From Fibrobacter sp. UWR4 (GTDB taxonomy: Bacteria > Fibrobacterota > Fibrobacteria > Fibrobacterales > Fibrobacteraceae): a stretch of DNA of 64,000 nt. Within the stretch, counting starts at the first letter, position 1, and the number at the start of each line of letters is the position of its first letter. Positions 1 to 64,000 of this stretch are shown here, piece after piece. Below the pieces are notes generated by a model. That model was not told the origin of the DNA and ran no database searches. It worked only from the letters and a program-made list of their open reading frames with translations. The DNA lies in the NCBI RefSeq assembly GCF_003149045.1, contig NZ_QGDU01000004.1:62001-126000 (forward strand), given 5' to 3'. A program made the position numbers and the translations under genes.

Positions 1-836
1 TTCTTGCTGCCGGCCTTGGTACACGCCTGCGTCCCTTGACCAGCGATGTTCCCAAGCCTCTTGTACCTGTGGTGGACAAGAGTATCTTGGAACAGCAGGC
101 AATTAAGGCCCGCGCCATTGGCAACGTTCGTCTCCACGCCAATGCCCATTACCTTGCGGACCAGATTGTGGCCGAAGGGGGGCGCCTGGGTTTTGAAAAG
201 GTTTGGGTTGAACCTGAAATTTTGGGAACTGCCGGCCCCCTTAAGAGAATTTATAATGAAGGTTACCGCGGTGGATTGTTGATCATGAATGGCGACGCTT
301 ATTGCGGTTTTGACCTGAAGGCTTTCGTAGAAAATGCAAAGGCCGCATTTGCTGCTGGTGCGCAGAATGGTGCTGCCCCGGGTGTGGCTTTGCTTGCCGT
401 TGATTTCCCCAAGGTGAATACTTTCCGCGTAGGGAAGGATGGTCGCCTGAACGGTGTAGCTGGTCGCTTTGGTTTGGATGAAGGCCGTGCTGCCACATTC
501 TCCGGCGTATCTTATTACAGCGATGAAGCGTTGGCTCGCATCAAGGATGGCGAGTTCGATATTCGTGAATTCTGGAAGCAGGAAATTGCCGCGGGCCGCC
601 CGCCCTATGTGGACATGAGCCAGCTGAATGCCACCTGGATTGACATGGGCTCTCCGGAAGGCTTGTGGGATGCTACCGCAGCCCGCCTTAAGGAACTTGG
701 AGTGGACTGCTGGGATAGTGCCGCCTTGACGGTGGACGCCGCGAAACGCTCCATCGTGTTCGCTGGCGCCGAAGTGGGCGAGGGCGAAAACATTGAAAAC
801 GGAATCCGCGGTAAGGATTTCTGCTGGAAGATTTAG
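1..836 (+). CDS. Sugar-phosphate nucleotidyltransferase, MurU/ManC-like (5' end outside window)
   Basis: The reading frame is already open at base 3 and begins inside the family signature LAAGLGTRLRPLTSDVPKPL, the nucleotide-binding G-x-G-T-R-x-R-P-L-T...PKPL motif of NTP:sugar-phosphate transferases. The true start therefore lies only a few codons before the window. NGDAY (about residue 97 of the visible part) fits the metal-binding Asp of the family, and ILGTAGPL fits the sugar-binding loop. Such enzymes join an NTP to a sugar 1-phosphate in the cytoplasm. The compact fold without a hexapeptide-repeat tail resembles MurU (MurNAc-1-phosphate uridylyltransferase) or short mannose-1-phosphate guanylyltransferases. 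The MurU reading is an inference, made more attractive by an AmgK-like kinase at 62586. The substrate cannot be settled from sequence alone. Confidence 0.8.
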   Translation, partial: LAAGLGTRLRPLTSDVPKPLVPVVDKSILEQQAIKARAIGNVRLHANAHYLADQIVAEGGRLGFEKVWVEPEILGTAGPLKRIYNEGYRGGLLIMNGDAYCGFDLKAFVENAKAAFAAGAQNGAAPGVALLAVDFPKVNTFRVGKDGRLNGVAGRFGLDEGRAATFSGVSYYSDEALARIKDGEFDIREFWKQEIAAGRPPYVDMSQLNATWIDMGSPEGLWDATAARLKELGVDCWDSAALTVDAAKRSIVFAGAEVGEGENIENGIRGKDFCWKI

Positions 837-842
837 GCTGAC

Positions 843-923
843 GTCATTCTGAGCGAACACACTGTGTCATCCTGAGGAGCAAACACTGTGTCATCCTGAG
901 GAGCGAAGCGACGAAGGATCTAG
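843..923 (+). repeat. GTCAT-hairpin intergenic repeat, two and a half copies
   Basis: A GTCATTCTGAGCG fragment at 843 is followed by two tandem copies of a 24-base unit containing ACTGTGTCATCCTGAGGAGC (859 and 883). The last copy continues into a full element ending GACGAAGGATCTAG. The full copy (890-923) has ATCCT and AGGAT arms that can pair. It fills the gap between the nucleotidyltransferase and trmJ. Related copies lie at 1761, 12697 (inside tilS), 14384 and 58322. Confidence 0.75.
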
Positions 924-947
924 AACGTTTTGAATTAAAGGAAGAAT

Positions 948-1754
948 ATGAGAAAATTTAGAGTCGTTTTAGTAGAACCGGAACACCCTCACAACGTAGG
1001 CTTTGTTGCCCGCGCCATGCATTGCTACGCCCTGGATGAACTGTACATCGTTTACCCCAAGCGTAACAAGGTTATTGAAAATTCCTACCACACTGCAGCC
1101 AACAGCCACGACATTCTGGACAAGGCTACTATCGTCCATACCTTCCAGGAAGCCATCGGCGACTGCTCCTGCGCAGTAGCTTTCAGCCGCCGTATTTTCG
1201 GCAGCGCCATCAAGCATTGCATGGTTCAGGATCTTTCTGAAATGTTGCCGGAAGATGGCACCATCGCTTTGGTGTTCGGTCGTGAATCCTGCGGCCTTGC
1301 TCTTGAAGAAGTGAACGCTTGCACCTACCAGTGCGAAATTCCGGTGCCGGGCTTGATGAGCTTGAACCTGGGTCAGGCTGTTTCCATTTCCCTTTATGAA
1401 CTGTGCCGTTCTGGCGCCTTGGCAAATGGTGAAGGCCGCGCCAAGCGCGGTTCCAAGGGGGCCTGCGAAACCCAGCCCGCCACCATCGATCAGATCAACG
1501 GCTTCAAGAAATTCCTGGACCGCTATTTGACCGGTCAGTATCACGACCAGGCCTGGCGCGACAACTTCCTGAATACCTTGCTCCAGCGACTGCACCCCAC
1601 CCGCAACGAATTGAGCGCCTTGTTTGGCTTGCTCCGTAACGTGGCGGGTAAGCCCGCCCGCCTGGAACAGGCTGAAGACCGTGCCGCAAAGGCTGCTGCC
1701 GCAAAAGCCGCAGAAGCAGCCTCCGTTGAAAATTCGGAATCTGCGGATAAGTAA
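948..1754 (+). CDS. trmJ: tRNA/rRNA 2'-O-methyltransferase, TrmJ/SpoU family
   Basis: A 268-residue cytoplasmic RNA methyltransferase with the SPOUT trefoil-knot fold. It uses S-adenosylmethionine to methylate ribose 2'-OH; TrmJ acts on position 32 of tRNAs. Visible motifs are the N-terminal EPEHPHNVGFVARAM (SpoU motif 1, catalytic Arg and Asn), LVFGRESCGL (motif 2) and IPVPGLMSLNLGQAVSISLYE (motif 3), which builds the knot. The length matches TrmJ better than TrmH or RlmB. The C-terminal 30 residues are Ala/Lys rich and probably disordered. The start is supported by AAGGAAGA upstream. dut follows 42 bases later, with a repeat element in the gap, so the two may be cotranscribed. Confidence 0.88.
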   Translation: MRKFRVVLVEPEHPHNVGFVARAMHCYALDELYIVYPKRNKVIENSYHTAANSHDILDKATIVHTFQEAIGDCSCAVAFSRRIFGSAIKHCMVQDLSEMLPEDGTIALVFGRESCGLALEEVNACTYQCEIPVPGLMSLNLGQAVSISLYELCRSGALANGEGRAKRGSKGACETQPATIDQINGFKKFLDRYLTGQYHDQAWRDNFLNTLLQRLHPTRNELSALFGLLRNVAGKPARLEQAEDRAAKAAAAKAAEAASVENSESADK

Positions 1755-1760
1755 AAACAC

Positions 1761-1790
1761 GTCATTCTGAACGAAGTGAAGAATCCAAGG
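1761..1790 (+). repeat. GTCAT-hairpin repeat, T/A stem variant
   Basis: GTCATTCTGAACGAAGTGAA followed by GAATCCAAGGG. The pairing arms read ATTCT and AGAAT, a compensated version of the ATCCT/AGGAT arms in the copies at 890 and 58322. Its right end supplies the AAGGG ribosome-binding sequence of dut. Confidence 0.7.
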
Positions 1791-1796
1791 GAAAAC

Positions 1797-2234
1797 ATGG
1801 CTTCCAAAAAAATCACTATTCAATATCTTGACGACTCCATTCCTCGTTTGGAATACATCGGCGGAAAGTCCGACTGGGTCGACCTGAGTGCGGCAGAAAC
1901 CGTGACCCTGAGGAAGGGCGAGTTCAAACTGATTCACCTGGGCGTTGCCATGAAGTTGCCCGAAGGCTACGAGGCGCACCTTGCACCCCGCAGTTCCACC
2001 TTCAAGAACTTCAAGATCCTGCAGACCAATTCCGTAGGCGTGGTGGATTCCAGCTACTGCGGCAAGGGCGACTGGTGGAAAATGCCGGTCTACGCCACCG
2101 AAGATACGACCATCGAAAAAGGTTCCCGTATCGCACAGTTCCGCATTATGGAAATCCAGCCTACGCTGGAATTTGAAGAAGGCGAGTTAGCCGACAAGGA
2201 TCGCGGTGGCTTCGGCAGCACCGGGGTGAAATAG
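1797..2234 (+). CDS. dut: dUTP diphosphatase (dUTPase)
   Basis: A 145-residue trimeric dUTPase that hydrolyses dUTP to dUMP and pyrophosphate, keeping uracil out of DNA and supplying dUMP for dTMP synthesis. The family motifs are present in order: APRSS (motif 2, phosphate contacts), GVVDSSYCG (motif 3, uracil pocket and catalytic Asp), GSRIAQFRI (motif 4) and the flexible C-terminal arm RGGFGSTG (motif 5). I chose ATG 1797 over the in-frame ATG at 1776 because CAAGGG lies at ideal spacing before it, the protein then starts at the usual point for the family, and the longer version would translate repeat DNA. The insert between motifs 3 and 4 (KGDWWKMP) is slightly longer than in E. coli. Confidence 0.93.
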   Translation: MASKKITIQYLDDSIPRLEYIGGKSDWVDLSAAETVTLRKGEFKLIHLGVAMKLPEGYEAHLAPRSSTFKNFKILQTNSVGVVDSSYCGKGDWWKMPVYATEDTTIEKGSRIAQFRIMEIQPTLEFEEGELADKDRGGFGSTGVK

Positions 2235-2491
2235 ATTTGCAGCACCAGGCTGAAGTAATCTAGCGAAAACCAAAAACTCCCCGAAAACAGTAAAAATATG
2301 GTTTACAAAAAATGTAAAACAAAAAGTGTAAAAAGGCTAATTTTTACATAAAATGTAAAGAAATTGACTAAAAACGGCTGTTTTTGTCTAAAAATTGACA
2401 AAAAACTTGTAGCTTTGTTTTTCACTCTTTGTTATTTTTCAAGCGCAAAAATTGAAAAATCACTAAAAAGCCCCTTATAAGGACAATTATT
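2235..2491. promoter_or_regulatory. AT-rich intergenic region with repeated TTTACA/TGTAAA motifs upstream of ddh
   Basis: About 250 bases without a gene. Between 2297 and 2362 there are alternating TTTACA and TGTAAA words (GTTTACAAAAAATGTAAAAC, AGTGTAAAAAGG, TTTTTACATAAAATGTAAAG) that form several short inverted repeats. They are followed by two TTGAC words (2374 and 2395) that could serve as -35 boxes. No clear -10 pairs with them, so the promoter is not assigned precisely. Confidence 0.4.
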
Positions 2492-3475
2492 ATGGCAAAG
2501 ATTGCTATTCTCGGTTATGGTAACTTGGGCCGCGGCATTGAATGCGCAGTCAAGAAGACCAAGGACATGGAACTGGTTGCAGTGTTCACTCGTCGTGATC
2601 CGGCTACTGTCAAGATTCAGACCCCGAACATTCCCGTTCTCAACGTCTCTGAAATTGAAAAGTGGGCCGACAAGATCGACATGCTGGTGATCTGCGGCGG
2701 TAGCGCTACCGATCTTCCCAAGATGACTCCGGAAATGGCTGCAAAGTTCAACGTGATCGATACTTTCGACACCCACGCAAACATTCCGACCCACTTCGCA
2801 AACGTTGACGCCGCTGCTAAGGCTGCAGGCAAGATCGCCATGATCTCCGTTGGTTGGGATCCGGGTATGTTCTCCCTGAACCGCGTCTATGCAAACGCAA
2901 TCCTTCCGGATGGCAAGGACTATACCTTCTGGGGCAAGGGCGTTTCTCAGGGTCACTCCGACGCTGTCCGCCGCATCAAGGGCGTGAAGAATGCTAAGCA
3001 GTACACCTGCCCGGTTCCGGAAGCTCTGGACGCTGTCCGTAGCGGTTCCATGCCTGAACTGACCACTCGTCAGAAGCACACCCGCCTCTGCTACGTGGTT
3101 CTTGAAGAAGGCGCAGATGCAGCCTACGTCGAAAACGAAATCAAGACCATGAAGAACTACTTCGATGAATACGACACCACCGTCAACTTCATCAGCGAAG
3201 AAGAATTCAACAAGAATCACAGCGGTCTCGCTCACGGTGGTTTCGTGATCCGTACCGGCAAGACCGGCATGAACAACGAACACACTCACGTAATCGAATA
3301 CAGCCTGAAGTTGGACTCCAATCCGGAATTCACTACTGCTGCTGTGATAGCATTTGCCCGTGCAGCTCTCCGCATGAAGGCTGAAGGCAAGACCGGTTGC
3401 TTCACCGTTCTCGATGTGCCTCCTGCATACCTGAGCGAACAGAGCGGCGAAGAACTCCGCGCACACTTGCTGTAA
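2492..3475 (+). CDS. ddh: meso-Diaminopimelate dehydrogenase
   Basis: A 327-residue NADPH-dependent enzyme that reductively aminates tetrahydrodipicolinate to meso-diaminopimelate in one step, bypassing the acylated DAP intermediates. The N-terminus ILGYGNLGRGIE is the Rossmann dinucleotide-binding loop. SVGWDPGMFSLNR and GKGVSQGHSDAVRRIKGVKN are characteristic of Ddh and bind the substrate. The length equals that of Corynebacterium-type Ddh. The start at ATG 2492 follows TAAGGACAATTATT. With asd (20105) and dapB (60580) it completes much of the DAP/lysine branch in this window, although the genes are dispersed. A hairpin terminator follows directly. Confidence 0.93.
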   Translation: MAKIAILGYGNLGRGIECAVKKTKDMELVAVFTRRDPATVKIQTPNIPVLNVSEIEKWADKIDMLVICGGSATDLPKMTPEMAAKFNVIDTFDTHANIPTHFANVDAAAKAAGKIAMISVGWDPGMFSLNRVYANAILPDGKDYTFWGKGVSQGHSDAVRRIKGVKNAKQYTCPVPEALDAVRSGSMPELTTRQKHTRLCYVVLEEGADAAYVENEIKTMKNYFDEYDTTVNFISEEEFNKNHSGLAHGGFVIRTGKTGMNNEHTHVIEYSLKLDSNPEFTTAAVIAFARAALRMKAEGKTGCFTVLDVPPAYLSEQSGEELRAHLL

Positions 3476-3507
3476 CCGCGCGATCTTTGAAAGAAATTTC
3501 AAAAAAA

Positions 3508-3536
3508 GACCTCGGTTTTATCCGAGGCCTTTTCTG
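3508..3536 (+). terminator. Rho-independent terminator of ddh
   Basis: A CCTCGG/CCGAGG stem with a TTTTAT loop, preceded by A7 and followed by CCTTTTCTG. Confidence 0.8.
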
Positions 3537-3557
3537 TAATAGCAAACATAATAAAGA

Positions 3558-4580
3558 ATGATGAATTTATATCGTAAAGCCATTGATTCCCTAGATTGGG
3601 GTACTCAGCCCGCCATTGTCATAGGCCATAAAGCTCCCGATGGGGATTCTGTTATGTCTGCTTTGGCCTATGCATATTTGATGCGGCAGTTAGGTCATGA
3701 TGCCGTTGCTTTCATGGCGGGGAGGGCTAATAATGAAACTCTGTTTGCTGCAAAGGCTTTTTGTATTGAATTGCCTCGGGTTTTGACAGATGAGTCTGCG
3801 TTGAAAGATCTGAATTCTGTCCGAATGATCCTTATGGACCATAGCGATTATGCTCAGTCGGTTGAACTGACTCGGAAATGCCGTATTTTGCAGGTGATTG
3901 ACCATCATGGTATTGGTGATATTTGCGAATCTAAACTTATTTACGGTAAATATATGCCAGTTGGCTCTACCTGTAGCATCGTTTATTCCAGTTTTAAGGA
4001 ATTGGATGTGGAAATAACGCCTGATGTGGCTAAAATTCTCCTTGCGGGATTGCTATCGGATACCTTGAATTTGGTAAAGGTGACAACGACGGATGTGGAC
4101 CGCTTGATTTACAAGGAACTTTTGGAAATCCTTGCTTCCGTTTGGAATGTGGATGCATTTGCTGCCCAGGAAAAAGCCAATGGGATTTATCAGGGAATGG
4201 TGGAGGCGGCTCACGATTTCAGTTCCATGACTGACGAAGAAATATTTAATTCCGATGCAAAGGATTATGACTGGAATGGAGTGAAGTTCCGTTTGGGAAG
4301 TCTTGACTGGAAAGATTCTGCGTCTATAGACCAATTTGCTGATAGAATGTTGCAGGTAATGCCTTCCATTATGGAAAATGCCGGAGCCCAAATGATTTTC
4401 TGTCGAATAGGTTTTGAAGAAAAGACTTGCATGGCTTATTATGGTTCCGACGAATCTGTTGTGGATATTGCAGAAAAGGCGTTTGGAAAATCCAAATGCC
4501 CAGGAAAAATTTTCAGCGATCGAAGATTAAGCCGCAAGTTGGATGTCATTCCCATGCTGGCGAAGGTTCTTAAACCTTAG
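3558..4580 (+). CDS. ppaC: Manganese-dependent inorganic pyrophosphatase (family II, DHH-DHHA2)
   Basis: A 340-residue cytoplasmic enzyme that hydrolyses pyrophosphate to two phosphates. The N-terminal DHH domain shows GHKAPDGDS (His24, Asp28 and Asp30 as metal ligands), LMDHSD (Asp94) and VIDHHGIGD (DHH at 115-117). The C-terminal DHHA2 domain ends with RRLSRKLDVIPML, the Ser-Arg-Lys motif that binds substrate in family II enzymes. It is slightly longer than the usual 310 residues. Two consecutive ATGs open the frame and no strong Shine-Dalgarno precedes them. The 3' end overlaps by four bases the convergent phosphatase-like gene. A PRUNE-like or other DHH phosphoesterase is the main alternative. 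Confidence 0.82.
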   Translation: MMNLYRKAIDSLDWGTQPAIVIGHKAPDGDSVMSALAYAYLMRQLGHDAVAFMAGRANNETLFAAKAFCIELPRVLTDESALKDLNSVRMILMDHSDYAQSVELTRKCRILQVIDHHGIGDICESKLIYGKYMPVGSTCSIVYSSFKELDVEITPDVAKILLAGLLSDTLNLVKVTTTDVDRLIYKELLEILASVWNVDAFAAQEKANGIYQGMVEAAHDFSSMTDEEIFNSDAKDYDWNGVKFRLGSLDWKDSASIDQFADRMLQVMPSIMENAGAQMIFCRIGFEEKTCMAYYGSDESVVDIAEKAFGKSKCPGKIFSDRRLSRKLDVIPMLAKVLKP

Positions 4581-5923
4581 TTATCGTCCGGGAATACTCT
4601 TAGGTAGGGGTCGTTCATTGCTGTGGCTGGTAATACGGTTGTATTGCCTTCGTTGTCGGTAATGATTGCGAGGCCAGTCAGGTAGTTAATCCAATAATTG
4701 AAGTCACCCTCATGCTGATGGAATTGTAGGTGAACTTGGCGTTTGCTTGCCGCCGTCACGAAGGGAACTAACAAATTGTCGTGGGAAATGGCGATTGTAA
4801 CGTTGTGCATCTTCTCGTAGGTAAAGTAGGTGTCGATAAATTCCGCTAATCGATCGTCTGCGTCATATAGCCCGTCTTGGCATGCCTGACTTACATCATC
4901 TTCGTAGGCGGCGTAGGAATAGGCGGACCATCCCCAGCCAAATCTGCTTTTGCATTCCTGGAATTTATCATCATCCCTAATCATGTAGGATTCCTCTAGA
5001 TCAGCGGTTTCCAGCTGGTCTACTCCCTCTTTGGTGGAGAAGGGAATGGCTGATTCAGAAAAACTCTGTCCTTTGCCTTCCGAAATTTTCAGGATGGTTT
5101 CCATTGTGCGATAGACACGGGTGTGCATAAAGTAGATGTCTTCCACGTCTTGTAATTTTTCGCCGAATTCGAACGCTAGTTTCCTGCCGTTGTCGTTTAG
5201 ATACTCCTTTGAACCGGATTTGCTCTTGTCCCTTTCGGAATGTCTTAGGATAAATGCAACCTTTTCTGTCTTTCGGATGCATTTTAGGAGCTCTGTAACT
5301 TGAGGGAAGGTGTCCAATGTACTGCGGAGAGTAAGGCATTCTTCGCTAAGGAGCTGCTCTTCTTCTGAACTGGAGGAGAATACCTCTTCGGATCTGGAGG
5401 ATATGGAATCATCGGAGCTGGAGGATGAGGATTCTTCGGAACAGGAGGATATGGAATCTTCGGAACTGGAAGACTGGATTTCTTCGGAACTAGAGGATTC
5501 CACAATGGGTTCAGGGGGCTGTTCAGAACTTGATGACTCGATAATTTCTAGACTGGATGATGATATTTCATCAGTACTGGAGGATAAAATTGCTTCTTCG
5601 GAACTGGACGATTCAATTGCGTCGGAGGAACTTGATTCAGCGCTTTCCTGTACACTAGATGAACTTATTTCTGCGACGCTAGAAGAAGATTCGTCTGTTT
5701 CGGTAGAGAAACTGGATGTTTCGGGAGTATCTGAGCTGGAAGAGGATTCCTCGCTTTGGGAACTAGAGGAATCTACCTCATCGGAACTGGAGGACTCATT
5801 TTCGGAAGAACTGGAGGATTCGGTTTCGTTGGGTGAACAGGAGGAAACCGTGTGGGAGCAGGCTGCTACACCAATTGCGAATGCTATCGATAAAATGATG
5901 ACAGGATACTTCTTTTTCCACAT
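4577..5923 (-). CDS. Ser-rich-linker lipoprotein with histidine phosphatase domain
   Basis: A 448-residue envelope lipoprotein. The N-terminus is a signal peptide ending IGVAACSHT, with Cys22 as the likely lipidated residue. Residues about 27-200 are a low-complexity linker of Ser-Ser-Ser-Ser-Glu units, typical of Fibrobacter exported proteins. The C-terminal domain has FILRHSERD (catalytic His228 of the R-H-G/S-E motif) and ISHDNLL (second His381), marking the histidine phosphatase superfamily (phosphoglycerate-mutase or acid-phosphatase branch), with Ser replacing the usual Gly. It probably removes phosphate from an extracytoplasmic substrate that cannot be named. The linker's repetitive codons make the locus a candidate for length variation. 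It converges on the pyrophosphatase gene. Confidence 0.72.
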   Translation of the reverse strand: MWKKKYPVIILSIAFAIGVAACSHTVSSCSPNETESSSSSENESSSSDEVDSSSSQSEESSSSSDTPETSSFSTETDESSSSVAEISSSSVQESAESSSSDAIESSSSEEAILSSSTDEISSSSLEIIESSSSEQPPEPIVESSSSEEIQSSSSEDSISSCSEESSSSSSDDSISSRSEEVFSSSSEEEQLLSEECLTLRSTLDTFPQVTELLKCIRKTEKVAFILRHSERDKSKSGSKEYLNDNGRKLAFEFGEKLQDVEDIYFMHTRVYRTMETILKISEGKGQSFSESAIPFSTKEGVDQLETADLEESYMIRDDDKFQECKSRFGWGWSAYSYAAYEDDVSQACQDGLYDADDRLAEFIDTYFTYEKMHNVTIAISHDNLLVPFVTAASKRQVHLQFHQHEGDFNYWINYLTGLAIITDNEGNTTVLPATAMNDPYLRVFPDDN

Positions 5924-6005
5924 ACCCTAAAACTAGCTAAGTTCAAGGCTGTTTTAAATATCCGATGCAAACAAAGTGTTGTTATTTTGTCCAAAGTAAT
6001 TGTGT

Positions 6006-6035
6006 AAAAAATCCCGAGTTGTTGAAACTCGGGAT
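6006..6035 (-). terminator. Rho-independent terminator of the 6069-6485 lipoprotein gene
   Basis: Read on the minus strand: ATCCCGAGTT/AACTCGGGAT arms with a short loop, followed by TTTTTTACAC. Confidence 0.8.
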
Positions 6036-6068
6036 GGACTTTTGCGGAAAATATAAAGTTTGTTTAAA

Positions 6069-6485
6069 TTAGTTTTCTGCAGGAACTTCGGTGGCGGGTT
6101 CTGCTTCTACCGGAGCGGTGAAGGTTGCCTTGGACAGGGTTGCGAAGATCTTGTCGTAGGAAGCCTTGTCGATGCGCTTGTATCCGGTAACGATTCCGCT
6201 GAATTCGTAATAGGCGGAGTCGCCCCTGACGGTCATGCAGTAGTCCATGTTCAGGGAGTTCTTGCCGCAGAGTTTCTTGTCGTTTGTAATCTGGGCAAAA
6301 AGATCGCCGTTCTGATTGCGGATGACGTAATTCTGTTCGTTCTGAAGAACTTCAAAAACGATGTTGGATTCGCTTTCATGCCAGTAGCCGACGAAGTTGG
6401 TGCTGGAGGACTTGTCACCGCAGGCGGTAAATACTGCTGCGAGAATAGAAAGAGCGGAGAACAGGATAATTTTCTTCATGTCCAT
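6069..6485 (-). CDS. Small hypothetical lipoprotein
   Basis: A 138-residue predicted lipoprotein with no recognised family. The N-terminus MKKIILFSALSILAAVFTAC is a signal peptide with a lipobox-like FTAC, followed by GDKSSS. The mature part is mostly beta-type sequence (YWHESESNIVFEVLQNEQ) with a pair of cysteines (LCGKNSLNMDYC) that may form a disulphide, and a Pro/Glu/Ala-rich end. ATG 6485 gives MDMKK; the second ATG (6479) gives the more typical MKK start, and no Shine-Dalgarno separates them. It stands alone with its own terminator. Its start is 43 bases from the divergent M15-like peptidase gene, so they may share a control region. Confidence 0.6.
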   Translation of the reverse strand: MDMKKIILFSALSILAAVFTACGDKSSSTNFVGYWHESESNIVFEVLQNEQNYVIRNQNGDLFAQITNDKKLCGKNSLNMDYCMTVRGDSAYYEFSGIVTGYKRIDKASYDKIFATLSKATFTAPVEAEPATEVPAEN

Positions 6486-6528
6486 AAAATAGTATTTTTG
6501 CCACTAGAAAAAACAGTGCTTTTGTAAA

Positions 6529-7080
6529 ATGAAATTTCTGTATAGGCATATTTTCCTTCTTCTCCCGATTCTTTCGGTGATGGCGGTGTACTTTGTATAC
6601 CGGATGATTCAGGAAGATAGGCGGTCCATCCCCAAATATGAGCCCAAAGAGGTGGAGGATACCTGGTCTGCAGAAGAGTATATGCGTCATTTGAACATGC
6701 GGCCGTTCAATAATGATGAGGTCCATCGCCTGCTGTTGAAGCGAACCCGGCAAAAGCAGGGGGTGTACCTGGAGAGCATGCCTTCCATCATGGATACAAT
6801 AGGCCTTGAAATTGTAAATGCCTATCATGTGGTTTTAGGGGATGATTATGTCCCTGTCATTTCCAGCGGGAATGATTTTCCTGGACATGTAAGAACTTCC
6901 AAACACTACATGAATGCTGCCTTTGATTTCCGCATCAAGGACGTTCCCTTGAAAGAACGCCATCGGTTAATAGAAATGGTTACCGATAGAATCGGTAACC
7001 GTTGTAAAGTGATTTGGGAAAAGGGGGAGGCGGAACACCTCCATGTGGAGCTTCTGGACCCGTTTATTCCTAAGGATTGA
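6529..7080 (+). CDS. Membrane-anchored M15-like peptidase (putative DD-carboxypeptidase or endopeptidase)
   Basis: A 183-residue protein with one N-terminal transmembrane segment (about residues 7-25) and a periplasmic domain. TSKHYMNAAFDFR (His126, Asp133) and EHLHVEL (His172) match the Zn-ligand pattern S-x-H-x(4)-A-x-D ... H-x-H of peptidase family M15, which cleaves D-Ala or other peptide bonds in peptidoglycan stems. SSGNDFPGHVRTSKH resembles the segment just before the first Zn ligand in VanY/VanX relatives. Usually Gly precedes the Ala; here it is Asn, so activity is likely but not certain. It converges on the SUMF1 gene with three bases between the stop codons. The specific peptide bond cleaved is unknown. 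Confidence 0.62.
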   Translation: MKFLYRHIFLLLPILSVMAVYFVYRMIQEDRRSIPKYEPKEVEDTWSAEEYMRHLNMRPFNNDEVHRLLLKRTRQKQGVYLESMPSIMDTIGLEIVNAYHVVLGDDYVPVISSGNDFPGHVRTSKHYMNAAFDFRIKDVPLKERHRLIEMVTDRIGNRCKVIWEKGEAEHLHVELLDPFIPKD

Positions 7081-7083
7081 TCC

Positions 7084-8298
7084 TTACTTGCAGCAGCGGA
7101 AGCCTACACTGGGATACTGATTCTGGGGGTAGAAGCTAAACTTGCTTTCTGTGCACTTGCTACCGTTGTTGGTATTCCATGCGCCACCTGCGACCAGGTA
7201 CATATTGGGATGATCCTTACTGGTAGAAGAAGTCCATTCCCACAGGTTTCCGTTCATATCGTACATGCCCCACCAGCTACGGCACTGTTCCTTACGGCCT
7301 GCACGTTTTGCTGCAGTGGTATTTGTGTTACACTTGTTCTGACGATAGGAATCGCCGTAGGAGTACTTGGTATTGTCTTTACCGCGGCATGCGGCCTGCC
7401 ATTCTTCGATGGAGCAGAGATGCTTGCCTTCCTTGGCGCATGTTGCGGCCGCCTCTTCCTGGGATACCATGTCCATGGGCTTTTCATCAGCTTTGTTGGG
7501 GTATTCGTATGCGTCTACGCAAACAGTTTTGCCGCCAACGGGAACGGGGTAGGCGTTCTTGCCGCAAATGTTGTCGCTGGCCATGTCGTACTTGGCTTCT
7601 TCCCAGGCGGTACGATTACCCACGGAGTCTTCCGCAAAATAGAATACGGAACCGGTCTTGTTGTATTCCATGGCCTTGCCCGCTTCCACAGGATTCAGGG
7701 TGTCTCCAATGGATAGGTAAGTCTTGCATTTGATTTCATCGCACTTGACCTTAAGCTTGATGGGGTCGTAGTAACGACCTGCGGGAGGTGTGATTTCTGC
7801 CACCGGCGGAATCTTGTCGGAATTACGAATGCTGTCCTGAATTCTCTGCTTTTCGGCTTCTTCTGCCTTGAGCTTTTCTGCGGCTGCGATGCTATCGGCG
7901 ATGGCCTTGTTTGCCTTGTCGATAGAGTCCTTGATGGCGGCCAGACTGTCATTGACATGCTTGATGCTGTCGCGAACATGACGGATGCTATCTCGATTGA
8001 TCACAGGCTTAGGGGCTGCGGGTGTGGTGTCCACTGCGGGGACGGTGTCCTGCTTGACGGTATCCACAACAACTTCTTCCACAGGTGCCTTTGCTGCCTG
8101 GAGAATGCTGTCCAGTTTATGGCGACGCTGTGCTTCAAGTTCTGTTTCCTTTGCCTTGGCGATGGCTTCCTGCTTCATGTCGTCCAGATGGCACTGCACT
8201 ACAAAGAGAGCCACCAGCAAAAGGAACATGATCAGGAGGATAATCGTGTTACGTCTCTTATGATTCGTTTTCGGCTGATTGTTATTAGGCTGATTCAT
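7084..8298 (-). CDS. Membrane-anchored SUMF1/formylglycine-generating-enzyme-like protein
   Basis: A 404-residue protein. Residues about 17-36 (NTIILLIMFLLLVALFVVQC) form a single membrane anchor. Residues 40-170 are a charged Lys/Glu/Asp/Ser-rich stalk with repeated RDSIKHVNDSL-like units, probably coiled coil. The C-terminal domain (about 245-404) is SUMF1-like: KHLCSIEEWQAACRG, YDMNGNLWEWTSS, VAGGAWNTN and YPSVGFRCCK. This domain is common in Fibrobacter exported proteins and often lacks formylglycine-generating activity. Cysteines are abundant here, but the active pair of true FGE is not obvious. It is last in the minus-strand tilS-ftsH-folP-cdaA series, 24 bases after cdaA, and may be cotranscribed. 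Its role is unknown; substrate-binding or structural functions are plausible. Confidence 0.7.
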   Translation of the reverse strand: MNQPNNNQPKTNHKRRNTIILLIMFLLLVALFVVQCHLDDMKQEAIAKAKETELEAQRRHKLDSILQAAKAPVEEVVVDTVKQDTVPAVDTTPAAPKPVINRDSIRHVRDSIKHVNDSLAAIKDSIDKANKAIADSIAAAEKLKAEEAEKQRIQDSIRNSDKIPPVAEITPPAGRYYDPIKLKVKCDEIKCKTYLSIGDTLNPVEAGKAMEYNKTGSVFYFAEDSVGNRTAWEEAKYDMASDNICGKNAYPVPVGGKTVCVDAYEYPNKADEKPMDMVSQEEAAATCAKEGKHLCSIEEWQAACRGKDNTKYSYGDSYRQNKCNTNTTAAKRAGRKEQCRSWWGMYDMNGNLWEWTSSTSKDHPNMYLVAGGAWNTNNGSKCTESKFSFYPQNQYPSVGFRCCK

Positions 8299-8322
8299 AA
8301 TTTTCTCAAATGCAAAGTTTTG

Positions 8323-9162
8323 TTAGTCGGCTTGTTCTGTGGCTGCGTCGCCCTTACCGGTGTCGCGCACATCGTTGAACAGTTCGCCCCAGTGACGGAT
8401 GATTTCATGCTTCAGTTCCTGAACGCTGAGGTTTCGTCTAAGAGTGTTTCGGTAGGCGATGGAAATGAAACCGGTTTCTTCGGAAACAACAATCACCAGC
8501 GCATCACATTCTGCGGCCAATGCCTTTGCTGCGCGGTGGCGCATGCCGTAGCCAGCTTCCTTTTCGGCGTTGCCAGTAGGCATGGGCAAAATACAGCCGG
8601 CAGCAACAATGCGCTTGCTATTGACAATGACAGCACCATCATGAAGTGCCGAGTTGGGGAAGAACAAGGCTCGCAAAAGTCGGGAACTGATTTCTGCGTT
8701 CAGAATTTCACCGGTGTCGGCGTAGTTCTTCAAGCCCACGCGCTTTTCAAGAACGATCAGTGCACCAGTCTTCGTCTTTGCCAGGTCCTGTACGGCAACG
8801 GTAATGGTCTTGGTGATTTCATCCAGACCGCTGGAATGGAAGAAAATGGTTTTAAAGTCCAGTTTACTTGCTGCCTGACCGATTCGGGTCAATGCGCTTC
8901 GGATTTCCGGCTGGAACAAAATCACGATGGCGATAATACCGAGGGTTGCAAGGTTACTGATAATCCAGGCGATGGTGTGCAGTTCCCACCACTGGGCAAT
9001 GAACCACACGAGGATGAGAAGCAAACCGCCGAACAACATCTGTGCTGCACGAGTTCCTCGGAACAGAAGGAAGATGTAGTAGACAATGATGGATACCAGC
9101 AGCACATCCAGGATGTCTGCCATACGAACGTCAATAATGTCAAATAGCTTAAATAGAACCAT
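8323..9162 (-). CDS. cdaA: Diadenylate cyclase CdaA (c-di-AMP synthase)
   Basis: A 279-residue membrane enzyme that condenses two ATP into c-di-AMP, the second messenger for potassium, osmotic and cell-wall homeostasis. Three transmembrane helices (about 18-34, 42-57, 65-83) precede the DAC domain, which carries the catalytic SALHDGAVIV (DGA 175-177) and GMRHRAA (RHR 208-210) motifs. The start at 9162 overlaps the end of folP by 14 bases and has GGAGG at good spacing inside folP, so translation is probably coupled. In Firmicutes cdaA sits with ybbR and glmM; here it follows folP and no ybbR is adjacent. No c-di-AMP riboswitch was seen in this window. Confidence 0.93.
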   Translation of the reverse strand: MVLFKLFDIIDVRMADILDVLLVSIIVYYIFLLFRGTRAAQMLFGGLLLILVWFIAQWWELHTIAWIISNLATLGIIAIVILFQPEIRSALTRIGQAASKLDFKTIFFHSSGLDEITKTITVAVQDLAKTKTGALIVLEKRVGLKNYADTGEILNAEISSRLLRALFFPNSALHDGAVIVNSKRIVAAGCILPMPTGNAEKEAGYGMRHRAAKALAAECDALVIVVSEETGFISIAYRNTLRRNLSVQELKHEIIRHWGELFNDVRDTGKGDAATEQAD

Positions 9163-10039
9163 TGCTCATGGCCTCCAGATAAAGCATTGATTCTTTTGCT
9201 TCCTTCACGTCGTGAACGCGAATGCAGCTGGCCCCGCCAAGGGCGGCAACGATACCTGCGGTTACCGTCGGGATCAGTCGGTCACTGTTTTCCAGTCCCT
9301 TCATCTTCCCGATGTAGGATTTGCGGGAACTGCCGATAAGAACGGGGTAGCCTTCTGTAAGGAAGTCTTCGGTAGACTTCATCAAGTCTACGTTATCCTG
9401 GGCTGTCTTTCCAAATCCAATGCCAGGATCAAGACAGATCTTTTGGGGTTCGACGCCCAGTGCGATAAGCTTCTTCACTTGTTCCATCAATTCGTCACGA
9501 ACTTCCTTCACTACGTTTTCGTAGGGCTTGAAGTCCTGCTGCATGGTACCAAAGTTTCCGCGGATATGGTTCAGTACGACGGATGCACCTGTATCCGCTA
9601 CCGCCTGGACCATGTCGGGATCCATAGTCAAAGCGCTGATGTCGTTGATGATATGGGCGCCTAGTTTCATGGATTCTCGGGCTACCTTCGCCTTTACGGT
9701 GTCGATGGAAATGTAGAACTCACGACCAGAAGTCTTTGCGTAATCCACCAGGCGTTCCACCAGAGGACATACACGGCGGATTTCTTCATCCACGGGGACA
9801 GGGGTGCTTCCGGGTCGGCTACTTTCGCCGCCAATATCCAGGATGATTGCGCCTTCGTCTAGAAGTTTCAGGGCGTGCTTGAATGCTGCGTCCAGAGTGT
9901 TGTGCTGACCGCCGTCAAAAAAACTGTCCGGAGTTACGTTCACGATTCCCATGATCAGTGGAGTGGGCTGACAGGATAGGAGAGTGTTTCCGACTTTCCA
10001 GGGAAGTGCACGGGATTTGGACAGCAATTCGTTAAGCAT
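9149..10039 (-). CDS. folP: Dihydropteroate synthase
   Basis: A 296-residue TIM-barrel enzyme that joins p-aminobenzoate to 6-hydroxymethyl-dihydropterin diphosphate, making dihydropteroate for folate synthesis; it is the sulfonamide target. Signatures visible are IMGIVNVTPDSFFDGGQ (first DHPS motif), ILDIGGESSRPGS (second motif, pterin-phosphate loop), ICLDPGIGFGKT and the C-terminal IRVHDVKEAKES. The start is one base after the ftsH stop with GAAGG upstream, and the end overlaps cdaA, so tilS-ftsH-folP-cdaA reads as one operon. The ftsH-folP pairing is common across bacteria. Confidence 0.95.
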   Translation of the reverse strand: MLNELLSKSRALPWKVGNTLLSCQPTPLIMGIVNVTPDSFFDGGQHNTLDAAFKHALKLLDEGAIILDIGGESSRPGSTPVPVDEEIRRVCPLVERLVDYAKTSGREFYISIDTVKAKVARESMKLGAHIINDISALTMDPDMVQAVADTGASVVLNHIRGNFGTMQQDFKPYENVVKEVRDELMEQVKKLIALGVEPQKICLDPGIGFGKTAQDNVDLMKSTEDFLTEGYPVLIGSSRKSYIGKMKGLENSDRLIPTVTAGIVAALGGASCIRVHDVKEAKESMLYLEAMSNGSI

Positions 10040-10040
10040 C

Positions 10041-12200
10041 TTAAGCCTTCGGTTCTTCTTCTACTTTTGCTTCTGCTGCGGTTTCTGCAGCGGGTGTTTC
10101 AACACTTGCGTCGGCGGTTTCATTGCCTTCCGCCGGAGCAGGCTTTACTTCGCTAACAGGTGCATCTGCTGCCGGAGCAATGGGCGGCTGTTTACCGGGA
10201 TCAGGAGGCGGGGTGTCTTCCTTTTCCCTCTTGGCGGCAAGTTCTTCCATGGCCTTGTACTGGCGGCTCTTCTTGGTGCCTTCCAGTTTTTCGCCAGCCA
10301 TGACCTTGTCGATTTCTTCGCGGTCCAGGACTTCGAATTCGAAGAGAGCTTCTGCCAAGGTCTTCAGCTGTTCGCGGTTCTCTTCCAAGAGGTCCTTGGC
10401 GCGCTTGTCCAGGTTCTTGATAAGGCTGTTCACCGCATTGTCGATCTTCTGGGCCATCATTTCGGACATTTCCTTAGGCTTGCTGATCTCGCGGCCCAGG
10501 AAGACTTCGCCATCGGTACGGCTGTAGCAGACAGGTCCGATTTCTTCGTCGAATCCCCATTCGGTCACCATCTTGCGGGCAAGTTCCGTAGCGCGCATAA
10601 TGTCGTTGCTTGCGCCGGTGCTTTGATGGTTGAAGAAAATCATTTCGGCCAGGCGGCCGGACATCATGATCATGATGCGTTCTTCGGCGTATTCGCGGCT
10701 GTAGCTGACCTGGTCGCGTTCCGGCAGACTCATGGTCACGCCCAGGGCACGGCCTCGAGGAATGATGGTAATCTTGTGCAGCGGGTCGGAGTGCTTGCAC
10801 AGCAAAGTCATGAGGGCGTGGCCTGCTTCGTGGTAGGCTGTATGGCGTTTTTCCTCGTCGGTCATGAGCAAGGTACGACGTTCGGCGCCCATGGAAAGCT
10901 TGTCGCGGGCTTCCTCGAAGTCCAGCATGGTCACCTTCTTGTTGTTGAAGCGGGCGGCCATCAAGGCGGCTTCGTTCACCAGGTTTTCAAGGTCTGCACC
11001 AGCAAGACCCGGGGTACCCTTTGCAACTGCCTTTACATCCACGTCGTCGGCCAGAGGAACCTTGCGCTTCTTCAGGTGGACGCGGAGAATTTCTTCACGC
11101 CCCTTCAGGTCCGGCAGACCCACCACAATCTGACGGTCGAAACGACCCGGACGGAGCAAGGCCTTGTCCAAAACGTCCGGACGGTTGGTGGCGGCAATAA
11201 GGATCACACCTTCGTTGGCGGTAAAGCCGTCCATTTCCACCAGCAACTGGTTCAAAGTCTGTTCGCGTTCATCGTGACCGCCACCCAGGCCTGCACCACG
11301 CTGGCGACCTACGGCGTCGATTTCGTCGATGAACAAAATGCAGGGTGCGTTCTTCTTACCGGTTTCGAAAAGGTCACGGACGCGGCTTGCACCCACACCC
11401 ACGAACATTTCCACGAAGTCGGAACCGCTCATGCTAAAGAAGGGAACGCCTGCTTCGCCTGCAACAGCGCGGGCAAGCAACGTCTTACCGGTACCCGGAG
11501 GACCAACCAGCAAAGCTCCCTTGGGAATGCGGCCACCAAGGGCGTCAAACTTCTTGGGGTCCTTTAAAAATTCAACCAGTTCCTGCAGGTCCTGCTTGGC
11601 TTCGTCGCAACCTGCCACGTCCTTGAAATAAGTCTTCTTCTTCTGGTCCAGCTGCTTGGCCTGGCTCTTGCCGAAAGCGAAGGGACCCTTGCTTCCGCCA
11701 CCCATCTGGTTGCGCATCATGATGTAGAAGAATGCAATCAGGAGAATTGCCGGGAGGAATGCTACCAGGGTGTCCATCCAGGAGGTTTCCTCGTGAATGA
11801 CCTTGACCTTCACGCTCTTGTAGTGTTCCCAGCCGGAAATCTGTTCGTTGGTCACTTCCAGCATGTGGCTTCTGAAATGCTTGGAATTGGAACCTTCGCT
11901 TGCCCCTCTGGAGAACTTGGCAAAAAGCCCTTTGTCCTTCTTTGCCTCGGCGGCTTCTTCAGAAGTAAGCTCGCGGGCGCCTTCAATAATGATTCCGCCC
12001 TTGGTCTTTTGCAGGGACAGTTCCGTAATGACTATGGTGGAGTCGCCCATCATGGCTAGGAACTCGGTTCGAGTCATGTCGGTACCGTCATCCTTGGATG
12101 CCAGCGGGAACATGACGAAAAGAATGAGAATCATTACAATGAGGATAATGAAATTCTTGCTTTTATACGGGGGCGTTGGTTTTCCCGGGTTTTGACTCAT
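10041..12200 (-). CDS. ftsH: ATP-dependent zinc metalloprotease FtsH
   Basis: A 719-residue inner-membrane AAA+ protease that degrades unassembled membrane proteins and regulators. Two transmembrane helices (about 16-32 and 143-162) flank a periplasmic domain. The AAA module has Walker A GPPGTGKT (233-240), Walker B LFIDE (289-293) and RPGRFDR (350-356). The protease site is HEAGH (457-461). About 75 residues at the C-terminus are an Ala/Glu/Pro-rich tail (after [12 protein letters not shown]) beyond the standard FtsH fold, probably disordered. The start is supported by AAGGAAAAT. It is preceded by tilS with 57 bases between and followed one base later by folP. Confidence 0.97.
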
Positions 12201-12257
12201 ATTTTCCTTTTTTTCGGTAGGTTTTTACACCTTTATCGTTACTTTCTTTTAATTCGT

Positions 12258-13559
12258 CTACTTCTTTGGCTTATGTCGGATTCCTTCGACGAAAAATACT
12301 CTTGAATCGCGTGCAAAAAGGGGTAGGCTGTCGTGCATCCACTGGGGAATTCCCTGTTCACGGAGCCATTGTTCCAATTTGCGGGCCTTGATTTTTTCGT
12401 CGGCAGGCCAAAGCACATCCCCTTTTGAGCGATAGCGCCACTGACCGATTAAGCCTGAAAATTTATCAGTGCTAAAATACAAATTATCAAGATCGTTTTT
12501 GGGCGGAGCACCTGAAGAAACGTCGCAAATCCATAGAATATTGCGACACTTTTCCATCAGGATCGTCTTGCATTGCAATCTTTGTAAAAAGGGGTAGGGG
12601 ATGGAGGTTCCCTGTTCTCTTAACGGAAGTAGAAAACCTTTTGAACCGAGCCAGAGACGGAACAGTTCCGCTATCCCAAACCCGTCCTTCGCTGTGGTCC
12701 CGAACTTGTTTCGGGATCCGCTTTCAAAGGCTGTTTTTAGAATATTTAAATCCAGAGCCAAAACCTTCCCGTAGCAAGCATATTTGGATTCAAAGGGCCA
12801 CTGCTCCTGAGGAATTACCGCGGGTCCGAAAAGCTCGTGATTTTTTAGGACAATCTTGTGGTACACTCTTTCTGCAAGGTCCGCTATTCTACAGAGCTGC
12901 AGGCTGGCGCCCGGATTTGAAATTTCCAGATGGGGGAGGCTTTCATGACGGATCTTGTTTCGAGCGAAGGCTGTGTTCGCGTTGCTTTCGTCTTCCCGCC
13001 AGGTCAAACCGTTTGCTTCCGCATAATCTTTCAATTCCCCGCGGGTTATGTTCAGGAAGGGACGGTATAAAAATAAGGAATGGAATGACCTTACTTCCTG
13101 TATGCCTCGGAGTCCTGCCAGGCCAACCCCGCGTCGTAATCTCAGGTATACCGTTTCCGCCAGGTCCCCTGCATGATGTGCCGTAACAATAACGTCTGCC
13201 TGACTCTGGTCGGCGAATTCTTTCAGGGCGTCATAGCGGGCGTTTCGTGCGCTTTCCTCAAGGGATCTGCCCGTTTCCTTTAGGATGTGACCATCCAGTT
13301 TTTTCATGAAATACGGAACGTTATTTCTTGTGGCGAAATCCTGGACCAGTTCTTCATCCAGGTCTGCAGAACCTTCTCTCAGTCCATGATGCACATGGGC
13401 TATAGAGAGATGTTTTATTCCTAAAACGGATTTGTTTTGGATAAAGTAATGGGCTAGCGAAATAGAGTCCAGACCACCGGATACTGCCAGCAGTACCGAG
13501 TTCCACCTGTTTTCCTTGATGAGGCTTGCAATGTGGGGGAGGAGCTCTTTTAAGTTCAC
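12258..13559 (-). CDS. tilS: tRNA(Ile)-lysidine synthase
   Basis: A 433-residue N-type ATP pyrophosphatase that converts cytidine 34 of tRNA-Ile(CAU) to lysidine, switching it from AUG to AUA reading. The PP-loop LLAVSGGLDS (27-32) is followed by IAHVHHGLR and VTAHHAGDLAETVYLRLRRGVGLAGLRG, all family signatures. The C-terminal substrate-binding region ends GIPQWMHDSLPLFARDSRVFFVEG. No ATG is present at the expected N-terminus; GTG 13559 is the best start and lacks an obvious Shine-Dalgarno. An odd insert SGSRNKFGTTA in the C-terminal half is encoded by a hairpin repeat of the GTCAT family (12697-12718), so part of the protein seems to derive from repeat DNA. First gene of the tilS-ftsH-folP-cdaA series. 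Confidence 0.88.
   Translation of the reverse strand: MNLKELLPHIASLIKENRWNSVLLAVSGGLDSISLAHYFIQNKSVLGIKHLSIAHVHHGLREGSADLDEELVQDFATRNNVPYFMKKLDGHILKETGRSLEESARNARYDALKEFADQSQADVIVTAHHAGDLAETVYLRLRRGVGLAGLRGIQEVRSFHSLFLYRPFLNITRGELKDYAEANGLTWREDESNANTAFARNKIRHESLPHLEISNPGASLQLCRIADLAERVYHKIVLKNHELFGPAVIPQEQWPFESKYACYGKVLALDLNILKTAFESGSRNKFGTTAKDGFGIAELFRLWLGSKGFLLPLREQGTSIPYPFLQRLQCKTILMEKCRNILWICDVSSGAPPKNDLDNLYFSTDKFSGLIGQWRYRSKGDVLWPADEKIKARKLEQWLREQGIPQWMHDSLPLFARDSRVFFVEGIRHKPKK
12697..12718 (+). repeat. GTCAT-family hairpin embedded in tilS coding sequence
   Basis: TCCCGAA cttg TTTCGGGA forms a seven-pair hairpin. The loop word GAACTTGTTTC is, from general knowledge, frequent in dispersed GTCAT...GATC palindromes of other bacteria. 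It lies in frame inside tilS and encodes SGSRNKFGT on the minus strand. Confidence 0.55.
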
Positions 13560-13689
13560 GTTTGGAATATAGCAATAATCCAGTTGCTGTTCGTATAGAG
13601 GGTTGTGGCCATTGATTTTTTATCCATAGTTTTTTTTTACAAACAGATGTCATGTATACAGAAATTTTACTAAGTTTAAATCGTTGGGT

Positions 13690-13867
13690 AAAAAAGGAGG
13701 ACTACAAGAGATTTTCTCTCATCGTCCCCCCTACATTATGGTTTTGTCAAAAAGCGAGTGCCAACGCTTGTTTTTTGTGGTGCGCCTGTTGGTGTCAGGT
13801 GCTCATTTAGAGAAAATCTCTACACACATCCCAAAAAGGCGCCGGGGAGCAATCCTCGGTGCTTTTT
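13690..13867 (+). ncRNA. Candidate structured RNA with terminal GNRA-capped terminator hairpin
   Basis: The 460 bases between tilS and hisI hold no credible gene but dense structure. In order: a GGAGGAC/GTCCCCCC hairpin enclosing AGAGATTTTCTCT (13707-13719); an AAGCG/CGCTT hairpin followed by T6; GCGCCTG/CAGGTGC; AGAGAAAATCTCT (13809-13821), the exact reverse complement of the first AGAGA box; and a 16-pair stem capped by GCAA (13833-13867) ending in T5. This suggests a plus-strand transcript of about 180 nt whose ends could be closed by the two AGAGA boxes. No match to RNase P, SRP or tmRNA signatures is visible. It could instead be a degraded element. Confidence 0.4.
13833..13867 (+). terminator. 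Strong hairpin with GCAA tetraloop and T5
   Basis: AAAAAGGCGCCGGGGA pairs with TCCTCGGTGCTTTTT around a GCAA loop, with several G-T pairs but no gap. It may act in both directions. Confidence 0.65.
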
Positions 13868-13988
13868 ATGACCGCTTTGTCAGTACGTCCGGATATGAAC
13901 CTACGATTTGCCAAAGCTCTCGCCTGCGTCGGCTTGTTGATACAACCCGCCTCCGGCTCACGGAATGACCGCTTTGTCAGTACGTCCG
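13868..13988. repeat. Pair of identical 24-base direct repeats, 97 bases apart
   Basis: Both copies (13868-13891 and 13965-13988) contain GACCGCTTTGTCAGTACGTC and are identical over 24 bases. The second runs straight into T9. The spacer contains, on the minus strand, CGTAGGTTCATATCC, which resembles a tRNA T-arm, but no tRNA folds around it. Confidence 0.7.
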
Positions 13989-14018
13989 ATTTTTTTTTGA
14001 GTCCTGTTTTGAATAAAC

Positions 14019-14369
14019 TTATTTTTCGCAGGTCTTGAAGAAACAGCTGCGGGCGCCGGTGTGGCAGGCTACCTGGGGGCCCTGCATGCGGACCTTGAAA
14101 AGAAGAGCGTCGCTATCGCAGTCGGTAGCCCATTCCACCACGGTCATCACGTTGCCGCTGGTGTCGCCCTTGTGCCAGTATTCCTTGCGGCTGCGGCTCC
14201 AGAACACCATCTCGCCACATTCCTGGGTGCGGCGGAGGGCTTCTTCGTTCATCCAGGCCATCATGAGCACGTCGCCCTTGTCAGCATCCTGTACGATAGC
14301 GGGGGCCAGCTTCACGCCGTCCACTTCCACTTCGAACTTCACTTCTTTCATGATATCTTCAAACTTCAT
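14019..14369 (-). CDS. hisI: Phosphoribosyl-AMP cyclohydrolase
   Basis: A 116-residue histidine-biosynthesis enzyme (third step) that opens the adenine ring of phosphoribosyl-AMP. Family signatures are present: [40 protein letters not shown] (metal-binding Asp residues) and [11 protein letters not shown] (Zn-binding Cys). It is a stand-alone HisI with no HisE pyrophosphohydrolase domain, so HisE must be encoded elsewhere. It lies 43 bases after proA on the same strand, separated by a GTCAT-family palindrome. No other his gene is in the window. Confidence 0.93.
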
Positions 14370-14383
14370 ACAATGATCCTCGT

Positions 14384-14408
14384 GTCATGCTGACGCAGGT
14401 CAGCATCT
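14384..14408 (+). repeat. GTCAT-hairpin repeat, G/C stem variant
   Basis: ATGCTGAC gcag GTCAGCAT is a perfect eight-pair palindrome inside a GTCAT...ATCT frame. It lies in the proA-hisI gap. Compared with copies at 890 and 1761, the variable stem position is G-C instead of C-G or T-A. Confidence 0.7.
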
Positions 14409-14412
14409 ACTG

Positions 14413-15687
14413 TTAACCGCGAACCTGGCCTTCGCCACGGAGCACCCACTTGTAGGTGCAAAGGCTTTCGACGCCCATGGGGCCACGGGCGTGGAGCTTG
14501 TCGGTGGAAATGCCTACTTCTGCGCCCAGGCCGTATTCGCCGCCGTCGGCAAAACGGGTGCTGGCGTTCACCATGACGCTGCTGGAATCTACGTTTGCAA
14601 CGAAGTAATCCTGAACGGAAGCTTCTTCGGCGACAACCGCTTCCGTGTGGCGGCTGCTGTACTTTTCGATGTGGTCCGCTGCTTCCTCTACATTTTCCAC
14701 AAACTTGACGCTTGCCTTCAGGGCCAGATATTCGGTGTGGTAGTTGGCTTCGTCACCGATGTCGGTGACATTTGCGATGCCTGCAAGACGCTTCTGGGCA
14801 TCGGCGTTGCCGAACAGTTCTACACCGCGGCTGGTCAGTGCGTTCACCAGACGTGCGACGGAATCGGTGGGCAAGGCCTTGTCAAACAGCACGCATTCCA
14901 TGGCGTTGCAGACGCCGGTGCGCTGAGTCTTGGCGTTAATCAAGATGTTTTCTGCCTTCTGGATGTCTGCGGACTTGTCCACATACACATGGCAGATACC
15001 GTTAAAGTGCTTAATGACGGGAATCTTGCTCTGGTCTACCACCGCGCGAATCAAGCGTTCGCCACCGCGAGGAATCACCAGGTCAATGCAGTCATTGCGC
15101 TGGAGAAGCATACCCACCAGGTCGTGGCTGCTTTCGGTCACTAGCTGGACTGCGTCGGCTTCAACACCGTTTTCGGTCAAAGCCTTGCGGAAAATTTCAG
15201 CCAGGCACTTGGCTGAATTTAAGGATTCCTTACCGCCACGAAGAATTACAGCATTACCTGCCTTGAAGCAAAGGCAAGCTCCGTCGATGGTCACGTTGGG
15301 GCGGCTTTCAAAAATAAAGAACACGGAGCCGATAGGCACAGCCACGCGCCGAATGTCGATTCCGTTCTTCAAAGTGCGGCGTTCCAGTTCCTTGTTCAGG
15401 GGATCTGCAAAGGCTGCGATTTCCTCGGCGCCCTTGGCCATGGCTTCGATGCGTGCATCGTTCAATGTCAAACGGTCCAGCATGGAATCGCTGATCTTGC
15501 CGCGGGCAGCATCCACATCCATCTGGTTTGCTGCAAGAATTTCCGGCTTGCTTGCTCGGAGCAGTTCGGCCACGCGGGCGAGGACCTTGCTGCGGGTTTC
15601 TGCACTAAGGGTACGGATTTTCTTGCTTGCCTTACGGGCATTATTTGCCAGAAGGTCGGAATATTTCTCTAGTTCGACGGTGTTCAT
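14413..15687 (-). CDS. proA: Gamma-glutamyl phosphate reductase
   Basis: A 424-residue NADPH-dependent enzyme of proline biosynthesis that reduces gamma-glutamyl phosphate to glutamate-5-semialdehyde. It belongs to the aldehyde dehydrogenase superfamily: IFESRPNVTIDGACLCFKAGNAVILRGGKE is typical ProA sequence, RTGVCNAMECVLFD carries the catalytic Cys, and the C-terminal GPMGVESLCTYKWVLRGEGQ is the family signature end. Start ATG 15687 follows CGAACTAG-type sequence without a strong Shine-Dalgarno. No proB or proC is adjacent. A GGAAC/GTTCC inverted repeat lies just upstream (15706-15722) and could be part of its control region. Confidence 0.95.
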   Translation of the reverse strand: MNTVELEKYSDLLANNARKASKKIRTLSAETRSKVLARVAELLRASKPEILAANQMDVDAARGKISDSMLDRLTLNDARIEAMAKGAEEIAAFADPLNKELERRTLKNGIDIRRVAVPIGSVFFIFESRPNVTIDGACLCFKAGNAVILRGGKESLNSAKCLAEIFRKALTENGVEADAVQLVTESSHDLVGMLLQRNDCIDLVIPRGGERLIRAVVDQSKIPVIKHFNGICHVYVDKSADIQKAENILINAKTQRTGVCNAMECVLFDKALPTDSVARLVNALTSRGVELFGNADAQKRLAGIANVTDIGDEANYHTEYLALKASVKFVENVEEAADHIEKYSSRHTEAVVAEEASVQDYFVANVDSSSVMVNASTRFADGGEYGLGAEVGISTDKLHARGPMGVESLCTYKWVLRGEGQVRG

Positions 15688-15799
15688 GTCTCAAATATAG
15701 CTTATGGAACTCTGGGTGTTCCAAGTTGGAATAAAGAACCCGGTCCATTTTCTCAAATTGAACTTGATTTTTATCACACAAAAGAGTAGTTTAAAATTA

Positions 15800-15910
15800 A
15801 TCAGGTTTGTTTTTACTGGCGACGTTGTCGGATTGTCGCGTGGGTATCGGACTTGGGTGTTTAGACTCGGTGCTAGCCTTCTCTCTCAAACGGCACCGAG
15901 TCTTTTTTTT
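15800..15910 (+). ncRNA. Candidate small RNA between proA and the GH2-like gene
   Basis: A plus-strand region with no ORF worth calling, bounded by divergent proA on the left and the convergent GH2-like gene on the right. It ends in a perfect 10-pair terminator stem (15864-15873 with 15893-15902) followed by T8. Upstream are a small GCGAC/GTCGC hairpin and near-duplicate words GGACTTGGGTG and AGACTCGGTG. The terminator loop TAGCCTTCTCTCTCAAACG contains CCTTCTCTC, complementary to purine-rich ribosome-binding sites. TTGATT (15764) with TAGTTT (15787) at 17-base spacing is a weak promoter candidate. An independent terminator with no gene in front of it is the main argument for a small RNA. Confidence 0.42.
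15864..15910 (+). terminator. Rho-independent terminator, long loop, no CDS upstream
   Basis: GACTCGGTGC pairs perfectly with GCACCGAGTC around a 19-base loop and is followed by T8. Confidence 0.82.
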
Positions 15911-15916
15911 GAATAA

Positions 15917-15960
15917 ATTAAAAGGCCGCAGGGGGTATCCTGCGGTCTTTCAATTTTTTT
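15917..15960 (-). terminator. Terminator of the GH2-like gene
   Basis: CCGCAGG/CCTGCGG stem with a GGGTAT loop; on the minus strand it is followed by CCTTTTAATTT, and on the plus strand by CTTTCAATTTTTTT, so it may work both ways. Confidence 0.7.
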
Positions 15961-15974
15961 GGCTTTTTCTGATT

Positions 15975-18824
15975 TTACAGAAGGCTTACGATCTTGGTGA
16001 ACAGGGCGTCTGCCAGGGCGCTGGTTTCCAGTCCTTCGAAGACGTTGAACTGGTTGAACATGATCTTACCCTTGCCGAAAGGATAGAGCTGCAAATCTGC
16101 ACCTGTCTTTACGCTGCCATCCTTCAAAGTCATGGATCGTGCGAACACGGTTGCACCTTCAAGCTCGTTCAGGGAAATGCTGGGCATAATTGCTGCTGCA
16201 TTGTGATCCAACACGGCGGTTTCGCCAAAGACGGATGCCAGTTCAGAACCCTTAGGCAGATAGTGCAGGCTCAGTTCGTTGGCTCCAGTACTCCAGTGGG
16301 ATTCGATCTTGACGTCGAACAGATGACTCTGGTTCATATAGTCAATGTCGTCCTGGGTCATGTCGGAAAGCAGCAAAGTCTTGCCGCCATTTTTGGTCAC
16401 GTCAACAATCTTGTCCAGAATTTCATCGGGCCAGGAACTGAGGTTGGCTGTGAAGATAATCTGTTCAGGACCGGTGAGGGCTGCCAGTGCGTCGCTGGAT
16501 TCTTCGCAGTTATCCAGGAAGCAAACCTTCTTTTCTGCGCTTCTAACATCAGCCTGTTCGATGACGATCAGGTCTTCGGTAGAAGAGTGAATTGCCTTGC
16601 CGTTGTCCAACAGGGTGACTTGAATCTGGTATTTGCCTTCGGCACGCGGTGCCATCATGGTGCAGATGCCCAACTGAGTGAGGCTGGTCTTGCCGGCGGG
16701 TTCTTCCGGTTCCATGACTTGGCTGGAAACTTCCTTGCCCTTTTCGTCAAGAAGCTGGATCTGGACAGTCAGTTCTTCGTAACGCTTGTTGTTCAGAACA
16801 GTCACCTGGAAGCTGACTTCGCCCTGGGGAACGACGACATGATCCAGTTCGCTAATGAGTACGCGGCTGGGAACGGTGATTTCGTTGGCGAAATTTTCAA
16901 AACCCTTGCTTGCACGATTTTCATCGTTGAGGCCGCAGAAGTCAGTGCTGCAGTCTGCCCACTGATCCAGGAAGAAACCTGCAATCTGGGGGTTGCTCTG
17001 GAATGCGGTAATCTGGTCCAACTTGCTCTTGAGTGCAATGCGGTTGGCGTCAGCGACGAAATCGCTATAGCTCTTCCATACGGAGAGGTCGCTATCCACG
17101 AAGGTTTCAATCTGCTTCACGAAACTCTTGATCGCCTTCTGGTTCTTGGAACTGCGAGGACCGGAAATGGTGGTTGCGCTTGCCGGAAGCAAAGTGTGGT
17201 TCTTCAAGGTCACCAGCATCTTGTTGCTGATGTCGCTTGCTACGTTTTCTTCTTCATCCTGGAAAATAGCGTCACCGAAGCCTGCGTCGGGAACGGTCAG
17301 TTCTTCGTTGTCGCGATCAAAGCAGTGTGCCAGGTAATGAGTGTAGCTTGCGTTGGGGTTCATTCTGGGGTTTACGCGGAGCGTTGCATACTGGGAGATG
17401 CGGTCCACGGTCACAGGAAGGAGCTTGCCCGTATCCTTGTGGAAGTTGCCTTCGTTGTCCAGATAAATGGAATTCAGGTTGCTGATGGCCGGGCGGGTCA
17501 TATCTACCGGGCTGATGGCGTTCAGCATCTTGTTGCCGTTCTGCAGCAGGAAGGTTCCGTTTTCGGAACCAAGAACCCATGCGCCGATACAGGGATGGCT
17601 ATGCTGTTCAGCGACGATATCGTTAATGAGTTTCTTTGCGATTTCCAGACCTTGGGGAGTGGATCGCATGGTGTGGATGGGGAATTCCTGGAATACGATC
17701 AGGCCCAGCTTGTCGCAGATGTTCAGTGCTTCTTCGGTAAGAGGTGCGCCGCAGCTGCGGATGGCGTTGAAACCGCGGTCCTTGATAGCCTTCAGGTCCT
17801 TTTCCAGCTTGGGGTTGTTGTAAGTCCACAGGCCACCTTCGCTCCACTGCTGGTTGTAGCTGATACCCTGGATCTTCAAGATCTGGTCGTTCAGGTAGTA
17901 GTCACCCTTGATGCAGTCAAACTTGCGGAAACCGAAGGTGCGGACAACGGGGTAGGCGTATTCAGGGCGCTTGACTTCCTTGCCGTCCTTTTCCTTTCCA
18001 GCCTTGATTTCCAGCTGGAATTCAATAGCGTAGTTGTTCGGATGTTCCGGAGCCCAAAGGAACTTGTCCTTCTTGACGTCCTTCACTTCGAAGACGTAAC
18101 GCTGGGTTGCATTTTCCTTGTCCAGCTTGATGTTGTCGATGAAGTGTTCGTACACTTCGCCTGCAGGATTCTTCATCAGTACGCGGAGACGGGTCACGAA
18201 GCCGCGGGGGTTGTTGAAACTGACTTCGCAGGCGACGCGTTCCTGGTCCAGATCCGGTTCCACATGAACGTGGTCAATGAATGCTGCGGTGCCCATGATC
18301 AGGTCTACGTCACCATAGATGCCGCCAAAGGGGTACTGGTTCCAGGGGAGGCCCACAGGCATTTCGCTGGGGTGTGCATAACGGTCGTCTGCACCTTCCT
18401 TGGATTCGCGGCCAAGGTCGATGCGGCTGTTGGATGCACCCATATTAGCTACGCGGACGCAAAGAATGTTCTCTTCGCCAATCTTCAGAGCCTTCTGGGT
18501 TTCCAGAACGAAGGGAGTGTATGCACCAAAGTGGGTGCCCAGGAGCTTACCGTTCAGCCATACGGTGGCATGGGTTGCGATGCGGTTGAATCGCAGGAAA
18601 ATTCGCTTGGTCACCTGCTTTTCGTCATCAACTGTAAAACGTTTGAAATAGTAAGCGCAGTCCTGAGACATCAGAAGCTTGTCGAAAGCGCGTTCCCAAA
18701 CGTGGGGAACGGAAACGGTTTCGGTTTCTTCAGGGTAAGTTGCATACCAACGGTTGGTGATGCCTGCGTCTTCGGTGTCCCAGATCATCTGCCAATCGCC
18801 ATTAAGGCTCATAATTTTGCTCAT
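15975..18824 (-). CDS. GH2-family-like glycoside hydrolase with altered active site
   Basis: A 949-residue protein without a signal peptide, so probably cytoplasmic. The GH2 layout is visible: sugar-binding jelly roll (FLRFNRIATHATVWLNGKLLGTHFGAYTPFV; PWNQYPFGGIYGDVDL), immunoglobulin-like domain, then a TIM barrel (FGFRKFDCIKGDYYLNDQILKIQGISYNQQ; FNAIRSCGAPLTEEALNICDKLGLIVFQEFP). The acid/base motif is WVLGSEN, with Ser where family members usually have Asn before Glu. Where the nucleophile E-F/Y-G is expected I see VPDAGFGD, lacking Glu. It may be inactive or use another residue. I took ATG 18824 (MSKIMSLNGDWQ) rather than the upstream in-frame ATG at 18986 because AAAGGATT precedes it and family homology begins there. 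The C-terminal 250 residues are additional beta domains. Confidence 0.75.
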   Translation of the reverse strand: MSKIMSLNGDWQMIWDTEDAGITNRWYATYPEETETVSVPHVWERAFDKLLMSQDCAYYFKRFTVDDEKQVTKRIFLRFNRIATHATVWLNGKLLGTHFGAYTPFVLETQKALKIGEENILCVRVANMGASNSRIDLGRESKEGADDRYAHPSEMPVGLPWNQYPFGGIYGDVDLIMGTAAFIDHVHVEPDLDQERVACEVSFNNPRGFVTRLRVLMKNPAGEVYEHFIDNIKLDKENATQRYVFEVKDVKKDKFLWAPEHPNNYAIEFQLEIKAGKEKDGKEVKRPEYAYPVVRTFGFRKFDCIKGDYYLNDQILKIQGISYNQQWSEGGLWTYNNPKLEKDLKAIKDRGFNAIRSCGAPLTEEALNICDKLGLIVFQEFPIHTMRSTPQGLEIAKKLINDIVAEQHSHPCIGAWVLGSENGTFLLQNGNKMLNAISPVDMTRPAISNLNSIYLDNEGNFHKDTGKLLPVTVDRISQYATLRVNPRMNPNASYTHYLAHCFDRDNEELTVPDAGFGDAIFQDEEENVASDISNKMLVTLKNHTLLPASATTISGPRSSKNQKAIKSFVKQIETFVDSDLSVWKSYSDFVADANRIALKSKLDQITAFQSNPQIAGFFLDQWADCSTDFCGLNDENRASKGFENFANEITVPSRVLISELDHVVVPQGEVSFQVTVLNNKRYEELTVQIQLLDEKGKEVSSQVMEPEEPAGKTSLTQLGICTMMAPRAEGKYQIQVTLLDNGKAIHSSTEDLIVIEQADVRSAEKKVCFLDNCEESSDALAALTGPEQIIFTANLSSWPDEILDKIVDVTKNGGKTLLLSDMTQDDIDYMNQSHLFDVKIESHWSTGANELSLHYLPKGSELASVFGETAVLDHNAAAIMPSISLNELEGATVFARSMTLKDGSVKTGADLQLYPFGKGKIMFNQFNVFEGLETSALADALFTKIVSLL

Positions 18825-18990
18825 TAGAGAATCCTTTATAAAATACGGCACAAAGATAGAATTTCGTGAATGATGTGTTTTGGATAGTCGGCAAAAAAAG
18901 GGCGCTTTGGGGGTATAAATGCTCGTAATTGAAAAAAAAACTAGAAAAGGACCTCTTTTTGTCATGAAAAAGAACTTTTTGTTCATTTTC

Positions 18991-18999
18991 TGTGGATAA
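18991..18999 (-). promoter_or_regulatory. Consensus DnaA box
   Basis: TGTGGATAA, the reverse complement of TTATCCACA, in the 243-base gap upstream of rplU. Identical words occur at 32561 and 42417. A single box does not make an origin. Confidence 0.35.
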
Positions 19000-19068
19000 C
19001 CCCCTTTGTTTTTTTGAACAGTATTGCTAAATTTGGGACTCCAATAGCAACCTAAAAAGGATTACAAA

Positions 19069-19554
19069 ATGTATTCTATTGTTGAAACAGGTGGTTTCCA
19101 GTATAAAGTCGAACTCGGCAAGACCTACAAGGTTCCGACTATCGACGCCGCTGTTGGTTCTGAAGTGGAACTGAAGTCCGTTCTTCTTTTCGCAGGAAAA
19201 GAAGTGCAAATCGGCACCCCTGTCCTGAATGATGCTTCCGTCAAGGTCGAAGTTCTCGCCCACGACAAGTACGATACCATTATCGTGTTTAAGAAGAAGC
19301 GTCGTACTCGTTACGAACGTCGTAACGGTCATCGTCAGGGCTACACCGAAGTGCTCGTAACGGAACTCCGCTCCGGCGCAGAATCTGCAGTTGTAGACTC
19401 TCAGGTTATTACTCGCAACCGCGCTCGCGTGGCTGCCCTTGCTAAGCAGAAGGCTCAGAACAAGCCGCTCACTCGCAAGGAAAAGATCGCTCAGGGCCTT
19501 CCGAAGCCGGCTAAGGTTAAGAAGAACTCTCTGCGTAAGGCTAAGGAGGCTTAA
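19069..19554 (+). CDS. rplU: 50S ribosomal protein L21 with C-terminal extension
   Basis: A 161-residue large-subunit protein that binds 23S rRNA near L20. The first 100 residues are standard L21: MYSIVETGGFQYKVELGKTY, then VLAHDKYDTIIVFKKKRRTRYERRNGHRQGYTEV, with the signature KKKRRKxYRRxxGHRQ. About 58 extra residues follow (NRARVAALAKQKAQ ... VKKNSLRKAKEA), rich in Lys and Ala and likely rRNA-contacting. Start ATG 19069 follows AAAAAGGATTACAAA. rpmA starts three bases after the stop, the nearly universal rplU-rpmA pair. Confidence 0.96.
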   Translation: MYSIVETGGFQYKVELGKTYKVPTIDAAVGSEVELKSVLLFAGKEVQIGTPVLNDASVKVEVLAHDKYDTIIVFKKKRRTRYERRNGHRQGYTEVLVTELRSGAESAVVDSQVITRNRARVAALAKQKAQNKPLTRKEKIAQGLPKPAKVKKNSLRKAKEA

Positions 19555-19557
19555 TCC

Positions 19558-19818
19558 ATGGCACATAAGAAAGGTCAAGGTTCTGTTCGTAACGGTCGCG
19601 ACTCTAACGCCAAGTATCTTGGTGTTAAGAAGTATGCTGGTGAAGTTGTCAAGGCTGGCAACATCATCGTCCGTCAGCGTGGCTCTCACTTCCACAACGG
19701 CAAGAACGTCGGCATGGGCAAGGATTTCACCTTGTTCTCCCTCGTTGATGGCGTCGTGAAGTTTGAACGCCTCGATGCAAAGCGTCAGAAGGTCTCTGTC
19801 TACGCTGAAGAAAATTAA
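19558..19818 (+). CDS. rpmA: 50S ribosomal protein L27
   Basis: An 86-residue ribosomal protein whose N-terminus reaches the peptidyl-transferase centre. [29 protein letters not shown] and [23 protein letters not shown] are the standard signatures. The N-terminus begins directly with MAHKKG, so there is no Firmicutes-style cleavable extension. AAGGAGG near the end of rplU provides the ribosome-binding site. An obg gene, often third in this operon, is not adjacent; instead a terminator follows. Confidence 0.97.
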
Positions 19819-19830
19819 GGTGTTGCAAGG

Positions 19831-19987
19831 GAAACCACAAGGTTTCCCCTGGACCCCTTCCTAGATTCAGGGTAGATAAGCTTTAAAGCTTTTTGAAACC
19901 ATCCTTCGGGGTGGTTTCTTTTTTTGTAGCGGGTAAAACCACAAGGTTTCCTTTGGAACCCCTCTTAGATTCGGGTAGAAATGCTTC
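19831..19987 (+). repeat. Duplicated GAAACC/GGTTTC segment after rpmA
   Basis: A unit of about 54 bases starting GAAACCACAAGGTTTC and containing CTAGATTCAGGGTAGA (19831-19884) is repeated with changes at 19935-19987 (AAAACCACAAGGTTTC ... TTAGATTCGGGTAGA). Between them lies the terminator, whose stem also has GAAACCA and TGGTTTC arms. Confidence 0.65.
19895..19926 (+). terminator. Terminator of rplU-rpmA with TTCG tetraloop
   Basis: GAAACCATCC ttcg GGGTGGTTTC forms a ten-pair stem followed by T7. Confidence 0.9.
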
Positions 19988-19997
19988 TGTGAGCAAA

Positions 19998-20030
19998 ATA
20001 AAAGACCTGGTGTGAACCAGGTCTTTTATA
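19998..20030 (-). terminator. Terminator of asd (bidirectional form)
   Basis: AAAGACCTGG/CCAGGTCTTT with a TGTGAA loop; T-runs on both strands. Confidence 0.75.
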
Positions 20031-20104
20031 GCAATGTGACGCCTTCGGCGTCATAGCTCTGTGGCTTGGTCATACGAACATAAATGTTCGTGCGACTCTC
20101 GCCT

Positions 20105-21115
20105 TTAGAGGAGTTCTGCGATCTGAACGGCGTTGAGAGCTGCGCCCTTACGGATCTGGTCACCGGTGAGCCACAGGGTGTTACCGCAATCGTCTGCCAG
20201 GTCCTTACGGATACGGCCAACGTAAACATTGTCATGGCCAGCGCTTTCTAGCGGCATGGGGTAGACGTAGTTCTGCGGATCGTCCTTCAGGGTTACGCCC
20301 GGAGCGTTCTTCAGGGCTTCGCGGATCTGTTCGACGGAAACCGGCTTTTCGGTTTCGAACCAGACGGATTCGGAGTGGGAACGGAGAGAGCTAACGCGCA
20401 CGCAAGTTGCACTGGTGCGAACATCAGAGTGCATGATCTTGCGAGTTTCGTTGTACATCTTCATTTCTTCCTTGGTGTAGTCATTTTCAGTCATCTTGTC
20501 GATCTGCGGAATGACGTTGTATGCCAGCTGGAAGGGGAACTTCTTGATGTGAGTGGTAGTACCGGTTTCAAGAATGTCCTTGTACTGCTGCTGGAGTTCT
20601 TCCATGGCGACAGCACCTGCACCACTTGCGCTCTGGTAGGAGGAAATGTGGATCTTCTTGATGTGGGAAATCTTTTCGATGGGGTTGAGAACGACGACCA
20701 TCATGATGGTGGTGCAGTTCGGGTTTGCGATAATGCCGCAACCGCCGTTTTCTGCCTTATGGAGAGGAATGTCATAAGCGTTCACTTCGGGAACGACCAG
20801 AGGAACATTGTCCATCATGCGGAAGTAGCTGGTGTTGTCCACAACGACAGCGCCGTTTTCAACAGCAATGGGAGCGAATTCCTTGGAAACTGCAGCACCT
20901 GCAGAGGAGAGGACCAGGTCCACACCCTTGAATGCATCGGCGCAAGTCAATTCGACCTTCAGCTTTTCACCCTTGAAGGTGAATTCCTTACCGACGCTAC
21001 GTTCGGAAGCGAGAAGCTTGAGGTTCTGGAGAGGGAAGTTACGCTGTTCCAGGATGGAAAGCAATTCCTGACCTACGGCACCAGTGGCGCCCATGATTGC
21101 TACGTTACGAATCAT
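20105..21115 (-). CDS. asd: Aspartate-semialdehyde dehydrogenase
   Basis: A 336-residue NADPH enzyme that reduces beta-aspartyl phosphate to aspartate semialdehyde, the branch point to lysine/DAP, threonine and methionine. The N-terminal Rossmann motif VAIMGATGAVGQELL, the active-site Cys in IIANPNCTTIMMV, YQSASGAGAVAMEEL and RVSSLRSHSESVWFETEKPVS are all family signatures. The start codon overlaps the stop of the upstream membrane-protein gene (ATGA), suggesting translational coupling with a gene of no known link to amino-acid synthesis. Its product feeds DapA/DapB and then Ddh (2492). Confidence 0.95.
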   Translation of the reverse strand: MIRNVAIMGATGAVGQELLSILEQRNFPLQNLKLLASERSVGKEFTFKGEKLKVELTCADAFKGVDLVLSSAGAAVSKEFAPIAVENGAVVVDNTSYFRMMDNVPLVVPEVNAYDIPLHKAENGGCGIIANPNCTTIMMVVVLNPIEKISHIKKIHISSYQSASGAGAVAMEELQQQYKDILETGTTTHIKKFPFQLAYNVIPQIDKMTENDYTKEEMKMYNETRKIMHSDVRTSATCVRVSSLRSHSESVWFETEKPVSVEQIREALKNAPGVTLKDDPQNYVYPMPLESAGHDNVYVGRIRKDLADDCGNTLWLTGDQIRKGAALNAVQIAELL

Positions 21116-22077
21116 TGTTGATCCTGTTGTTCTTTAGTTTGTGGTTGATAGTTTGTTCTTAAATTCTCAATATTTACCCAGAAACGGTCGATGTAGGCGT
21201 TCATCTGGGCAACTTGTCCCATGGCCTGATTGTACTGGTTCTGCTGCTCTTCCGGGCTTTCCTGAATGGCGTAGTTGTACAGGGAATATGCTGCAAGTCT
21301 TGCACTCTCACTTGCCTGAATCAGTTCGGAATGGGCCTCGCTGGATTCGTGGGGGTGGAAAAGACCTAGCACTTTCTTGTTCAGAGCCACAGCGTTATTG
21401 CTGATTGCCAACGCCTGTCTACCGCGAACTTCGCGTTGCTGTTCGCTGATATTTGCGGAGACCTTTTCAAAACTACGGATGGATTCTGCAATGGCGCGCA
21501 TGCGCCCAATAACGCCCTGGGCTTCCTTAGTGTAGCTGTCCAAACGGGCGAGGGCTGCGCCGTTACTGCCAGCGTCAGTTTTTAACTCGCCGGATCGGCC
21601 GGACTTGCCAACTTTGCTGTTGGGATTGTAGTTCGGGTTGTTGCTGTCCTGGAAGGAGGCTATATAATCCTGGTACTTGGCGTTGAGAGCTTCGATTTCT
21701 GCAGGGGAGTAGTCCTGTGTAGGAATGAACGTGGGACGATCCCAATAGGCAATGCCCCAGAAGCTCACGAACATCAGTCCGGAGAAAATAAAATGACCCA
21801 CCTTTGCGGGGCGGTCGTCGCTCTTGATGGCGTGGATGATGCCTAGGACAAAAAGGCTTGCAAAGGCAAGAAGAAGTCCACCGTCGCAATTGTAGACAAT
21901 GAAGGAGTTCTTCGCGAAATAGAAGATGCAGTCCATTGCAACAATTATGAACGAGAAAATCACTCCCAGAAGTTTCTGGTAGCGAGAATAGGCGGACGCC
22001 GCCTGGAGGATTGCCACGAAGGTGATCCCCAGGGGGAGAACGAACATCAATGCGATATCTGCAATTTGCTGATTCAT
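21112..22077 (-). CDS. Hypothetical membrane protein with coiled-coil region
   Basis: A 321-residue protein of no recognised family. Four hydrophobic segments occupy residues about 8-26, 35-52, 65-84 and 93-110 (MFVLPLGITFVAILQAA ... LIFSGLMFVSFWGIAYW-type sequence). The remainder is soluble and mainly alpha-helical: a Ser/Gly/Asn-rich linker (NNPNYNPNSKVGKSG) then heptad-like stretches (IGRMRAIAESIRSFEKVSANISEQQ; EQQNQYNQAMGQVAQMNAYIDRFW). Its stop overlaps the asd start; ssb lies 22 bases upstream on the same strand, giving an ssb-membrane protein-asd series. Function unknown. Confidence 0.6.
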   Translation of the reverse strand: MNQQIADIALMFVLPLGITFVAILQAASAYSRYQKLLGVIFSFIIVAMDCIFYFAKNSFIVYNCDGGLLLAFASLFVLGIIHAIKSDDRPAKVGHFIFSGLMFVSFWGIAYWDRPTFIPTQDYSPAEIEALNAKYQDYIASFQDSNNPNYNPNSKVGKSGRSGELKTDAGSNGAALARLDSYTKEAQGVIGRMRAIAESIRSFEKVSANISEQQREVRGRQALAISNNAVALNKKVLGLFHPHESSEAHSELIQASESARLAAYSLYNYAIQESPEEQQNQYNQAMGQVAQMNAYIDRFWVNIENLRTNYQPQTKEQQDQQ

Positions 22078-22099
22078 TTACCTTGTGTATGAGTCCGCA

Positions 22100-22570
22100 T
22101 TAGAACGGAAGACCGTCTTCTTCATCCGGCATAGGTGCGTCGTATGCCGGAGCGGAACTCTGCTGGTTGAAGTTGTTGGACTGGCTGTAGCTGTTGCCCG
22201 CCTGGTTGAAGCTGCCACCCTGGCCGCCGTTGGAATTACGGCTGGAAAGAAGCTGGAAAGTATCCAGACTTACTTCGGTGGAATAACGCTTCTGACCGCT
22301 CTGGTCGGTCCAGCTACGGTTGGTGAGGGAACCTTCTACATAAAGGGTGGTACCCTTCTTGACGCCCAGCTGTTCCATAGTGTCGGCGACCTTGCCCCAA
22401 CCAACGATGTTGTGCCAATCGGTCTGTTCCTTCTGTTCGCCGTTGTTATCGCGGTAGCGACGGGAGGTGGCGAGGGAGAAGGATACGCGCTTGCGACCAG
22501 TTGCGCCTGCGCTAATGACAGGATCCTTACCTACGTTGCCAATGAGCATCACTTTATTCAAATAAGCCAT
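22100..22570 (-). CDS. ssb: Single-stranded DNA-binding protein
   Basis: A 156-residue protein that coats single-stranded DNA during replication, recombination and repair. The N-terminal OB fold (MAYLNKVMLIGNVGKDP; TDWHNIVGWGKVADTMEQLGVKKGTTLYVEGSLTNRSW) is followed by a Gly/Asn/Gln/Ser-rich disordered linker and the acidic tip MPDEEDGLPF, which recruits partner proteins. The Leu before Pro-Phe is a small variation of the usual D-D-D-I-P-F tip. No ribosomal S6/S18 genes are adjacent, unlike the common rpsF-ssb-rpsR context. Confidence 0.95.
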   Translation of the reverse strand: MAYLNKVMLIGNVGKDPVISAGATGRKRVSFSLATSRRYRDNNGEQKEQTDWHNIVGWGKVADTMEQLGVKKGTTLYVEGSLTNRSWTDQSGQKRYSTEVSLDTFQLLSSRNSNGGQGGSFNQAGNSYSQSNNFNQQSSAPAYDAPMPDEEDGLPF

Positions 22571-22746
22571 AATTCAATTATCCTATTTTAATTTTTATTA
22601 CTGCACGAAAAATAAAAAAAATGAATGTCATTAAAATGTCAAAAACAATTCAAAAGCGTTTTCTTCCGTATAATTCATGGTTTTGCAAACAATTGTTGCA
22701 TTTTTACCCCGTTAAAATAAAATCATAAACTATTTTTATCCCATAA

Positions 22747-22813
22747 CTTGTAACTAACAACTACCTACTAACAACTACCTACTACCTACTACCTACTTCC
22801 TACTTCCTACTAA
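22747..22813 (+). repeat. Tandem 7-base repeat array ending at the namZ start codon
   Basis: About nine heptamers of the form CTACTAC, CAACTAC and CTACTTC, the last ending two bases before ATG 22816. No purine-rich Shine-Dalgarno sequence is present between the array and the ATG. Similar arrays lie at 53384 and 61482 (plus orientation) and 53306 and 61411 (opposite orientation). Confidence 0.85.
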
Positions 22814-22815
22814 AT

Positions 22816-23913
22816 ATGGTTACACTCGCTCTCTCCAATTTCGAAAAGACTTTTCCTGCCAATCTTCGTGGCAAGCGCCTGGGAGCAGTCCTCCATCCGG
22901 CTTCTGTCTGCGCTGATCTGAGTTACACCCTGGACCTTTTGAAGTCCTATGATGGCAAGTTGTTTAAGTTGTCTGCATTGTTTGGACCCCAGCATGGCAT
23001 CAAGGGACACACCCAGGACAATATGATTGAATGGGAAGGCTACACCGATCCCGAACTCGGTATTCCTGTTTATAGTTTGTATGGTGAACATCGCGAACCT
23101 ACTCCGGAAATGCTTTCCCATGTAGACGCTCTCCTGATGGACTTGCAGGACGTGGGTGCCCGTTACTACACCTTCATCTGGACTCTTTACCTGTGCATGA
23201 AGGCTTGCGAAAAACTGGGTATTCCCGTTGTGGTCGTGGATCGCCCGAACCCCATTAATTGCGTAGATGAAGAAGGTCCGGTTCTAGACCTGAACTACAC
23301 CAGCTTTGTGGGTCTTCACAGCATCCGCACTCGTCATGCAAAGACCATCGGCGAACTGGCCGAACAGTTCAAGGCTGAATGCTTCCCCAAGTGCGAACTT
23401 TACGTGATGCATATGGAAGGCTACGATAAGAAAATGTGGTACGACCAGACTGGTCTTCCCTGGATTTTGCCTAGCCCCAATATGCCTACTTTGGACACAG
23501 CCATTGTTTATCCCGGTATGTGCCTCTTTGAAGCCACTAACGTCAGCGAAGGCCGCGGAACCACCCGTCCCTTCGAAATTTTCGGCGCTCCCTTCATTGA
23601 TGCGGTAAAGCTTTGCAAGTACATGAATGGCCTGAAATTGCCCGGTGTCTACTTCCGCGAAAACTACTTCCAGCCAACATTCCATAAGGGTGCGGGCCAG
23701 ATCTGCGGTGGCGCCCAGATTCACGTTCTGGATCGTGACAAGTTCCGCAGTTTCGACATGGCCATCAAGCTTCTGCAGTACATCTTCAACGAATACCCGA
23801 AGGATTTCGCCTGGAAGCAGCCTCCCTACGAATACGAATTCCATAAGCTGCCTATCGACATTTTGCTGGGTAACGGAACCTTCCGTAAGGAATTTATTGA
23901 GTCTGCGATTTAG
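22816..23913 (+). CDS. namZ: DUF1343 protein, NamZ-like exo-beta-N-acetylmuramidase
   Basis: A 365-residue protein of the DUF1343/GH171 family, whose Bacillus member NamZ removes MurNAc from the non-reducing end of peptidoglycan sugar chains. Family hallmarks are LSALFGPQHGIKG, MDLQDVGARYYTFIWTL, VVVDRPNPI, WILPSPNMPTLDTAIVYPGMCLFEATNVSEGRGTTRPFE and GGAQIHV. No signal peptide or lipobox is visible, so unlike secreted NamZ this one seems cytoplasmic and may act on imported muropeptide fragments. The AmgK-like kinase (62586) and MurU-like enzyme (window start) could use the released MurNAc. The start is fixed by family alignment; the leader is a heptamer repeat without Shine-Dalgarno. Confidence 0.8.
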   Translation: MVTLALSNFEKTFPANLRGKRLGAVLHPASVCADLSYTLDLLKSYDGKLFKLSALFGPQHGIKGHTQDNMIEWEGYTDPELGIPVYSLYGEHREPTPEMLSHVDALLMDLQDVGARYYTFIWTLYLCMKACEKLGIPVVVVDRPNPINCVDEEGPVLDLNYTSFVGLHSIRTRHAKTIGELAEQFKAECFPKCELYVMHMEGYDKKMWYDQTGLPWILPSPNMPTLDTAIVYPGMCLFEATNVSEGRGTTRPFEIFGAPFIDAVKLCKYMNGLKLPGVYFRENYFQPTFHKGAGQICGGAQIHVLDRDKFRSFDMAIKLLQYIFNEYPKDFAWKQPPYEYEFHKLPIDILLGNGTFRKEFIESAI

Positions 23914-23949
23914 TCCTTCGGCTCATTAGAGAAGTTTCTGTAATAATGA

Positions 23950-23990
23950 AAAAGAACACCAGACGAATCTGGTGTTCCTTTTGTTTTTGG
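23950..23990 (+). terminator. Terminator of namZ
   Basis: GAACACCAGA cgaa TCTGGTGTTC, a perfect ten-pair stem, then CTTTTGTTTTT. Confidence 0.88.
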
Positions 23991-24007
23991 TTGGGGTTAG
24001 GAGAGAA

Positions 24008-25633
24008 TTACTTGATATTAAATCGTGTGGTTTTGTTCTGGACTCGCATGAGGTAGCTACCTTGGGGGAGGCTTGCCTTTAGCTCTATGCGGTCACTGAA
24101 GAAACCCTGGCGGATCAGCTTGCCGGTGATGGAGAAAATCTGAACCTTGGTGGTGGGGGAGATTTCGTATTCTACGCCGCTGGCGATGAGAGCCAGACTT
24201 TCTTCAGAGTTGCTGGAGGCGGGCTCTTCGACAGAGCTGGAGCTGGATTCTACTGCGGGTTCTTCTTTAACACTGGAGCTAGATTCTACTGCGGGTTCTT
24301 CCTTGCTGCTGAAACTAGATGCAGGAACAACGGAGCTGGAACTTACGAGGACCGGTTCAATCTTTATTCCCTTTTCGTATTCGCTAATGTCAATCTTGCC
24401 GATACCGGAGTATGTGGTGACCTGGGACTTTACATCGCTGACGGGATCAGCGGTATAGCTGTAAATGTTCTTGGGGTTGAATGTCCCTTTCTTAATTTCT
24501 GCGTCGTAGGTAACCCAGGCGGTGTCCTTTGCTGTAAGGGTTGTGCCGGGGTTTACGGAAATTTTCATCTTCTTGCTGTTGCAGCCGCTATTCTGGAAGT
24601 TGGCGCAGCCTTCGTAATAGTTGCCTACGATGGTTGCTACGCCGTCGTCGCCTGCGAAGATTGCCTTGCTCAGACCTGCGTAATGATTGTTTTCAAAGTA
24701 GTCGTCGGAGCCGTAGCGGACATTGGGGCCGTTGCCTGTACCTTGACCGAGGACGTAATTATTGTACAGATGGATCTTGGTGTGGCGCATCATGGGGGTG
24801 CGTGCGTCCAGGTCCTTATAGAAATTGTGGTGGATGGTAATCTCGTGACGAAGGCTGTCGCTATTGCTGTTGCCGATAAGGCTAGCCTTGTGATGATTGT
24901 GGAAATAGTTCCAGCTGAAGGTTGCGTTATAAATGTTGTTCTTGGCGTCTAGAAGCCCGTCGTAGCGATCCTTGTTGCTGGTGTAGGCGTTATAGAATTC
25001 GCAGTGGTCAATCCAGATGTTATGACTGGCCTGCTTTTTCTTGTCGGCCCATACGGTGATAGCGGAATCTGCGGAAATGGCGATGCAATCCGGGTCGTTG
25101 AGAATGACTTCGGCGCCGTTACGGAAAGCGATGACCTTGTTTTCGTCGGTCTTGCTGATAGGCACGTCGCTCATGGTGAACTTGATGTTGCGGATGATGA
25201 TGTTGTGCTTATTCTGGATGGAAAGGCCTACGCGATTGAAAAATGCCTTGTCCCCTTTGCCGATGATGGTCTTGTTGTTACCTACCTGGACCAGTTCGCC
25301 GTAAGTGGTTTCGATGCCGGAAGTGGCCACATGGCCGTTTTCGTCGATGAAGGTTTTGATACCGGTATTGATTTCGCCCTTTACGATAATGACGTAGGGC
25401 GTTTCCAAGTCTTCTGCATATTGCTTAAATTCGGCGAAGTTGGAGACTTCAACTACCTTGCCTCCGTTGCCACCGGTGGTACCGCCTTCCAAGGTGGCGT
25501 AACCCACCATGTCAAAATTCGGGGTTGCGGCAGAAACAGTTGTGCTCAGAATGAGCATTGCAATCATGGTTGCTGCGGTTATCAAAGCGAAATTTGTATT
25601 AGGCTTGTAATCTTTGAAAGATTTTGAGAACAT
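24008..25633 (-). CDS. Secreted pectate lyase (PL1) with Ser linker and sorting-type C-terminal domain
   Basis: A 541-residue exported enzyme that cleaves polygalacturonate by beta-elimination. The signal peptide ends near VSAATPNF (about residue 36). The right-handed beta-helix shows HNIWIDHCEF (207-210), YDGLLDAK (Ca-binding Asp residues) and DARTPMMRH (catalytic-type R-T-P-x-x-R, 278-283), as in PL1 lyases. A Ser/Glu/Pro linker (about 425-470) precedes a C-terminal 70-residue domain, VQIFSITGKLIRQGFFSDRIELKASLPQGSYLMRV, which resembles type IX secretion sorting domains also seen in the GH74 enzyme here. It has its own promoter (25699-25727). The exact pectin preference is unknown. Confidence 0.88.
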   Translation of the reverse strand: MFSKSFKDYKPNTNFALITAATMIAMLILSTTVSAATPNFDMVGYATLEGGTTGGNGGKVVEVSNFAEFKQYAEDLETPYVIIVKGEINTGIKTFIDENGHVATSGIETTYGELVQVGNNKTIIGKGDKAFFNRVGLSIQNKHNIIIRNIKFTMSDVPISKTDENKVIAFRNGAEVILNDPDCIAISADSAITVWADKKKQASHNIWIDHCEFYNAYTSNKDRYDGLLDAKNNIYNATFSWNYFHNHHKASLIGNSNSDSLRHEITIHHNFYKDLDARTPMMRHTKIHLYNNYVLGQGTGNGPNVRYGSDDYFENNHYAGLSKAIFAGDDGVATIVGNYYEGCANFQNSGCNSKKMKISVNPGTTLTAKDTAWVTYDAEIKKGTFNPKNIYSYTADPVSDVKSQVTTYSGIGKIDISEYEKGIKIEPVLVSSSSVVPASSFSSKEEPAVESSSSVKEEPAVESSSSSVEEPASSNSEESLALIASGVEYEISPTTKVQIFSITGKLIRQGFFSDRIELKASLPQGSYLMRVQNKTTRFNIK

Positions 25634-25698
25634 ATTTTACCCATCCTTTTAACACCATTTTCTTTGAAACTAGCGCTTTTGCTTATTTCTTTGACTTT

Positions 25699-25727
25699 AA
25701 TATATCTTAAATTTTGACAAAAGTCAA
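25699..25727 (-). promoter_or_regulatory. Sigma70-type promoter of the pectate lyase gene with overlapping palindrome
   Basis: On the minus strand TTGACT (-35) and TATATT (-10) are separated by 17 bases, ending about 66 bases before the start codon. The -35 is embedded in the perfect inverted repeat TTGAC-TTTT-GTCAA (25714-25727), a candidate operator. Confidence 0.65.
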
Positions 25728-25807
25728 TACAAAATGAGAAAATTTTTGAGAACGTTTGGGGAGAGGAAAAAATATGAGAACGGGATAGACGATCTTGGGT
25801 TAAAAAA

Positions 25808-25838
25808 GAAAAACCCGAGTCGTTTGACTCGGGCTTTT
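25808..25838 (-). terminator. Terminator of leuCD
   Basis: Minus strand: GCCCGAGTC AAAC GACTCGGGT stem followed by TTTTTCTTTTTT. Confidence 0.85.
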
Positions 25839-25858
25839 CAATTTTGATTTCCTAAGAA

Positions 25859-26461
25859 TTACTTAAGGAAGTTCATGTACGGAAGCTTTGCTGCCAGTTC
25901 CTGCACCTTGTCGGCGTTTGCCTGAAGGGCGGAGCGAGCGTTCCAGGAACCGTCCAGGAACTGACCGCGAGGACCATCAGCCAGAGTGAGGGCGATGGTT
26001 TCGTCACCCAGCTTCAGGGTGCGAGCGTCGGTGCTGGTTTCCAGTTCCTTGGAAGGATTAGCTTCGATCCAAGCGAGAATCTTGTCTGCAGTAGCGTGGT
26101 CAACCTTGAAGCAGGGAACGCCCAGGGCGACGCAGTTGCCGAAGAAGATTTCGGAATAGCTTTCTGCGATGATGGCCTTGATGCCCCAGCGCTTCAGAGC
26201 CTGAGGAGCGTGTTCACGGCTGGAACCGCAACCGAAGTTCTGGTTGGAAACCAGGATGGTGCCGTTCTTGTAGGCCGGGTCACGGAAGGGGTGAATCTTG
26301 CCCTGGGCTTCCAGGCCGGCGATATCGTCAGCGAAAGCGTTTGCGCCGAGACCTTCGAAAGTCACGCACTTGAGGAAGCGAGCCGGAATGATACGGTCGG
26401 TATCGATGTCGTTACCGCGAACAGGAACGCCGGAACCTTTAACGATGTCAATAGAATTCAT
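25859..26461 (-). CDS. leuD: 3-Isopropylmalate dehydratase small subunit
   Basis: A 200-residue subunit that pairs with LeuC to isomerise 2-isopropylmalate to 3-isopropylmalate in leucine synthesis. It is the swivel domain of the aconitase family: GNDIDTDRIIPARFLK, SNQNFGCGSSREHAPQAL (substrate-binding G-C-G-S-S-R-E-H) and GIKAIIAESYSEIFFGNCVALGVP are diagnostic. The length fits proteobacterial-type LeuD. It lies 21 bases after leuC on the same strand and is followed by a strong terminator. Confidence 0.96.
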   Translation of the reverse strand: MNSIDIVKGSGVPVRGNDIDTDRIIPARFLKCVTFEGLGANAFADDIAGLEAQGKIHPFRDPAYKNGTILVSNQNFGCGSSREHAPQALKRWGIKAIIAESYSEIFFGNCVALGVPCFKVDHATADKILAWIEANPSKELETSTDARTLKLGDETIALTLADGPRGQFLDGSWNARSALQANADKVQELAAKLPYMNFLK

Positions 26462-26482
26462 TTTTAAATCTCCTTGTTCCTA

Positions 26483-27892
26483 TTACTTGATGTACTTGCG
26501 GACGTCGGTAACCTTGCCTTCGATAGCGGCAGCGGCAACCATGGCGGGGCTCATCAAAATGGTACGGCCGGTGGGAGAACCCTGGCGGCCCTTGAAGTTA
26601 CGGTTGCTGGAAGAAGCGCTAACCTGGCGGCCCTTCAGCTTATCCGGATTCATGGCGAGGCAGAGAGAGCAGCCAGCTTCACGCCATTCTGCACCTGCTT
26701 CCTTAAAGATCTTGTCGAGACCGAGAGCTTCTGCTTCAACCTTGATCTTCATGGAACCAGGAACAACCCACATCTTGACGGTGTCGGCAACCTTGTGGCC
26801 CTTGATGATTTCAGCAGCAGCCTGGAGGTCGGAGAGACGGCCGTTGGTGCAGGAACCCACGAATGCGATGTCGATGGGGGTGCCGATCATCTTGCCACCT
26901 TCTTCCCAGCCCATGTATTCATAAGCTTCGGAGATGACCTTCTTTTCGGAGCCTTCGAATTCTGCGATCTTCGGCATGTTGTCGTTGAGCTGGATTGCCT
27001 GTGCCGGAGTGATACCCCAGGTCACCATGGGTTCCAGGTTGTCGCAGTTGATTTCGATTTCGTCGTCGAACTGAGCGTCGGCGTCGGTAGCCACGGACTT
27101 CCAGTATGCAACGGCTTCATCCCACTTGTCTGCCTTGGGGGCGTAGGGCTTGCCCTTCAGGAATTCAAAAGTCTTTTCGTCGGGGTTGCAGTAGCCAACG
27201 CGTGCGCCGCCTTCGATAGCCATGTTACAGATGGTCATACGGCCTTCCATGCCCATAGCTTCGATGACGGGACCTGCAAATTCGTAAGCGTAGCCAACGC
27301 CACCGTTCACGCCAAGCTTGGCGATGTAGGCGAGGGCAACGTCCTTAGCGGTAACACCCGGCTTCAGCTTACCGGTGAAGTTGATGCGGCGGGTCTTGAG
27401 GGGGCTCATGGCCAAAGTCTGGGTAGCGAGAACGTCAGCAACCTGGCTGGTACCGATACCGAATGCGATAGCGCCGAAAGCGCCGTGGGTAGCAGTGTGG
27501 GAGTCACCGCAAGCGACGGTCATACCCGGCTGGGTAACGCCTTCTTCCGGGCCAACGATGTGGATCACGCCCTGTTCGCAGGTCTTGGGACCGAAGAACT
27601 TGATGCCGTTGGATTCAGTATTCTTTTCGATATGGGAGAACATTTCTTCGGAAATGCCATCCTGGAGAGGACGGTTACGTTCCGGGAAAGTGGTGGGAAT
27701 AATGTGGTCAACGGTGGCGAAGGTGCGTTCCGGGAACAGGACCTTGGTGCCATCTTCACGGAGAGATGCGAAAGCCTGGGGGCTGGTCACTTCGTGGCAG
27801 AGGTGGAGACCGATGAAAAGCTGGCACTGGCCGCTGGGGAGCTTAGCAACAGTGTGGCTTTCGAAGATTTTCTGGTATAATGATTTTCCCAT
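26483..27892 (-). CDS. leuC: 3-Isopropylmalate dehydratase large subunit
   Basis: A 469-residue [4Fe-4S] subunit. The cluster ligands sit in [12 protein letters not shown] and [46 protein letters not shown] and [39 protein letters not shown] are family signatures. The length matches the classical bacterial LeuC rather than the shorter archaeal type. It forms an operon with leuD. The leader of about 100 bases contains a TGGAAAA/TTTTCCA hairpin (minus strand near 27930-27950), but no leucine-rich leader peptide or T-box was recognised. Confidence 0.96.
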
Positions 27893-28197
27893 AGTGTGTC
27901 TCGTTTGTTGTTTTTTACAAAACTTCGTCTGGAAAATTGCTTTTCCAAAAATTCACGGACAAAGATAGTAAAAAGGAATTCGGACCTGTCCAATTTGCTT
28001 CAAAAGTTCTATGATCTGTGATGAAAAAAAAGAATGTTAAGAACTGTTTACATCTTGTTCGGAGAATGGTGTACAGTTGACGCATTTGGTGTGACCTTCA
28101 TCAAAGGCGGGGTAACCGCTGTATACAAAAAAAACAATATTTATCTATATATATGACGGGGTTAAGGTTAAATTTTGTGAAAAAAAGGGCTTACCAT
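27893..28197. other. Divergent intergenic region between leuC and the GH5 gene
   Basis: About 300 bases without a gene. It holds the two 5' leaders. A TTGACG word (about 28077) and AT-rich stretches TATTTATCTATATATATG precede the GH5 gene, but no convincing -35/-10 pair was found. Confidence 0.4.
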
Positions 28198-30534
28198 ATG
28201 AAAAAATCATTTTTAGGCTTAGCTTCTGTCGTCCCCGCATTGATGTTTGCGGCTTGTTCTGACGACGGTTCTTCAACCCCTGCTGCACAGGATCCTAATG
28301 CGGGCTTGATTACCAGTTCCGGTAGCGTTCAGATCCCGACTGATCCGAACAATCCGAATATCCCTGTCGTAAATTCCTCTGCCTCCAATCAGCCCGTTGT
28401 TGTGCCTAATCCCGAGGAAAACATTGCCGATCAGCCGATCTCCGAAGACGAAAAGAAGGATGACGGGGCTTCTTCTGTTGGTTCCTTGAAGATTAGTGTT
28501 GCTGGTGTTGCTGAAGTGGGTCCTTTTGCTTCTGGTGCTACGGTGACCGTTTCCAGCGTCGATGCAAAGACCATGACGGTGGGGGCTGCAGCTGTTAATA
28601 CCAAGACCACGACTGCTTTGGGTAATTACACTGCTTCCGGTTCCTTGACTTCCGCTATTGGAAGTTTTGAAGCTTCCGGTAAGTTCTTTAATTTCTCTCT
28701 CCCGGATTTTTCCAATGTGAAGTCCCTCAAGGCTATTTCCGATCTGAGAAATCGTAACACTGTAAACATCAACATTCTTACACATCTGGAATATGGTCGT
28801 GTTCAGACATTGGTCGCTCAGCAGGGCTTAAGTTTTACTGCTGCAAAGGAACGTGCTGAAAAGGAAGTCCTTGCTGCATTTGGTTTCAAGTCTGATTCCA
28901 CAATGTTTGAAGACATTTCTGTCTATCACATGACGGATGCTGCTGCAAGCCTCCTTGCTCTTACCGATGCAATGGAATCTAATCCTTCCTTGCTGGATGA
29001 TTTGCTGAAGCTTACCGCCGATGATATCGCTGCAGATGGTAAACTAGATGAAAATGCAGTGAAGGCTCTTATTGGTGATGCAGCTTTCAATATGGATGTG
29101 AATATGAACATTTCATATCTTTCTGCAGCAAATAATGATGCCGATATTTCTACCTACACCATGCAGAAGAGATATCTGTGGGGCGCCATGTTCAACTTGG
29201 GTAGTTGCACTGACGCCAACCTGAACGAAGTAAAGAATAACAACAACCCCAACAGTACTATCCAGGACAAACATTTCATCTGTAGGGATGGCGGTTGGGC
29301 TGAAGCTTCTGCCGCGGCTGTCAAGAGCGCTGAAGTTGCGAAGACTGCTGGTGCTTGCGACGCTTCTACTGCTGGTAAGGTTGTTTCTTATACCGATGGC
29401 AATCAGTACATCTGTAAGAAGAATCTTTGGTCTGTGGCAACTGCTGATGACATTGCCGCTTCTCAGATTACGGTCGCCTGTAACTCCTCCAATGAAAGAG
29501 GTGTTGCAACTGCAAGTGGTTCTTCTTTCGTCTGCCTGAATGGTGTTTGGACCAAGGCTGCTCACGCCGCTATTGACTATTCCAAGGGCCGTGCCATGAA
29601 TAAGAAACTCGGTCGTGGTATCAACTTCGGTAATTCCTGGGATGCTCCGGGTTCCGACGATGGTGGATGGGGTAACCGTATCAGTGATGGTGACTTTGCT
29701 ACGGTGAAGGCTGCTGGCTTTAATTCTGTCCGTATTCCGGTTCGTTGGTATACAGGCATGTCCAGTAAGCTTTCTGGTGTGAAGGAAGATGTGCAGTTGG
29801 CCATTAAAGCTGGTCTTACCGTGATTATCAATAATCATCATAACCAGCCTGTTTATGATGCCGCCAACAATGGCTCCTTTGACAGTAAGCTGAATGATTT
29901 CAAGTCTGAATGGAAACAGGTTGCACAGGCCTTTGAATCTTTCCCGGACGACGCTATCGTCTTTGAAATTTTCAATGAACCCCATGATCCTATGTCCAAT
30001 GCTCAGGTGAACAAGCTGATGTCTGCTGGTTATGAAACAATTCGTTCCATCTCCAAGGGCAAGACCATTATGTTCGAAGGCAATGGTTACGCTAAGTTCG
30101 CTCAGATTCAGAACCTCGATCTTCCTGCTGACGGCAATATCATCGTGTCTGGTCATTACTATGATCCGTATTCCTTTACTCATCAGGGGCATGGAGACAG
30201 CTATCCCTGCAATGCAAACGCCAAGGACGGAATTTCCAATATGGCCGGCAACTTCAAGAGCTATGCAGATTCTGCCGCTCGTTACTATCCGGACGTGAAT
30301 GGCGGTTCTGTCCCCATGAATATGGGTGAATTCGGTGTTGCCAATAAGGGGCAGTGCTCTAGCATTTCTGATTCCAAGCGTGAAGCTTGGGTGGATGCTG
30401 TTGTCGCTCAGGCTGAAAAGTACGACATGAGCTGGCAGTACTGGTGCTTCAAGAACTGCGGTGGCTTCGAGGCTTCCAATGGCGGTTCTTGGCACGGAAA
30501 CATGCTTAACGTCTTCAAGAAGTACTTCAAGTAG
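28198..30534 (+). CDS. Lipoprotein GH5-family endoglucanase with Cys/Trp N-terminal repeats
   Basis: A 778-residue exported cellulase-type enzyme. The signal peptide SFLGLASVVPALMFAACSDDG has a lipobox, so it is probably lipid-anchored. Residues about 25-320 form a Ser/Pro/Asn-rich linker plus a helical domain of unknown type. Residues about 335-455 contain three related short modules ending CRDGGW, YICKKNLW and FVCLNGVW. The catalytic GH5 domain follows: RGINFGNSWDAPG, FNSVRIPVRWY, FEIFNEPHD (acid/base Glu594) and MNMGEFGV (nucleophile Glu711). I chose ATG 28198 because AAAGGG precedes it and it opens the signal peptide; the in-frame ATG 15 codons earlier is unlikely. Likely substrates are beta-1,4-glucans; mannan is possible. 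Confidence 0.88.
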   Translation: MKKSFLGLASVVPALMFAACSDDGSSTPAAQDPNAGLITSSGSVQIPTDPNNPNIPVVNSSASNQPVVVPNPEENIADQPISEDEKKDDGASSVGSLKISVAGVAEVGPFASGATVTVSSVDAKTMTVGAAAVNTKTTTALGNYTASGSLTSAIGSFEASGKFFNFSLPDFSNVKSLKAISDLRNRNTVNINILTHLEYGRVQTLVAQQGLSFTAAKERAEKEVLAAFGFKSDSTMFEDISVYHMTDAAASLLALTDAMESNPSLLDDLLKLTADDIAADGKLDENAVKALIGDAAFNMDVNMNISYLSAANNDADISTYTMQKRYLWGAMFNLGSCTDANLNEVKNNNNPNSTIQDKHFICRDGGWAEASAAAVKSAEVAKTAGACDASTAGKVVSYTDGNQYICKKNLWSVATADDIAASQITVACNSSNERGVATASGSSFVCLNGVWTKAAHAAIDYSKGRAMNKKLGRGINFGNSWDAPGSDDGGWGNRISDGDFATVKAAGFNSVRIPVRWYTGMSSKLSGVKEDVQLAIKAGLTVIINNHHNQPVYDAANNGSFDSKLNDFKSEWKQVAQAFESFPDDAIVFEIFNEPHDPMSNAQVNKLMSAGYETIRSISKGKTIMFEGNGYAKFAQIQNLDLPADGNIIVSGHYYDPYSFTHQGHGDSYPCNANAKDGISNMAGNFKSYADSAARYYPDVNGGSVPMNMGEFGVANKGQCSSISDSKREAWVDAVVAQAEKYDMSWQYWCFKNCGGFEASNGGSWHGNMLNVFKKYFK

Positions 30535-30557
30535 TATAAATTTGTAAAATAAAAATT

Positions 30558-30593
30558 CGGGACCTGGATTTTGCATCTAGGTCCCCTTTTTTT
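30558..30593 (+). terminator. Terminator of the GH5 gene
   Basis: GGGACCT/AGGTCCC stem around a TGGATTTTGCATCT core, then CTTTTTTTAT. Confidence 0.8.
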
Positions 30594-30792
30594 ATAGCTC
30601 TGCTGGATAAGTGTTTGCGTGGTGCCAAAGCTGCGAAATTACTGAAAAAATGCTTGTGAAACGAACCGACAGTGCAGATTGTAAATTACATTTGTGCAGT
30701 AATAATACAGTAGGCCAACGGGCTTACAAATTACAACTTGTTTGCTAAGCGCATGTTTACGCCTAGCAGAGCTTTGGATAAAATGCCGTGAT

Positions 30793-31815
30793 ATGAAATG
30801 CTGGTGGTTATATCTTGTGGTTCTGTTTTCGGTGACTCTTGTAGTCATCTTGGATTTGTTTGCAAAGAATCAAGGTGAAGATGCTTTTGCGGACATTGTG
30901 AGTTCAGAAAGTCAGCAAGTTGTTTTAAAGGATTCCCTCTGGATGATTCTGGATTCCATGGAAAGGCAAATGGCTGAAGCATGGAAGAAGGATTCCGTAA
31001 AGACTCCGAAAAAATTTAAAGATTTCCGCCCTTTTGGAATGGGATACGCTCTAGAAGGTATCCATCCTGGGATGTCGATGTACGCATGGGTGAGTTCCCT
31101 TGCAGGGGATATTCCTGCGTCAAATGCTTATATTAGCATCGCATCGAAATTTAGCGATTTAGGGAATGTTTACGAGAAGTCGCGTAAGTCCTCCGAATTG
31201 GAGGTGGTTTTCTCGGTGGCCTACGATAGTGAGGCTATGAAAAAGACTGTTGAAATTCTCCATTCCACAGAACCGGATTCAAGTTTTGAAAAAGACTTGA
31301 GAAAGCAACTAGAGAGGACTAAATTCTTTTCAAAAGAACCTGTTCCCTCAAAGACGGGGAGGGATATAGAAAAGGATGTAGATAAATTATTGAAGGATTT
31401 ACTCCAAGGAGGGATTGTTAAGAAAGATTCATTTGCCATTACTCAAGAAGATACCCTTAAGGCTTATTTCCGGTTTGTTGCAAAGGTGGCGTTTTTTAAA
31501 GTTCAGACTAACATAAGGATTTGTCGAGATGCCCCGGAAAAAGGAACGATGAGGCCGCTTTGCGACGTGATCGTCAACGACTCCCTTTATCATTGCTTTA
31601 GGATAGAATATTTGACTTATGGCGATCGTATGATTGCCTTCAGGTGTGAAGATGGAACTAAGAGCTTTGAGGAATCTGCTAAAGACCCCTGGGACTTTGA
31701 TTTGCTATATGATGCTCCCTATGATGAGCTAAAGAAACTATGGTTGGAGCGTGGTTTGGAAGTTCCTGGTGGCTCTAACATGAAACCTCTGGAAATGTTA
31801 AAACATCACATATAG
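30793..31815 (+). CDS. Hypothetical protein with N-terminal membrane segment
   Basis: A 340-residue protein of no recognised family. MKCWWLYLVVLFSVTLVVILDLF is a membrane anchor or uncleaved signal. The rest is charged and soluble: a helical KDSLWMILDSMERQMAEAWKKDSVKTPKKFKDFRPFGMGYALEG segment, a Lys/Glu-rich middle, and a C-terminal part with paired cysteines (RICRDAPEKGTMRPLCD; YHCFRIEYLTYGDRMIAFRCEDG) that may be disulphide-bonded outside the cytoplasm. The earlier in-frame start at 30742 would put polar residues before the membrane segment and is less likely. No Shine-Dalgarno is obvious. It stands alone between two terminators. Confidence 0.6.
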   Translation: MKCWWLYLVVLFSVTLVVILDLFAKNQGEDAFADIVSSESQQVVLKDSLWMILDSMERQMAEAWKKDSVKTPKKFKDFRPFGMGYALEGIHPGMSMYAWVSSLAGDIPASNAYISIASKFSDLGNVYEKSRKSSELEVVFSVAYDSEAMKKTVEILHSTEPDSSFEKDLRKQLERTKFFSKEPVPSKTGRDIEKDVDKLLKDLLQGGIVKKDSFAITQEDTLKAYFRFVAKVAFFKVQTNIRICRDAPEKGTMRPLCDVIVNDSLYHCFRIEYLTYGDRMIAFRCEDGTKSFEESAKDPWDFDLLYDAPYDELKKLWLERGLEVPGGSNMKPLEMLKHHI

Positions 31816-31837
31816 AACAACCCAACCCCCGTACATA

Positions 31838-31867
31838 AAAAGACCCTCGTTCACGCGAAGGTCTTTA
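31838..31867 (+). terminator. Terminator of the 30793-31815 gene
   Basis: AAAGACC/GGTCTTT stem with a CTCGTTCACGCGAA loop; A-rich on the left, short T-run on the right. Confidence 0.65.
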
Positions 31868-31879
31868 CTAGCGACAAAC

Positions 31880-31973
31880 GACTTCCTTCAAGTACGCGCT
31901 GTGTTCCTGAAAAAGGTGTTGATGACCGAACGTTCCTATCCAGACGAGCGATCAACACCGGTGTTACCGTGAG
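31880..31973. other. Structured intergenic segment between two terminators
   Basis: GGTGTTGAT (31915-31923) pairs with ATCAACACC (31951-31959), followed by a CGGT/ACCG mini-hairpin. Flanked by terminators on both sides. Could be a small transcript; no promoter assigned. Confidence 0.35.
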
Positions 31974-32006
31974 CAAAAAGGACCGGTATGAGCCGGTCCT
32001 TTTTTG
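31974..32006 (-). terminator. Bidirectional terminator serving the 32059-32496 gene
   Basis: AAAAAGGACCGG/CCGGTCCTTTTTT with a TATGAG loop. Confidence 0.8.
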
Positions 32007-32058
32007 CGAGAACGAGCGCACAGCGTAGGTTGTTGTCCTAACGTACTGCGCGAGTGGT

Positions 32059-32496
32059 CTACTTAGTCTCGAACTTGTAGGCGTCCTTATAGTAGGCGAT
32101 CATTTCGTCGCTGCTGCGGAATCCGCCGTTACGGATAGCGTTGCGAACGTCAGGATCCTTCTTGGAAAGGAGGGTGATTTCGCGGGCGACGTCCTTGAAG
32201 AATAGTTCGTTTGCTGCGCGGTCTACATGAACCTGCTGGTATTCCAGACGGTAATTACGTTCCAGCATCTGGAAAAGTTCAGACTGACATGCGTTTTCCG
32301 GGGGATTTTTCTTAGCAACAGGCATATAGCACTTGTTGATGTAATCCTGCTTCATGGATACGATCAGGTCGTCAATCGCAGGAATATTGTGATCCATGTC
32401 GTGAGATGCCAACTGGGCTTTAGGAGTCTTGATACCGGAGCATCCGGCGAGGAGGGTTGCGGCAACTGCAGAGATCACCAAAACACTAAACTTCAT
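32059..32496 (-). CDS. Small hypothetical lipoprotein
   Basis: A 145-residue predicted lipoprotein: MKFSVLVISAVAATLLAGCSGIK has a clear LAGC lipobox. The mature part is helical and charged, with two cysteines (INKCYMP; NACQSEL), and shows no family I recognise. ATG 32496 is preceded by AAAGGAAAAAG, a good ribosome-binding site on the minus strand. A CRP-like palindrome (32628-32643) and a DnaA box (32561) lie in the 212-base upstream gap. The gene ends at a bidirectional terminator. Confidence 0.7.
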   Translation of the reverse strand: MKFSVLVISAVAATLLAGCSGIKTPKAQLASHDMDHNIPAIDDLIVSMKQDYINKCYMPVAKKNPPENACQSELFQMLERNYRLEYQQVHVDRAANELFFKDVAREITLLSKKDPDVRNAIRNGGFRSSDEMIAYYKDAYKFETK

Positions 32497-32560
32497 TCTT
32501 TTTCCTTTCTATTTATTGAAGTTACCCAAATCCCTAATTCCGATGTCAAAGTTACTTAAT

Positions 32561-32569
32561 TGTGGATAA
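32561..32569 (-). promoter_or_regulatory. Consensus DnaA box
   Basis: TGTGGATAA, 65 bases upstream of the lipoprotein start. Identical to the words at 18991 and 42417. Confidence 0.3.
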
Positions 32570-32627
32570 CTTGGCGAGAGTGAAAATGTAATAATTCGCT
32601 TATAATTACCGCAAAAGAATGCTTGTT

Positions 32628-32643
32628 TGTGATGTAAGTCACG
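32628..32643. promoter_or_regulatory. CRP/FNR-type palindrome candidate
   Basis: TGTGA-TGTAAG-TCACG matches the TGTGA-N6-TCACA consensus at nine of ten positions, about 130 bases upstream of the lipoprotein gene at 32496. Confidence 0.4.
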
Positions 32644-32708
32644 TAAAAGGAATGTTGATGATTTCACAACAAGTACAAGGACAAATCGAAACGATTTTTT
32701 GTACAAAC

Positions 32709-34232
32709 TTACTTCAGAGATTTTGGCTTGAAACGGTAATACCAGGTGATAGGATCCATCACCTTGTACTTAATATTCCCGAGACGTTTAGTGCCGTTTT
32801 TGTCGACGATTCCAGTGACGATGTGTGCGTGTGGACCGGTTGTATGTCCTGATGTTCCTACTGTTGCAATGGGATCGCCTGCCATCACTTCCTGACCGTC
32901 CAGATAAAGTAATTTGTCGCAGTGCATAAACACCACAACCTGTTTTTCGTGAACAAGACCGATGATGATCCCGCCGCGTTCGTCTTTGCTGGTCCAGGCC
33001 TTTGCTGAGAAGGGGGCGAGAATGCGGGCACCCTGCTTTCCTGCTACGTCAATCGCTTGATGTTTACGATTTGTCTGTGTCTGGTTTTCGTAGTAGAATT
33101 CCGTCAGGTAAGCGATACTGTCGGAGTAAATGGACGTCCAGTATTTCCATGCGGAACCAGTTGAGTCTGCTGAAGTTTCGTTGAACATGTCGGGACGGGA
33201 AAACTTGATTACGGTTCCTGCAGGAGGGATAATCTGGTTGTTTTCCTTGGTCCATGCATTTGCGTTGTAACCGTTTTCGTCCAGCGTTACATCCATATAT
33301 TGCTTGACCATCTTTTCGTCAGCAACAAGCGCGCAGAAACGGCCGATTCCGTATCTTGCAACACGGTTCACGGATTCCTTGCCGTCAAAGGTGTATTCGA
33401 ATGATGGTGCCGTGGTGATAATATCACGTTCGTGAATTCTATTTCTTGTGTTGGATACACTTGGTTCCAGCTTGGATACGAACAGGAACGGGATAAGAAC
33501 TGCGATGATTAGGAAGATGGGGTAGAACTTCCTGAATAATTTTGGAATGCCGTCCAATGGATTCTTCTGGAGGATCTGTACCTTGTGAAGGCTCTCAATG
33601 GTCGATCCAAAAGACTTGGGATTCTTTTTCCACGCCTGATTAGTCTTAAGGACGGTGCATTCCTTGGTGAAGGATTGGCTTGCGTTAATCGTTGCTGCGG
33701 CCCTGGGGAAGCGCTTCTTATTGGGCTTCTCGTTGAATAACCAGAGAATATTTGTTTGCTGCAATCCTTTAAGATCTTCAATCTGCTCGCAGGCGAAATC
33801 CATGTCCTTTCCTGCGATTACAAGAAGTCTTGTCACCAGAGGAATGTAGGTCGCCTCTTCATGGTTCATGTCCATGGGGACGATGCCGAGAATCTGAGGG
33901 ACGTATTCCTGTATCAGTTGAAGATTGTGATAGAGGTTTCTAAACTGGTCGTCGTTGGTGGGGAGGAGTCTATTTCCGGAGATGATGCAGGAACCTTCGC
34001 CGAGGCTGTCCAGCTCCTGCTTGGTAACGAGTCGTTCCAGCAGGTCGTTTACGTAGATGTTTCCTACGGTTTCTGCTTTTCCGGAAAAATCCACAACAAC
34101 AAAACGAGCGCCGGCGTTTAATGCCAGCGCTGTATCTTGCAAGGTTTCTAGGGGTAAATCCGATTCGCCAGAAAAGGCAAAAAGGGTTAGACCACCTTGC
34201 TTGTACAAGTAGTCTAGAACCTTATAGCGCAT
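32709..34232 (-). CDS. Transmembrane M23 (LytM-type) peptidase with large cytoplasmic domain
   Basis: A 507-residue protein. One transmembrane helix (about 237-253, FYPIFLIIAVLIPFLFV) separates about 235 cytoplasmic residues from a periplasmic C-terminal region. The latter ends in a LytM/M23 domain with HQAIDVAG (His391, Asp395) and GHTTGPHAHIVTG (His468, His470), the full Zn-ligand set, so peptidoglycan endopeptidase activity is likely. The cytoplasmic part has alternating beta-strand/helix sequence (GGLTLFAFSGESDLP; ARFVVVDFSGKAETVG; IIVPMDMNHEEAT-like) reminiscent of a P-loop or flavodoxin-like fold, but no Walker A is present. The small gene at 34241 is eight bases upstream and probably in the same operon. 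Confidence 0.75.
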   Translation of the reverse strand: MRYKVLDYLYKQGGLTLFAFSGESDLPLETLQDTALALNAGARFVVVDFSGKAETVGNIYVNDLLERLVTKQELDSLGEGSCIISGNRLLPTNDDQFRNLYHNLQLIQEYVPQILGIVPMDMNHEEATYIPLVTRLLVIAGKDMDFACEQIEDLKGLQQTNILWLFNEKPNKKRFPRAAATINASQSFTKECTVLKTNQAWKKNPKSFGSTIESLHKVQILQKNPLDGIPKLFRKFYPIFLIIAVLIPFLFVSKLEPSVSNTRNRIHERDIITTAPSFEYTFDGKESVNRVARYGIGRFCALVADEKMVKQYMDVTLDENGYNANAWTKENNQIIPPAGTVIKFSRPDMFNETSADSTGSAWKYWTSIYSDSIAYLTEFYYENQTQTNRKHQAIDVAGKQGARILAPFSAKAWTSKDERGGIIIGLVHEKQVVVFMHCDKLLYLDGQEVMAGDPIATVGTSGHTTGPHAHIVTGIVDKNGTKRLGNIKYKVMDPITWYYRFKPKSLK

Positions 34233-34240
34233 TCAGAAGA

Positions 34241-34651
34241 TTATGCCTTAGCAGTGCCGCGGGGATAGGTGAAGCCTGCGGGAGGTGCTGCGACGAACTT
34301 ATCCACCTGGAGGTAGAGTTCTTCTGCAGATGCGGAGGGGTTAAAATAAATTTCCTGGTTGCGGTTCTGGGTGCGGCCCTTGAGAGGTTCGCTACGACGA
34401 GAGCGGCTTACAACGCCCAGGGGGAGCACTTCCAGCAAGGGGAGCAGGCCAAAGTAACGGAACAGGCTGAAATTCTTCTGCCAGGTAGCGCGTTCGGCGA
34501 GAATTGCGAAGGTGCCGTCGAAGATGGACTTGGACTGGAGCAGTTCGTCGGAAGTCATGGTGACCAGTTCGTGGTTGGTGGGGAAGTTGTTCACGAAGTT
34601 GACCATGTCGCCCTTGAGATAGTTGGCGTCGCAGAGGAATACGAATTTCAT
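34241..34651 (-). CDS. Small hypothetical cytoplasmic protein preceding the M23 gene
   Basis: A 136-residue protein without signal or membrane segment. It begins MKFVFLCDANYLKGDMVNFVNNF and contains FDGTFAILAERATWQKNFSLFRYFGLLPLLEVLPLGVVSRSRRSEPLKG; the alternating strands and helices would fit a flavodoxin- or receiver-like fold, but no signature residues are evident. It ends eight bases before the M23 peptidase start on the same strand, so they are likely cotranscribed and could interact. It is divergent from the giant surface protein, sharing a 414-base control region. Confidence 0.6.
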   Translation of the reverse strand: MKFVFLCDANYLKGDMVNFVNNFPTNHELVTMTSDELLQSKSIFDGTFAILAERATWQKNFSLFRYFGLLPLLEVLPLGVVSRSRRSEPLKGRTQNRNQEIYFNPSASAEELYLQVDKFVAAPPAGFTYPRGTAKA

Positions 34652-35065
34652 TGTTTTACCTATGTGTTTAATAAAAACAGGATTTATTTCTGTTCATTGT
34701 TAAGATAGCTTTCTTCGATAATTTTGTCTTGAAATTTGTAGTGCTCAAATGAGCTGAAAAGTGAAAAAGCGCTGAATTTTACAAAAAGTTTACAAAAAGC
34801 TCTTTCCGAGGGCAAAAAATGTTTTTTGAGGGGGCTAATCGTAATTCGTTGATAGTCAACGACTTGCGAAAAAAAATGAAATTTGTCAAGTCGTATTGTT
34901 AAAAAAAAGCAAGATTTTTTGCAGAAAATGTGAAAAAAAACACAATAAATCGTTATATTTGAGCCGATTAATTGCGCAAACCACTTGCGTATTTTTTGTG
35001 TTTTTGGCGTTAAAGGCAAAAATGAAGAGAATGGTATAGTGGATGGAAATTATGGGAGATCAAAA
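34652..35065. promoter_or_regulatory. AT-rich divergent control region of the giant surface protein
   Basis: A 414-base region without a gene. It holds GCTCA-AA-TGAGC (34743-34754), an exact tandem 11-base repeat TTTACAAAAAG (34778-34799) and a perfect inverted repeat CGTTGA-TAG-TCAACG (34847-34861). Long A/T runs follow. These are candidate regulator sites; no promoter core was assigned with confidence. Confidence 0.45.
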
Positions 35066-38000
35066 ATGAGACGAAAGAATTGGTCTGTGGCGGCACTCCT
35101 TGCTTCTGCTGGACTTCTTGCTTCCCTTGGTGTAGCTCAGGAAGCTGGTGAAGCAGCAGCAAATGAAGCACCGTCTGTAAGTGGAATTCCTGGTGAATCC
35201 ATTGATGAAGGTGGCAAGTTTGCTCCTATCAAGCTGGACCAGTATGTGTCCGACGATATGGACAAGCCTGAACAGCTCAAGTGGTCCGTTAGTGGCAACA
35301 AGATGCTGAAGGTTACCATTTCTAAGGATCGTATTGCAACGATTGAAACTCCGGACCAGTACTGGAACGGTAACGAAGACATTACCTTCGCTGCTACCGA
35401 TACTAAGGGCGCCGTAGGTTCCGAAACTGCGAACTTCAATGTTGAATCCGTGAACAATCCGCCGGTGGTGGCTCAGATTCCTGACCAGACCATCGATGAA
35501 GGTCAGAAGTTCACCAAGATTCGTCTGGATGACTTTGTTACCGACCCTGACCATCCCAAGAACCAGATGCTCTGGGAATTTGACATTACTCCCAATGGCA
35601 AGGATCAGGCCGAAGGTGACCTGAACGTGGAAATCGACCAGAACCGTGTCGCTACCATCGTTATTCCCGATCCCAACTGGTATGGTTCCGCTAAGATTAA
35701 GTTCACTGCAACTGACGGTGAATATGCTAGCGATTCCAAGACTGCAATCTTTACCGTGAAGCCTATCAACGATGCTCCGGTCATGCAGAAGATTCCTGAC
35801 CAGACCATCGAAGAAAAGAACGAATTCGAATCCATCAGTCTCACTGATTTCGTAACTGATGTGGATGACGATGTTTCCAAGCTGAAGTGGACCATTACTG
35901 GCGGTAAGGACTTGAAGATCGATGTCGATAAGTACGGCACCGCAAATATCAAGATTCCGAATGAATACTGGAATGGTTCTGAAAACTTCACCGTCACTGC
36001 AACTGATGCTGCTGGCGCTTCTGCAAGCTCCAAGCTCACCCTTACAGTGAAGTCCATCAACGATGCTCCGGAATTTGTACAGGAAGTTCCTGAACAAACT
36101 ATCGAAGAAAAGCAGGAATTCAAGCCTATCGAACTGGATAAGCTTGTTAAGGATCCTGATCATCCTTACGAACAACTTAAGTGGACCGTTTCTGGCAACA
36201 AGGACCTGAAGGTCAATATTGCTGGTAAGACTGCTACCATCAAGATTCCGAACAAACTCTGGAACGGCAGCGAATCCATCAAGTTCAAGGTTTGCGATCC
36301 GGAAGGCGCTTGCGCTGAATCCGAAAATTCCTTCACCGTCAACTCTGTAAATGACGTTCCGACTTTCGTGAAGACCATCCCGAACCAGAACATTGACGAA
36401 AAGAAGACTTTCGCCAAGATCAAACTGGACGATTACATCGAGGATGCTGACCACAAGAAGAGCGAACTCTCCTGGGAAGCCGATGTGAAGCATCAGGGAA
36501 AGGAACCGGAATCCGGTACCTTGAATGTAAATATCGATGAATCCCATGTGGCATCCATTGAAATTCCGGATACCTACTGGAACGGTACTGCAGTGGTGAC
36601 CTTCACCTGTACTGACCCCGAAGGCGCTTCCGTAAAGCAGAACGTTACTCTGTCTGTAAAGTCGATTAACGATCTGCCCGTATTCACCAAGATTCCTGAT
36701 CAGACCATCGAAGAAAAGAATGAATTCAATTCCATTAACCTGGAAGAATTCCTTTCCGATGCTGACCATGACATTTCCAAGCTGAAGATTGATATCACTG
36801 GCAACAAGGATATCAAGGTCGATCTGAATTCCAAGACTCGCGACGTTTCCTTCAAGACTCCGAACGAACTCTGGAATGGTTCCGAAACCATCACCTTTAC
36901 TGCAACCGACCCGGAAGGCGGCGTTGCCAAGACTCAGATGAAGCTGACCGTGAAGTCCATCAATGATCCTCCCGTCATGAAGGACATTCCGGAACAGACC
37001 ATCAAGGAAAAAGGCCAGTTCAAGCCTGTTGAACTGGACAAGTATGTTGAAGATCTGGACCACTCTAAGGATAAGCTGAAGTGGACTGTTACCGGTCAGC
37101 GTGAACTGAAGGTTGTTGTGGACGGTAGCCGTGTCCTGAAGGTTACTCCGCCCAGCCCGCAGTGGAACGGTTCCGAAACACTCACCATCAAGGTGACTGA
37201 CCCGGAAGGCGCAACAGACGAACGCACTGTTGCATACACCGTCGAATCCGTGAACGATGTTCCGGAATTTGTAAAGCAGATTGCTCCGCAGACTATTAAG
37301 GAAAAGTCTCAGTTCCAGCCCATCAAGCTGGGTGAAATGGTCCGTGACCTGGATAATAAGCTCAGTGACTTGACCTTCACCGTTGATGTGAAGTCCTCTG
37401 TCAAGGGTAAGGACGCCGGCCTCACTGTTGAAATTGATGCTCAGCAGGTGGCTAAGATCATCATTCCTAACAAGCTGTGGAATGGTGCCGACGAAATCAC
37501 CTTTACTGTCACTGACCCGGAAGGCGCAACCGCTTCTTCTAAGGCTCTGTTCACCGTTCAGTCCGTGAACGACGTTCCGACCCTCAAGAAGATTCCTGAC
37601 CAGATGATTGACGAAAAGATGGAATTCGCATCCATCAACCTTGCTGAACTGGCTGCTGACGCTGACCATGAATTCAAGCTGTTGAAGTGGTCCGTCTCTG
37701 GCAACAAGGACCTGAAGATTGATATTTCCAAGGATGGCGTTGCTACTGTTAAGACTCCGTCCAAGCTGTGGAACGGTTCCGAAAAGGTAACCTTCACTGT
37801 TACTGACCCGGAAGGCGCTTCTGCAAAGAGCGAAGCTGTGTTTACAGTGAAGTCCATCAATGACGCTCCTGTCATGAAGGATATCGCAAACCAGACCATC
37901 AAGGAAAAGGGCGAATTCAAGTCTATTGACCTGAATGAATACGTCACCGACCTTGACCACGACAAGAAAAACCTGAAGTGGACTGTTTCTGGTAACAAGG

Positions 38001-41000
38001 ACCTGAAGGTTGTTGTCGACAATAACAAGATTGCTACTATCACCACTCCGAACAAGTACTGGAACGGTTCTGAAAAGGTAACCTTCACTGTTACTGACCC
38101 GGAAGGTGCAATGGATAAGCGCACTGTTACCTTCACTGTTGAATCTGTCAATGACCTGCCTGTATTCACCAAGCCCATCAAGGACCAGACCATTCAGGAA
38201 AAGCGTGAATTCGCTATTATCAACCTGAACGATATCGTCAATGATCCGGACCATAAGGCTGAACAGTTGACTTGGTCCTTCGACGTGAAGGGCGCAAAGG
38301 GTGCTCCTAAGGGTTATACCCCCAAGCTGACCGTCTCTGTGGATGACCAGCGTATGGCTAAGGTTGTCATTCCGGACAAGTATTGGAATGGTGCCGAAGA
38401 AATCACCTTCAAGGTTGAAGACCCGGATGGTGGTAAGGCAACTTGCACCGCTCTGTTCACCGTTGCATCTGTGAACGATGCTCCGATTATTGGCAAGATT
38501 AATGACCAGACCGTTAACGAAAAGGAATCCTTTGCTGACTTTGACCTGGCTGCAATCGTTAAAGATCCGGATCACGCATTCGATAAGCTTAAGATTGAAG
38601 TTACTGGCAATAAGGATTTGAAGGTGAACGTGGGTAAGGACGGCAAGGTTTCCGTCAAGACTCCGAGCAACCTTTGGAATGGTTCTGAAAAGATTACCTT
38701 CACTGTCACTGACCCGGAAGGTGCCTCTGCTAAGGCTACTGCCGCATTTACCGTGAAGTCCATCAACGATCCTCCTGTCATGAAGGATATTGCTGATCAG
38801 AAGATCAAGGAAAAGGGCTCCTTCAAGTCCTTCAACCTGGATGATTTCGTTACTGACCTCGATCATCCGAAGGCTAAGCTGAAGTGGAAGATCGAAGGTG
38901 CTAAGGAACTGAAGGTTGCTATGGACGCAAGCCACAATGTGTCTATCTCTCAGCCGAATCAGTACTGGCATGGTTCCGAAAAGATTAAGTTCTCCGTTGT
39001 CGACCCTGAAGGCGCAACCGATAGCCGTACCGTTACCTTCACAGTAGAATCCGTGAATGACGCTCCGGTCTTCGTACGCGAACTGAAGGATCAGTTCATC
39101 GACGAAAAGAAGGAATTTGCAAAGATCAAGCTGGATGACCTGGTCAATGACCCGGATCACCAGAAGGGTGAATTGAAGTGGAGCTTTGATGTGAAGCCTG
39201 CAAAGGCCGGTGCTGCAGAAGCATCCGCAAAGGGCAAGAAGGCAAAGAAGGCTGAACCTGAAACTGCTGCTCCTGCAACTGAATCTCTTAACGTGAAGGT
39301 AGAAACTGTCAATGGCCAGCGTGTCGCTGTAATCGCTATTCCCAACAAGTACTGGAATGGTGCTGCTGACATTACCTTCAATGTAACTGACCCGGAAGGT
39401 GCAAAGGCTTCCAAGACCGCACACTTTGAAGTTCGTTCTATCAACGATGCTCCGAAGATTTCCGACAAGGCTCCGAAGGGTGAAACCATCCGCGAAGGTG
39501 GCCGTTTCAAGACTGTTGACCTGTCCACTCTCGCTTCCGACCCGGATCACAAGACTTCTCAGCTGAAGTGGAGTGTTTCTGGCAATAAGCAGCTGAAGGT
39601 GGATCTCCGTAAGGATAACACTGCTATTGTCTCTGTGCCGAATGACCAGTGGAATGGCAAGGAAATGATTACCTTCACCGTTACCGACCCGGAAGGCGCT
39701 TCTGCTAACGTGAAGATGGTCTTCGAAGTGACCCGCGTGAACGACGCTCCGGTACTGGTAAAGAAGATTGCTGATCAGAAGATCAAGGAAAAGGAAACCT
39801 TCAAGCAGATCAAGCTTGACGAATACGTGAAGGATCCGGATAACAAGCCCAATGAACTCATTTGGACGGTTACCGGTAACAAGAAGCTGAAGGCTGAAAT
39901 TTCTCCGAGCCGCGTCCTTACCGTTAGCGCTCCTGATCCGCACTTCTGGTGTGCTCCGGAAGCTCTGGTGATCATGGTGAAGGACCCGGAAGGCCTGGCA
40001 ACTTCTCAGATCGTGAACTTCGAAATCACTTCTGTGAACGATGCTCCTGTCATGAAGGATATTCCTGACCAGAAGATCAAGGAAAAGGGTATCTTCAAGG
40101 AAATCGACCTGAACAAGTTCGTGAAGGATCCGGACCATGCTAATAATGAACTGACCTGGACCGTCAAGGTCGCTAAGGTTTCCGCTGCTGCCGCTCCTGC
40201 CAAGAAGCCTGCTAAGAAGGCTGCCAAGAAGGGTAAGGAAGCTGCCGCCGAACCTGCTGCTGAACCGGCCGATGAATTCCAGGTTGAAATTGACAGCAAG
40301 AACATTGCTCGTGTGAAGTTGCCGAATAAGTACTGGAACGGTGAACGTAACGTGACCTTCACTGTTACCGACCCGGAAGGTGCTAAGGATTCTCGTACTG
40401 TCAACTTCCTCGTTGAATCCGTGAACGATGCTCCTGTGATTAAGCCTATCCCGGTTCAGTCTATTGAGGAAAAGAAGCAGTTCGAACCTATTGACCTGAC
40501 TCAGTATGTTTCTGATCCGGATCACAAGTTTGAACAGCTGAAGTTCCAGCTCTCTGAACCTCGTGCACTCAAGGCATCCATCAATGCCAAGAAGCAGCTG
40601 GTGGTTACCACTCCGAACAAGTACTGGAATGGTTCCGAAAAGATTAAGCTGGATGTCTATGACCCGGAAGAAGCTAAGGCTTCTGTCCAGATCGTCTTCG
40701 AAGTTACTCCGGTAAACGATCCTCCTGTAATCAAGCACATTGCTGGTCAGAAGATCAAGGAAAAGGAAAAGTTCCAGGTGGTTGACCTGTCCAAGGCTGC
40801 AGAAGACCCGGACAACAAGCCCAATGAACTGACCTGGACGGTTACTGGCAACAAGGCTCTGAAGGTCGATATCAAGGGTACCCGTGCTCAGATTCTCACT
40901 CCGAATCCCAACTGGAACGGTAAGGAAACTCTGACCTTCACTGTGAAGGATATTGCAGGTGCATCCGCATCTACCACTGCTACCTTCGAAGTGATCCCGG

Positions 41001-42373
41001 TGAACGATCCTCCTGCTCTGAAGCCGGTTCAGCCTTTCACTATCGATGAAAAGAAGACCTTCGCTCCGTTTGACTTTAGTAAGGTTGTGAGCGATCCGGA
41101 TAACAAGCTGGAAGAACTGGTTTGGACTCTGGATAACGAAACTCCTGCTTCCAAGAATGCTAAGGCTGGTGGTAAGAAGGGTAAGGCTGCTAAGGGTAGC
41201 GAACCTGCCGTCAAGCATGAACTGCACTTCGAAATCAGCGATAAGGGTGTCCTTACCTGCGAAATTCCCAACAAGCTGTGGAACGGCTCTGAAACTGTGA
41301 CTGTGAACGTCTTTGACCCGGCTGGCGAAAAGGCTTCTGTCCAGGTGAAGTACACTGTTAAGCCGGTGAACGATCCTCCTGTTGTTAAGGAAATTCCGGG
41401 CCAGGAAACCTTCGAAGGCAAGCCCTTCAAGACCATCAAGCTGGACCAGTACGTAACTGACCCTGACCACAAGGTTAACGAAATCAAGTGGAAGGTCTCT
41501 GGCGCTAAGAATCTTGCTGTGGAAATCAACGGCAACCGTGAAGCTAACATCCGCCCGAAGAAGGGTGACTGGTTCGGTGATGAAACTCTGGTATTCACTG
41601 CACAGGATCCTGCTGGTGGCATGGACAAGGCTGTTGCTAAGTTTGTCGTAAAGCATGTAAATGCTGCCCCGATTATGAAGCCGTTCCGTGAAGATGGCTA
41701 TACCATCAAGGAAGACGATAAGGGTGGTGTGATTGCTCAGTTCAACCTGCAGCAGATTGCTCGCGACAAGGATCATCGCTTTGAAGACCTGAAGTGGTCC
41801 TTCACTGGCAATAAGTTCCTCGTTGTGAAGTATGACAAGAACAAGAAGACTGTTGCTGTGATGCAGCCCCATGAAAACTGGAACGGCAAGCCGGAAAAGA
41901 TTACCTTCACTGTGACTGACCCGGATGGCGCAAAGGCTAGCCAGAGCGCAATCTTCACTGTCATGCCTGTGAATGACCTGCCGGTCGCAAGCAATATGAC
42001 TTACATGACTCAGGAAGGCGAAGAACTGAAGGTTTCTGCTTCTGAAGGTCTGATGTCTGCAATTAGCGATGCCGATGGCGAAAAGCCGGTCTCTGTTCAG
42101 GTTGTCCAGAAGCCGCGCAACGGTAAGATTACCTTAAACGAAAAGGATGGTTCCTTCACCTATATGCCGAATAAGGGCTTCTCCGGTCTGGATGAGTTCA
42201 CTTACAAGGCCAAGGATCCGGCTGGTGCCTTCTCCAACATTGCGACTGCAGAAGTCAACGTCAGCTTCAAGATGAATGACCTCCGCGGTGGTAAGAAGGC
42301 CGAAAAGAAGGCTGAAGAAAAGAAGGAAGAACCGAAGGATGCTCCTAAGGGCAAGAAGAAGAAGCGTAAGTAA
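35066..42373 (+). CDS. Giant tandem-repeat surface protein (cadherin/Ig-like repeats)
   Basis: A 2,435-residue exported protein. Signal peptide: RKNWSVAALLASAGLLASLGVAQEA. Then come 22 repeats of about 96-130 residues. Each opens with DAPVMKDIPDQTIKEKGEF-like sequence, continues LxxYVxDxDH, LKWTVxGNKDLKV and PNKYWNGSEKVTFTVTDPEGA, and ends TVESVND, a pattern like cadherin/Ig-like tandem repeats. A divergent 23rd domain (NLPVASNMTYMTQEGEEL ... FSGLDEFTYKAKDPAGAFSN) precedes a Lys/Glu tail ending PKGKKKKRK. Every third repeat (2, 5, 8, 11, 14, 17, 20) carries a mid-domain insert. DPDH and DPEGA Asp/Glu residues could bind calcium. ATG 35066 follows GGGAGATC and starts the signal peptide; the ATG at 34985 is too early. 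A role as surface adhesin or scaffold is inferred. Confidence 0.82.
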   Translation: MRRKNWSVAALLASAGLLASLGVAQEAGEAAANEAPSVSGIPGESIDEGGKFAPIKLDQYVSDDMDKPEQLKWSVSGNKMLKVTISKDRIATIETPDQYWNGNEDITFAATDTKGAVGSETANFNVESVNNPPVVAQIPDQTIDEGQKFTKIRLDDFVTDPDHPKNQMLWEFDITPNGKDQAEGDLNVEIDQNRVATIVIPDPNWYGSAKIKFTATDGEYASDSKTAIFTVKPINDAPVMQKIPDQTIEEKNEFESISLTDFVTDVDDDVSKLKWTITGGKDLKIDVDKYGTANIKIPNEYWNGSENFTVTATDAAGASASSKLTLTVKSINDAPEFVQEVPEQTIEEKQEFKPIELDKLVKDPDHPYEQLKWTVSGNKDLKVNIAGKTATIKIPNKLWNGSESIKFKVCDPEGACAESENSFTVNSVNDVPTFVKTIPNQNIDEKKTFAKIKLDDYIEDADHKKSELSWEADVKHQGKEPESGTLNVNIDESHVASIEIPDTYWNGTAVVTFTCTDPEGASVKQNVTLSVKSINDLPVFTKIPDQTIEEKNEFNSINLEEFLSDADHDISKLKIDITGNKDIKVDLNSKTRDVSFKTPNELWNGSETITFTATDPEGGVAKTQMKLTVKSINDPPVMKDIPEQTIKEKGQFKPVELDKYVEDLDHSKDKLKWTVTGQRELKVVVDGSRVLKVTPPSPQWNGSETLTIKVTDPEGATDERTVAYTVESVNDVPEFVKQIAPQTIKEKSQFQPIKLGEMVRDLDNKLSDLTFTVDVKSSVKGKDAGLTVEIDAQQVAKIIIPNKLWNGADEITFTVTDPEGATASSKALFTVQSVNDVPTLKKIPDQMIDEKMEFASINLAELAADADHEFKLLKWSVSGNKDLKIDISKDGVATVKTPSKLWNGSEKVTFTVTDPEGASAKSEAVFTVKSINDAPVMKDIANQTIKEKGEFKSIDLNEYVTDLDHDKKNLKWTVSGNKDLKVVVDNNKIATITTPNKYWNGSEKVTFTVTDPEGAMDKRTVTFTVESVNDLPVFTKPIKDQTIQEKREFAIINLNDIVNDPDHKAEQLTWSFDVKGAKGAPKGYTPKLTVSVDDQRMAKVVIPDKYWNGAEEITFKVEDPDGGKATCTALFTVASVNDAPIIGKINDQTVNEKESFADFDLAAIVKDPDHAFDKLKIEVTGNKDLKVNVGKDGKVSVKTPSNLWNGSEKITFTVTDPEGASAKATAAFTVKSINDPPVMKDIADQKIKEKGSFKSFNLDDFVTDLDHPKAKLKWKIEGAKELKVAMDASHNVSISQPNQYWHGSEKIKFSVVDPEGATDSRTVTFTVESVNDAPVFVRELKDQFIDEKKEFAKIKLDDLVNDPDHQKGELKWSFDVKPAKAGAAEASAKGKKAKKAEPETAAPATESLNVKVETVNGQRVAVIAIPNKYWNGAADITFNVTDPEGAKASKTAHFEVRSINDAPKISDKAPKGETIREGGRFKTVDLSTLASDPDHKTSQLKWSVSGNKQLKVDLRKDNTAIVSVPNDQWNGKEMITFTVTDPEGASANVKMVFEVTRVNDAPVLVKKIADQKIKEKETFKQIKLDEYVKDPDNKPNELIWTVTGNKKLKAEISPSRVLTVSAPDPHFWCAPEALVIMVKDPEGLATSQIVNFEITSVNDAPVMKDIPDQKIKEKGIFKEIDLNKFVKDPDHANNELTWTVKVAKVSAAAAPAKKPAKKAAKKGKEAAAEPAAEPADEFQVEIDSKNIARVKLPNKYWNGERNVTFTVTDPEGAKDSRTVNFLVESVNDAPVIKPIPVQSIEEKKQFEPIDLTQYVSDPDHKFEQLKFQLSEPRALKASINAKKQLVVTTPNKYWNGSEKIKLDVYDPEEAKASVQIVFEVTPVNDPPVIKHIAGQKIKEKEKFQVVDLSKAAEDPDNKPNELTWTVTGNKALKVDIKGTRAQILTPNPNWNGKETLTFTVKDIAGASASTTATFEVIPVNDPPALKPVQPFTIDEKKTFAPFDFSKVVSDPDNKLEELVWTLDNETPASKNAKAGGKKGKAAKGSEPAVKHELHFEISDKGVLTCEIPNKLWNGSETVTVNVFDPAGEKASVQVKYTVKPVNDPPVVKEIPGQETFEGKPFKTIKLDQYVTDPDHKVNEIKWKVSGAKNLAVEINGNREANIRPKKGDWFGDETLVFTAQDPAGGMDKAVAKFVVKHVNAAPIMKPFREDGYTIKEDDKGGVIAQFNLQQIARDKDHRFEDLKWSFTGNKFLVVKYDKNKKTVAVMQPHENWNGKPEKITFTVTDPDGAKASQSAIFTVMPVNDLPVASNMTYMTQEGEELKVSASEGLMSAISDADGEKPVSVQVVQKPRNGKITLNEKDGSFTYMPNKGFSGLDEFTYKAKDPAGAFSNIATAEVNVSFKMNDLRGGKKAEKKAEEKKEEPKDAPKGKKKKRK
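35165..41989 (+). repeat. Coding tandem repeat: 22 units arranged as about 900-base triplets
   Basis: Units of roughly 290 bases repeat 22 times. The insert-bearing units recur about every 900 bases at first (inserts near 35590, 36490, 37390, 38290) and about every 950 bases later (39200, 40190, 41140) as the inserts lengthen. Units seven, ten and thirteen share more words with each other than with their neighbours, which supports duplication in blocks of three. Confidence 0.8.
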
Positions 42374-42410
42374 TCTTTGAACGCCTGGGAATCTTCCCTG
42401 AAATTCAAAA

Positions 42411-42446
42411 AGATCCTGTGGATAAAACCACAGGGTCTTTTTTTTC
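42411..42446 (+). terminator. Terminator of the giant surface protein gene
   Basis: GATCCTGTGG ataaaa CCACAGGGTC stem (one T-G pair) followed by T9. It contains a DnaA-box word (42417-42425), which probably arises from the stem sequence. Confidence 0.85.
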
Positions 42447-42596
42447 GTGACGAACCGATTGTGTTTCGGATTGGAAACCTTTGTTGTAAAGTTCTCAAGG
42501 GTAAGTTTGGGTGTAGGGTAATTATTAGGGCAATACCTGCTCCATGGATTTATATTAGACTAGGTGATATTGAAACTTTATATTAAAGGGATGATT

Positions 42597-45422
42597 ATGG
42601 TGAAAGGTATGTTTTGGGTTGCAGGTCTTGCTTTTGGACTGTCTGTATGTTCTAGTGCAGTAAGTGCAGCAGAAATGGCTTCTTCTGGCTATAGCTGGAG
42701 TGCGGTTAGCATGGGTGGCGGCGGATTCGTGAGTGCAGTGATTGCATCTCCGCTTGAAAAGGGCCTTTTTTATGCCCGTACGGACGTGGGTGGCGCCTAT
42801 CGTTGGGATGAGGCTACTGCCCGCTGGGTATCCCTCATGGACTGGGTTGATATTTCTGAACGTGGTTTACTTGGTGTGGAAGCTATTGCTGTCGACCCTC
42901 AGGAAGAAGGCGTCGTGTATATGATGACCGGGACCACTTACTGGAATAATGGCCGAAGCGCTTTCCTCCGCAGTAAGGACCGTGGTAATTCCTGGGAAGT
43001 TCTCTACACTTTGGATACTGACGGCACTAAGGGTACTAAGGTGGAGCGTTTTGGCGCTCATGGTAATGGCATGGGCCGCGGTAACGGTGAAGCCTTGGCC
43101 ATTGACCCAAATAATTCCAAGATTATGTTCTATGGCTCCAAGAATAAGGGCCTGTGGAAGTCGGAGGATAACGGCTCTAGCTGGACTCATGTGGATGCAT
43201 GGACAAAGGCGGCTGGCTCCGATACGACCTGGAACGGTTCCGGTTTTAGCTTTGTTCAGTATGCTCCCGGTAGCTCAAAGAATCTTTACGCGGGCTTCCT
43301 TCGTGAAGGAACCTCAGCCGGCAAGACTTTTGAAAACGTCTTTAAGTCCGAGGATGGTGGCGCTACCTGGAAGGCATTGCCGATTCCCGATGAACTGCGT
43401 ACTACCAAGGGCGGCGGCATTGTACGCCTGATGCCCCAGCGAGCTGTGATTACCAAGGATGGTAACACCATGGTGGTTACTTTTGCCGATGGCGCTGGCC
43501 CTCATTCCATGGGCTGGGACGAAGGCTGGGGCCCCATCTGGGATGGATTTGGCCGTGGTTCCGTCTTGAAATGTGACTTGAAGACGGGTACCTGGACTGA
43601 CGTTTCCCCTGAAGATTATCTGGATGGGGAAGGGGAGGCCAAGTACGATATGACGGACTACTCCAACACGGATAAGTACGAATATATTGCACCTTATGGT
43701 GGCATTACCATTAACCCCAATGATGATCTTGAAATGGTGGTGACAACCGAGGGTTACAATGGCCCTCAGTTCTGGTACAAGAAGGATCAGGATGGCAAGG
43801 ATGTCTGGAGTGACCGCTGGGGTTCCAACATATTCCATACGACCGATGGCGGTGAAACCTGGGTAGCATCCTTTAGATATTACTGGATGGAAGGCGGTGT
43901 TTATCCTACAACTCAGCAGATGGATGCCAATGGAATCGGCTGGATGCATGACGGTTCCATTCACTGGGCGGGAAGCGTTGCTATGGATCCTTTTGATCAT
44001 GACCGCGTTTTCATTACGTCCGGTAATGGTATTTTCCGTACGGACAACCTGACGGATTATTCCGTCAAGAAGGCTGAAAACTCCTGGGAATCGGACGAAG
44101 TGACCATGAACCAGGTGTGGCATTTTAGCGCTCACGGCGTGGAGGAAACGGTTCCTTTTGAAGTGGTGAGCATTCCGGGCGGTCCCATGATTTCCATCAT
44201 TGGTGACTACGATGGTTTCCGTCACGAAGACGTAACCAAGTTTCCGCAGTATCGCCACATGACCAATGTGAGTGGAACTGCAGTCCCGCTGGGAACGACT
44301 CAGGGCCTGGCATACGCCTACAAGTCTGGCACGCTGGTAAAGGTGGCTAATGCACGAGCCTACGAGGGAAAGTACAATGATGTTCCTATTGAACCGCTGC
44401 AGTTCTCCAGCGATTCTGGCCGTACATGGACGGTGGGGACTTACTGCGATTTGAGCCAGAAGATCGCCAATGGTACTGCAGCCATCTCTACGGATGGTGA
44501 GGTCGCCCTCTTTGTTCCTATGGAAGGAAGCACTAGCGTCTATCGCCATAGCAATGCCGCCTATACGGAAGTGACGGGTATCGACAATGGATCCTTCGTG
44601 GTGGGCGATCCGGAAAATGCGGATGTATTCTATGCCTATAACAAGACGGAAGGCAAGTTCTATAAGAGTTCCGACAAGGGAGCCTCTTTTGCGGCTGTTG
44701 GTACTCCTGGTGTAAGTGCCTTCAAGAAGTTCCGTGCTATTCCAGGCTATGAAGGTGACCTGTGGTTGCCTATTGCGGTGCAGGATCCTTCTACGGGTGT
44801 GGGCGTCAGCGGAAGCCTGCAGCACTCTACTGACGGTGGCAAGACCTGGACTGCGGTATCCGGCGTCGGTTACTGTGAAGCCGTTGGTTTTGGGGCTCCC
44901 AAGACCAAGGGCGGATATCCCGCAATTTACGTGTATGCCACTATTGATGGTGTGACGGGCGTATTCGGCTCTGACGATAAGGGGGTGACTTGGACCCGCG
45001 TGAACGATGACGGCCATGAATATGGCGGTCTGGCAAATGGCGAATTCGTGATGGGCGACATGAACACTTACGGTGTCGTGTACATGAGTACTGCGGGTAG
45101 AGGCATTGCTGTGCGCGTTCCCGACAATTGGGACATGAACAGTTCTACTTCTAACGGTAGCCTGAAGGTTGAATCCAAGGCTCCTGCGGTATCCAGCGCC
45201 AAGGCTGTTTATGCCCACGGTAACCTGGAACTGACCTTGAAGAATGCTGGGGCCCGAGTGTCCGTGTTTGATATGAAGGGCAAACGGTTGCTATCCCGCG
45301 AATATAACGGTTCTGCAAGCGTTCCCCTGAAGGAACTGATTAGCGCCAAGGGCAGTTACTATGTGCGGGTCGAAAGCGGAAAGCAGGTGCTGTTCAGTAA
45401 TCGCGTGCTGATTGCCCGATAA
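42597..45422 (+). CDS. Secreted GH74 xyloglucanase with sorting-type C-terminal domain
   Basis: A 941-residue exported enzyme with the tandem seven-bladed propeller fold of GH74, acting on xyloglucan or related beta-1,4-glucans. The signal peptide ends at VSAAEM. The family's opening YSWSAVSMGGGGFVSAVIASP and FYARTDVGGAYRWDEA (likely catalytic Asp63) are present; GDYDG (Asp537) fits the second catalytic Asp. Repeated Asp-box-like motifs (SEDNGSSW, SEDGGATW, STDGGKTW, SDDKGVTW) mark propeller blades. The last 80 residues, ARVSVFDMKGKRLLSREYNGSASVPL ... SYYVRVES, form a type IX-like sorting domain. I chose ATG 42597: AAAGGG lies six bases upstream, while ATGs at 42564 and 42591 fit less well. 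Confidence 0.9.
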   Translation: MVKGMFWVAGLAFGLSVCSSAVSAAEMASSGYSWSAVSMGGGGFVSAVIASPLEKGLFYARTDVGGAYRWDEATARWVSLMDWVDISERGLLGVEAIAVDPQEEGVVYMMTGTTYWNNGRSAFLRSKDRGNSWEVLYTLDTDGTKGTKVERFGAHGNGMGRGNGEALAIDPNNSKIMFYGSKNKGLWKSEDNGSSWTHVDAWTKAAGSDTTWNGSGFSFVQYAPGSSKNLYAGFLREGTSAGKTFENVFKSEDGGATWKALPIPDELRTTKGGGIVRLMPQRAVITKDGNTMVVTFADGAGPHSMGWDEGWGPIWDGFGRGSVLKCDLKTGTWTDVSPEDYLDGEGEAKYDMTDYSNTDKYEYIAPYGGITINPNDDLEMVVTTEGYNGPQFWYKKDQDGKDVWSDRWGSNIFHTTDGGETWVASFRYYWMEGGVYPTTQQMDANGIGWMHDGSIHWAGSVAMDPFDHDRVFITSGNGIFRTDNLTDYSVKKAENSWESDEVTMNQVWHFSAHGVEETVPFEVVSIPGGPMISIIGDYDGFRHEDVTKFPQYRHMTNVSGTAVPLGTTQGLAYAYKSGTLVKVANARAYEGKYNDVPIEPLQFSSDSGRTWTVGTYCDLSQKIANGTAAISTDGEVALFVPMEGSTSVYRHSNAAYTEVTGIDNGSFVVGDPENADVFYAYNKTEGKFYKSSDKGASFAAVGTPGVSAFKKFRAIPGYEGDLWLPIAVQDPSTGVGVSGSLQHSTDGGKTWTAVSGVGYCEAVGFGAPKTKGGYPAIYVYATIDGVTGVFGSDDKGVTWTRVNDDGHEYGGLANGEFVMGDMNTYGVVYMSTAGRGIAVRVPDNWDMNSSTSNGSLKVESKAPAVSSAKAVYAHGNLELTLKNAGARVSVFDMKGKRLLSREYNGSASVPLKELISAKGSYYVRVESGKQVLFSNRVLIAR

Positions 45423-45447
45423 GAATATCTTGTTCTGTGAAAAACGA

Positions 45448-45483
45448 AAAATCCAGCGGGTTTTACCTGCTGGATTTTTTATT
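45448..45483 (+). terminator. Terminator of the GH74 gene (possibly bidirectional)
   Basis: AAATCCAGCGGG/CCTGCTGGATTT stem with a TTTTA loop, then TTTATTA. Confidence 0.85.
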
Positions 45484-45519
45484 ACGAGCGGATTTATTTC
45501 TGATTCGTAATATGGAAAA

Positions 45520-47124
45520 TTACTTTCCGCGCTTGCCCTTGGAGGACTTGGATTCGTACCATTCATCGAAGGTAATGGAACGATCGAGGACGCCGTCCGG
45601 TGTCAGTTCAAGAACGCGGTTTGCAACGGTCTGTGCAAATTCGTGGTCCTGAGTACAGAAGATGATGGGGCCCTGGAAAGCGGTCAGGCCGTTGTTCAGG
45701 GCGGTAATGGCTTCCAAGTCCAGGTGAGCGGTGGGTTCGTCCAACAGCAGGCAGTTTGCGTTGGAAAGCATCATCTTGGAGAGCATGCAGCGGACCTTTT
45801 CGCCACCGGAAAGGACGTTACAGCACTTCAGGGCTTCTTCGCCTGTGAAGAGCATACGGCCAAGGAACCCGCGGATGAAGGTTTCGTCCTGTTCCTTGCT
45901 GTACTGACGGAGCCAATCCACCAGGGAGAGCTCGCTTTGGAAGTAGGCGTCGTTGTTCTTGGGGAAATAGTTCTGGGTAATGGTGTTGCCCCATTTGATG
46001 ACGCCTTCCGGTGCCGGGGTTTCACCAGCGATCAGCTGGAAGAATGCGGTCTTGAGAGTGCCGTATTCGCCAACGAGAGCCACCTTGTCGCCAGCGTTCA
46101 GCTTGAAGTTCAAACCCTTGCAGATAATGCCGTCGCCACCGTCGATAGTTGCGTTGTTCACTTCCAGCACAATTTTACCCGGTTCGCGGTCCATCTTGAA
46201 GTTGACCCAGGGGAACTTACGGCTGGAGGCCGGCATTTCATCCACGGTCATCTTGTCCAGGAGCTTCTTACGGGAAGTGGCCTGCTTGGCCTTTGCTGCG
46301 TTGGATGCGAAGCGGCGGATAAAGGCCTTCAATTCTTCGATCTTTTCTTCGGCACGGCGGTTCTGGTCCTTGCGCTGTTTCTGGGCCAGCTGGCTAGCTG
46401 CATACCAGAATTCGTAGTTACCACCGTAGATGTTGATCTTGCCGTAGTCGATATCGCAAGTGTGGGTGCAGACCGTATTGAGAAAGTGACGGTCATGGCT
46501 CACCACGATCACCACGTTTTCAAAACGCTCGAGATAGTCTTCCAGCCAGGCGACGGTATCCAGGTCCAAGTGGTTGGTAGGTTCGTCAAGGAGGAGAATG
46601 TCGGGGTTTCCAAAGAGGGCCTGTGCCAAAAGCACGCGGATTTTCTGGTTGCCATCCAGGTCTGCCATGAGGCTGTAATGGAATTCTTCAGGAATGCCAA
46701 GACCCTTCAGGAGGACGGCTGCGCTGGAGTCGGCTTCGTAACCGCCGATTTCGCCAAAGCGTTCTTCCACCTTGATGGCTTCCTCGCCTTGTTCGTCGGT
46801 CATTTCCGGAAGAGCGTACAGTTCTTCGCGACGCTTGCCCAGTTCGTACAGTTCCGGGAAACCCATCATGACGGTTTCCAGAACGGTGTTCTGTTCGTAG
46901 GCGAAGTGGTCCTGCTTAAGGACGGCAATACGTTCGCCAGGGTTCTTGGTGACTTCACCAGTGTTGGGTTCCAGATCGCCAGAAAGGATCTTGAGGAATG
47001 TGGATTTGCCAGCGCCGTTTGCGCCGATAACGCCATAGCAGTTACCAGGCTTAAAGGAAAGATTTACTTCCTTGAAAAGGACGCGGCTGCCATACTGAAG
47101 ACTTACATTAGAAACATTTAACAT
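45520..47124 (-). CDS. ABC-F family ATPase, YbiT-like, with a degenerate second ATP site
   Basis: A 534-residue soluble protein with two ABC domains and the ABC-F linker (KIEELKAFIRRFASNAAKAKQATSRKKLLDKM). ABC-F proteins bind the ribosomal E site and modulate translation; the sequence opening and SSRKFPWVNF resemble YbiT. Domain 1 has Walker A GANGAGKST, DEPTNHLD and VSHDRHF but the signature is DLDGNQK instead of LSGGQ. Domain 2 has signature VLSGGEK and DEPTAHLD, but its Walker A is GEYGTLKT and the switch region reads CTQDHEF, lacking the usual His. So one composite site (Walker A 1 with signature 2) is intact and the other (Walker A 2 with signature 1) is degenerate on all sides. GH8 lies 21 bases upstream on the same strand. 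Confidence 0.85.
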   Translation of the reverse strand: MLNVSNVSLQYGSRVLFKEVNLSFKPGNCYGVIGANGAGKSTFLKILSGDLEPNTGEVTKNPGERIAVLKQDHFAYEQNTVLETVMMGFPELYELGKRREELYALPEMTDEQGEEAIKVEERFGEIGGYEADSSAAVLLKGLGIPEEFHYSLMADLDGNQKIRVLLAQALFGNPDILLLDEPTNHLDLDTVAWLEDYLERFENVVIVVSHDRHFLNTVCTHTCDIDYGKINIYGGNYEFWYAASQLAQKQRKDQNRRAEEKIEELKAFIRRFASNAAKAKQATSRKKLLDKMTVDEMPASSRKFPWVNFKMDREPGKIVLEVNNATIDGGDGIICKGLNFKLNAGDKVALVGEYGTLKTAFFQLIAGETPAPEGVIKWGNTITQNYFPKNNDAYFQSELSLVDWLRQYSKEQDETFIRGFLGRMLFTGEEALKCCNVLSGGEKVRCMLSKMMLSNANCLLLDEPTAHLDLEAITALNNGLTAFQGPIIFCTQDHEFAQTVANRVLELTPDGVLDRSITFDEWYESKSSKGKRGK

Positions 47125-47145
47125 GGCGCCAAATTTAGAAAAATT

Positions 47146-48648
47146 TTAATGAACCTTAAAGAGTTTCTTGCCGTTCAGGCCGTACTCAATCCAGCGATCT
47201 TCGGAATCCTTACGCAAAATTCGTACTTGTCCCTTGTTGCGGACCAGCTTGACAGAACTTTCTGCAATGGAGGGAGTAAGGGTGTTGCCGATAGCGTCCG
47301 GTTCCTGGCCCGGATTTTCCTGGCTGGATTCGGAAAGGCTGGTGGTAAGACCAACTACAGCCTGCTTGGGATTGTCGATATCGTCTTCAATGTTACTGAA
47401 TACGCCAGACATCATGGAGGTTCCGAACCAGCCCAGGAATTGCTCGAAATACATCTCGTTATGGAGGGTGTCTTCTTCCATGCCGCTGGGGTCTACTGCC
47501 AAACCGAAATAGTCCGCGTCCTTGTCGTAGAACTTAGCCATTTCCTGGCTGAAAGCCTTCTTGTCTTCGTCGGTACCTACGGCCATGGCGGCAGTTGCCC
47601 ACATGCCGATGGTCATGGGGCTATGTTCACGACGGTGGCGGGTGATGGTTCCGCCCACCATATCCGTCCATACATCCTCTGCGGGGAGAAGCTGGCCGTC
47701 CATCTGGAAAAAGTTTGCGGCTTCTGCTCCGCCGATGGAGTTGATGAAATTCATGGAATTCTGGAGGAATGTCTTGGCGCGGGGTTCGTCAAACCAGATG
47801 GCGTCAATGGCGACGCGCCACAAAATACGGATGGCATCCTTAAAGAAGGCCTTTGCGTTAAAATAGGCGTTGTAACCCAGGGATCCGGAGGGGCTTCCAT
47901 CGGGCTTCATCCAGTCAGGAACCATGCCCAGACTGTAGCCGGGACTATTGGCGATAATTTCATAGCTGCGGTCTACCACCTTGTTCCAGTCATGATTGGA
48001 ATCGTACTTTGCAAAAATCTTGTACCAGGCGGGGGAGAAATAGCCCACATTCACGAAACTCTCTCCGCCCCAGCCTGCGCCAGGAGCCAGAGTACCCTTA
48101 CTGGTAATCTGTTCCGTTTCCCACATTTTGCCCATCATCTTCTTGGCGTGTTCCAGGTATTTTTTCCCGGAAGGATCTGTATAATCTTTCCACTTGCCCC
48201 CATCCACCAGTTTCTGGGCAAAGACCAGAGAGAGAATGATATCTTCTTCTGCGTCTGTTGCGGCGCCTTGCGACTTGCTGCCACTCAGTTTCAGCTGCCA
48301 GTCGTAAAAGTTGCCGTTCCACATTTCCTTGTTGGCTGCAGACCAAATCTTGTTGAAGGTTTCCTGATCGTTGGCATAAAGGGCCACCAGCATTCCGTAG
48401 CCCACCGCTTCACTCACTGCGTCCCCAGGGTATTCGCTCTTGGGACGGTGAACCAGACCTGCGCCCACACCATTTTCGTACGGTGCAATGTTGCGCTTTT
48501 TAAGGCCATTCCAGGTCTTGTCCAGAACCTTATTCCAGAAAGCGGCATCAACCTTAGGTTGAGTATTAGGGATCTCCTGTACTGCGGAAACGCTGGATAC
48601 AGCTGCGCATACCGAAAGTGCGATTGCAGGAATGAAACTCTTTTTCAT
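47146..48648 (-). CDS. Secreted GH8 endoglucanase
   Basis: A 500-residue exported enzyme with an (alpha/alpha)6 barrel. The signal peptide MKKSFIPAIALSVCAAVSSVSA is clear. GDAVSEAVGYGM holds the catalytic acid (Glu80) and GAATDAEEDI the base region (Asp132), both GH8 signatures; the usual Glu-Gly is Glu-Ala here. ENGVGAGLVHRPKSEYPGD and RHRREHSPMTIGMW support the family. The family acts by inversion on cellulose, beta-glucan, chitosan or xylan. A Ser/Glu linker near 445-465 leads to a short basic tail (VRILRKDSEDRWIEYGLNGKKLF), possibly a reduced sorting domain. I chose ATG 48648: GGAG lies six bases before it. The ABC-F gene follows 21 bases later. Confidence 0.88.
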   Translation of the reverse strand: MKKSFIPAIALSVCAAVSSVSAVQEIPNTQPKVDAAFWNKVLDKTWNGLKKRNIAPYENGVGAGLVHRPKSEYPGDAVSEAVGYGMLVALYANDQETFNKIWSAANKEMWNGNFYDWQLKLSGSKSQGAATDAEEDIILSLVFAQKLVDGGKWKDYTDPSGKKYLEHAKKMMGKMWETEQITSKGTLAPGAGWGGESFVNVGYFSPAWYKIFAKYDSNHDWNKVVDRSYEIIANSPGYSLGMVPDWMKPDGSPSGSLGYNAYFNAKAFFKDAIRILWRVAIDAIWFDEPRAKTFLQNSMNFINSIGGAEAANFFQMDGQLLPAEDVWTDMVGGTITRHRREHSPMTIGMWATAAMAVGTDEDKKAFSQEMAKFYDKDADYFGLAVDPSGMEEDTLHNEMYFEQFLGWFGTSMMSGVFSNIEDDIDNPKQAVVGLTTSLSESSQENPGQEPDAIGNTLTPSIAESSVKLVRNKGQVRILRKDSEDRWIEYGLNGKKLFKVH

Positions 48649-48762
48649 AAACATCTCCAAACTTTATTCCGCACTAAATATAAGCCCGAATTTTTTGAAA
48701 TAAAATAGAGGCGAGGATAGTTTTTGTATACAGGAGAAACATGGCTGTTTTACTGAAAACGA

Positions 48763-48793
48763 AAAATGCCGACCCTTATGGGCCGGCATTTAA
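48763..48793 (-). terminator. Terminator of the activase-like gene
   Basis: Minus strand: AAATGCCGGCCC ATAA GGGTCGGCATTTTT, with one mismatch, then CGTTTTC. Confidence 0.75.
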
Positions 48794-48811
48794 TGGCTTT
48801 TTCCCTATGAA

Positions 48812-51800
48812 TTAGGCCTTAGCCTGTTCTGCACGAACCTGGTTTGCCTTTTCCAGTTCACGAGCGTTGATAATCAGCATCTGCAAACGGTTTTCGATGT
48901 TTGCAAAGCTGGTATCCGGATCGTAGTCCAGAGAAAGCACCTGGATGTGGGGGCAACGTTCCTTCACAGCCTTGGTGAGACCTCGGCCGGAAATATGGTT
49001 AGCCAAGCAGGCGAAGGGCTGCAGGATGATATGGCTATTGATGCCATGCTGGGAGTTGTACAGAATTTCGCCCGGGATCAGCCAGCCTTCGCCGGTGTTG
49101 TAAGTCGGGTCGATGATGTCACCCACCATGTGGATCAATTCATAGCAGTCTGCATGATGTTCATACAGCTTGAAGCGGGATTCCATTTCCTTGCGGACCA
49201 CTTCCAGAGCGTGAGTGTAAACCTTGGCGGTTGCACCACCCACCACTCGGTCACTAATGGGATTTGCGGAGAAACCGCGCTTCAGCTTTTCGGCACGGAC
49301 GATTTCGTCCACGCGGAAGAAGTCGGTCATGCCCGGCAGGTAAACTTCCATGCCGTTGTTCATGAGGTATTCTTCGATGAAGCCGTTTGCGCTGGGGTGG
49401 TAATTCATGAGGATTTCACCCAGAACAGCGACGCGAGGCTTGCGGATACCCTTCTTACGGTCTTCGGTGATTTCAACGGAGTTGAATGCATCGATGGTCT
49501 GACGGAAGAGATCGAGAACAGCCTTCGGGTTCACCAGTTCCAGCTTGGACAGGATTGCAGCACGTTCCATGACCTTGGGCATCCATTCGTCATAAACCTT
49601 CTGGGTATCACCCTGGTTTACTTCGTAGGGGCGCAGTGCACGGTACATAATTTCGATGGCATCCATAGTCACGAGACCCCACAGCATGTGGAGACGGAAG
49701 TCGAGACCCAGCTGGAAGCCCGGATGCATGTTCTTGTTATCTGTACCGGTGGTGATGATGGAAACGTCCTTGTAGCCGGCTTCGTCCAGAGCCTTACGGG
49801 CGAGAACCGGGTACTGCACGGCGCGGCAGTTTTCGCAGTTCTTGGAAAGACCGATGGACACTTCTGTCTGCTTGGCTTCAGGATGCTGTTCCAGCCACAG
49901 GAGGTTTTCGCCGATGTTCACCTGGCAGGGGAAACAGATATCGTTATGGACGAACTTCTTACCCAGTTCAATAGCACGCTTGTCTGCTACAGGAAGGCTT
50001 GCTGCCTTGTAGCCCTTGGCGCGCATATAGGCTGCTGCCAGCACGCTGAATGCGGGGGAGAGGTTCGGCACCAGGATAGTACGGCGTTCCTTGTCTTCCT
50101 TGAGGAACGGCGTGGTGAAGAGCGGTTCGTTGGATTCCGGTTTGTCGGGCAAGTTGGCTGCACGACGGGCCTTCACGGTTTCGATAAAGCTCTTGATACG
50201 GATGCCTACAGGACCGCGGGCGTCGCCTTCGTCCAGTTTCAGCATCAGCATTTCCTTGTTGGAGTCACGATGCAGCATACGCATCATTTCGTCCGTAAGG
50301 ATAGAGTCGTGACCGCAGCCGAAGCTTACGATCTGGGCCAGTTCCACATTCGGGTCCTTAGCGGCGATCATGGTGGCGCCAAGCATACGCAGGTGGAAGG
50401 TATTCTTGATTTCCACACGGGTGTGGTTCGGAATATCCTGGTCGTAAACGCCCGGGAGAGATTCGGTAGTAAGCACCGGAATGCCCATGGCGGTAAAGTG
50501 AGTTGCAATGTTGTGGTTGATCAGCGGGTCCACATGGTAGGGACGGCCGGCGATGACCACGGCGAAGCTGTTCTTTGCACGGACGTCATCCAGGATCTTC
50601 TGGCCTTCTTCCAGCAAGGAGGTGCGGTAGTTGTTGAGGGCCTTTTCGCCTTCGTCAACAGCCTTGGAAATCAGCTTCTTGTCCAAGCCCCAGTTCTGGC
50701 TGAACCAGTCGATGGTCTGGGAACGACGGAGCTTTGCGTTGAACCAGTGGAATACGGGCTGGTCCATGGGAATGTTGAAGTTGCGTTCCGGATCGTCGGT
50801 ATTCTTACAGACGTTAGGATAAGCCTGGACCACCGGGCAAACTGCAGTTGCGTCAAACTTGGTATGGTCACTGGGAATTGCAACCATCATGGGGAAGAAG
50901 ATGCGGTCCACCTTCTTTTCGATGAGGCTAAGGACGTGACCATGGACCAGTTTTGCCGGGAAGCAGACGGTGTCGGAAGGCACGCTGTGAAGACCTGCTT
51001 CGAACATCTTGTAGTCGGAGCTACGGCTGACAACGACCGTGTAACCGAGGCTGGTGAAGAATGCCTTCCAGAAGGGGAGGCTTGCCCAGAATTCAAGTGC
51101 GCGAGGAATACCGATGGTCTTCTGAGTACCATCAGCCTTCAGCTGCGGTTCCACCAACTTGGCCGGAGCGTAGTCCTTTACCAGGAGCTGGTTGGTGCGC
51201 TTGATCATGTCGGGCACAGACATCATCTTCTTGTTAATTTCGGCAATGAGTGCCTTTGTCTTCGGATCGTTGGGATCGGCAGTGACCTCACCACGTTCGC
51301 ACCGGTTGCCGGTGACGAAGCTCTGGCCATCGCTAAAGGTAACGATGGTACGGGAGCAATGGTTGGTGCAGTACTGGCAGAGCTGACCCGGCTGGTTGTG
51401 CCAGCTGAAGGTCTTCATGGCGTCGAGGCCGATGAAGCTAGACTTCAATTCCGGATTGGTCTTGCGCTTTTCTTCCATGTACTTCTTGGTGAGAAGTGCG
51501 ATACCGATTGCACCCATTTCACCCGGACGTTCCGGACGGATGGGCTTTAAACCTGTGTACTGTTCGAAGGCGCGGAGCACAGCGTTGTTCTTGAAGGTTC
51601 CGCCCTGCACAACCACCTTCTTACCGAGGGTGTTGAGGTTACGGATACGGATCACCTTGGTGAACACGTTGTTAATGATAGAACGGCAGATACCTGCGAT
51701 AATATCTTCGGGCTGCTTACCATCACGCTGTTCGGTAATGATGGAACTGTTCATGAACACGGTGCAGCGGGAACCCAGCTGAGACGGGCTCTTGGCGTCG

Positions 51801-53287
51801 AAAGCCATCTGGGCAATCTTTTCCATGGGGATACCCAGGGAACGTGCGTATGTTTCGATGAAGGAACCGCAACCGGAGGAGCAGGCTTCGTTCAGGATAA
51901 TGCCTGTCACCACACCGTCAGTGACGGAGATGGCCTTCATGTCCTGACCGCCGATATCCAGGATGAAGGATACATCGGGGCAGAGACGCTGTGCGGCGTT
52001 TGCGTGAGCTACCGTTTCCACAGTGTGGTAGTCCGCATGGACGGCCTTAGCGAAGAGCTGTTCGCCGTAACCGGTGGTACCCACACCCAGAATGTTCAGC
52101 TTGCAGCCGTATTCTTCGTAGCGGTCAATGAGTTCGTTCATGGCGCGCTTGAGCACCGCCAGAGGTTCACCGTCGTTACTTGCGTAGAAACCGTCTACGA
52201 TGTTGTCCTGTTCATCCATCAGGACGAACTTGGTAGTGGTAGAACCGGCGTCGATACCCAGGTAGACATTCAGTTCAGAACCAGAAGCGGGCTGCGGGTA
52301 GTTGTTGCCTGCCATCTTGTGATCTTCCAGGAACTGCTTGTATTCAGCTTCATCCTTGAAGAACAAGTCTGCGGCAGCCTTTGCCTTGTGTTCGGCCTGA
52401 CGAGTTTCGTTAAAGTGAACCAGGGATTCCAGTGAACCTTCTTCGCGGTAGTAGCATTCCTGACCGGCGAACATGGAACCAACGGAAAGGGCGGCGCCCA
52501 TAGCTACGAGAACTTCGGAATGTTCAGGCACAATCGCCTGTTCGTCCGTAATGCCCAGACGTTCCTTAAAGGCGCGCACGAGGGTCGGGTTAAAGGTCAG
52601 CGGGCCACCTTCGAAAATGACGGGCGGCTTGATTTCCATACCCTGGGCAAGACCACCGATGGTCTGCTTTGCAATGGCGTGGAAGCTGGAAAGGGCGATA
52701 TCTTCCTTGGCGATACCGTTGTTCAGCATGGGCTGAATGTCAGTTTTCGCGAACACGCCGCAACGGCCGGAGATTTCATAAACCTTCTGGCCACGCTTTG
52801 CGAAACCTTCGAAGGCCTCGGTCTTGATGCGGAGGAGTTCTGCAACCTGGTCAATAAAAGCACCGGTACCACCTGCGCAGACACCGTTCATACGCATGTC
52901 GCTGGCGATAAGCTTGCCTGTGGTGGGATCCTTTTCGAAGAACACCACCTTGGCGTCCTGACCACCCAGTTCAATGGCAACCTTAGTTTCGGGATAGGTA
53001 GCACGTACGGCGAGAGCGTTTGCAACCACTTCCTGTACGAAGAAGGCGTGAGTTGCGTCTGCGAAGGGCTGACCGCCACTGCCGCAGAAGGCTACTCTGA
53101 AGTTCTTGCCCGGAAAAAGACCGTGGGCTTCACGCAGCACCTCATGGACCTTCTGGGCCTGCATGGCGTTATGGCGCTGGTATGTGTAGTGCAAAAGCTT
53201 GGAGGTTTCCGGATCAACGACGGCAATCTTGACGGTTGTAGAACCGACGTCGACACCGACCCATAAATCATTCTTTGTAGTACTCAT
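48812..53287 (-). CDS. Large fused CoA-dehydratase-activase-like protein (two BadF/BcrA ATPase domains, DUF2229-type region)
   Basis: A 1,491-residue cytoplasmic protein. Two ASKHA ATPase domains stand in tandem: GVDVGSTTVKIAVVDPETS at residue 10 and GIDAGSTTTKFVLMDEQD at about 343. These domains drive ATP-dependent electron transfer in 2-hydroxyacyl-CoA dehydratase activators. VCAGGTGAFIDQVAELL and EACSSGCGSFIETYARSLG supply Cys residues for a [4Fe-4S] cluster between domains. The C-terminal 850 residues include LCQYCTNHCSRTIVTF, a DUF2229-like segment (IGIPRALEFWASLPFWKAFFTSLGYTVV) and further Cys motifs (HNDICFPCQVNIGE; LSKNCENCRAVQYPV), resembling HgdB-type subunits fused on. Such fusions are widespread in anaerobes, but the substrate is not established. 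The leader carries a heptamer repeat array in front of the ATG. Confidence 0.8.
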   Translation of the reverse strand: MSTTKNDLWVGVDVGSTTVKIAVVDPETSKLLHYTYQRHNAMQAQKVHEVLREAHGLFPGKNFRVAFCGSGGQPFADATHAFFVQEVVANALAVRATYPETKVAIELGGQDAKVVFFEKDPTTGKLIASDMRMNGVCAGGTGAFIDQVAELLRIKTEAFEGFAKRGQKVYEISGRCGVFAKTDIQPMLNNGIAKEDIALSSFHAIAKQTIGGLAQGMEIKPPVIFEGGPLTFNPTLVRAFKERLGITDEQAIVPEHSEVLVAMGAALSVGSMFAGQECYYREEGSLESLVHFNETRQAEHKAKAAADLFFKDEAEYKQFLEDHKMAGNNYPQPASGSELNVYLGIDAGSTTTKFVLMDEQDNIVDGFYASNDGEPLAVLKRAMNELIDRYEEYGCKLNILGVGTTGYGEQLFAKAVHADYHTVETVAHANAAQRLCPDVSFILDIGGQDMKAISVTDGVVTGIILNEACSSGCGSFIETYARSLGIPMEKIAQMAFDAKSPSQLGSRCTVFMNSSIITEQRDGKQPEDIIAGICRSIINNVFTKVIRIRNLNTLGKKVVVQGGTFKNNAVLRAFEQYTGLKPIRPERPGEMGAIGIALLTKKYMEEKRKTNPELKSSFIGLDAMKTFSWHNQPGQLCQYCTNHCSRTIVTFSDGQSFVTGNRCERGEVTADPNDPKTKALIAEINKKMMSVPDMIKRTNQLLVKDYAPAKLVEPQLKADGTQKTIGIPRALEFWASLPFWKAFFTSLGYTVVVSRSSDYKMFEAGLHSVPSDTVCFPAKLVHGHVLSLIEKKVDRIFFPMMVAIPSDHTKFDATAVCPVVQAYPNVCKNTDDPERNFNIPMDQPVFHWFNAKLRRSQTIDWFSQNWGLDKKLISKAVDEGEKALNNYRTSLLEEGQKILDDVRAKNSFAVVIAGRPYHVDPLINHNIATHFTAMGIPVLTTESLPGVYDQDIPNHTRVEIKNTFHLRMLGATMIAAKDPNVELAQIVSFGCGHDSILTDEMMRMLHRDSNKEMLMLKLDEGDARGPVGIRIKSFIETVKARRAANLPDKPESNEPLFTTPFLKEDKERRTILVPNLSPAFSVLAAAYMRAKGYKAASLPVADKRAIELGKKFVHNDICFPCQVNIGENLLWLEQHPEAKQTEVSIGLSKNCENCRAVQYPVLARKALDEAGYKDVSIITTGTDNKNMHPGFQLGLDFRLHMLWGLVTMDAIEIMYRALRPYEVNQGDTQKVYDEWMPKVMERAAILSKLELVNPKAVLDLFRQTIDAFNSVEITEDRKKGIRKPRVAVLGEILMNYHPSANGFIEEYLMNNGMEVYLPGMTDFFRVDEIVRAEKLKRGFSANPISDRVVGGATAKVYTHALEVVRKEMESRFKLYEHHADCYELIHMVGDIIDPTYNTGEGWLIPGEILYNSQHGINSHIILQPFACLANHISGRGLTKAVKERCPHIQVLSLDYDPDTSFANIENRLQMLIINARELEKANQVRAEQAKA

Positions 53288-53305
53288 AGTGCGGGCAAAG
53301 ATAGT

Positions 53306-53340
53306 AATTAGTAGACTGTAGACAGTAGGAAGTAGACAGG
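53306..53340 (-). repeat. Heptamer repeat array, minus orientation, upstream of the activase-like gene
   Basis: On the minus strand the array reads CTGTCTA CTTCCTA CTGTCTA CAGTCTA CTA, period seven, ending about 19 bases before the ATG at 53287. It faces the plus-strand array at 53384. Confidence 0.75.
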
Positions 53341-53383
53341 ATTTCGGGGAAGAAAAGTCTTTTTCTATATTCTAAGCCACAAA

Positions 53384-53455
53384 CCCACTACCAACTACCC
53401 ACTACCAACTACCAACTACCAACTTCCAACTTCCTACTTCCTACTTCCTACTACT
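53384..53455 (+). repeat. Heptamer repeat array ending at the ruvX start codon
   Basis: About ten heptamers (CCACTAC, CAACTAC, CAACTTC, CTACTTC, CTACTAC) end four bases before ATG 53459. No Shine-Dalgarno sequence lies in between. Confidence 0.85.
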
Positions 53456-53458
53456 ATT

Positions 53459-53869
53459 ATGAATTATCTTGCACTTGATTATGGTGAACATCGCGTAGGC
53501 GTTGCTTTTGCTGATTCTGAACTGAAATTTGCCTTTGCGCGCGAAACCATCGACCAGAAGGTTACCAACCTCTGGGTGCGTCTTGATGAACTTGTGAAGG
53601 TGAATAAGGTGGATGCTTTCGTGGTGGGAATGCCCTATCATCCCGATGGTCGAACTGATGGAAAGAATGTAGTGGTGGAAAAGTTCGTCCAGGATTTAAA
53701 GGAACGTTTTCCTGGACTCCCTGTGTATACACAGGACGAATCCTATTCCAGCGTCCAGGCCCAGGCTTGTACGGCCCATTTTAGCAAGAAGAAAAAACAA
53801 AAAAACAAGGCGGTCATTGATCAGCTGGCCGCCCAGATTATTCTACAGAGATGGCTTGACGAAAATTAG
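53459..53869 (+). CDS. ruvX: RuvX/YqgF family pre-16S rRNA nuclease
   Basis: A 136-residue RNase H-like nuclease, YqgF family, thought to trim 16S rRNA 5' ends and earlier described as a putative Holliday junction resolvase. LALDYGEHRVGVAFAD carries the first catalytic Asp in D-x-G-x-x-R-x-G-V-A; VVGMPYHPDGRTDGK, QDESYSSVQAQA and KAVIDQLAAQIILQRWL (last acidic residue) follow the family order. The length is typical. Its stop overlaps the convergent diguanylate cyclase gene by four bases. The leader is a heptamer repeat without Shine-Dalgarno, so initiation probably does not depend on it. Confidence 0.9.
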   Translation: MNYLALDYGEHRVGVAFADSELKFAFARETIDQKVTNLWVRLDELVKVNKVDAFVVGMPYHPDGRTDGKNVVVEKFVQDLKERFPGLPVYTQDESYSSVQAQACTAHFSKKKKQKNKAVIDQLAAQIILQRWLDEN

Positions 53870-55092
53870 TCGTCCCGTTTTTTCTGTTCGGATTTGTCAG
53901 AGTACATCTGGTAATCCGCTTTTTCCAGATATTTCAGGATGTCGTCATCCTTCTTTTCCATGCAGGAATATCCAAATGCCACGCTAAAACGTCGACCGCG
54001 AATTTGTAGCATCTTGGCCTTGGATTTCAGGTGTAGAATGTAGTTGATGAGCAGATCGGTTGAGGTCTTGGGGATGATGGCAAGAAATTCGTCGCCACCC
54101 ACCCTAAAGAACATGGCATTTTCCGGTAGGACCATCCTGAATAGCACTCCTACAAGGCGGATGTATTCGTCGCCAATCAGGTGTCCGTAATAGTCGTTGA
54201 CCTGCTTTAGGTAATTGCAGTCTGCAGAAATGAATCCCAACGGCAGGTTTTCTTCCTTGCTGATGTCGTTAAGCACTTCGTGAAGATATGTCCTGTTGTA
54301 AAGGCCTGTTAGTTCGTCTGTAATGGACATGTGGCGAAGCTTGCGTTTCAGCTGTTCCTGTTCCGTCACGTTGTTGATCAGGGCCACAATGCCGTAGATG
54401 TTATCATTTTCGTCACGGACGGGCTCCTTGATAATTTCAAGAAATTCCTGGATGCCATCGGAGTTCTCTTCGATGACGTAATGAGCTCCCTTTCCGGTAC
54501 GGATGATTTCCTTGTCCTTCTCCATGGCAAGTTTTGCGTTTTCGGTATCCTTGCGGATTTCTACATCAGTTTTTCCGCGGATGGTCCAGCCCGGTTCGTT
54601 GGCCCCGTGCAGATGATGCCAATAGTGGGTGCAGAAGACGTACTTGCCCTCCGCATCCTTCAGGAAGATGTTTGACGGCAGGTACTGCAGAATATGTTCC
54701 AGTTCCTGCAGGTGGATGGAGTTTCTGACATTGGTAAGTTTTTCCAGTCGGTTGACGATGAGTTTCTTTCTGTAAGGAGCGATGATGAAGTCTATGGCGC
54801 CATAATCCAGGCACTTGAATTCTTCGTCAGTAGGGGATGTGGGAGCAACCACTATAACAGAGGAGGGAAGGAGTGTCTTCTTGGATTGTAGTTCCTTAAG
54901 GATTCTATAGTCCTTGTCCAGGGCTGCGTTGGACATTACAAGGATGATGTCTGGACTGATACTGGAAGCGATATTCCAAACATCCCCACAGGAGCCCACG
55001 TCAAAAATCTGGCAGTCATAGCTTTCCGCCAGAATTTCCTCCAGCCCCCTGTCGGAAATGGAATCCTTTGTGAAAAGAATCAACTTTTTCAT
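53866..55092 (-). CDS. Diguanylate cyclase with receiver-like and PAS domains
   Basis: A 408-residue cytoplasmic signalling protein. Residues 1-125 look like a receiver domain, but the expected phospho-Asp position after SPDIILVM is Ser, so it may be a pseudo-receiver. Residues about 130-250 form a PAS domain (LPSNIFLKDAEGKYVFCTHYWHHLHG; GKTDVEIRKDTENAKLAMEKDKEII). Residues 250-408 are a GGDEF domain: DELTGLYNRTYL, DCNYLKQVNDYYGHLIGDEYI and VGGDEF (332-336), so c-di-GMP synthesis is likely. The R-x-x-D inhibitory site that normally precedes GGDEF is absent (VLPENAMF). The ligand of the PAS domain is unknown. No c-di-GMP riboswitch or PilZ gene was seen nearby. Confidence 0.85.
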   Translation of the reverse strand: MKKLILFTKDSISDRGLEEILAESYDCQIFDVGSCGDVWNIASSISPDIILVMSNAALDKDYRILKELQSKKTLLPSSVIVVAPTSPTDEEFKCLDYGAIDFIIAPYRKKLIVNRLEKLTNVRNSIHLQELEHILQYLPSNIFLKDAEGKYVFCTHYWHHLHGANEPGWTIRGKTDVEIRKDTENAKLAMEKDKEIIRTGKGAHYVIEENSDGIQEFLEIIKEPVRDENDNIYGIVALINNVTEQEQLKRKLRHMSITDELTGLYNRTYLHEVLNDISKEENLPLGFISADCNYLKQVNDYYGHLIGDEYIRLVGVLFRMVLPENAMFFRVGGDEFLAIIPKTSTDLLINYILHLKSKAKMLQIRGRRFSVAFGYSCMEKKDDDILKYLEKADYQMYSDKSEQKKRDD

Positions 55093-55238
55093 TGCCCATA
55101 AACCCTAAACATTTTTACTCCGTCTGTTTATTTATATCACAAATTCTAAAAAAATGATAAAAAATCTCGAAAAGGGATATTCCAACTTACACAAACCCAA
55201 ACCTTATTATATATTGTTTCCCAAAAAAGGGTAAAAAT

Positions 55239-55760
55239 ATGGATTTTAATGAATTGGCCCAGGCCCGCTATAGTTGCCGCAAGTTTAATGACCGTGTTGT
55301 TGAAGACGATAAACTGAATACCATTCTGGAGGCAGGACGCCTAGCTCCCACGGCGACCAATGCCCAGCCGGTAACCGTTCTTGTATTGAAGTCTGAAGAA
55401 TCGCTGAATAAGCTACGAGCCTTGACCCGCATGACTTATAATGCCAAGACCATTCTTGTGGAGTGCTATAATACGGACATCAGCTGGAAGGCAAAGAATT
55501 ACAACGATGATTTTGATGCTGGCGATATGGACGCTAGTATTGTGACCACCCACATGGCTCTTGCCGCCAAGTCCGTAGGGGTGGAATCCCTCTGGGCGCG
55601 TGCCTTTAACGCTGCCGACGTGGCCAAGGCCTTTGACCTGCCGGAAAATGTCCATGTAGCCTGCATTCTTGACTTGGGATATGCGGATGCGGAACAGGGT
55701 GGTCCGTCGCCTCGCCATGAAGCCCGAAAGCCCATGGCTGAATTTGCCAAGGAACTTTAG
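55239..55760 (+). CDS. Nitroreductase-family flavoprotein
   Basis: A 173-residue FMN-dependent oxidoreductase of the nitroreductase superfamily. FNELAQARYSCRKFNDRVVEDDKLNTILEAGRLAPTATNAQPVTVLVL is the classical FMN-binding N-terminus (R-x-S-x-R-x-F; A-P-S/T-x-x-N-x-Q). The C-terminal LPENVHVACILDLGYA contacts FMN in the family. It is short compared with NfsB (217) and similar to small nitroreductases of anaerobes. The natural substrate is unknown. Start ATG 55239 follows AAAGGGTAAAAAT. It overlaps by four bases the convergent lipoprotein-like gene. Confidence 0.87.
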   Translation: MDFNELAQARYSCRKFNDRVVEDDKLNTILEAGRLAPTATNAQPVTVLVLKSEESLNKLRALTRMTYNAKTILVECYNTDISWKAKNYNDDFDAGDMDASIVTTHMALAAKSVGVESLWARAFNAADVAKAFDLPENVHVACILDLGYADAEQGGPSPRHEARKPMAEFAKEL

Positions 55761-56386
55761 AATTCGGCTCTGTCGTTCCAGATTTCCTCGATGACTTCGC
55801 ATATATCGTCGGTGTCGTCGATGGAAGTGGTTCCTGTAATCATGTAGATGTATTTTCCCGCCTGGACGCTGGCCAGAGTGCAAGTCTTGCTGTCGGGGAG
55901 GGAACGGCTGATGGTGCCGTATTTCTTTTGTGTGTTGTAGACAGCTTCGCCGGCTTTGTAGTTAATTTCGTGGCCATGTTCTTCAGCGGCCTTTGCAACC
56001 AGTTTTTTCCAGTAGTCCATGTCCCAGTTTAGGTAGTACATGGCGAATTCCTCGTCGCTTACGTCCAGGGGCGAGGTGAAGGTCGTATCTTGGGAGAAAT
56101 AGTCTTTTCGGGCTCCGCGGATGCCAATTTGTGTATCGTTCTTTATGACGGTAAAGGCGAATAATTCCTTTTCCAGGGAGAACATATCGATATGGTAGCT
56201 CCAGGCGCCGCCAAATTCAAACTTGAGGGGAAGAGGTGCCGGTATATGGATGGTTCTGCTGGTTACATACACGTGTCCCATATTCTGCATGGTGTATTCT
56301 TTCACCGAGGGCTCAAGGCGACTGGGGGTAAAGCAACCATAGAATGTAAGGGCGGCAAAAGCTAAAGCAATCAGATTCTTGATTAT
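55757..56386 (-). CDS. Hypothetical lipoprotein-like protein; start codon unclear
   Basis: The securely open frame from GTG 56305 gives 182 residues (MKEYTMQNMGHVYVTSRTIHIPAPLPLKFEFGGAWSY ...). Reading farther upstream in the same frame, residues IKNLIALAFAALTFYGCFTPSRLEPSVKEYT are encoded without a stop. This is a convincing lipoprotein-like signal peptide with Cys after Tyr-Gly. No ATG, GTG or TTG precedes it; the codon at the natural start (56386-56384) is ATA. The gene may use a rare start or have lost its start. If GTG 56305 is the true start, the product would be cytoplasmic. The mature part has no recognised family; a C-terminal LASVQAGKYIYMITGTTSIDDTDD segment is notable. Confidence 0.5.
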   Translation of the reverse strand: MIKNLIALAFAALTFYGCFTPSRLEPSVKEYTMQNMGHVYVTSRTIHIPAPLPLKFEFGGAWSYHIDMFSLEKELFAFTVIKNDTQIGIRGARKDYFSQDTTFTSPLDVSDEEFAMYYLNWDMDYWKKLVAKAAEEHGHEINYKAGEAVYNTQKKYGTISRSLPDSKTCTLASVQAGKYIYMITGTTSIDDTDDICEVIEEIWNDRAEF

Positions 56387-56435
56387 AGAAAGAATATAGG
56401 AAAATGCTTTGGAATCGAGGAGAAAAGTGCGGAAA

Positions 56436-56655
56436 TTACCTATAAATTAGAATATAAATTGGCTTTTATAGGTATTTTTTAGAATAAACTAACGGAAAAT
56501 TTCGATGTAGATGTTACTTTTATTCTTTTGTTACCCATAATTTGGAGTCTTTTGTTCAATTTATGGGTAATCCAACTTACCTTGCGAAGAAAAAAATGCA
56601 GGTGCGTTCCATATTTACCCATAAATGATTGCGAAATCTCGTGTTTATAGGTAAA
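56436..56655. promoter_or_regulatory. Array of six TTACCYATAAA half-sites in three inverted pairs
   Basis: Pairs: TTACCTATAAA (56436) with TTTATAGGTA (56465); TTACCCATAA (56531) with TTATGGGTAA (56561); TTTACCCATAAAT (56614) with TTTATAGGTAAA (56644). Within each pair the half-site centres are about 29 bases apart; the three pairs span 39, 40 and 42 bases. They lie in the 373-base divergent gap upstream of purB and could be operators or RNA hairpins. Confidence 0.7.
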
Positions 56656-56717
56656 AAGCGGGTTTGTCGTTCTAGTTCCCTCTAGTACACTGGAAAATTC
56701 CTCTTAAATTTCTACAT

Positions 56718-56730
56718 TTTACGCCGTAAA
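56718..56730. promoter_or_regulatory. Perfect palindrome next to the purB start
   Basis: TTTACG-C-CGTAAA, followed by GGGG-TCG-CCCC (about 56736) immediately before the purB AAAGGA ribosome-binding site. Confidence 0.4.
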
Positions 56731-56759
56731 TTTAACGGGGTCGCCCCAAAGGATAAATC

Positions 56760-58202
56760 ATGCGTGATCAATTCGAAAGCCCGCTGATTCAGCGTTATGC
56801 TTCTAAGGAAATGAGTTTCATCTTCAGCCCGCAGTACAAGTTCCAGACTTGGCGCAAGCTGTGGATCTTCCTGGCTGAATCCGAAATGGAACTTGGCCTG
56901 CCCATTACCCAGGAACAGGTGGACGAACTGAAGGCTCACGCAACCGATATCAACTTTGACGTTGCCGAAGAAGAAGAAAAGCGCCGCCGTCACGACGTGA
57001 TGAGCCACGTTTACGCTTACGGTGTGCAGTGCCCCAAGGCTAAGGGCATCATCCACCTGGGTGCAACTTCCGCTTTCGTTGGTGACAACACCGACCTCAT
57101 CCAGATGCAGCAGGCTTTGATCATCGTTCGTAAGCGTCTCTGCCGCGTGATGGATAAGCTCTCCAAGTTCGCCATGGAATACAAGGACATGGCTCAGCTG
57201 GGTGCTACTCACTTCCAGGCTGCTCAGCTCACCACCGTGGGTAAGCGCGCTTGCCTCTGGCTCCAGGACCTCCTCATCGACCTGGAAGAAGTGAACTTCC
57301 TTATCGAAGTGCTGCCGTTCCGCGGTGTTAAGGGCACCACCGGTACCCAGGCTTCCTTCATGGATCTGTTCAACGGCGACGAAGAAAAGATCATGGAACT
57401 GGATCGCCGCGTGACCGCCAAGGCTGGCTTTAAGCGCGTGCTCACCATCACCGGCCAGACCTACACCCGTAAGTGGGACAACCGCGTGAACCAGGTGCTC
57501 AGCTCCATCGCTCAGTCCCTCCACAAGTTTGCTACCGACATGCGCCTCATGCAGGGCGTTAAGGAAGTGGAAGAACCGTTTGAAAAGACCCAGATCGGTT
57601 CCTCTGCAATGGCTTACAAGCGTAACCCCATGCGTTCCGAACGTATCTGCTCCCTGGCCCGTTTCGTCATGGCCCAGGTGAACAGCACCGCCATTACTCA
57701 GGCTACCCAGTGGTTCGAACGTACCTTGGACGACTCTGCTAACAAGCGTCTCGCTATTCCTGAAGCATTCCTCGCTATGGATGCAATGCTCATCATCGCT
57801 GAAAACGTGACCAACGGCCTCGTGGTTTACCCGAAGGTGATCGAAAAGCGCATTATGGCAGAACTTCCGTTCATGGCTACCGAAAACATCATCATGGAAG
57901 GCGTGAAGAATGGCGGCGACCGTCAGGAACTCCACGAAGAAATCCGCGTCATGAGCCAGGAAGCTGGCCGCGTCGTTAAGGAACAGGGTAAGGATAACGA
58001 CTTGCTCGAACGTGTCCTCAAGAACGAAAAACTCCAGAAGCTTGGCATTACCGAAGAAAAGCTGAAGGAAATCCTCGACCTTCGCAAGTTCGTTGGCCGC
58101 GCTCCTGGTCAGGTCGTGAAGTTCGTGACTGAAGAAGTCCGCCCGGCTATCGAAGCAATCGCTGACTGGGATAATATCGACGCCGGCGAACTGAAAGTTT
58201 AA
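56760..58202 (+). CDS. purB: Adenylosuccinate lyase
   Basis: A 480-residue enzyme of the fumarase/aspartase superfamily that catalyses two purine steps: SAICAR to AICAR plus fumarate, and adenylosuccinate to AMP plus fumarate. [24 protein letters not shown] is the flexible signature loop with catalytic Ser, with Ala replacing the usual Pro; [14 protein letters not shown] and [19 protein letters not shown] are also characteristic. The length suits the longer PurB type. The start follows AAAGGATAAATC. Its unusually rich upstream region (six TTACCYATAAA half-sites, a palindrome) suggests dedicated regulation. Codon use is strongly biased, as in a highly expressed gene. Confidence 0.95.
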
Positions 58203-58312
58203 AATTTCGCTTCATAACACTGCGCAATACAGCGTCGCGAGGACTTACTCGGCGTACCTTAGTACGCCTTCGGTCCTCGCTTCTTGTCTTGCTTGGTTCT
58301 AAAGCGAAATTT
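58202..58312. repeat. 110-base nested palindrome downstream of purB
   Basis: Three concentric perfect stems: AAATTTCGCTT (58202) with AAGCGAAATTT (58302); GCGAGGAC (58237) with GTCCTCGC (58273); GGCGTAC (58251) with GTACGCC (58262) around a CTTA loop. No T-run follows. It could be a miniature palindromic element or act as a purB mRNA 3' structure. Confidence 0.65.
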
Positions 58313-58321
58313 GATTCAGAT

Positions 58322-58359
58322 GTCATCCTGAGCGAGCCCTTGGGCGAGACGAAGGATCC
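58322..58359 (+). repeat. GTCAT-hairpin repeat, C/G stem variant
   Basis: GTCATCCTGAGCGAGCCC then TTGGGCGAGACGAAGGATCC; arms ATCCT and AGGAT, with an extra CCCTTGGG mini-palindrome in the loop. Same family as the elements at 890, 1761 and 14384. Confidence 0.7.
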
Positions 58360-58467
58360 AGTGACATTTGAAATGCGGCTCCAATGGGGTCGCGTTTCTT
58401 GTATTTGTTTCTTTTTTTTCGTTTTTTTGGACTCCGTTGTAATATTGAATTAATTATTTTTTTTGCA

Positions 58468-58722
58468 ATGGGTCAGTGGGCTTTGACAATGGTAATTGGC
58501 GGATTAGGTCTGTTCTTCTTGGTGATGACCTATGGTGCTTTGATTTCTAGTAAGAAAAGCGGACATTATTCGTCTGGAGTGCCTCTTGTTGGCGGCACCC
58601 TTATTGTCATAGCCTTTTTAATTTCGCCCATTAAATGGCTTGCTTTTTTGGGCCTGCTTGATTACGGTTTTTGGATGATCTTATCAAGTCTTGTGAAAAA
58701 TTTTATTGCTGGTAGGAAATAG
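58468..58722 (+). CDS. Small hypothetical membrane protein
   Basis: An 84-residue protein with two or three hydrophobic segments: WALTMVIGGLGLFFLVMTYGALI, VPLVGGTLIVIAFLI and LAFLGLLDYGFWMILSSLV. No family recognised. The frame stays open upstream to an ATG at 58384 with more hydrophobic sequence (FLYLFLFFRFFG), but ATG 58468 gives a cleaner start with short polar N-terminus. No Shine-Dalgarno supports either. Lower-GC codons than its neighbours may mean relaxed selection or later acquisition. Confidence 0.45.
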   Translation: MGQWALTMVIGGLGLFFLVMTYGALISSKKSGHYSSGVPLVGGTLIVIAFLISPIKWLAFLGLLDYGFWMILSSLVKNFIAGRK

Positions 58723-58770
58723 AAGATTTTTAGCTTCATTGTTAGAAATGAAAACTTATATTTCTTTTCC

Positions 58771-59961
58771 ATGAATAATTTTACCTTCTATAGTCCTACA
58801 GAATTTATTTTCGGTCGTTCTACGGAATCCCAGGTGGGGAACCTTTGTGTTAAGCATGGCGCCAGCCGTGTGATGATTATTTACGGTAGCGGAAGTGTGG
58901 TGCGCTCCGGCCTTTTGGATCGCGTGAAGAATTCTCTGAAGGCTGCCGGCGTTGAATTCGTTGAAATGGGCGGCGTGCAGCCGAACCCCATCGATACCAA
59001 GGTTCGGGTCGGCCTTGAGATTGCTCGCGAATTTAAGCCGGATTTTTTGCTGCCGGTGGGTGGCGGTTCCGTGATTGATACGGCCAAGGCTATGGCGGTG
59101 GGTTACTTTTATGAAGGTGATTTCTGGGATCTTTATGAAGTGGTGGATGGAAAGAAAAAGGCTACGGCAAATCGCGCGCTGCCCATTGGCGTGGTGCTGA
59201 CCATTCCTGCGGCAGGTTCCGAGGGCTCCGGCAATTCCGTCATTACCAATACAACGACGAAGGTGAAGGTGGGTATCCGCTATCCCATGCATTTGCGCCC
59301 GAAGTTTGCTGTGATGAATCCGGAACTGACCATGACGCTTCCGGAATGGCAGACGGCAAGCGGCGTCAGTGATATGATGGCCCACATTCTGGAACGTTAC
59401 CTCAGCAATACTCCCGATGTGCAGATCGGTGACCGCCTTGCAGAAGGAATGCTTCTTGCCATTATGGAATGTGCCGAGAAGGTCATTGCAAATCCCAATG
59501 ATTATGAAGCTCGCGCCAACATCATGTGGAGCGCCACGGTGGCTCATAACGATACATGCTCCATTGGTCGCGTAGAAGACTGGAACAGCCATGCCATGGA
59601 ACATGAAATTTCTGCGGAGTACGATGTGACCCACGGCGCAGGCCTTGCGGTGATTTTCCCTGCGTTTCTGCAGTATGCGGCCAAGCATAACCCTCACAAG
59701 GTTGCCCAGCTGGCTCATCGCGTGTTAGGCGTTGCGAACTCCGGCGACGAAGCTGCCGACGCTATGGCGGGTGCTCTTGCCCTCAAGACCTGGCTCCACG
59801 ACAAGCTTCACATGCCCGTGACATTCGCACAGCTTGGCATAGAAAATCCCAACCTGGAACTTTTGAACGAACGTCTCCATAAGTTGAAAGGCGTTGTCCT
59901 CAAGGGCTATATGGATTTGGATGCTGCCGCCACCATGGAAATCTATAAGCTGGCTTTGTAG
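58771..59961 (+). CDS. Iron-containing alcohol dehydrogenase, YqhD/BdhA-like
   Basis: A 396-residue cytoplasmic NAD(P)H-dependent enzyme of the group III metal-dependent dehydrogenases. LPVGGGSVIDTAKAMA is the nucleotide-binding motif; SGVSDMMAHILERY, NSHAMEHEISAEYDVTHGAGLAVIFPAFL supply the Asp and His metal ligands in the family order. FTFYSPTEFIFGRSTESQVGNL and the length match YqhD/butanol dehydrogenases, which reduce aldehydes to alcohols in fermentation or aldehyde detoxification. The true substrate is unknown. ATG 58771 has no strong Shine-Dalgarno. Confidence 0.9.
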   Translation: MNNFTFYSPTEFIFGRSTESQVGNLCVKHGASRVMIIYGSGSVVRSGLLDRVKNSLKAAGVEFVEMGGVQPNPIDTKVRVGLEIAREFKPDFLLPVGGGSVIDTAKAMAVGYFYEGDFWDLYEVVDGKKKATANRALPIGVVLTIPAAGSEGSGNSVITNTTTKVKVGIRYPMHLRPKFAVMNPELTMTLPEWQTASGVSDMMAHILERYLSNTPDVQIGDRLAEGMLLAIMECAEKVIANPNDYEARANIMWSATVAHNDTCSIGRVEDWNSHAMEHEISAEYDVTHGAGLAVIFPAFLQYAAKHNPHKVAQLAHRVLGVANSGDEAADAMAGALALKTWLHDKLHMPVTFAQLGIENPNLELLNERLHKLKGVVLKGYMDLDAAATMEIYKLAL

Positions 59962-60007
59962 AAGTACAAAACTGATTTTGTATATTGGGTAGAAAAGGGA
60001 GGTCGGT

Positions 60008-60490
60008 ATGGATATTCAAAAGAAAAAAGTTCCAAAGGATAAGGCCTGGTCTGTGGCAACCAAGACTGCAGCTTTGACAGCCCTTGGCTTGATCGCTGGA
60101 TTAGGGCTTGGGGCCTGTTCCAAGGAAGAACCTGAACCTATTATTTTCGGCGATGTGGGAACGGATTTGACTGTTTCTATGCAGGTAAAATCTCCGGATT
60201 CCACAAAGGCTGACTCTATATGCGTTCGTGATTCCGTAAAGACGGATTCTGCTGTTTCAACAATTGAACAAAAGCTTTCCAAGATGAAGGATAAGGGAAC
60301 TCCAGCTCCGATTGCAGGAATGCCTTCTGCTCGTTCAATAAAAATAAAAAGAGCCAAGGTCGATTCCTCCATCGAGCTAAGCCCTACGCCATCCTCTGCG
60401 TCGAGTTTGCTTAAAGCTTTACGCGAAGGACGCCATGTTCCTGATGCCACACGCGGGGTTCCCAGTGGCCCGGACGGGGATAATGACTAG
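60008..60490 (+). CDS. Hypothetical lipoprotein
   Basis: A 160-residue predicted lipoprotein. The N-terminus has a polar stretch (DIQKKKVPKDKAWSVATK) before the hydrophobic core TAALTALGLIAGLGLGAC, with a LGAC lipobox at about residue 36. The mature part is low-complexity, rich in Ser, Lys, Asp and Pro (SPDSTKADSICVRDSVKTDSAVS) and has no recognised domain. Start ATG 60008 has a strong GGGAGG Shine-Dalgarno. It stands alone, with a terminator after it. Confidence 0.65.
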   Translation: MDIQKKKVPKDKAWSVATKTAALTALGLIAGLGLGACSKEEPEPIIFGDVGTDLTVSMQVKSPDSTKADSICVRDSVKTDSAVSTIEQKLSKMKDKGTPAPIAGMPSARSIKIKRAKVDSSIELSPTPSSASSLLKALREGRHVPDATRGVPSGPDGDND

Positions 60491-60498
60491 AGGTGATT

Positions 60499-60530
60499 TA
60501 AGCACTGTTGCAAAACAGTGCTTTTTCGTA
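60499..60530 (+). terminator. Terminator of the 60008-60490 lipoprotein gene
   Basis: AAGCACTGTT gcaa AACAGTGCTT stem, then TTTCG. Confidence 0.8.
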
Positions 60531-60579
60531 TGCAGAGCAACTTATACTATATTGTGATTGTTAAAACTAAGGAGTTTTT

Positions 60580-61410
60580 ATGTCCGTACAGGTTATGGTA
60601 AATGGTATTCCGGGTAACATGGGCAAGATCGTTGCTGAAACTTGCGTTGCCCGCGGTTTGGAACTTGTTCCCTATTCCCTCACTGGTGAAATCATCGTTG
60701 AAAATGAATCCGAAGTGGCTGGCAAGACTGTTCAGCTCTTGAAGCCCAGCAATCGTGAAGAACGCATCGGTGAAGTTCTTGCCAAGTACCCCAACCTGAT
60801 CTGCGTGGACTACACTCATCCCACCGCGGTGAACGACAACGCCGCTTTCTACGTCAAGCACAAGATTCCCTTTGTCATGGGTACCACCGGTGGTGACCGC
60901 GAAGCTTTGACCAAGCTGGTTGCAGAAGCGAACCATCCCAGCGTTATCGCTCCCAACATGAGCAAGCAGATTGTTGCTTTCCAGACCATGATCGAATGGC
61001 TGGCTACCGAATTCCCCACAGCATTCAGCGGCTATAAGCTGTCTGTGGTTGAAAGCCATCAGAAGACCAAGGCTGACACCAGCGGTACCGCTCGTGCAGT
61101 GGTTGGCTCCTTCCAGAAGATGGGCTTCGAATATACTCCGGACGATATCGAAAAGGTCCGCGATGAAAAGAGCCAGATGGAACGTATGCACGTGCCCGAA
61201 GAATACCTGGGTGGCCACGCATTCCACACTTACAATCTGGATAGCGAAGACGGCACCGTCCACTTCGAATTCCAGCACAATGTCTGCGGCCGTAAGATCT
61301 ACGCCGAAGGTACTGTGGACGCCGTGAACTTCCTGGCCGAACAGATTGCCGCTGGCACTGCAAAGCCCTTCAACATGATGGACGTCCTCCGCTCCGGAAA
61401 GATGAGATAA
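60580..61410 (+). CDS. dapB: 4-Hydroxy-tetrahydrodipicolinate reductase, plant-like type
   Basis: A 276-residue NAD(P)H enzyme of the diaminopimelate pathway that reduces hydroxy-tetrahydrodipicolinate. VMVNGIPGNMGKIVAETC is the nucleotide-binding loop, VDYTHPTAVNDNAAFYVKHKIPFVMGTTGGDREAL and APNMSKQIVAFQTMIEWL are typical, and ESHQKTKADTSGTARA matches the substrate-binding S-H-H/Q-x-x-K-x-D-x-P/S-S-G-T-A motif. His-Gln replaces the usual His-His, as in plant-like DapB2 proteins, and the length fits that clade. Start has AAGGAG. It supplies the substrate of Ddh (2492). No dapA is adjacent. Confidence 0.88.
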   Translation: MSVQVMVNGIPGNMGKIVAETCVARGLELVPYSLTGEIIVENESEVAGKTVQLLKPSNREERIGEVLAKYPNLICVDYTHPTAVNDNAAFYVKHKIPFVMGTTGGDREALTKLVAEANHPSVIAPNMSKQIVAFQTMIEWLATEFPTAFSGYKLSVVESHQKTKADTSGTARAVVGSFQKMGFEYTPDDIEKVRDEKSQMERMHVPEEYLGGHAFHTYNLDSEDGTVHFEFQHNVCGRKIYAEGTVDAVNFLAEQIAAGTAKPFNMMDVLRSGKMR

Positions 61411-61437
61411 ATAGTAGACAGTCGGAAGTAGACAGTT
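61411..61437 (-). repeat. Heptamer repeat array, minus orientation, after dapB
   Basis: On the minus strand CTGTCTA CTTCCGA CTGTCTA CT, period seven. It faces the plus-strand array at 61482, with a GCGCAC-TGGT-GTGCGC hairpin (about 61451-61466) between them. Confidence 0.7.
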
Positions 61438-61481
61438 CTTTTTTAGTAAGGCGCACTGGTGTGCGCGATTTATAATGGACA

Positions 61482-61510
61482 TCCTACTTCCTACTTCTAA
61501 CTTCCTACTA
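61482..61510 (+). repeat. Short heptamer array before the permease start
   Basis: Four units (CCTACTT, CCTACTT, CTAACTT, CCTACTA) end four bases before ATG 61515, without a Shine-Dalgarno sequence. Confidence 0.75.
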
Positions 61511-61514
61511 GTTC

Positions 61515-62531
61515 ATGCGCTCCTATATCCTTAGACGCTTGCTTTTGATGATCCCGACTCTCATCGGGATTTCATTGGTATGCTTCATCCTCATTCAGCT
61601 GTTGCCTGGTGGTCCGGTGGAAGAAATGATTTCCCGTGCCCAGGCTGCTGCCGCCATGAAGGGTGGGGTAGACGCGTCCAAGGCTCTGTCCCCGGACCAG
61701 ATTGCACAAATCCAGGCGTACTTTGGCTTTGACCAGCCGGCCTGGAAACGCTACCTGACGTGGCTCTGGAATGTGCTGCATCTGGATTTCGGCTCCAGCT
61801 ATACCTATGGCTTGCCTGTCTGGGATGTGATTTCCAGTCGTTTCCCCATTTCCTTGTTCTTTGGCTTTACCTCCTTCTTCCTTAGCTATCTGGTCTGTAT
61901 TCCTCTTGGCTTGTGGAAGGCTGTTCATCACGGCAGCAAGATGGATTCCTTAACTTCTGGAGTCATCTTCTCCGGCTATGTGATGCCCGGTTACGCTCTT
62001 GGAATTTTGCTGATCATTTTCCTCGCAGGCGGATCCTACCTGGATATTTTCCCACTGGGCGGCCTCACCTCCGACGACTTCGAGGACTTCAGTTTCTTTG
62101 AAAAAATCGGGGACCTGGCCCATCATCTGGTGCTGCCCATCTTCTGCTACATGATCGGGGAATTCGCTTTCCTTACGTTCCTCATGAAAAATTCCGCACT
62201 GGAAGAACTGGGAAGGGACTATATGCGTACCGCACTTGCCAAGGGCTTGAGTTTTAAACAGGCTCTGGTCCGCCATGCCCTCCGCAACGCCTTGATCCCC
62301 ATTGCTACCCGCCTTTCTGAAATCTGTACCTTGATGTTTGCGGGTGCGTTGCTGATTGAAAAGGTTTTCGATATTGACGGTATGGGACTTCTCTATTACA
62401 ACTCCATGGTGAACCGCGACTATAACGTGGTGATGGGGGTAATCTTCCTCAGTAGCCTAATGGCCTTGATTGGACGCCTCTTCAGCGATATCCTTTATAC
62501 CGTCGTTGACCCTAGAATCAAATTTTCTTAG
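61515..62531 (+). CDS. Peptide-type ABC transporter permease (DppB/YejB family)
   Basis: A 338-residue inner-membrane permease with about six transmembrane helices, first MRSYILRRLLLMIPTLIGISLVCFILIQLLPGGPVE, the standard DppB/OppB/YejB opening. The coupling motif RTALAKGLSFKQALVRHALRNALIP is the E-A-A loop that contacts the ATPase. VFDIDGMGLLYYNSMVNRDYNVVMGVIFLSS is a conserved C-terminal region. The long loop with QAAAAMKGGVDASKALSPDQIAQIQAYFGFDQP resembles YejB of the microcin C/oligopeptide system. The partner permease, ATPase and binding protein are not next to it; a kinase gene follows 54 bases later. Substrate is therefore unknown. Confidence 0.87.
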   Translation: MRSYILRRLLLMIPTLIGISLVCFILIQLLPGGPVEEMISRAQAAAAMKGGVDASKALSPDQIAQIQAYFGFDQPAWKRYLTWLWNVLHLDFGSSYTYGLPVWDVISSRFPISLFFGFTSFFLSYLVCIPLGLWKAVHHGSKMDSLTSGVIFSGYVMPGYALGILLIIFLAGGSYLDIFPLGGLTSDDFEDFSFFEKIGDLAHHLVLPIFCYMIGEFAFLTFLMKNSALEELGRDYMRTALAKGLSFKQALVRHALRNALIPIATRLSEICTLMFAGALLIEKVFDIDGMGLLYYNSMVNRDYNVVMGVIFLSSLMALIGRLFSDILYTVVDPRIKFS

Positions 62532-62585
62532 AAAAATTCTTTCGTCTTTCGTCACTCGTCCCACGTCTTTTATATATTGCTAAAC

Positions 62586-63599
62586 ATGAATAACGAAATG
62601 ATTTCTCCTGCTGTTAAAGATTTTCTGCTCTCTCACGGCTATGCCGAAAATTTTGAAGTATCCAATATTGCCGGTGCCGGTTCGGGCCGCAAGTATTTTA
62701 GAATCGCCAGTGGCGATCGCTCTTGTGTTCTCCAGGTTTCCGCGACAGTAGATGATGATTTCAAGCGTTTTGTGGATTATTCCGTGGCATTCCGTGATTT
62801 CGGTCTGCCGGTTCCTAATGTCTATTTCGTGGACGAAGCTAGTTGCTCTGTTCTTCAGGAAGACTTGGGGGCACACAATGTGCTGGACGAGGTCCGTCCT
62901 TCCGGTCAGGGAAAGTCCGGCAATGTTCGCATTATCTACCCGGTTATTATTGATGCCCTGATCAAGTGGCAGGAAGTGTCCCGCTCTCTGTTCAGCGCTC
63001 GTTCCGACCTGTGGCTTCGTCGTTTTGACTTCGCTGCCCTCAAGTGGGAAACGGATTATTTTACCGATAACTTCCTGAAGGCTCATGTGGGTATCCAGGA
63101 AATTCCGGAATCCGTACGTAACTGCTACTCCATGCTGGCTCTGACTGTGGACGCTCAGCCCAAGGTTCTGATGCATCGCGATTTCCAGAGCCAGAATATC
63201 ATGGTAAAGCCTGATTCCGAAGTGGCGTTCGTGGATTATCAGGGCGCCCGCCGTGGTTCCATGTTCTACGATCTGGCTAGCCTCCTGTGGGATCCCTACG
63301 TAGGTCTTTCCCTCACAGAAATTAAGGACTTCTTTGAATATTGGCGCACAATGTTCAGAGAAACCAAGATCTACACGAAGGAAGATGCCTGGGAAGCGTT
63401 TATCCATGCAAGTCTCCAGCGTGTCATGCAGGCTATGGGTGCATATTGCTTCCTTTCCAAGGTAAAGGGCATCCAGAAGTTCGAACAGTACATCGAACCG
63501 GGCAAGGCTCAGCTCCGTGTCCTGTTTGGCGAGTTCAAGAAGATTGCCAAGGTGACCAGCCCGGAAGTCTTTGACTTCATGGAAAAGGCTCTGGCTTAA
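62586..63599 (+). CDS. Aminoglycoside-phosphotransferase-fold kinase, AmgK-like
   Basis: A 337-residue kinase-fold protein. MHRDFQSQNIMVKPDSEVAFVDYQGARRGSMFYDLASLLWDPYVGL contains the catalytic H-x-D-x-x-x-x-N (Asp as base) and the metal-binding D-Y-Q (DFG equivalent). IAGAGSGRKYFRIASGDRSCVLQVS is the nucleotide-binding region. The layout and D-Y-Q-G-A/D-x-x-x-G motif resemble AmgK, which phosphorylates MurNAc at the anomeric carbon in cell-wall sugar recycling; other phosphotransferases are possible. A MurU-like nucleotidyltransferase stands at the far start of the window, but not adjacent as in Pseudomonas. A TTG three codons earlier is a weaker start than ATG 62586. Confidence 0.72.
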   Translation: MNNEMISPAVKDFLLSHGYAENFEVSNIAGAGSGRKYFRIASGDRSCVLQVSATVDDDFKRFVDYSVAFRDFGLPVPNVYFVDEASCSVLQEDLGAHNVLDEVRPSGQGKSGNVRIIYPVIIDALIKWQEVSRSLFSARSDLWLRRFDFAALKWETDYFTDNFLKAHVGIQEIPESVRNCYSMLALTVDAQPKVLMHRDFQSQNIMVKPDSEVAFVDYQGARRGSMFYDLASLLWDPYVGLSLTEIKDFFEYWRTMFRETKIYTKEDAWEAFIHASLQRVMQAMGAYCFLSKVKGIQKFEQYIEPGKAQLRVLFGEFKKIAKVTSPEVFDFMEKALA

Positions 63600-63608
63600 T
63601 GTTTTGAA

Positions 63609-63637
63609 AGTGAACGGCAAATGGCCGTTCATTTTCG
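63609..63637 (+). terminator. Terminator of the AmgK-like gene
   Basis: TGAACGGC aaat GGCCGTTCA stem, then TTTTCG. Confidence 0.75.
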
Positions 63638-63679
63638 TATCCAGTCATCGGGTGGTTAGGAAGAAACACTCAGGTGATT

Positions 63680-64000
63680 ATGGCTTTAGTTTATACAAAA
63701 TTCTATGCAGGCAGCGAAACCTTTGGACGTGCTCTGGGTTTTGCTTATGACGCTCTTGTTCACGGTCCTTGCGCCTTTGACGCAAACACTACTTGGGCTG
63801 GCCTTGTGGAACGTGTAAGGCAGGGCGTGTACATGGGTGAGGGCCTGCTCTTGCCTCATACCCGAGTGAAAGGTCTTGCAGAACCTTTGATGGCTTTTGT
63901 GGTTTGTCCGGAAGGTTTATCCGATATTGAAATCCGTGGGGGAGAAAAGGCTCAATTTATGTGCGTCCTTCTTTCTCCGGCTGAATCCGCAACCGCTCAT
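63680..64000 (+). CDS. PTS EIIA-2 domain protein, PtsN-like (3' end outside window)
   Basis: The first 107 residues of an open frame that continues past the window. MALVYTKFYAGSETFGRALGFAYDALVHGPC leads to TTWAGLVERVRQGVYMGEGLLLPHTRVKGLAEPLMAFVVC, where LLLPHTR is the phosphorylated His motif of fructose/mannitol-type PTS IIA and nitrogen-PTS PtsN proteins. Such stand-alone IIA domains usually regulate rather than transport. The start is preceded by CAGGTGATT. Whether a further domain follows cannot be seen. Confidence 0.75.
   Translation, partial: MALVYTKFYAGSETFGRALGFAYDALVHGPCAFDANTTWAGLVERVRQGVYMGEGLLLPHTRVKGLAEPLMAFVVCPEGLSDIEIRGGEKAQFMCVLLSPAESATAH

Follow-up and report, generated by a model that had tools for sequence, protein, structure and literature searches.

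Upstream of purB in Fibrobacter sp. UWR4 lie six copies of an 11-base half-site in alternating orientation, and the question raised by this locus is what reads them and why they are there. The window in which they were found is a stretch of 64,000 nucleotides from this genome (G000 below). The initial annotation of the window described three evenly spaced inverted pairs and offered two explanations, cooperative binding by a dimeric regulator that is possibly purine-responsive or three tandem RNA hairpins.

Architecture of the array

All six alternating half-sites are present, and every pair has the form TTACCYATAAA-N18-TTTATRGGTAA (Table 1). The array had been placed at 56436-56655; its start is correct, and its end should be 56654. 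The distance of about 29 bases reported within pairs holds precisely, as the half-site offset is 29 bp in all three pairs with N18 between the 11-mers. Even spacing from pair to pair was not borne out, since the two distances differ and correspond to different numbers of turns of 10.5 bp. The window holds eight half-sites with at most one mismatch, compared with 1.3 expected, and 0 of 100 shuffles reach eight. To the left of the array, a lipoprotein-like gene (55757-56400) has no in-frame ATG, GTG, or TTG ahead of its signal-peptide-like stretch; its first GTG, at 56305, falls after that stretch, which may reflect an unusual start codon or a frameshift.

Table 1. Features of the array upstream of purB (window positions) and contigs of the window genome that carry arrays
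Feature	Position	Strand	Description
Inverted pair 1	56436..56475	.	TTACCTATAAA-N18-TTTATAGGTAT
Half-sites of pair 1	56436-56446; 56465-56475	+; -	second half-site with 1 mismatch
Inverted pair 2	56531..56570	.	TTACCCATAAT-N18-TTTATGGGTAA; centre 95 bp (9 turns) from pair 1
Half-sites of pair 2	56531-56541; 56560-56570	+; -	first half-site with 1 mismatch
Inverted pair 3	56615..56654	.	TTACCCATAAA-N18-TTTATAGGTAA; centre 84 bp (8 turns) from pair 2
Half-sites of pair 3	56615-56625; 56644-56654	+; -	
Whole array, three pairs	56436..56654	.	1 of ~7 dispersed arrays in the genome
purB (adenylosuccinate lyase)	56760..58202	+	chance neighbor of the array
Arrays in G000	C2 + end of C23, C4 (window), C13, C23, C32, C40, C48		

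Across Fibrobacter, the distances between pairs (63, 74, 84-86, 95-96, 105 bp, etc.) follow a period of 10.5-10.55 (R = 0.91, n = 106). The same phasing is seen for other motifs with R = 0.89 and n = 118, a set that includes a few spurious low-scoring calls. Orthologous arrays provide a measure of constraint. Half-sites differ at 6 of 702 positions between G037 and G056 and at 13 of 233 between G000 and G011, compared with 37 of 700 and 61 of 220 spacer positions, respectively. Spacers thus change about five times as fast as half-sites, in a comparison with a mild bias, since sites were called in only one of the two genomes. Such conservation points to selection acting at least on binding.

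Dispersal and copying

With up to three mismatches allowed, 16 TTACCYATAAA pairs in the window genome make up the intergenic arrays, and the reversed pattern occurs 0 times. Judging from the intact locus in G011, the arrays on C2 and at the end of C23 apparently belong to a single array divided between these contigs. Arrays with this motif are found in 12 of 61 Fibrobacter genomes, outside coding regions and at about one per 200-500 kb. They are enriched between convergent genes (25/58 vs 48/311 gaps, p = 7e-6), their loci are mostly not common to different clades, and the neighboring genes are unrelated. The gap between asp23 and serC is mostly 74-166 bp without an array and ~520 bp with one; at this locus, which is array-free in relatives, the array is bordered by the left gene on one side and by the right gene's terminator on the other. 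Genome-wide searches were performed with four motifs (TTACCYATAAA, AGGACTAA, TACATACTA, and GGTAACAAA), and 4/4 are dispersed: AGGACTAA in 11/61 genomes, TACATACTA in 15/61, and GGTAACAAA with 38 pairs in the genome it comes from, against 0 in six further genomes.

When species-representative genomes were scanned, the same arrays, spaced at 84 or 74 bp, appeared in metagenome-assembled genomes (MAGs) labelled Eubacteriales, Clostridiales, and Lachnospiraceae, as well as a single pair in one Paludibacteraceae MAG. These distant genomes are all MAGs, and contamination of single contigs is possible. Contamination is hard to invoke for G066 (138 pairs) and G068 (19 pairs) because in both the genome's only homolog of the protein family described below lies ~0.1-0.2 kb downstream of an array. 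The pairs of G066 (Eubacteriales MAG S27M_St_58; L145, L162, L168, L169) form tandem arrays of up to nine units ~84 bp apart, with units that are similar within one array and apparently dissimilar between arrays.

Two Lachnospiraceae genomes give a view of how arrays multiply. In G062, about eight loci with mostly unrelated flanks, including the array of the cognate gene, carry 74-bp units that are 74-85% alike. G068 has three array loci that match at 96-98% identity across ~300 bp, together with two further arrays at 84-90%. Homologous arrays at unrelated loci indicate that arrays get copied. The copied arrays of G068 (L368, L369) have up to 560 bp in common, non-array DNA included, and may belong to a larger mobile unit. 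In Fibrobacter, the spacers of different arrays within one genome are unrelated and copying is not visible, so copying there is old or proceeds by other means. For the same reason, one fixed inserted element in Fibrobacter was rejected, even though the asp23-serC gap is longer with an array. An origin from phages or plasmids was also rejected, as pattern matches in viral contigs are confined to a single group of phages related to each other and appear to be chance occurrences.

The cognate gene and its family

Clustering of array-near proteins across lineages brought out one family that adjoins arrays in both Fibrobacter and Firmicutes, with members beside an array in Fibrobacter, in Lachnospiraceae, and in other Firmicutes. 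The cognate gene in the window genome, G000:C2:217-1044, lies outside the window (ortholog P0001, ~276 aa). An upstream array of their own, comprising three or more phased inverted pairs, was detected for 57/68 family genes (56 automatically and L143 through a known motif) and for 14/20 further ones. It was undetected in 11/68, many of them more distant members. The motifs differ from member to member (AAAGGACTA, TGTCACTAA, GGGTACTAA, GGGGCGTAT, TTACATACT, TGCTACTAA, GGTAACAAA, and others) and the architecture stays the same. For most members, these comparisons show a predicted site sequence that is the protein's own, upstream of its own gene.

Its distribution is patchy, with occurrence in 41/61 Fibrobacter genomes, and the family is multi-copy. 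Any of TTACCYATAAA, AGGACTAA, and TACATACTA is present in 24/40 genomes with a family gene vs 1/21 without (p = 2e-5), and 24/25 genomes with any of these three motifs have a family gene. The exception, G028, carries one TACATACTA array (G028:C8:1002-1173) with no family match detected; the spacers are identical to those of G006:C111, which suggests contamination or a missing gene. G060 and G006 have a few pairs each, and their cognate gene was not located. Four genes of the family, with four motifs, are present in the window genome, and dispersal has been shown for two of these motifs. In G000 and G009 (L241, L271), the family gene with the AGGACTAA motif lies downstream of an lspA-like gene. 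The array of the TAGGACTAA-type gene in G033 (L262 / L260) has an extra ~201-bp tandem repeat unit, with two pairs per unit, relative to G059. No Pfam or NCBIfam family covers the protein, and PHROG gave no strong match. This large protein family, found in gut bacteria, is apparently undescribed, as no description was found in open-access papers.

Protein domains and specificity

An AlphaFold2 model of a family protein (mean pLDDT 90) has three strands and a long helix in the N-terminal domain and a PD-(D/E)XK-like arrangement in the C-terminal domain. Across 60 members, S155, E158, P171, Y174, E175, D204, E219, H220, G222, and Y229 are invariant; the canonical PD-(D/E)XK lysine is not evident, and E-H stands in its place. 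Structural matches to PD-(D/E)XK endonucleases by Foldseek are weak (PDB E > 0.01; best in BFVD 4e-6 with low TM). The C-terminal domain is homologous to the C-terminal domain of the PADLOC helicase PDC-S68 (E 5e-25), and tblastn located it in plasmid and phage helicases and in three weak matches from phage-labelled metagenome records, the best of which (MT839528) has no array. With the canonical lysine not evident, a nuclease activity is putative. Tens of intact chromosomal sites would be dangerous if cut, so such an activity would have to be held back, limited to certain conditions, or missing altogether.

Against the PDB, the model of the N-terminal domain gives no significant match, and its chromodomain-like Foldseek matches have E > 0.4. 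Whether two proteins have the same motif is predicted better by N-domain identity (AUC 0.87) than by C-domain identity (0.65), in a comparison of related sequences that are not independent. In the sheet region, Q42, D51, and T52 mark the TACCYATAAA group.

Proposed mechanism and alternatives

We consider it probable that the purB array serves as a platform on the chromosome to which the G000:C2:217-1044 product binds, by the following mechanism. Two protomers would occupy one inverted pair, each binding by its N-terminal domain, and the C-terminal domains would be placed over the 16-20 bp spacer in a geometry like that of zinc-finger nucleases. Phased pairs would assemble a single cooperative complex along the same face of the DNA. 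The array upstream of the cognate gene would autoregulate that gene, and the dispersed arrays would be its mobile satellites, comparable to REPINs and their RAYT, kept functional by selection.

Several other explanations need to be weighed against this platform, and the purine operator is the one that the locus itself invites. Conservation upstream of purB in relatives had been named beforehand as the check. At loci with purB and upstream sequence (up to 600 bp), a pair is present in 0/30 other Fibrobacter genomes, including G055, G037, and G056, which have arrays elsewhere, and close relatives such as G025 with an identical PurB. The purB promoter-proximal segment (~56704-56759, downstream of the array and separate from it) is conserved while the pair is not, and a purine operator of purB was therefore rejected. 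Of the original proposal, the cooperative, dimeric DNA-binding protein suggested by the regular geometry stands and the purine-responsive regulator of purB falls. We agree that the motif does not match the PurR or PurBox consensus; its sequence differs, and the sites are dispersed at unrelated genes. The PurR PurBox of Bacillus also has two inverted boxes with a gap of similar size. The likeness extends to paired inverted boxes, whereas the sequence and the protein family are different here and there is no pur link. A global transcription factor, with the purB array regulating purB or the divergent lipoprotein gene, would gain from the array upstream of the cognate gene, which makes autoregulation plausible. 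However, arrays are enriched at the 3' ends of convergent genes rather than at divergent promoters, one lies outside the terminator of a neighboring gene, and their neighbors are conserved neither between clades nor in the purB relatives, so that we regard this explanation as quite improbable. A conserved regulon was rejected because the genes beside arrays differ between clades. Inverted repeats ahead of a gene could also act in RNA, as tandem hairpins, as terminators, or as a purB-leader riboswitch, and to this we give almost no credence. The two arms vary independently at the Y/R position (Fisher p = 0.27) with no compensatory pairing, the spacing follows the DNA helix with 10.5-bp phasing, the 18-nt loops are free in sequence, like arrays also lie between convergent genes, and an Rfam search returned no family that matches the array. 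Together with the slower change of half-sites than of spacers, the independent arms and the phasing point to predicted DNA-binding sites, and the hairpin reading was rejected.

Two further explanations accept a DNA-bound protein and assign it another purpose. The arrays may organize the chromosome as anchors at which the protein loads or which it links together, as with MatP or ParB. Their non-coding placement at about one per 200-500 kb, their enrichment between convergent genes, and their phased, cooperative layout would all fit, but a presence in 12/61 genomes of one genus and several systems per genome argue against a housekeeping role, and array loci mostly differ between clades; we find an organizer unlikely. 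Alternatively, the arrays may be a protective sink or self-mark that holds a harmful, perhaps anti-phage, nuclease on the chromosome or marks the DNA as self, which would make site loss costly. The PD-(D/E)XK-type residues invariant in 60 members, the C-terminal homology to candidate defense helicases PDC-S68, the purifying selection on half-sites at individual loci, and the several orthogonal systems per genome, patchy across phyla like defense genes, speak for this idea. On the other side, a defense-island context is not demonstrated, informal inspection of neighbors found no partner gene and the gene looks solitary, and a REPIN-like system fits the same data. A sink or self-mark is therefore a doubtful explanation, if a less remote one than an organizer.

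Relation to known systems and significance

The platform and its satellites have a close parallel. In REPIN-RAYT (REP-TnpA_REP) systems, a single-copy enzyme gene is flanked by its own palindromic repeats, and the cognate repeats are extragenic and form inverted doublets and clusters in tandem; the presence of distinct enzyme/repeat pairs in a genome, within-genome copying, and lateral transfer between distant hosts complete the picture (PMC3116915, PMC8266576, PMC8049555). Cognate repeats beside a single-copy gene and dispersed extragenically are found here as well, and copying of repeats within a genome is found in G062 and G068 only. Doublets in inverted orientation, clustering, orthogonal systems side by side, and lateral spread are further points in common. 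The RAYT enzyme is an HUH/Y1 (IS200-like) transposase, whereas the protein here is of putative PD-(D/E)XK type with an N-terminal sheet domain. REPIN repeats are GTAG-tagged single-strand hairpins present in hundreds of copies; here, double-stranded half-site pairs with free 16-20 bp spacers are present in tens, and the spacing between pairs, unlike that in REPIN-RAYT, is locked to the DNA helix. The array/protein system parallels REPIN-RAYT and is not a member, as the HUH transposase and the GTAG hairpins are absent. With the candidate anti-phage helicases PDC-S68 of PADLOC, the family shares the homologous nuclease-like C-terminal domain; it lacks the helicase, is ~276 aa long with an unrelated N-terminal domain, and has sequence-specific arrays in the host genome. 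Engineered zinc-finger nucleases and TALENs are alike only in inferred geometry, with a reading domain and a nuclease domain on inverted half-sites around a free spacer; here, the proteins are natural, the domains are others, the site arrays are intact in the host genome, and cleavage is putative.

We put forward tentatively, as a minority possibility, that these are widespread natural proteins resembling zinc-finger nucleases, with their own DNA addresses, that seed phased arrays as mobile satellites, the arrays in turn restraining the nuclease by serving as its sink or as a self-mark. More generally, the gene and its arrays would be a second, independently evolved case, besides REPIN-RAYT, of a single-copy enzyme with dispersed cognate repeats, spanning at least two phyla. 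The dozens of protein/motif pairs would offer a ready data set for a protein-DNA recognition code, and the geometry of the protein may be useful as a scaffold for sequence-specific nucleases. The question of why bacteria keep intragenomic repeat populations would become testable.
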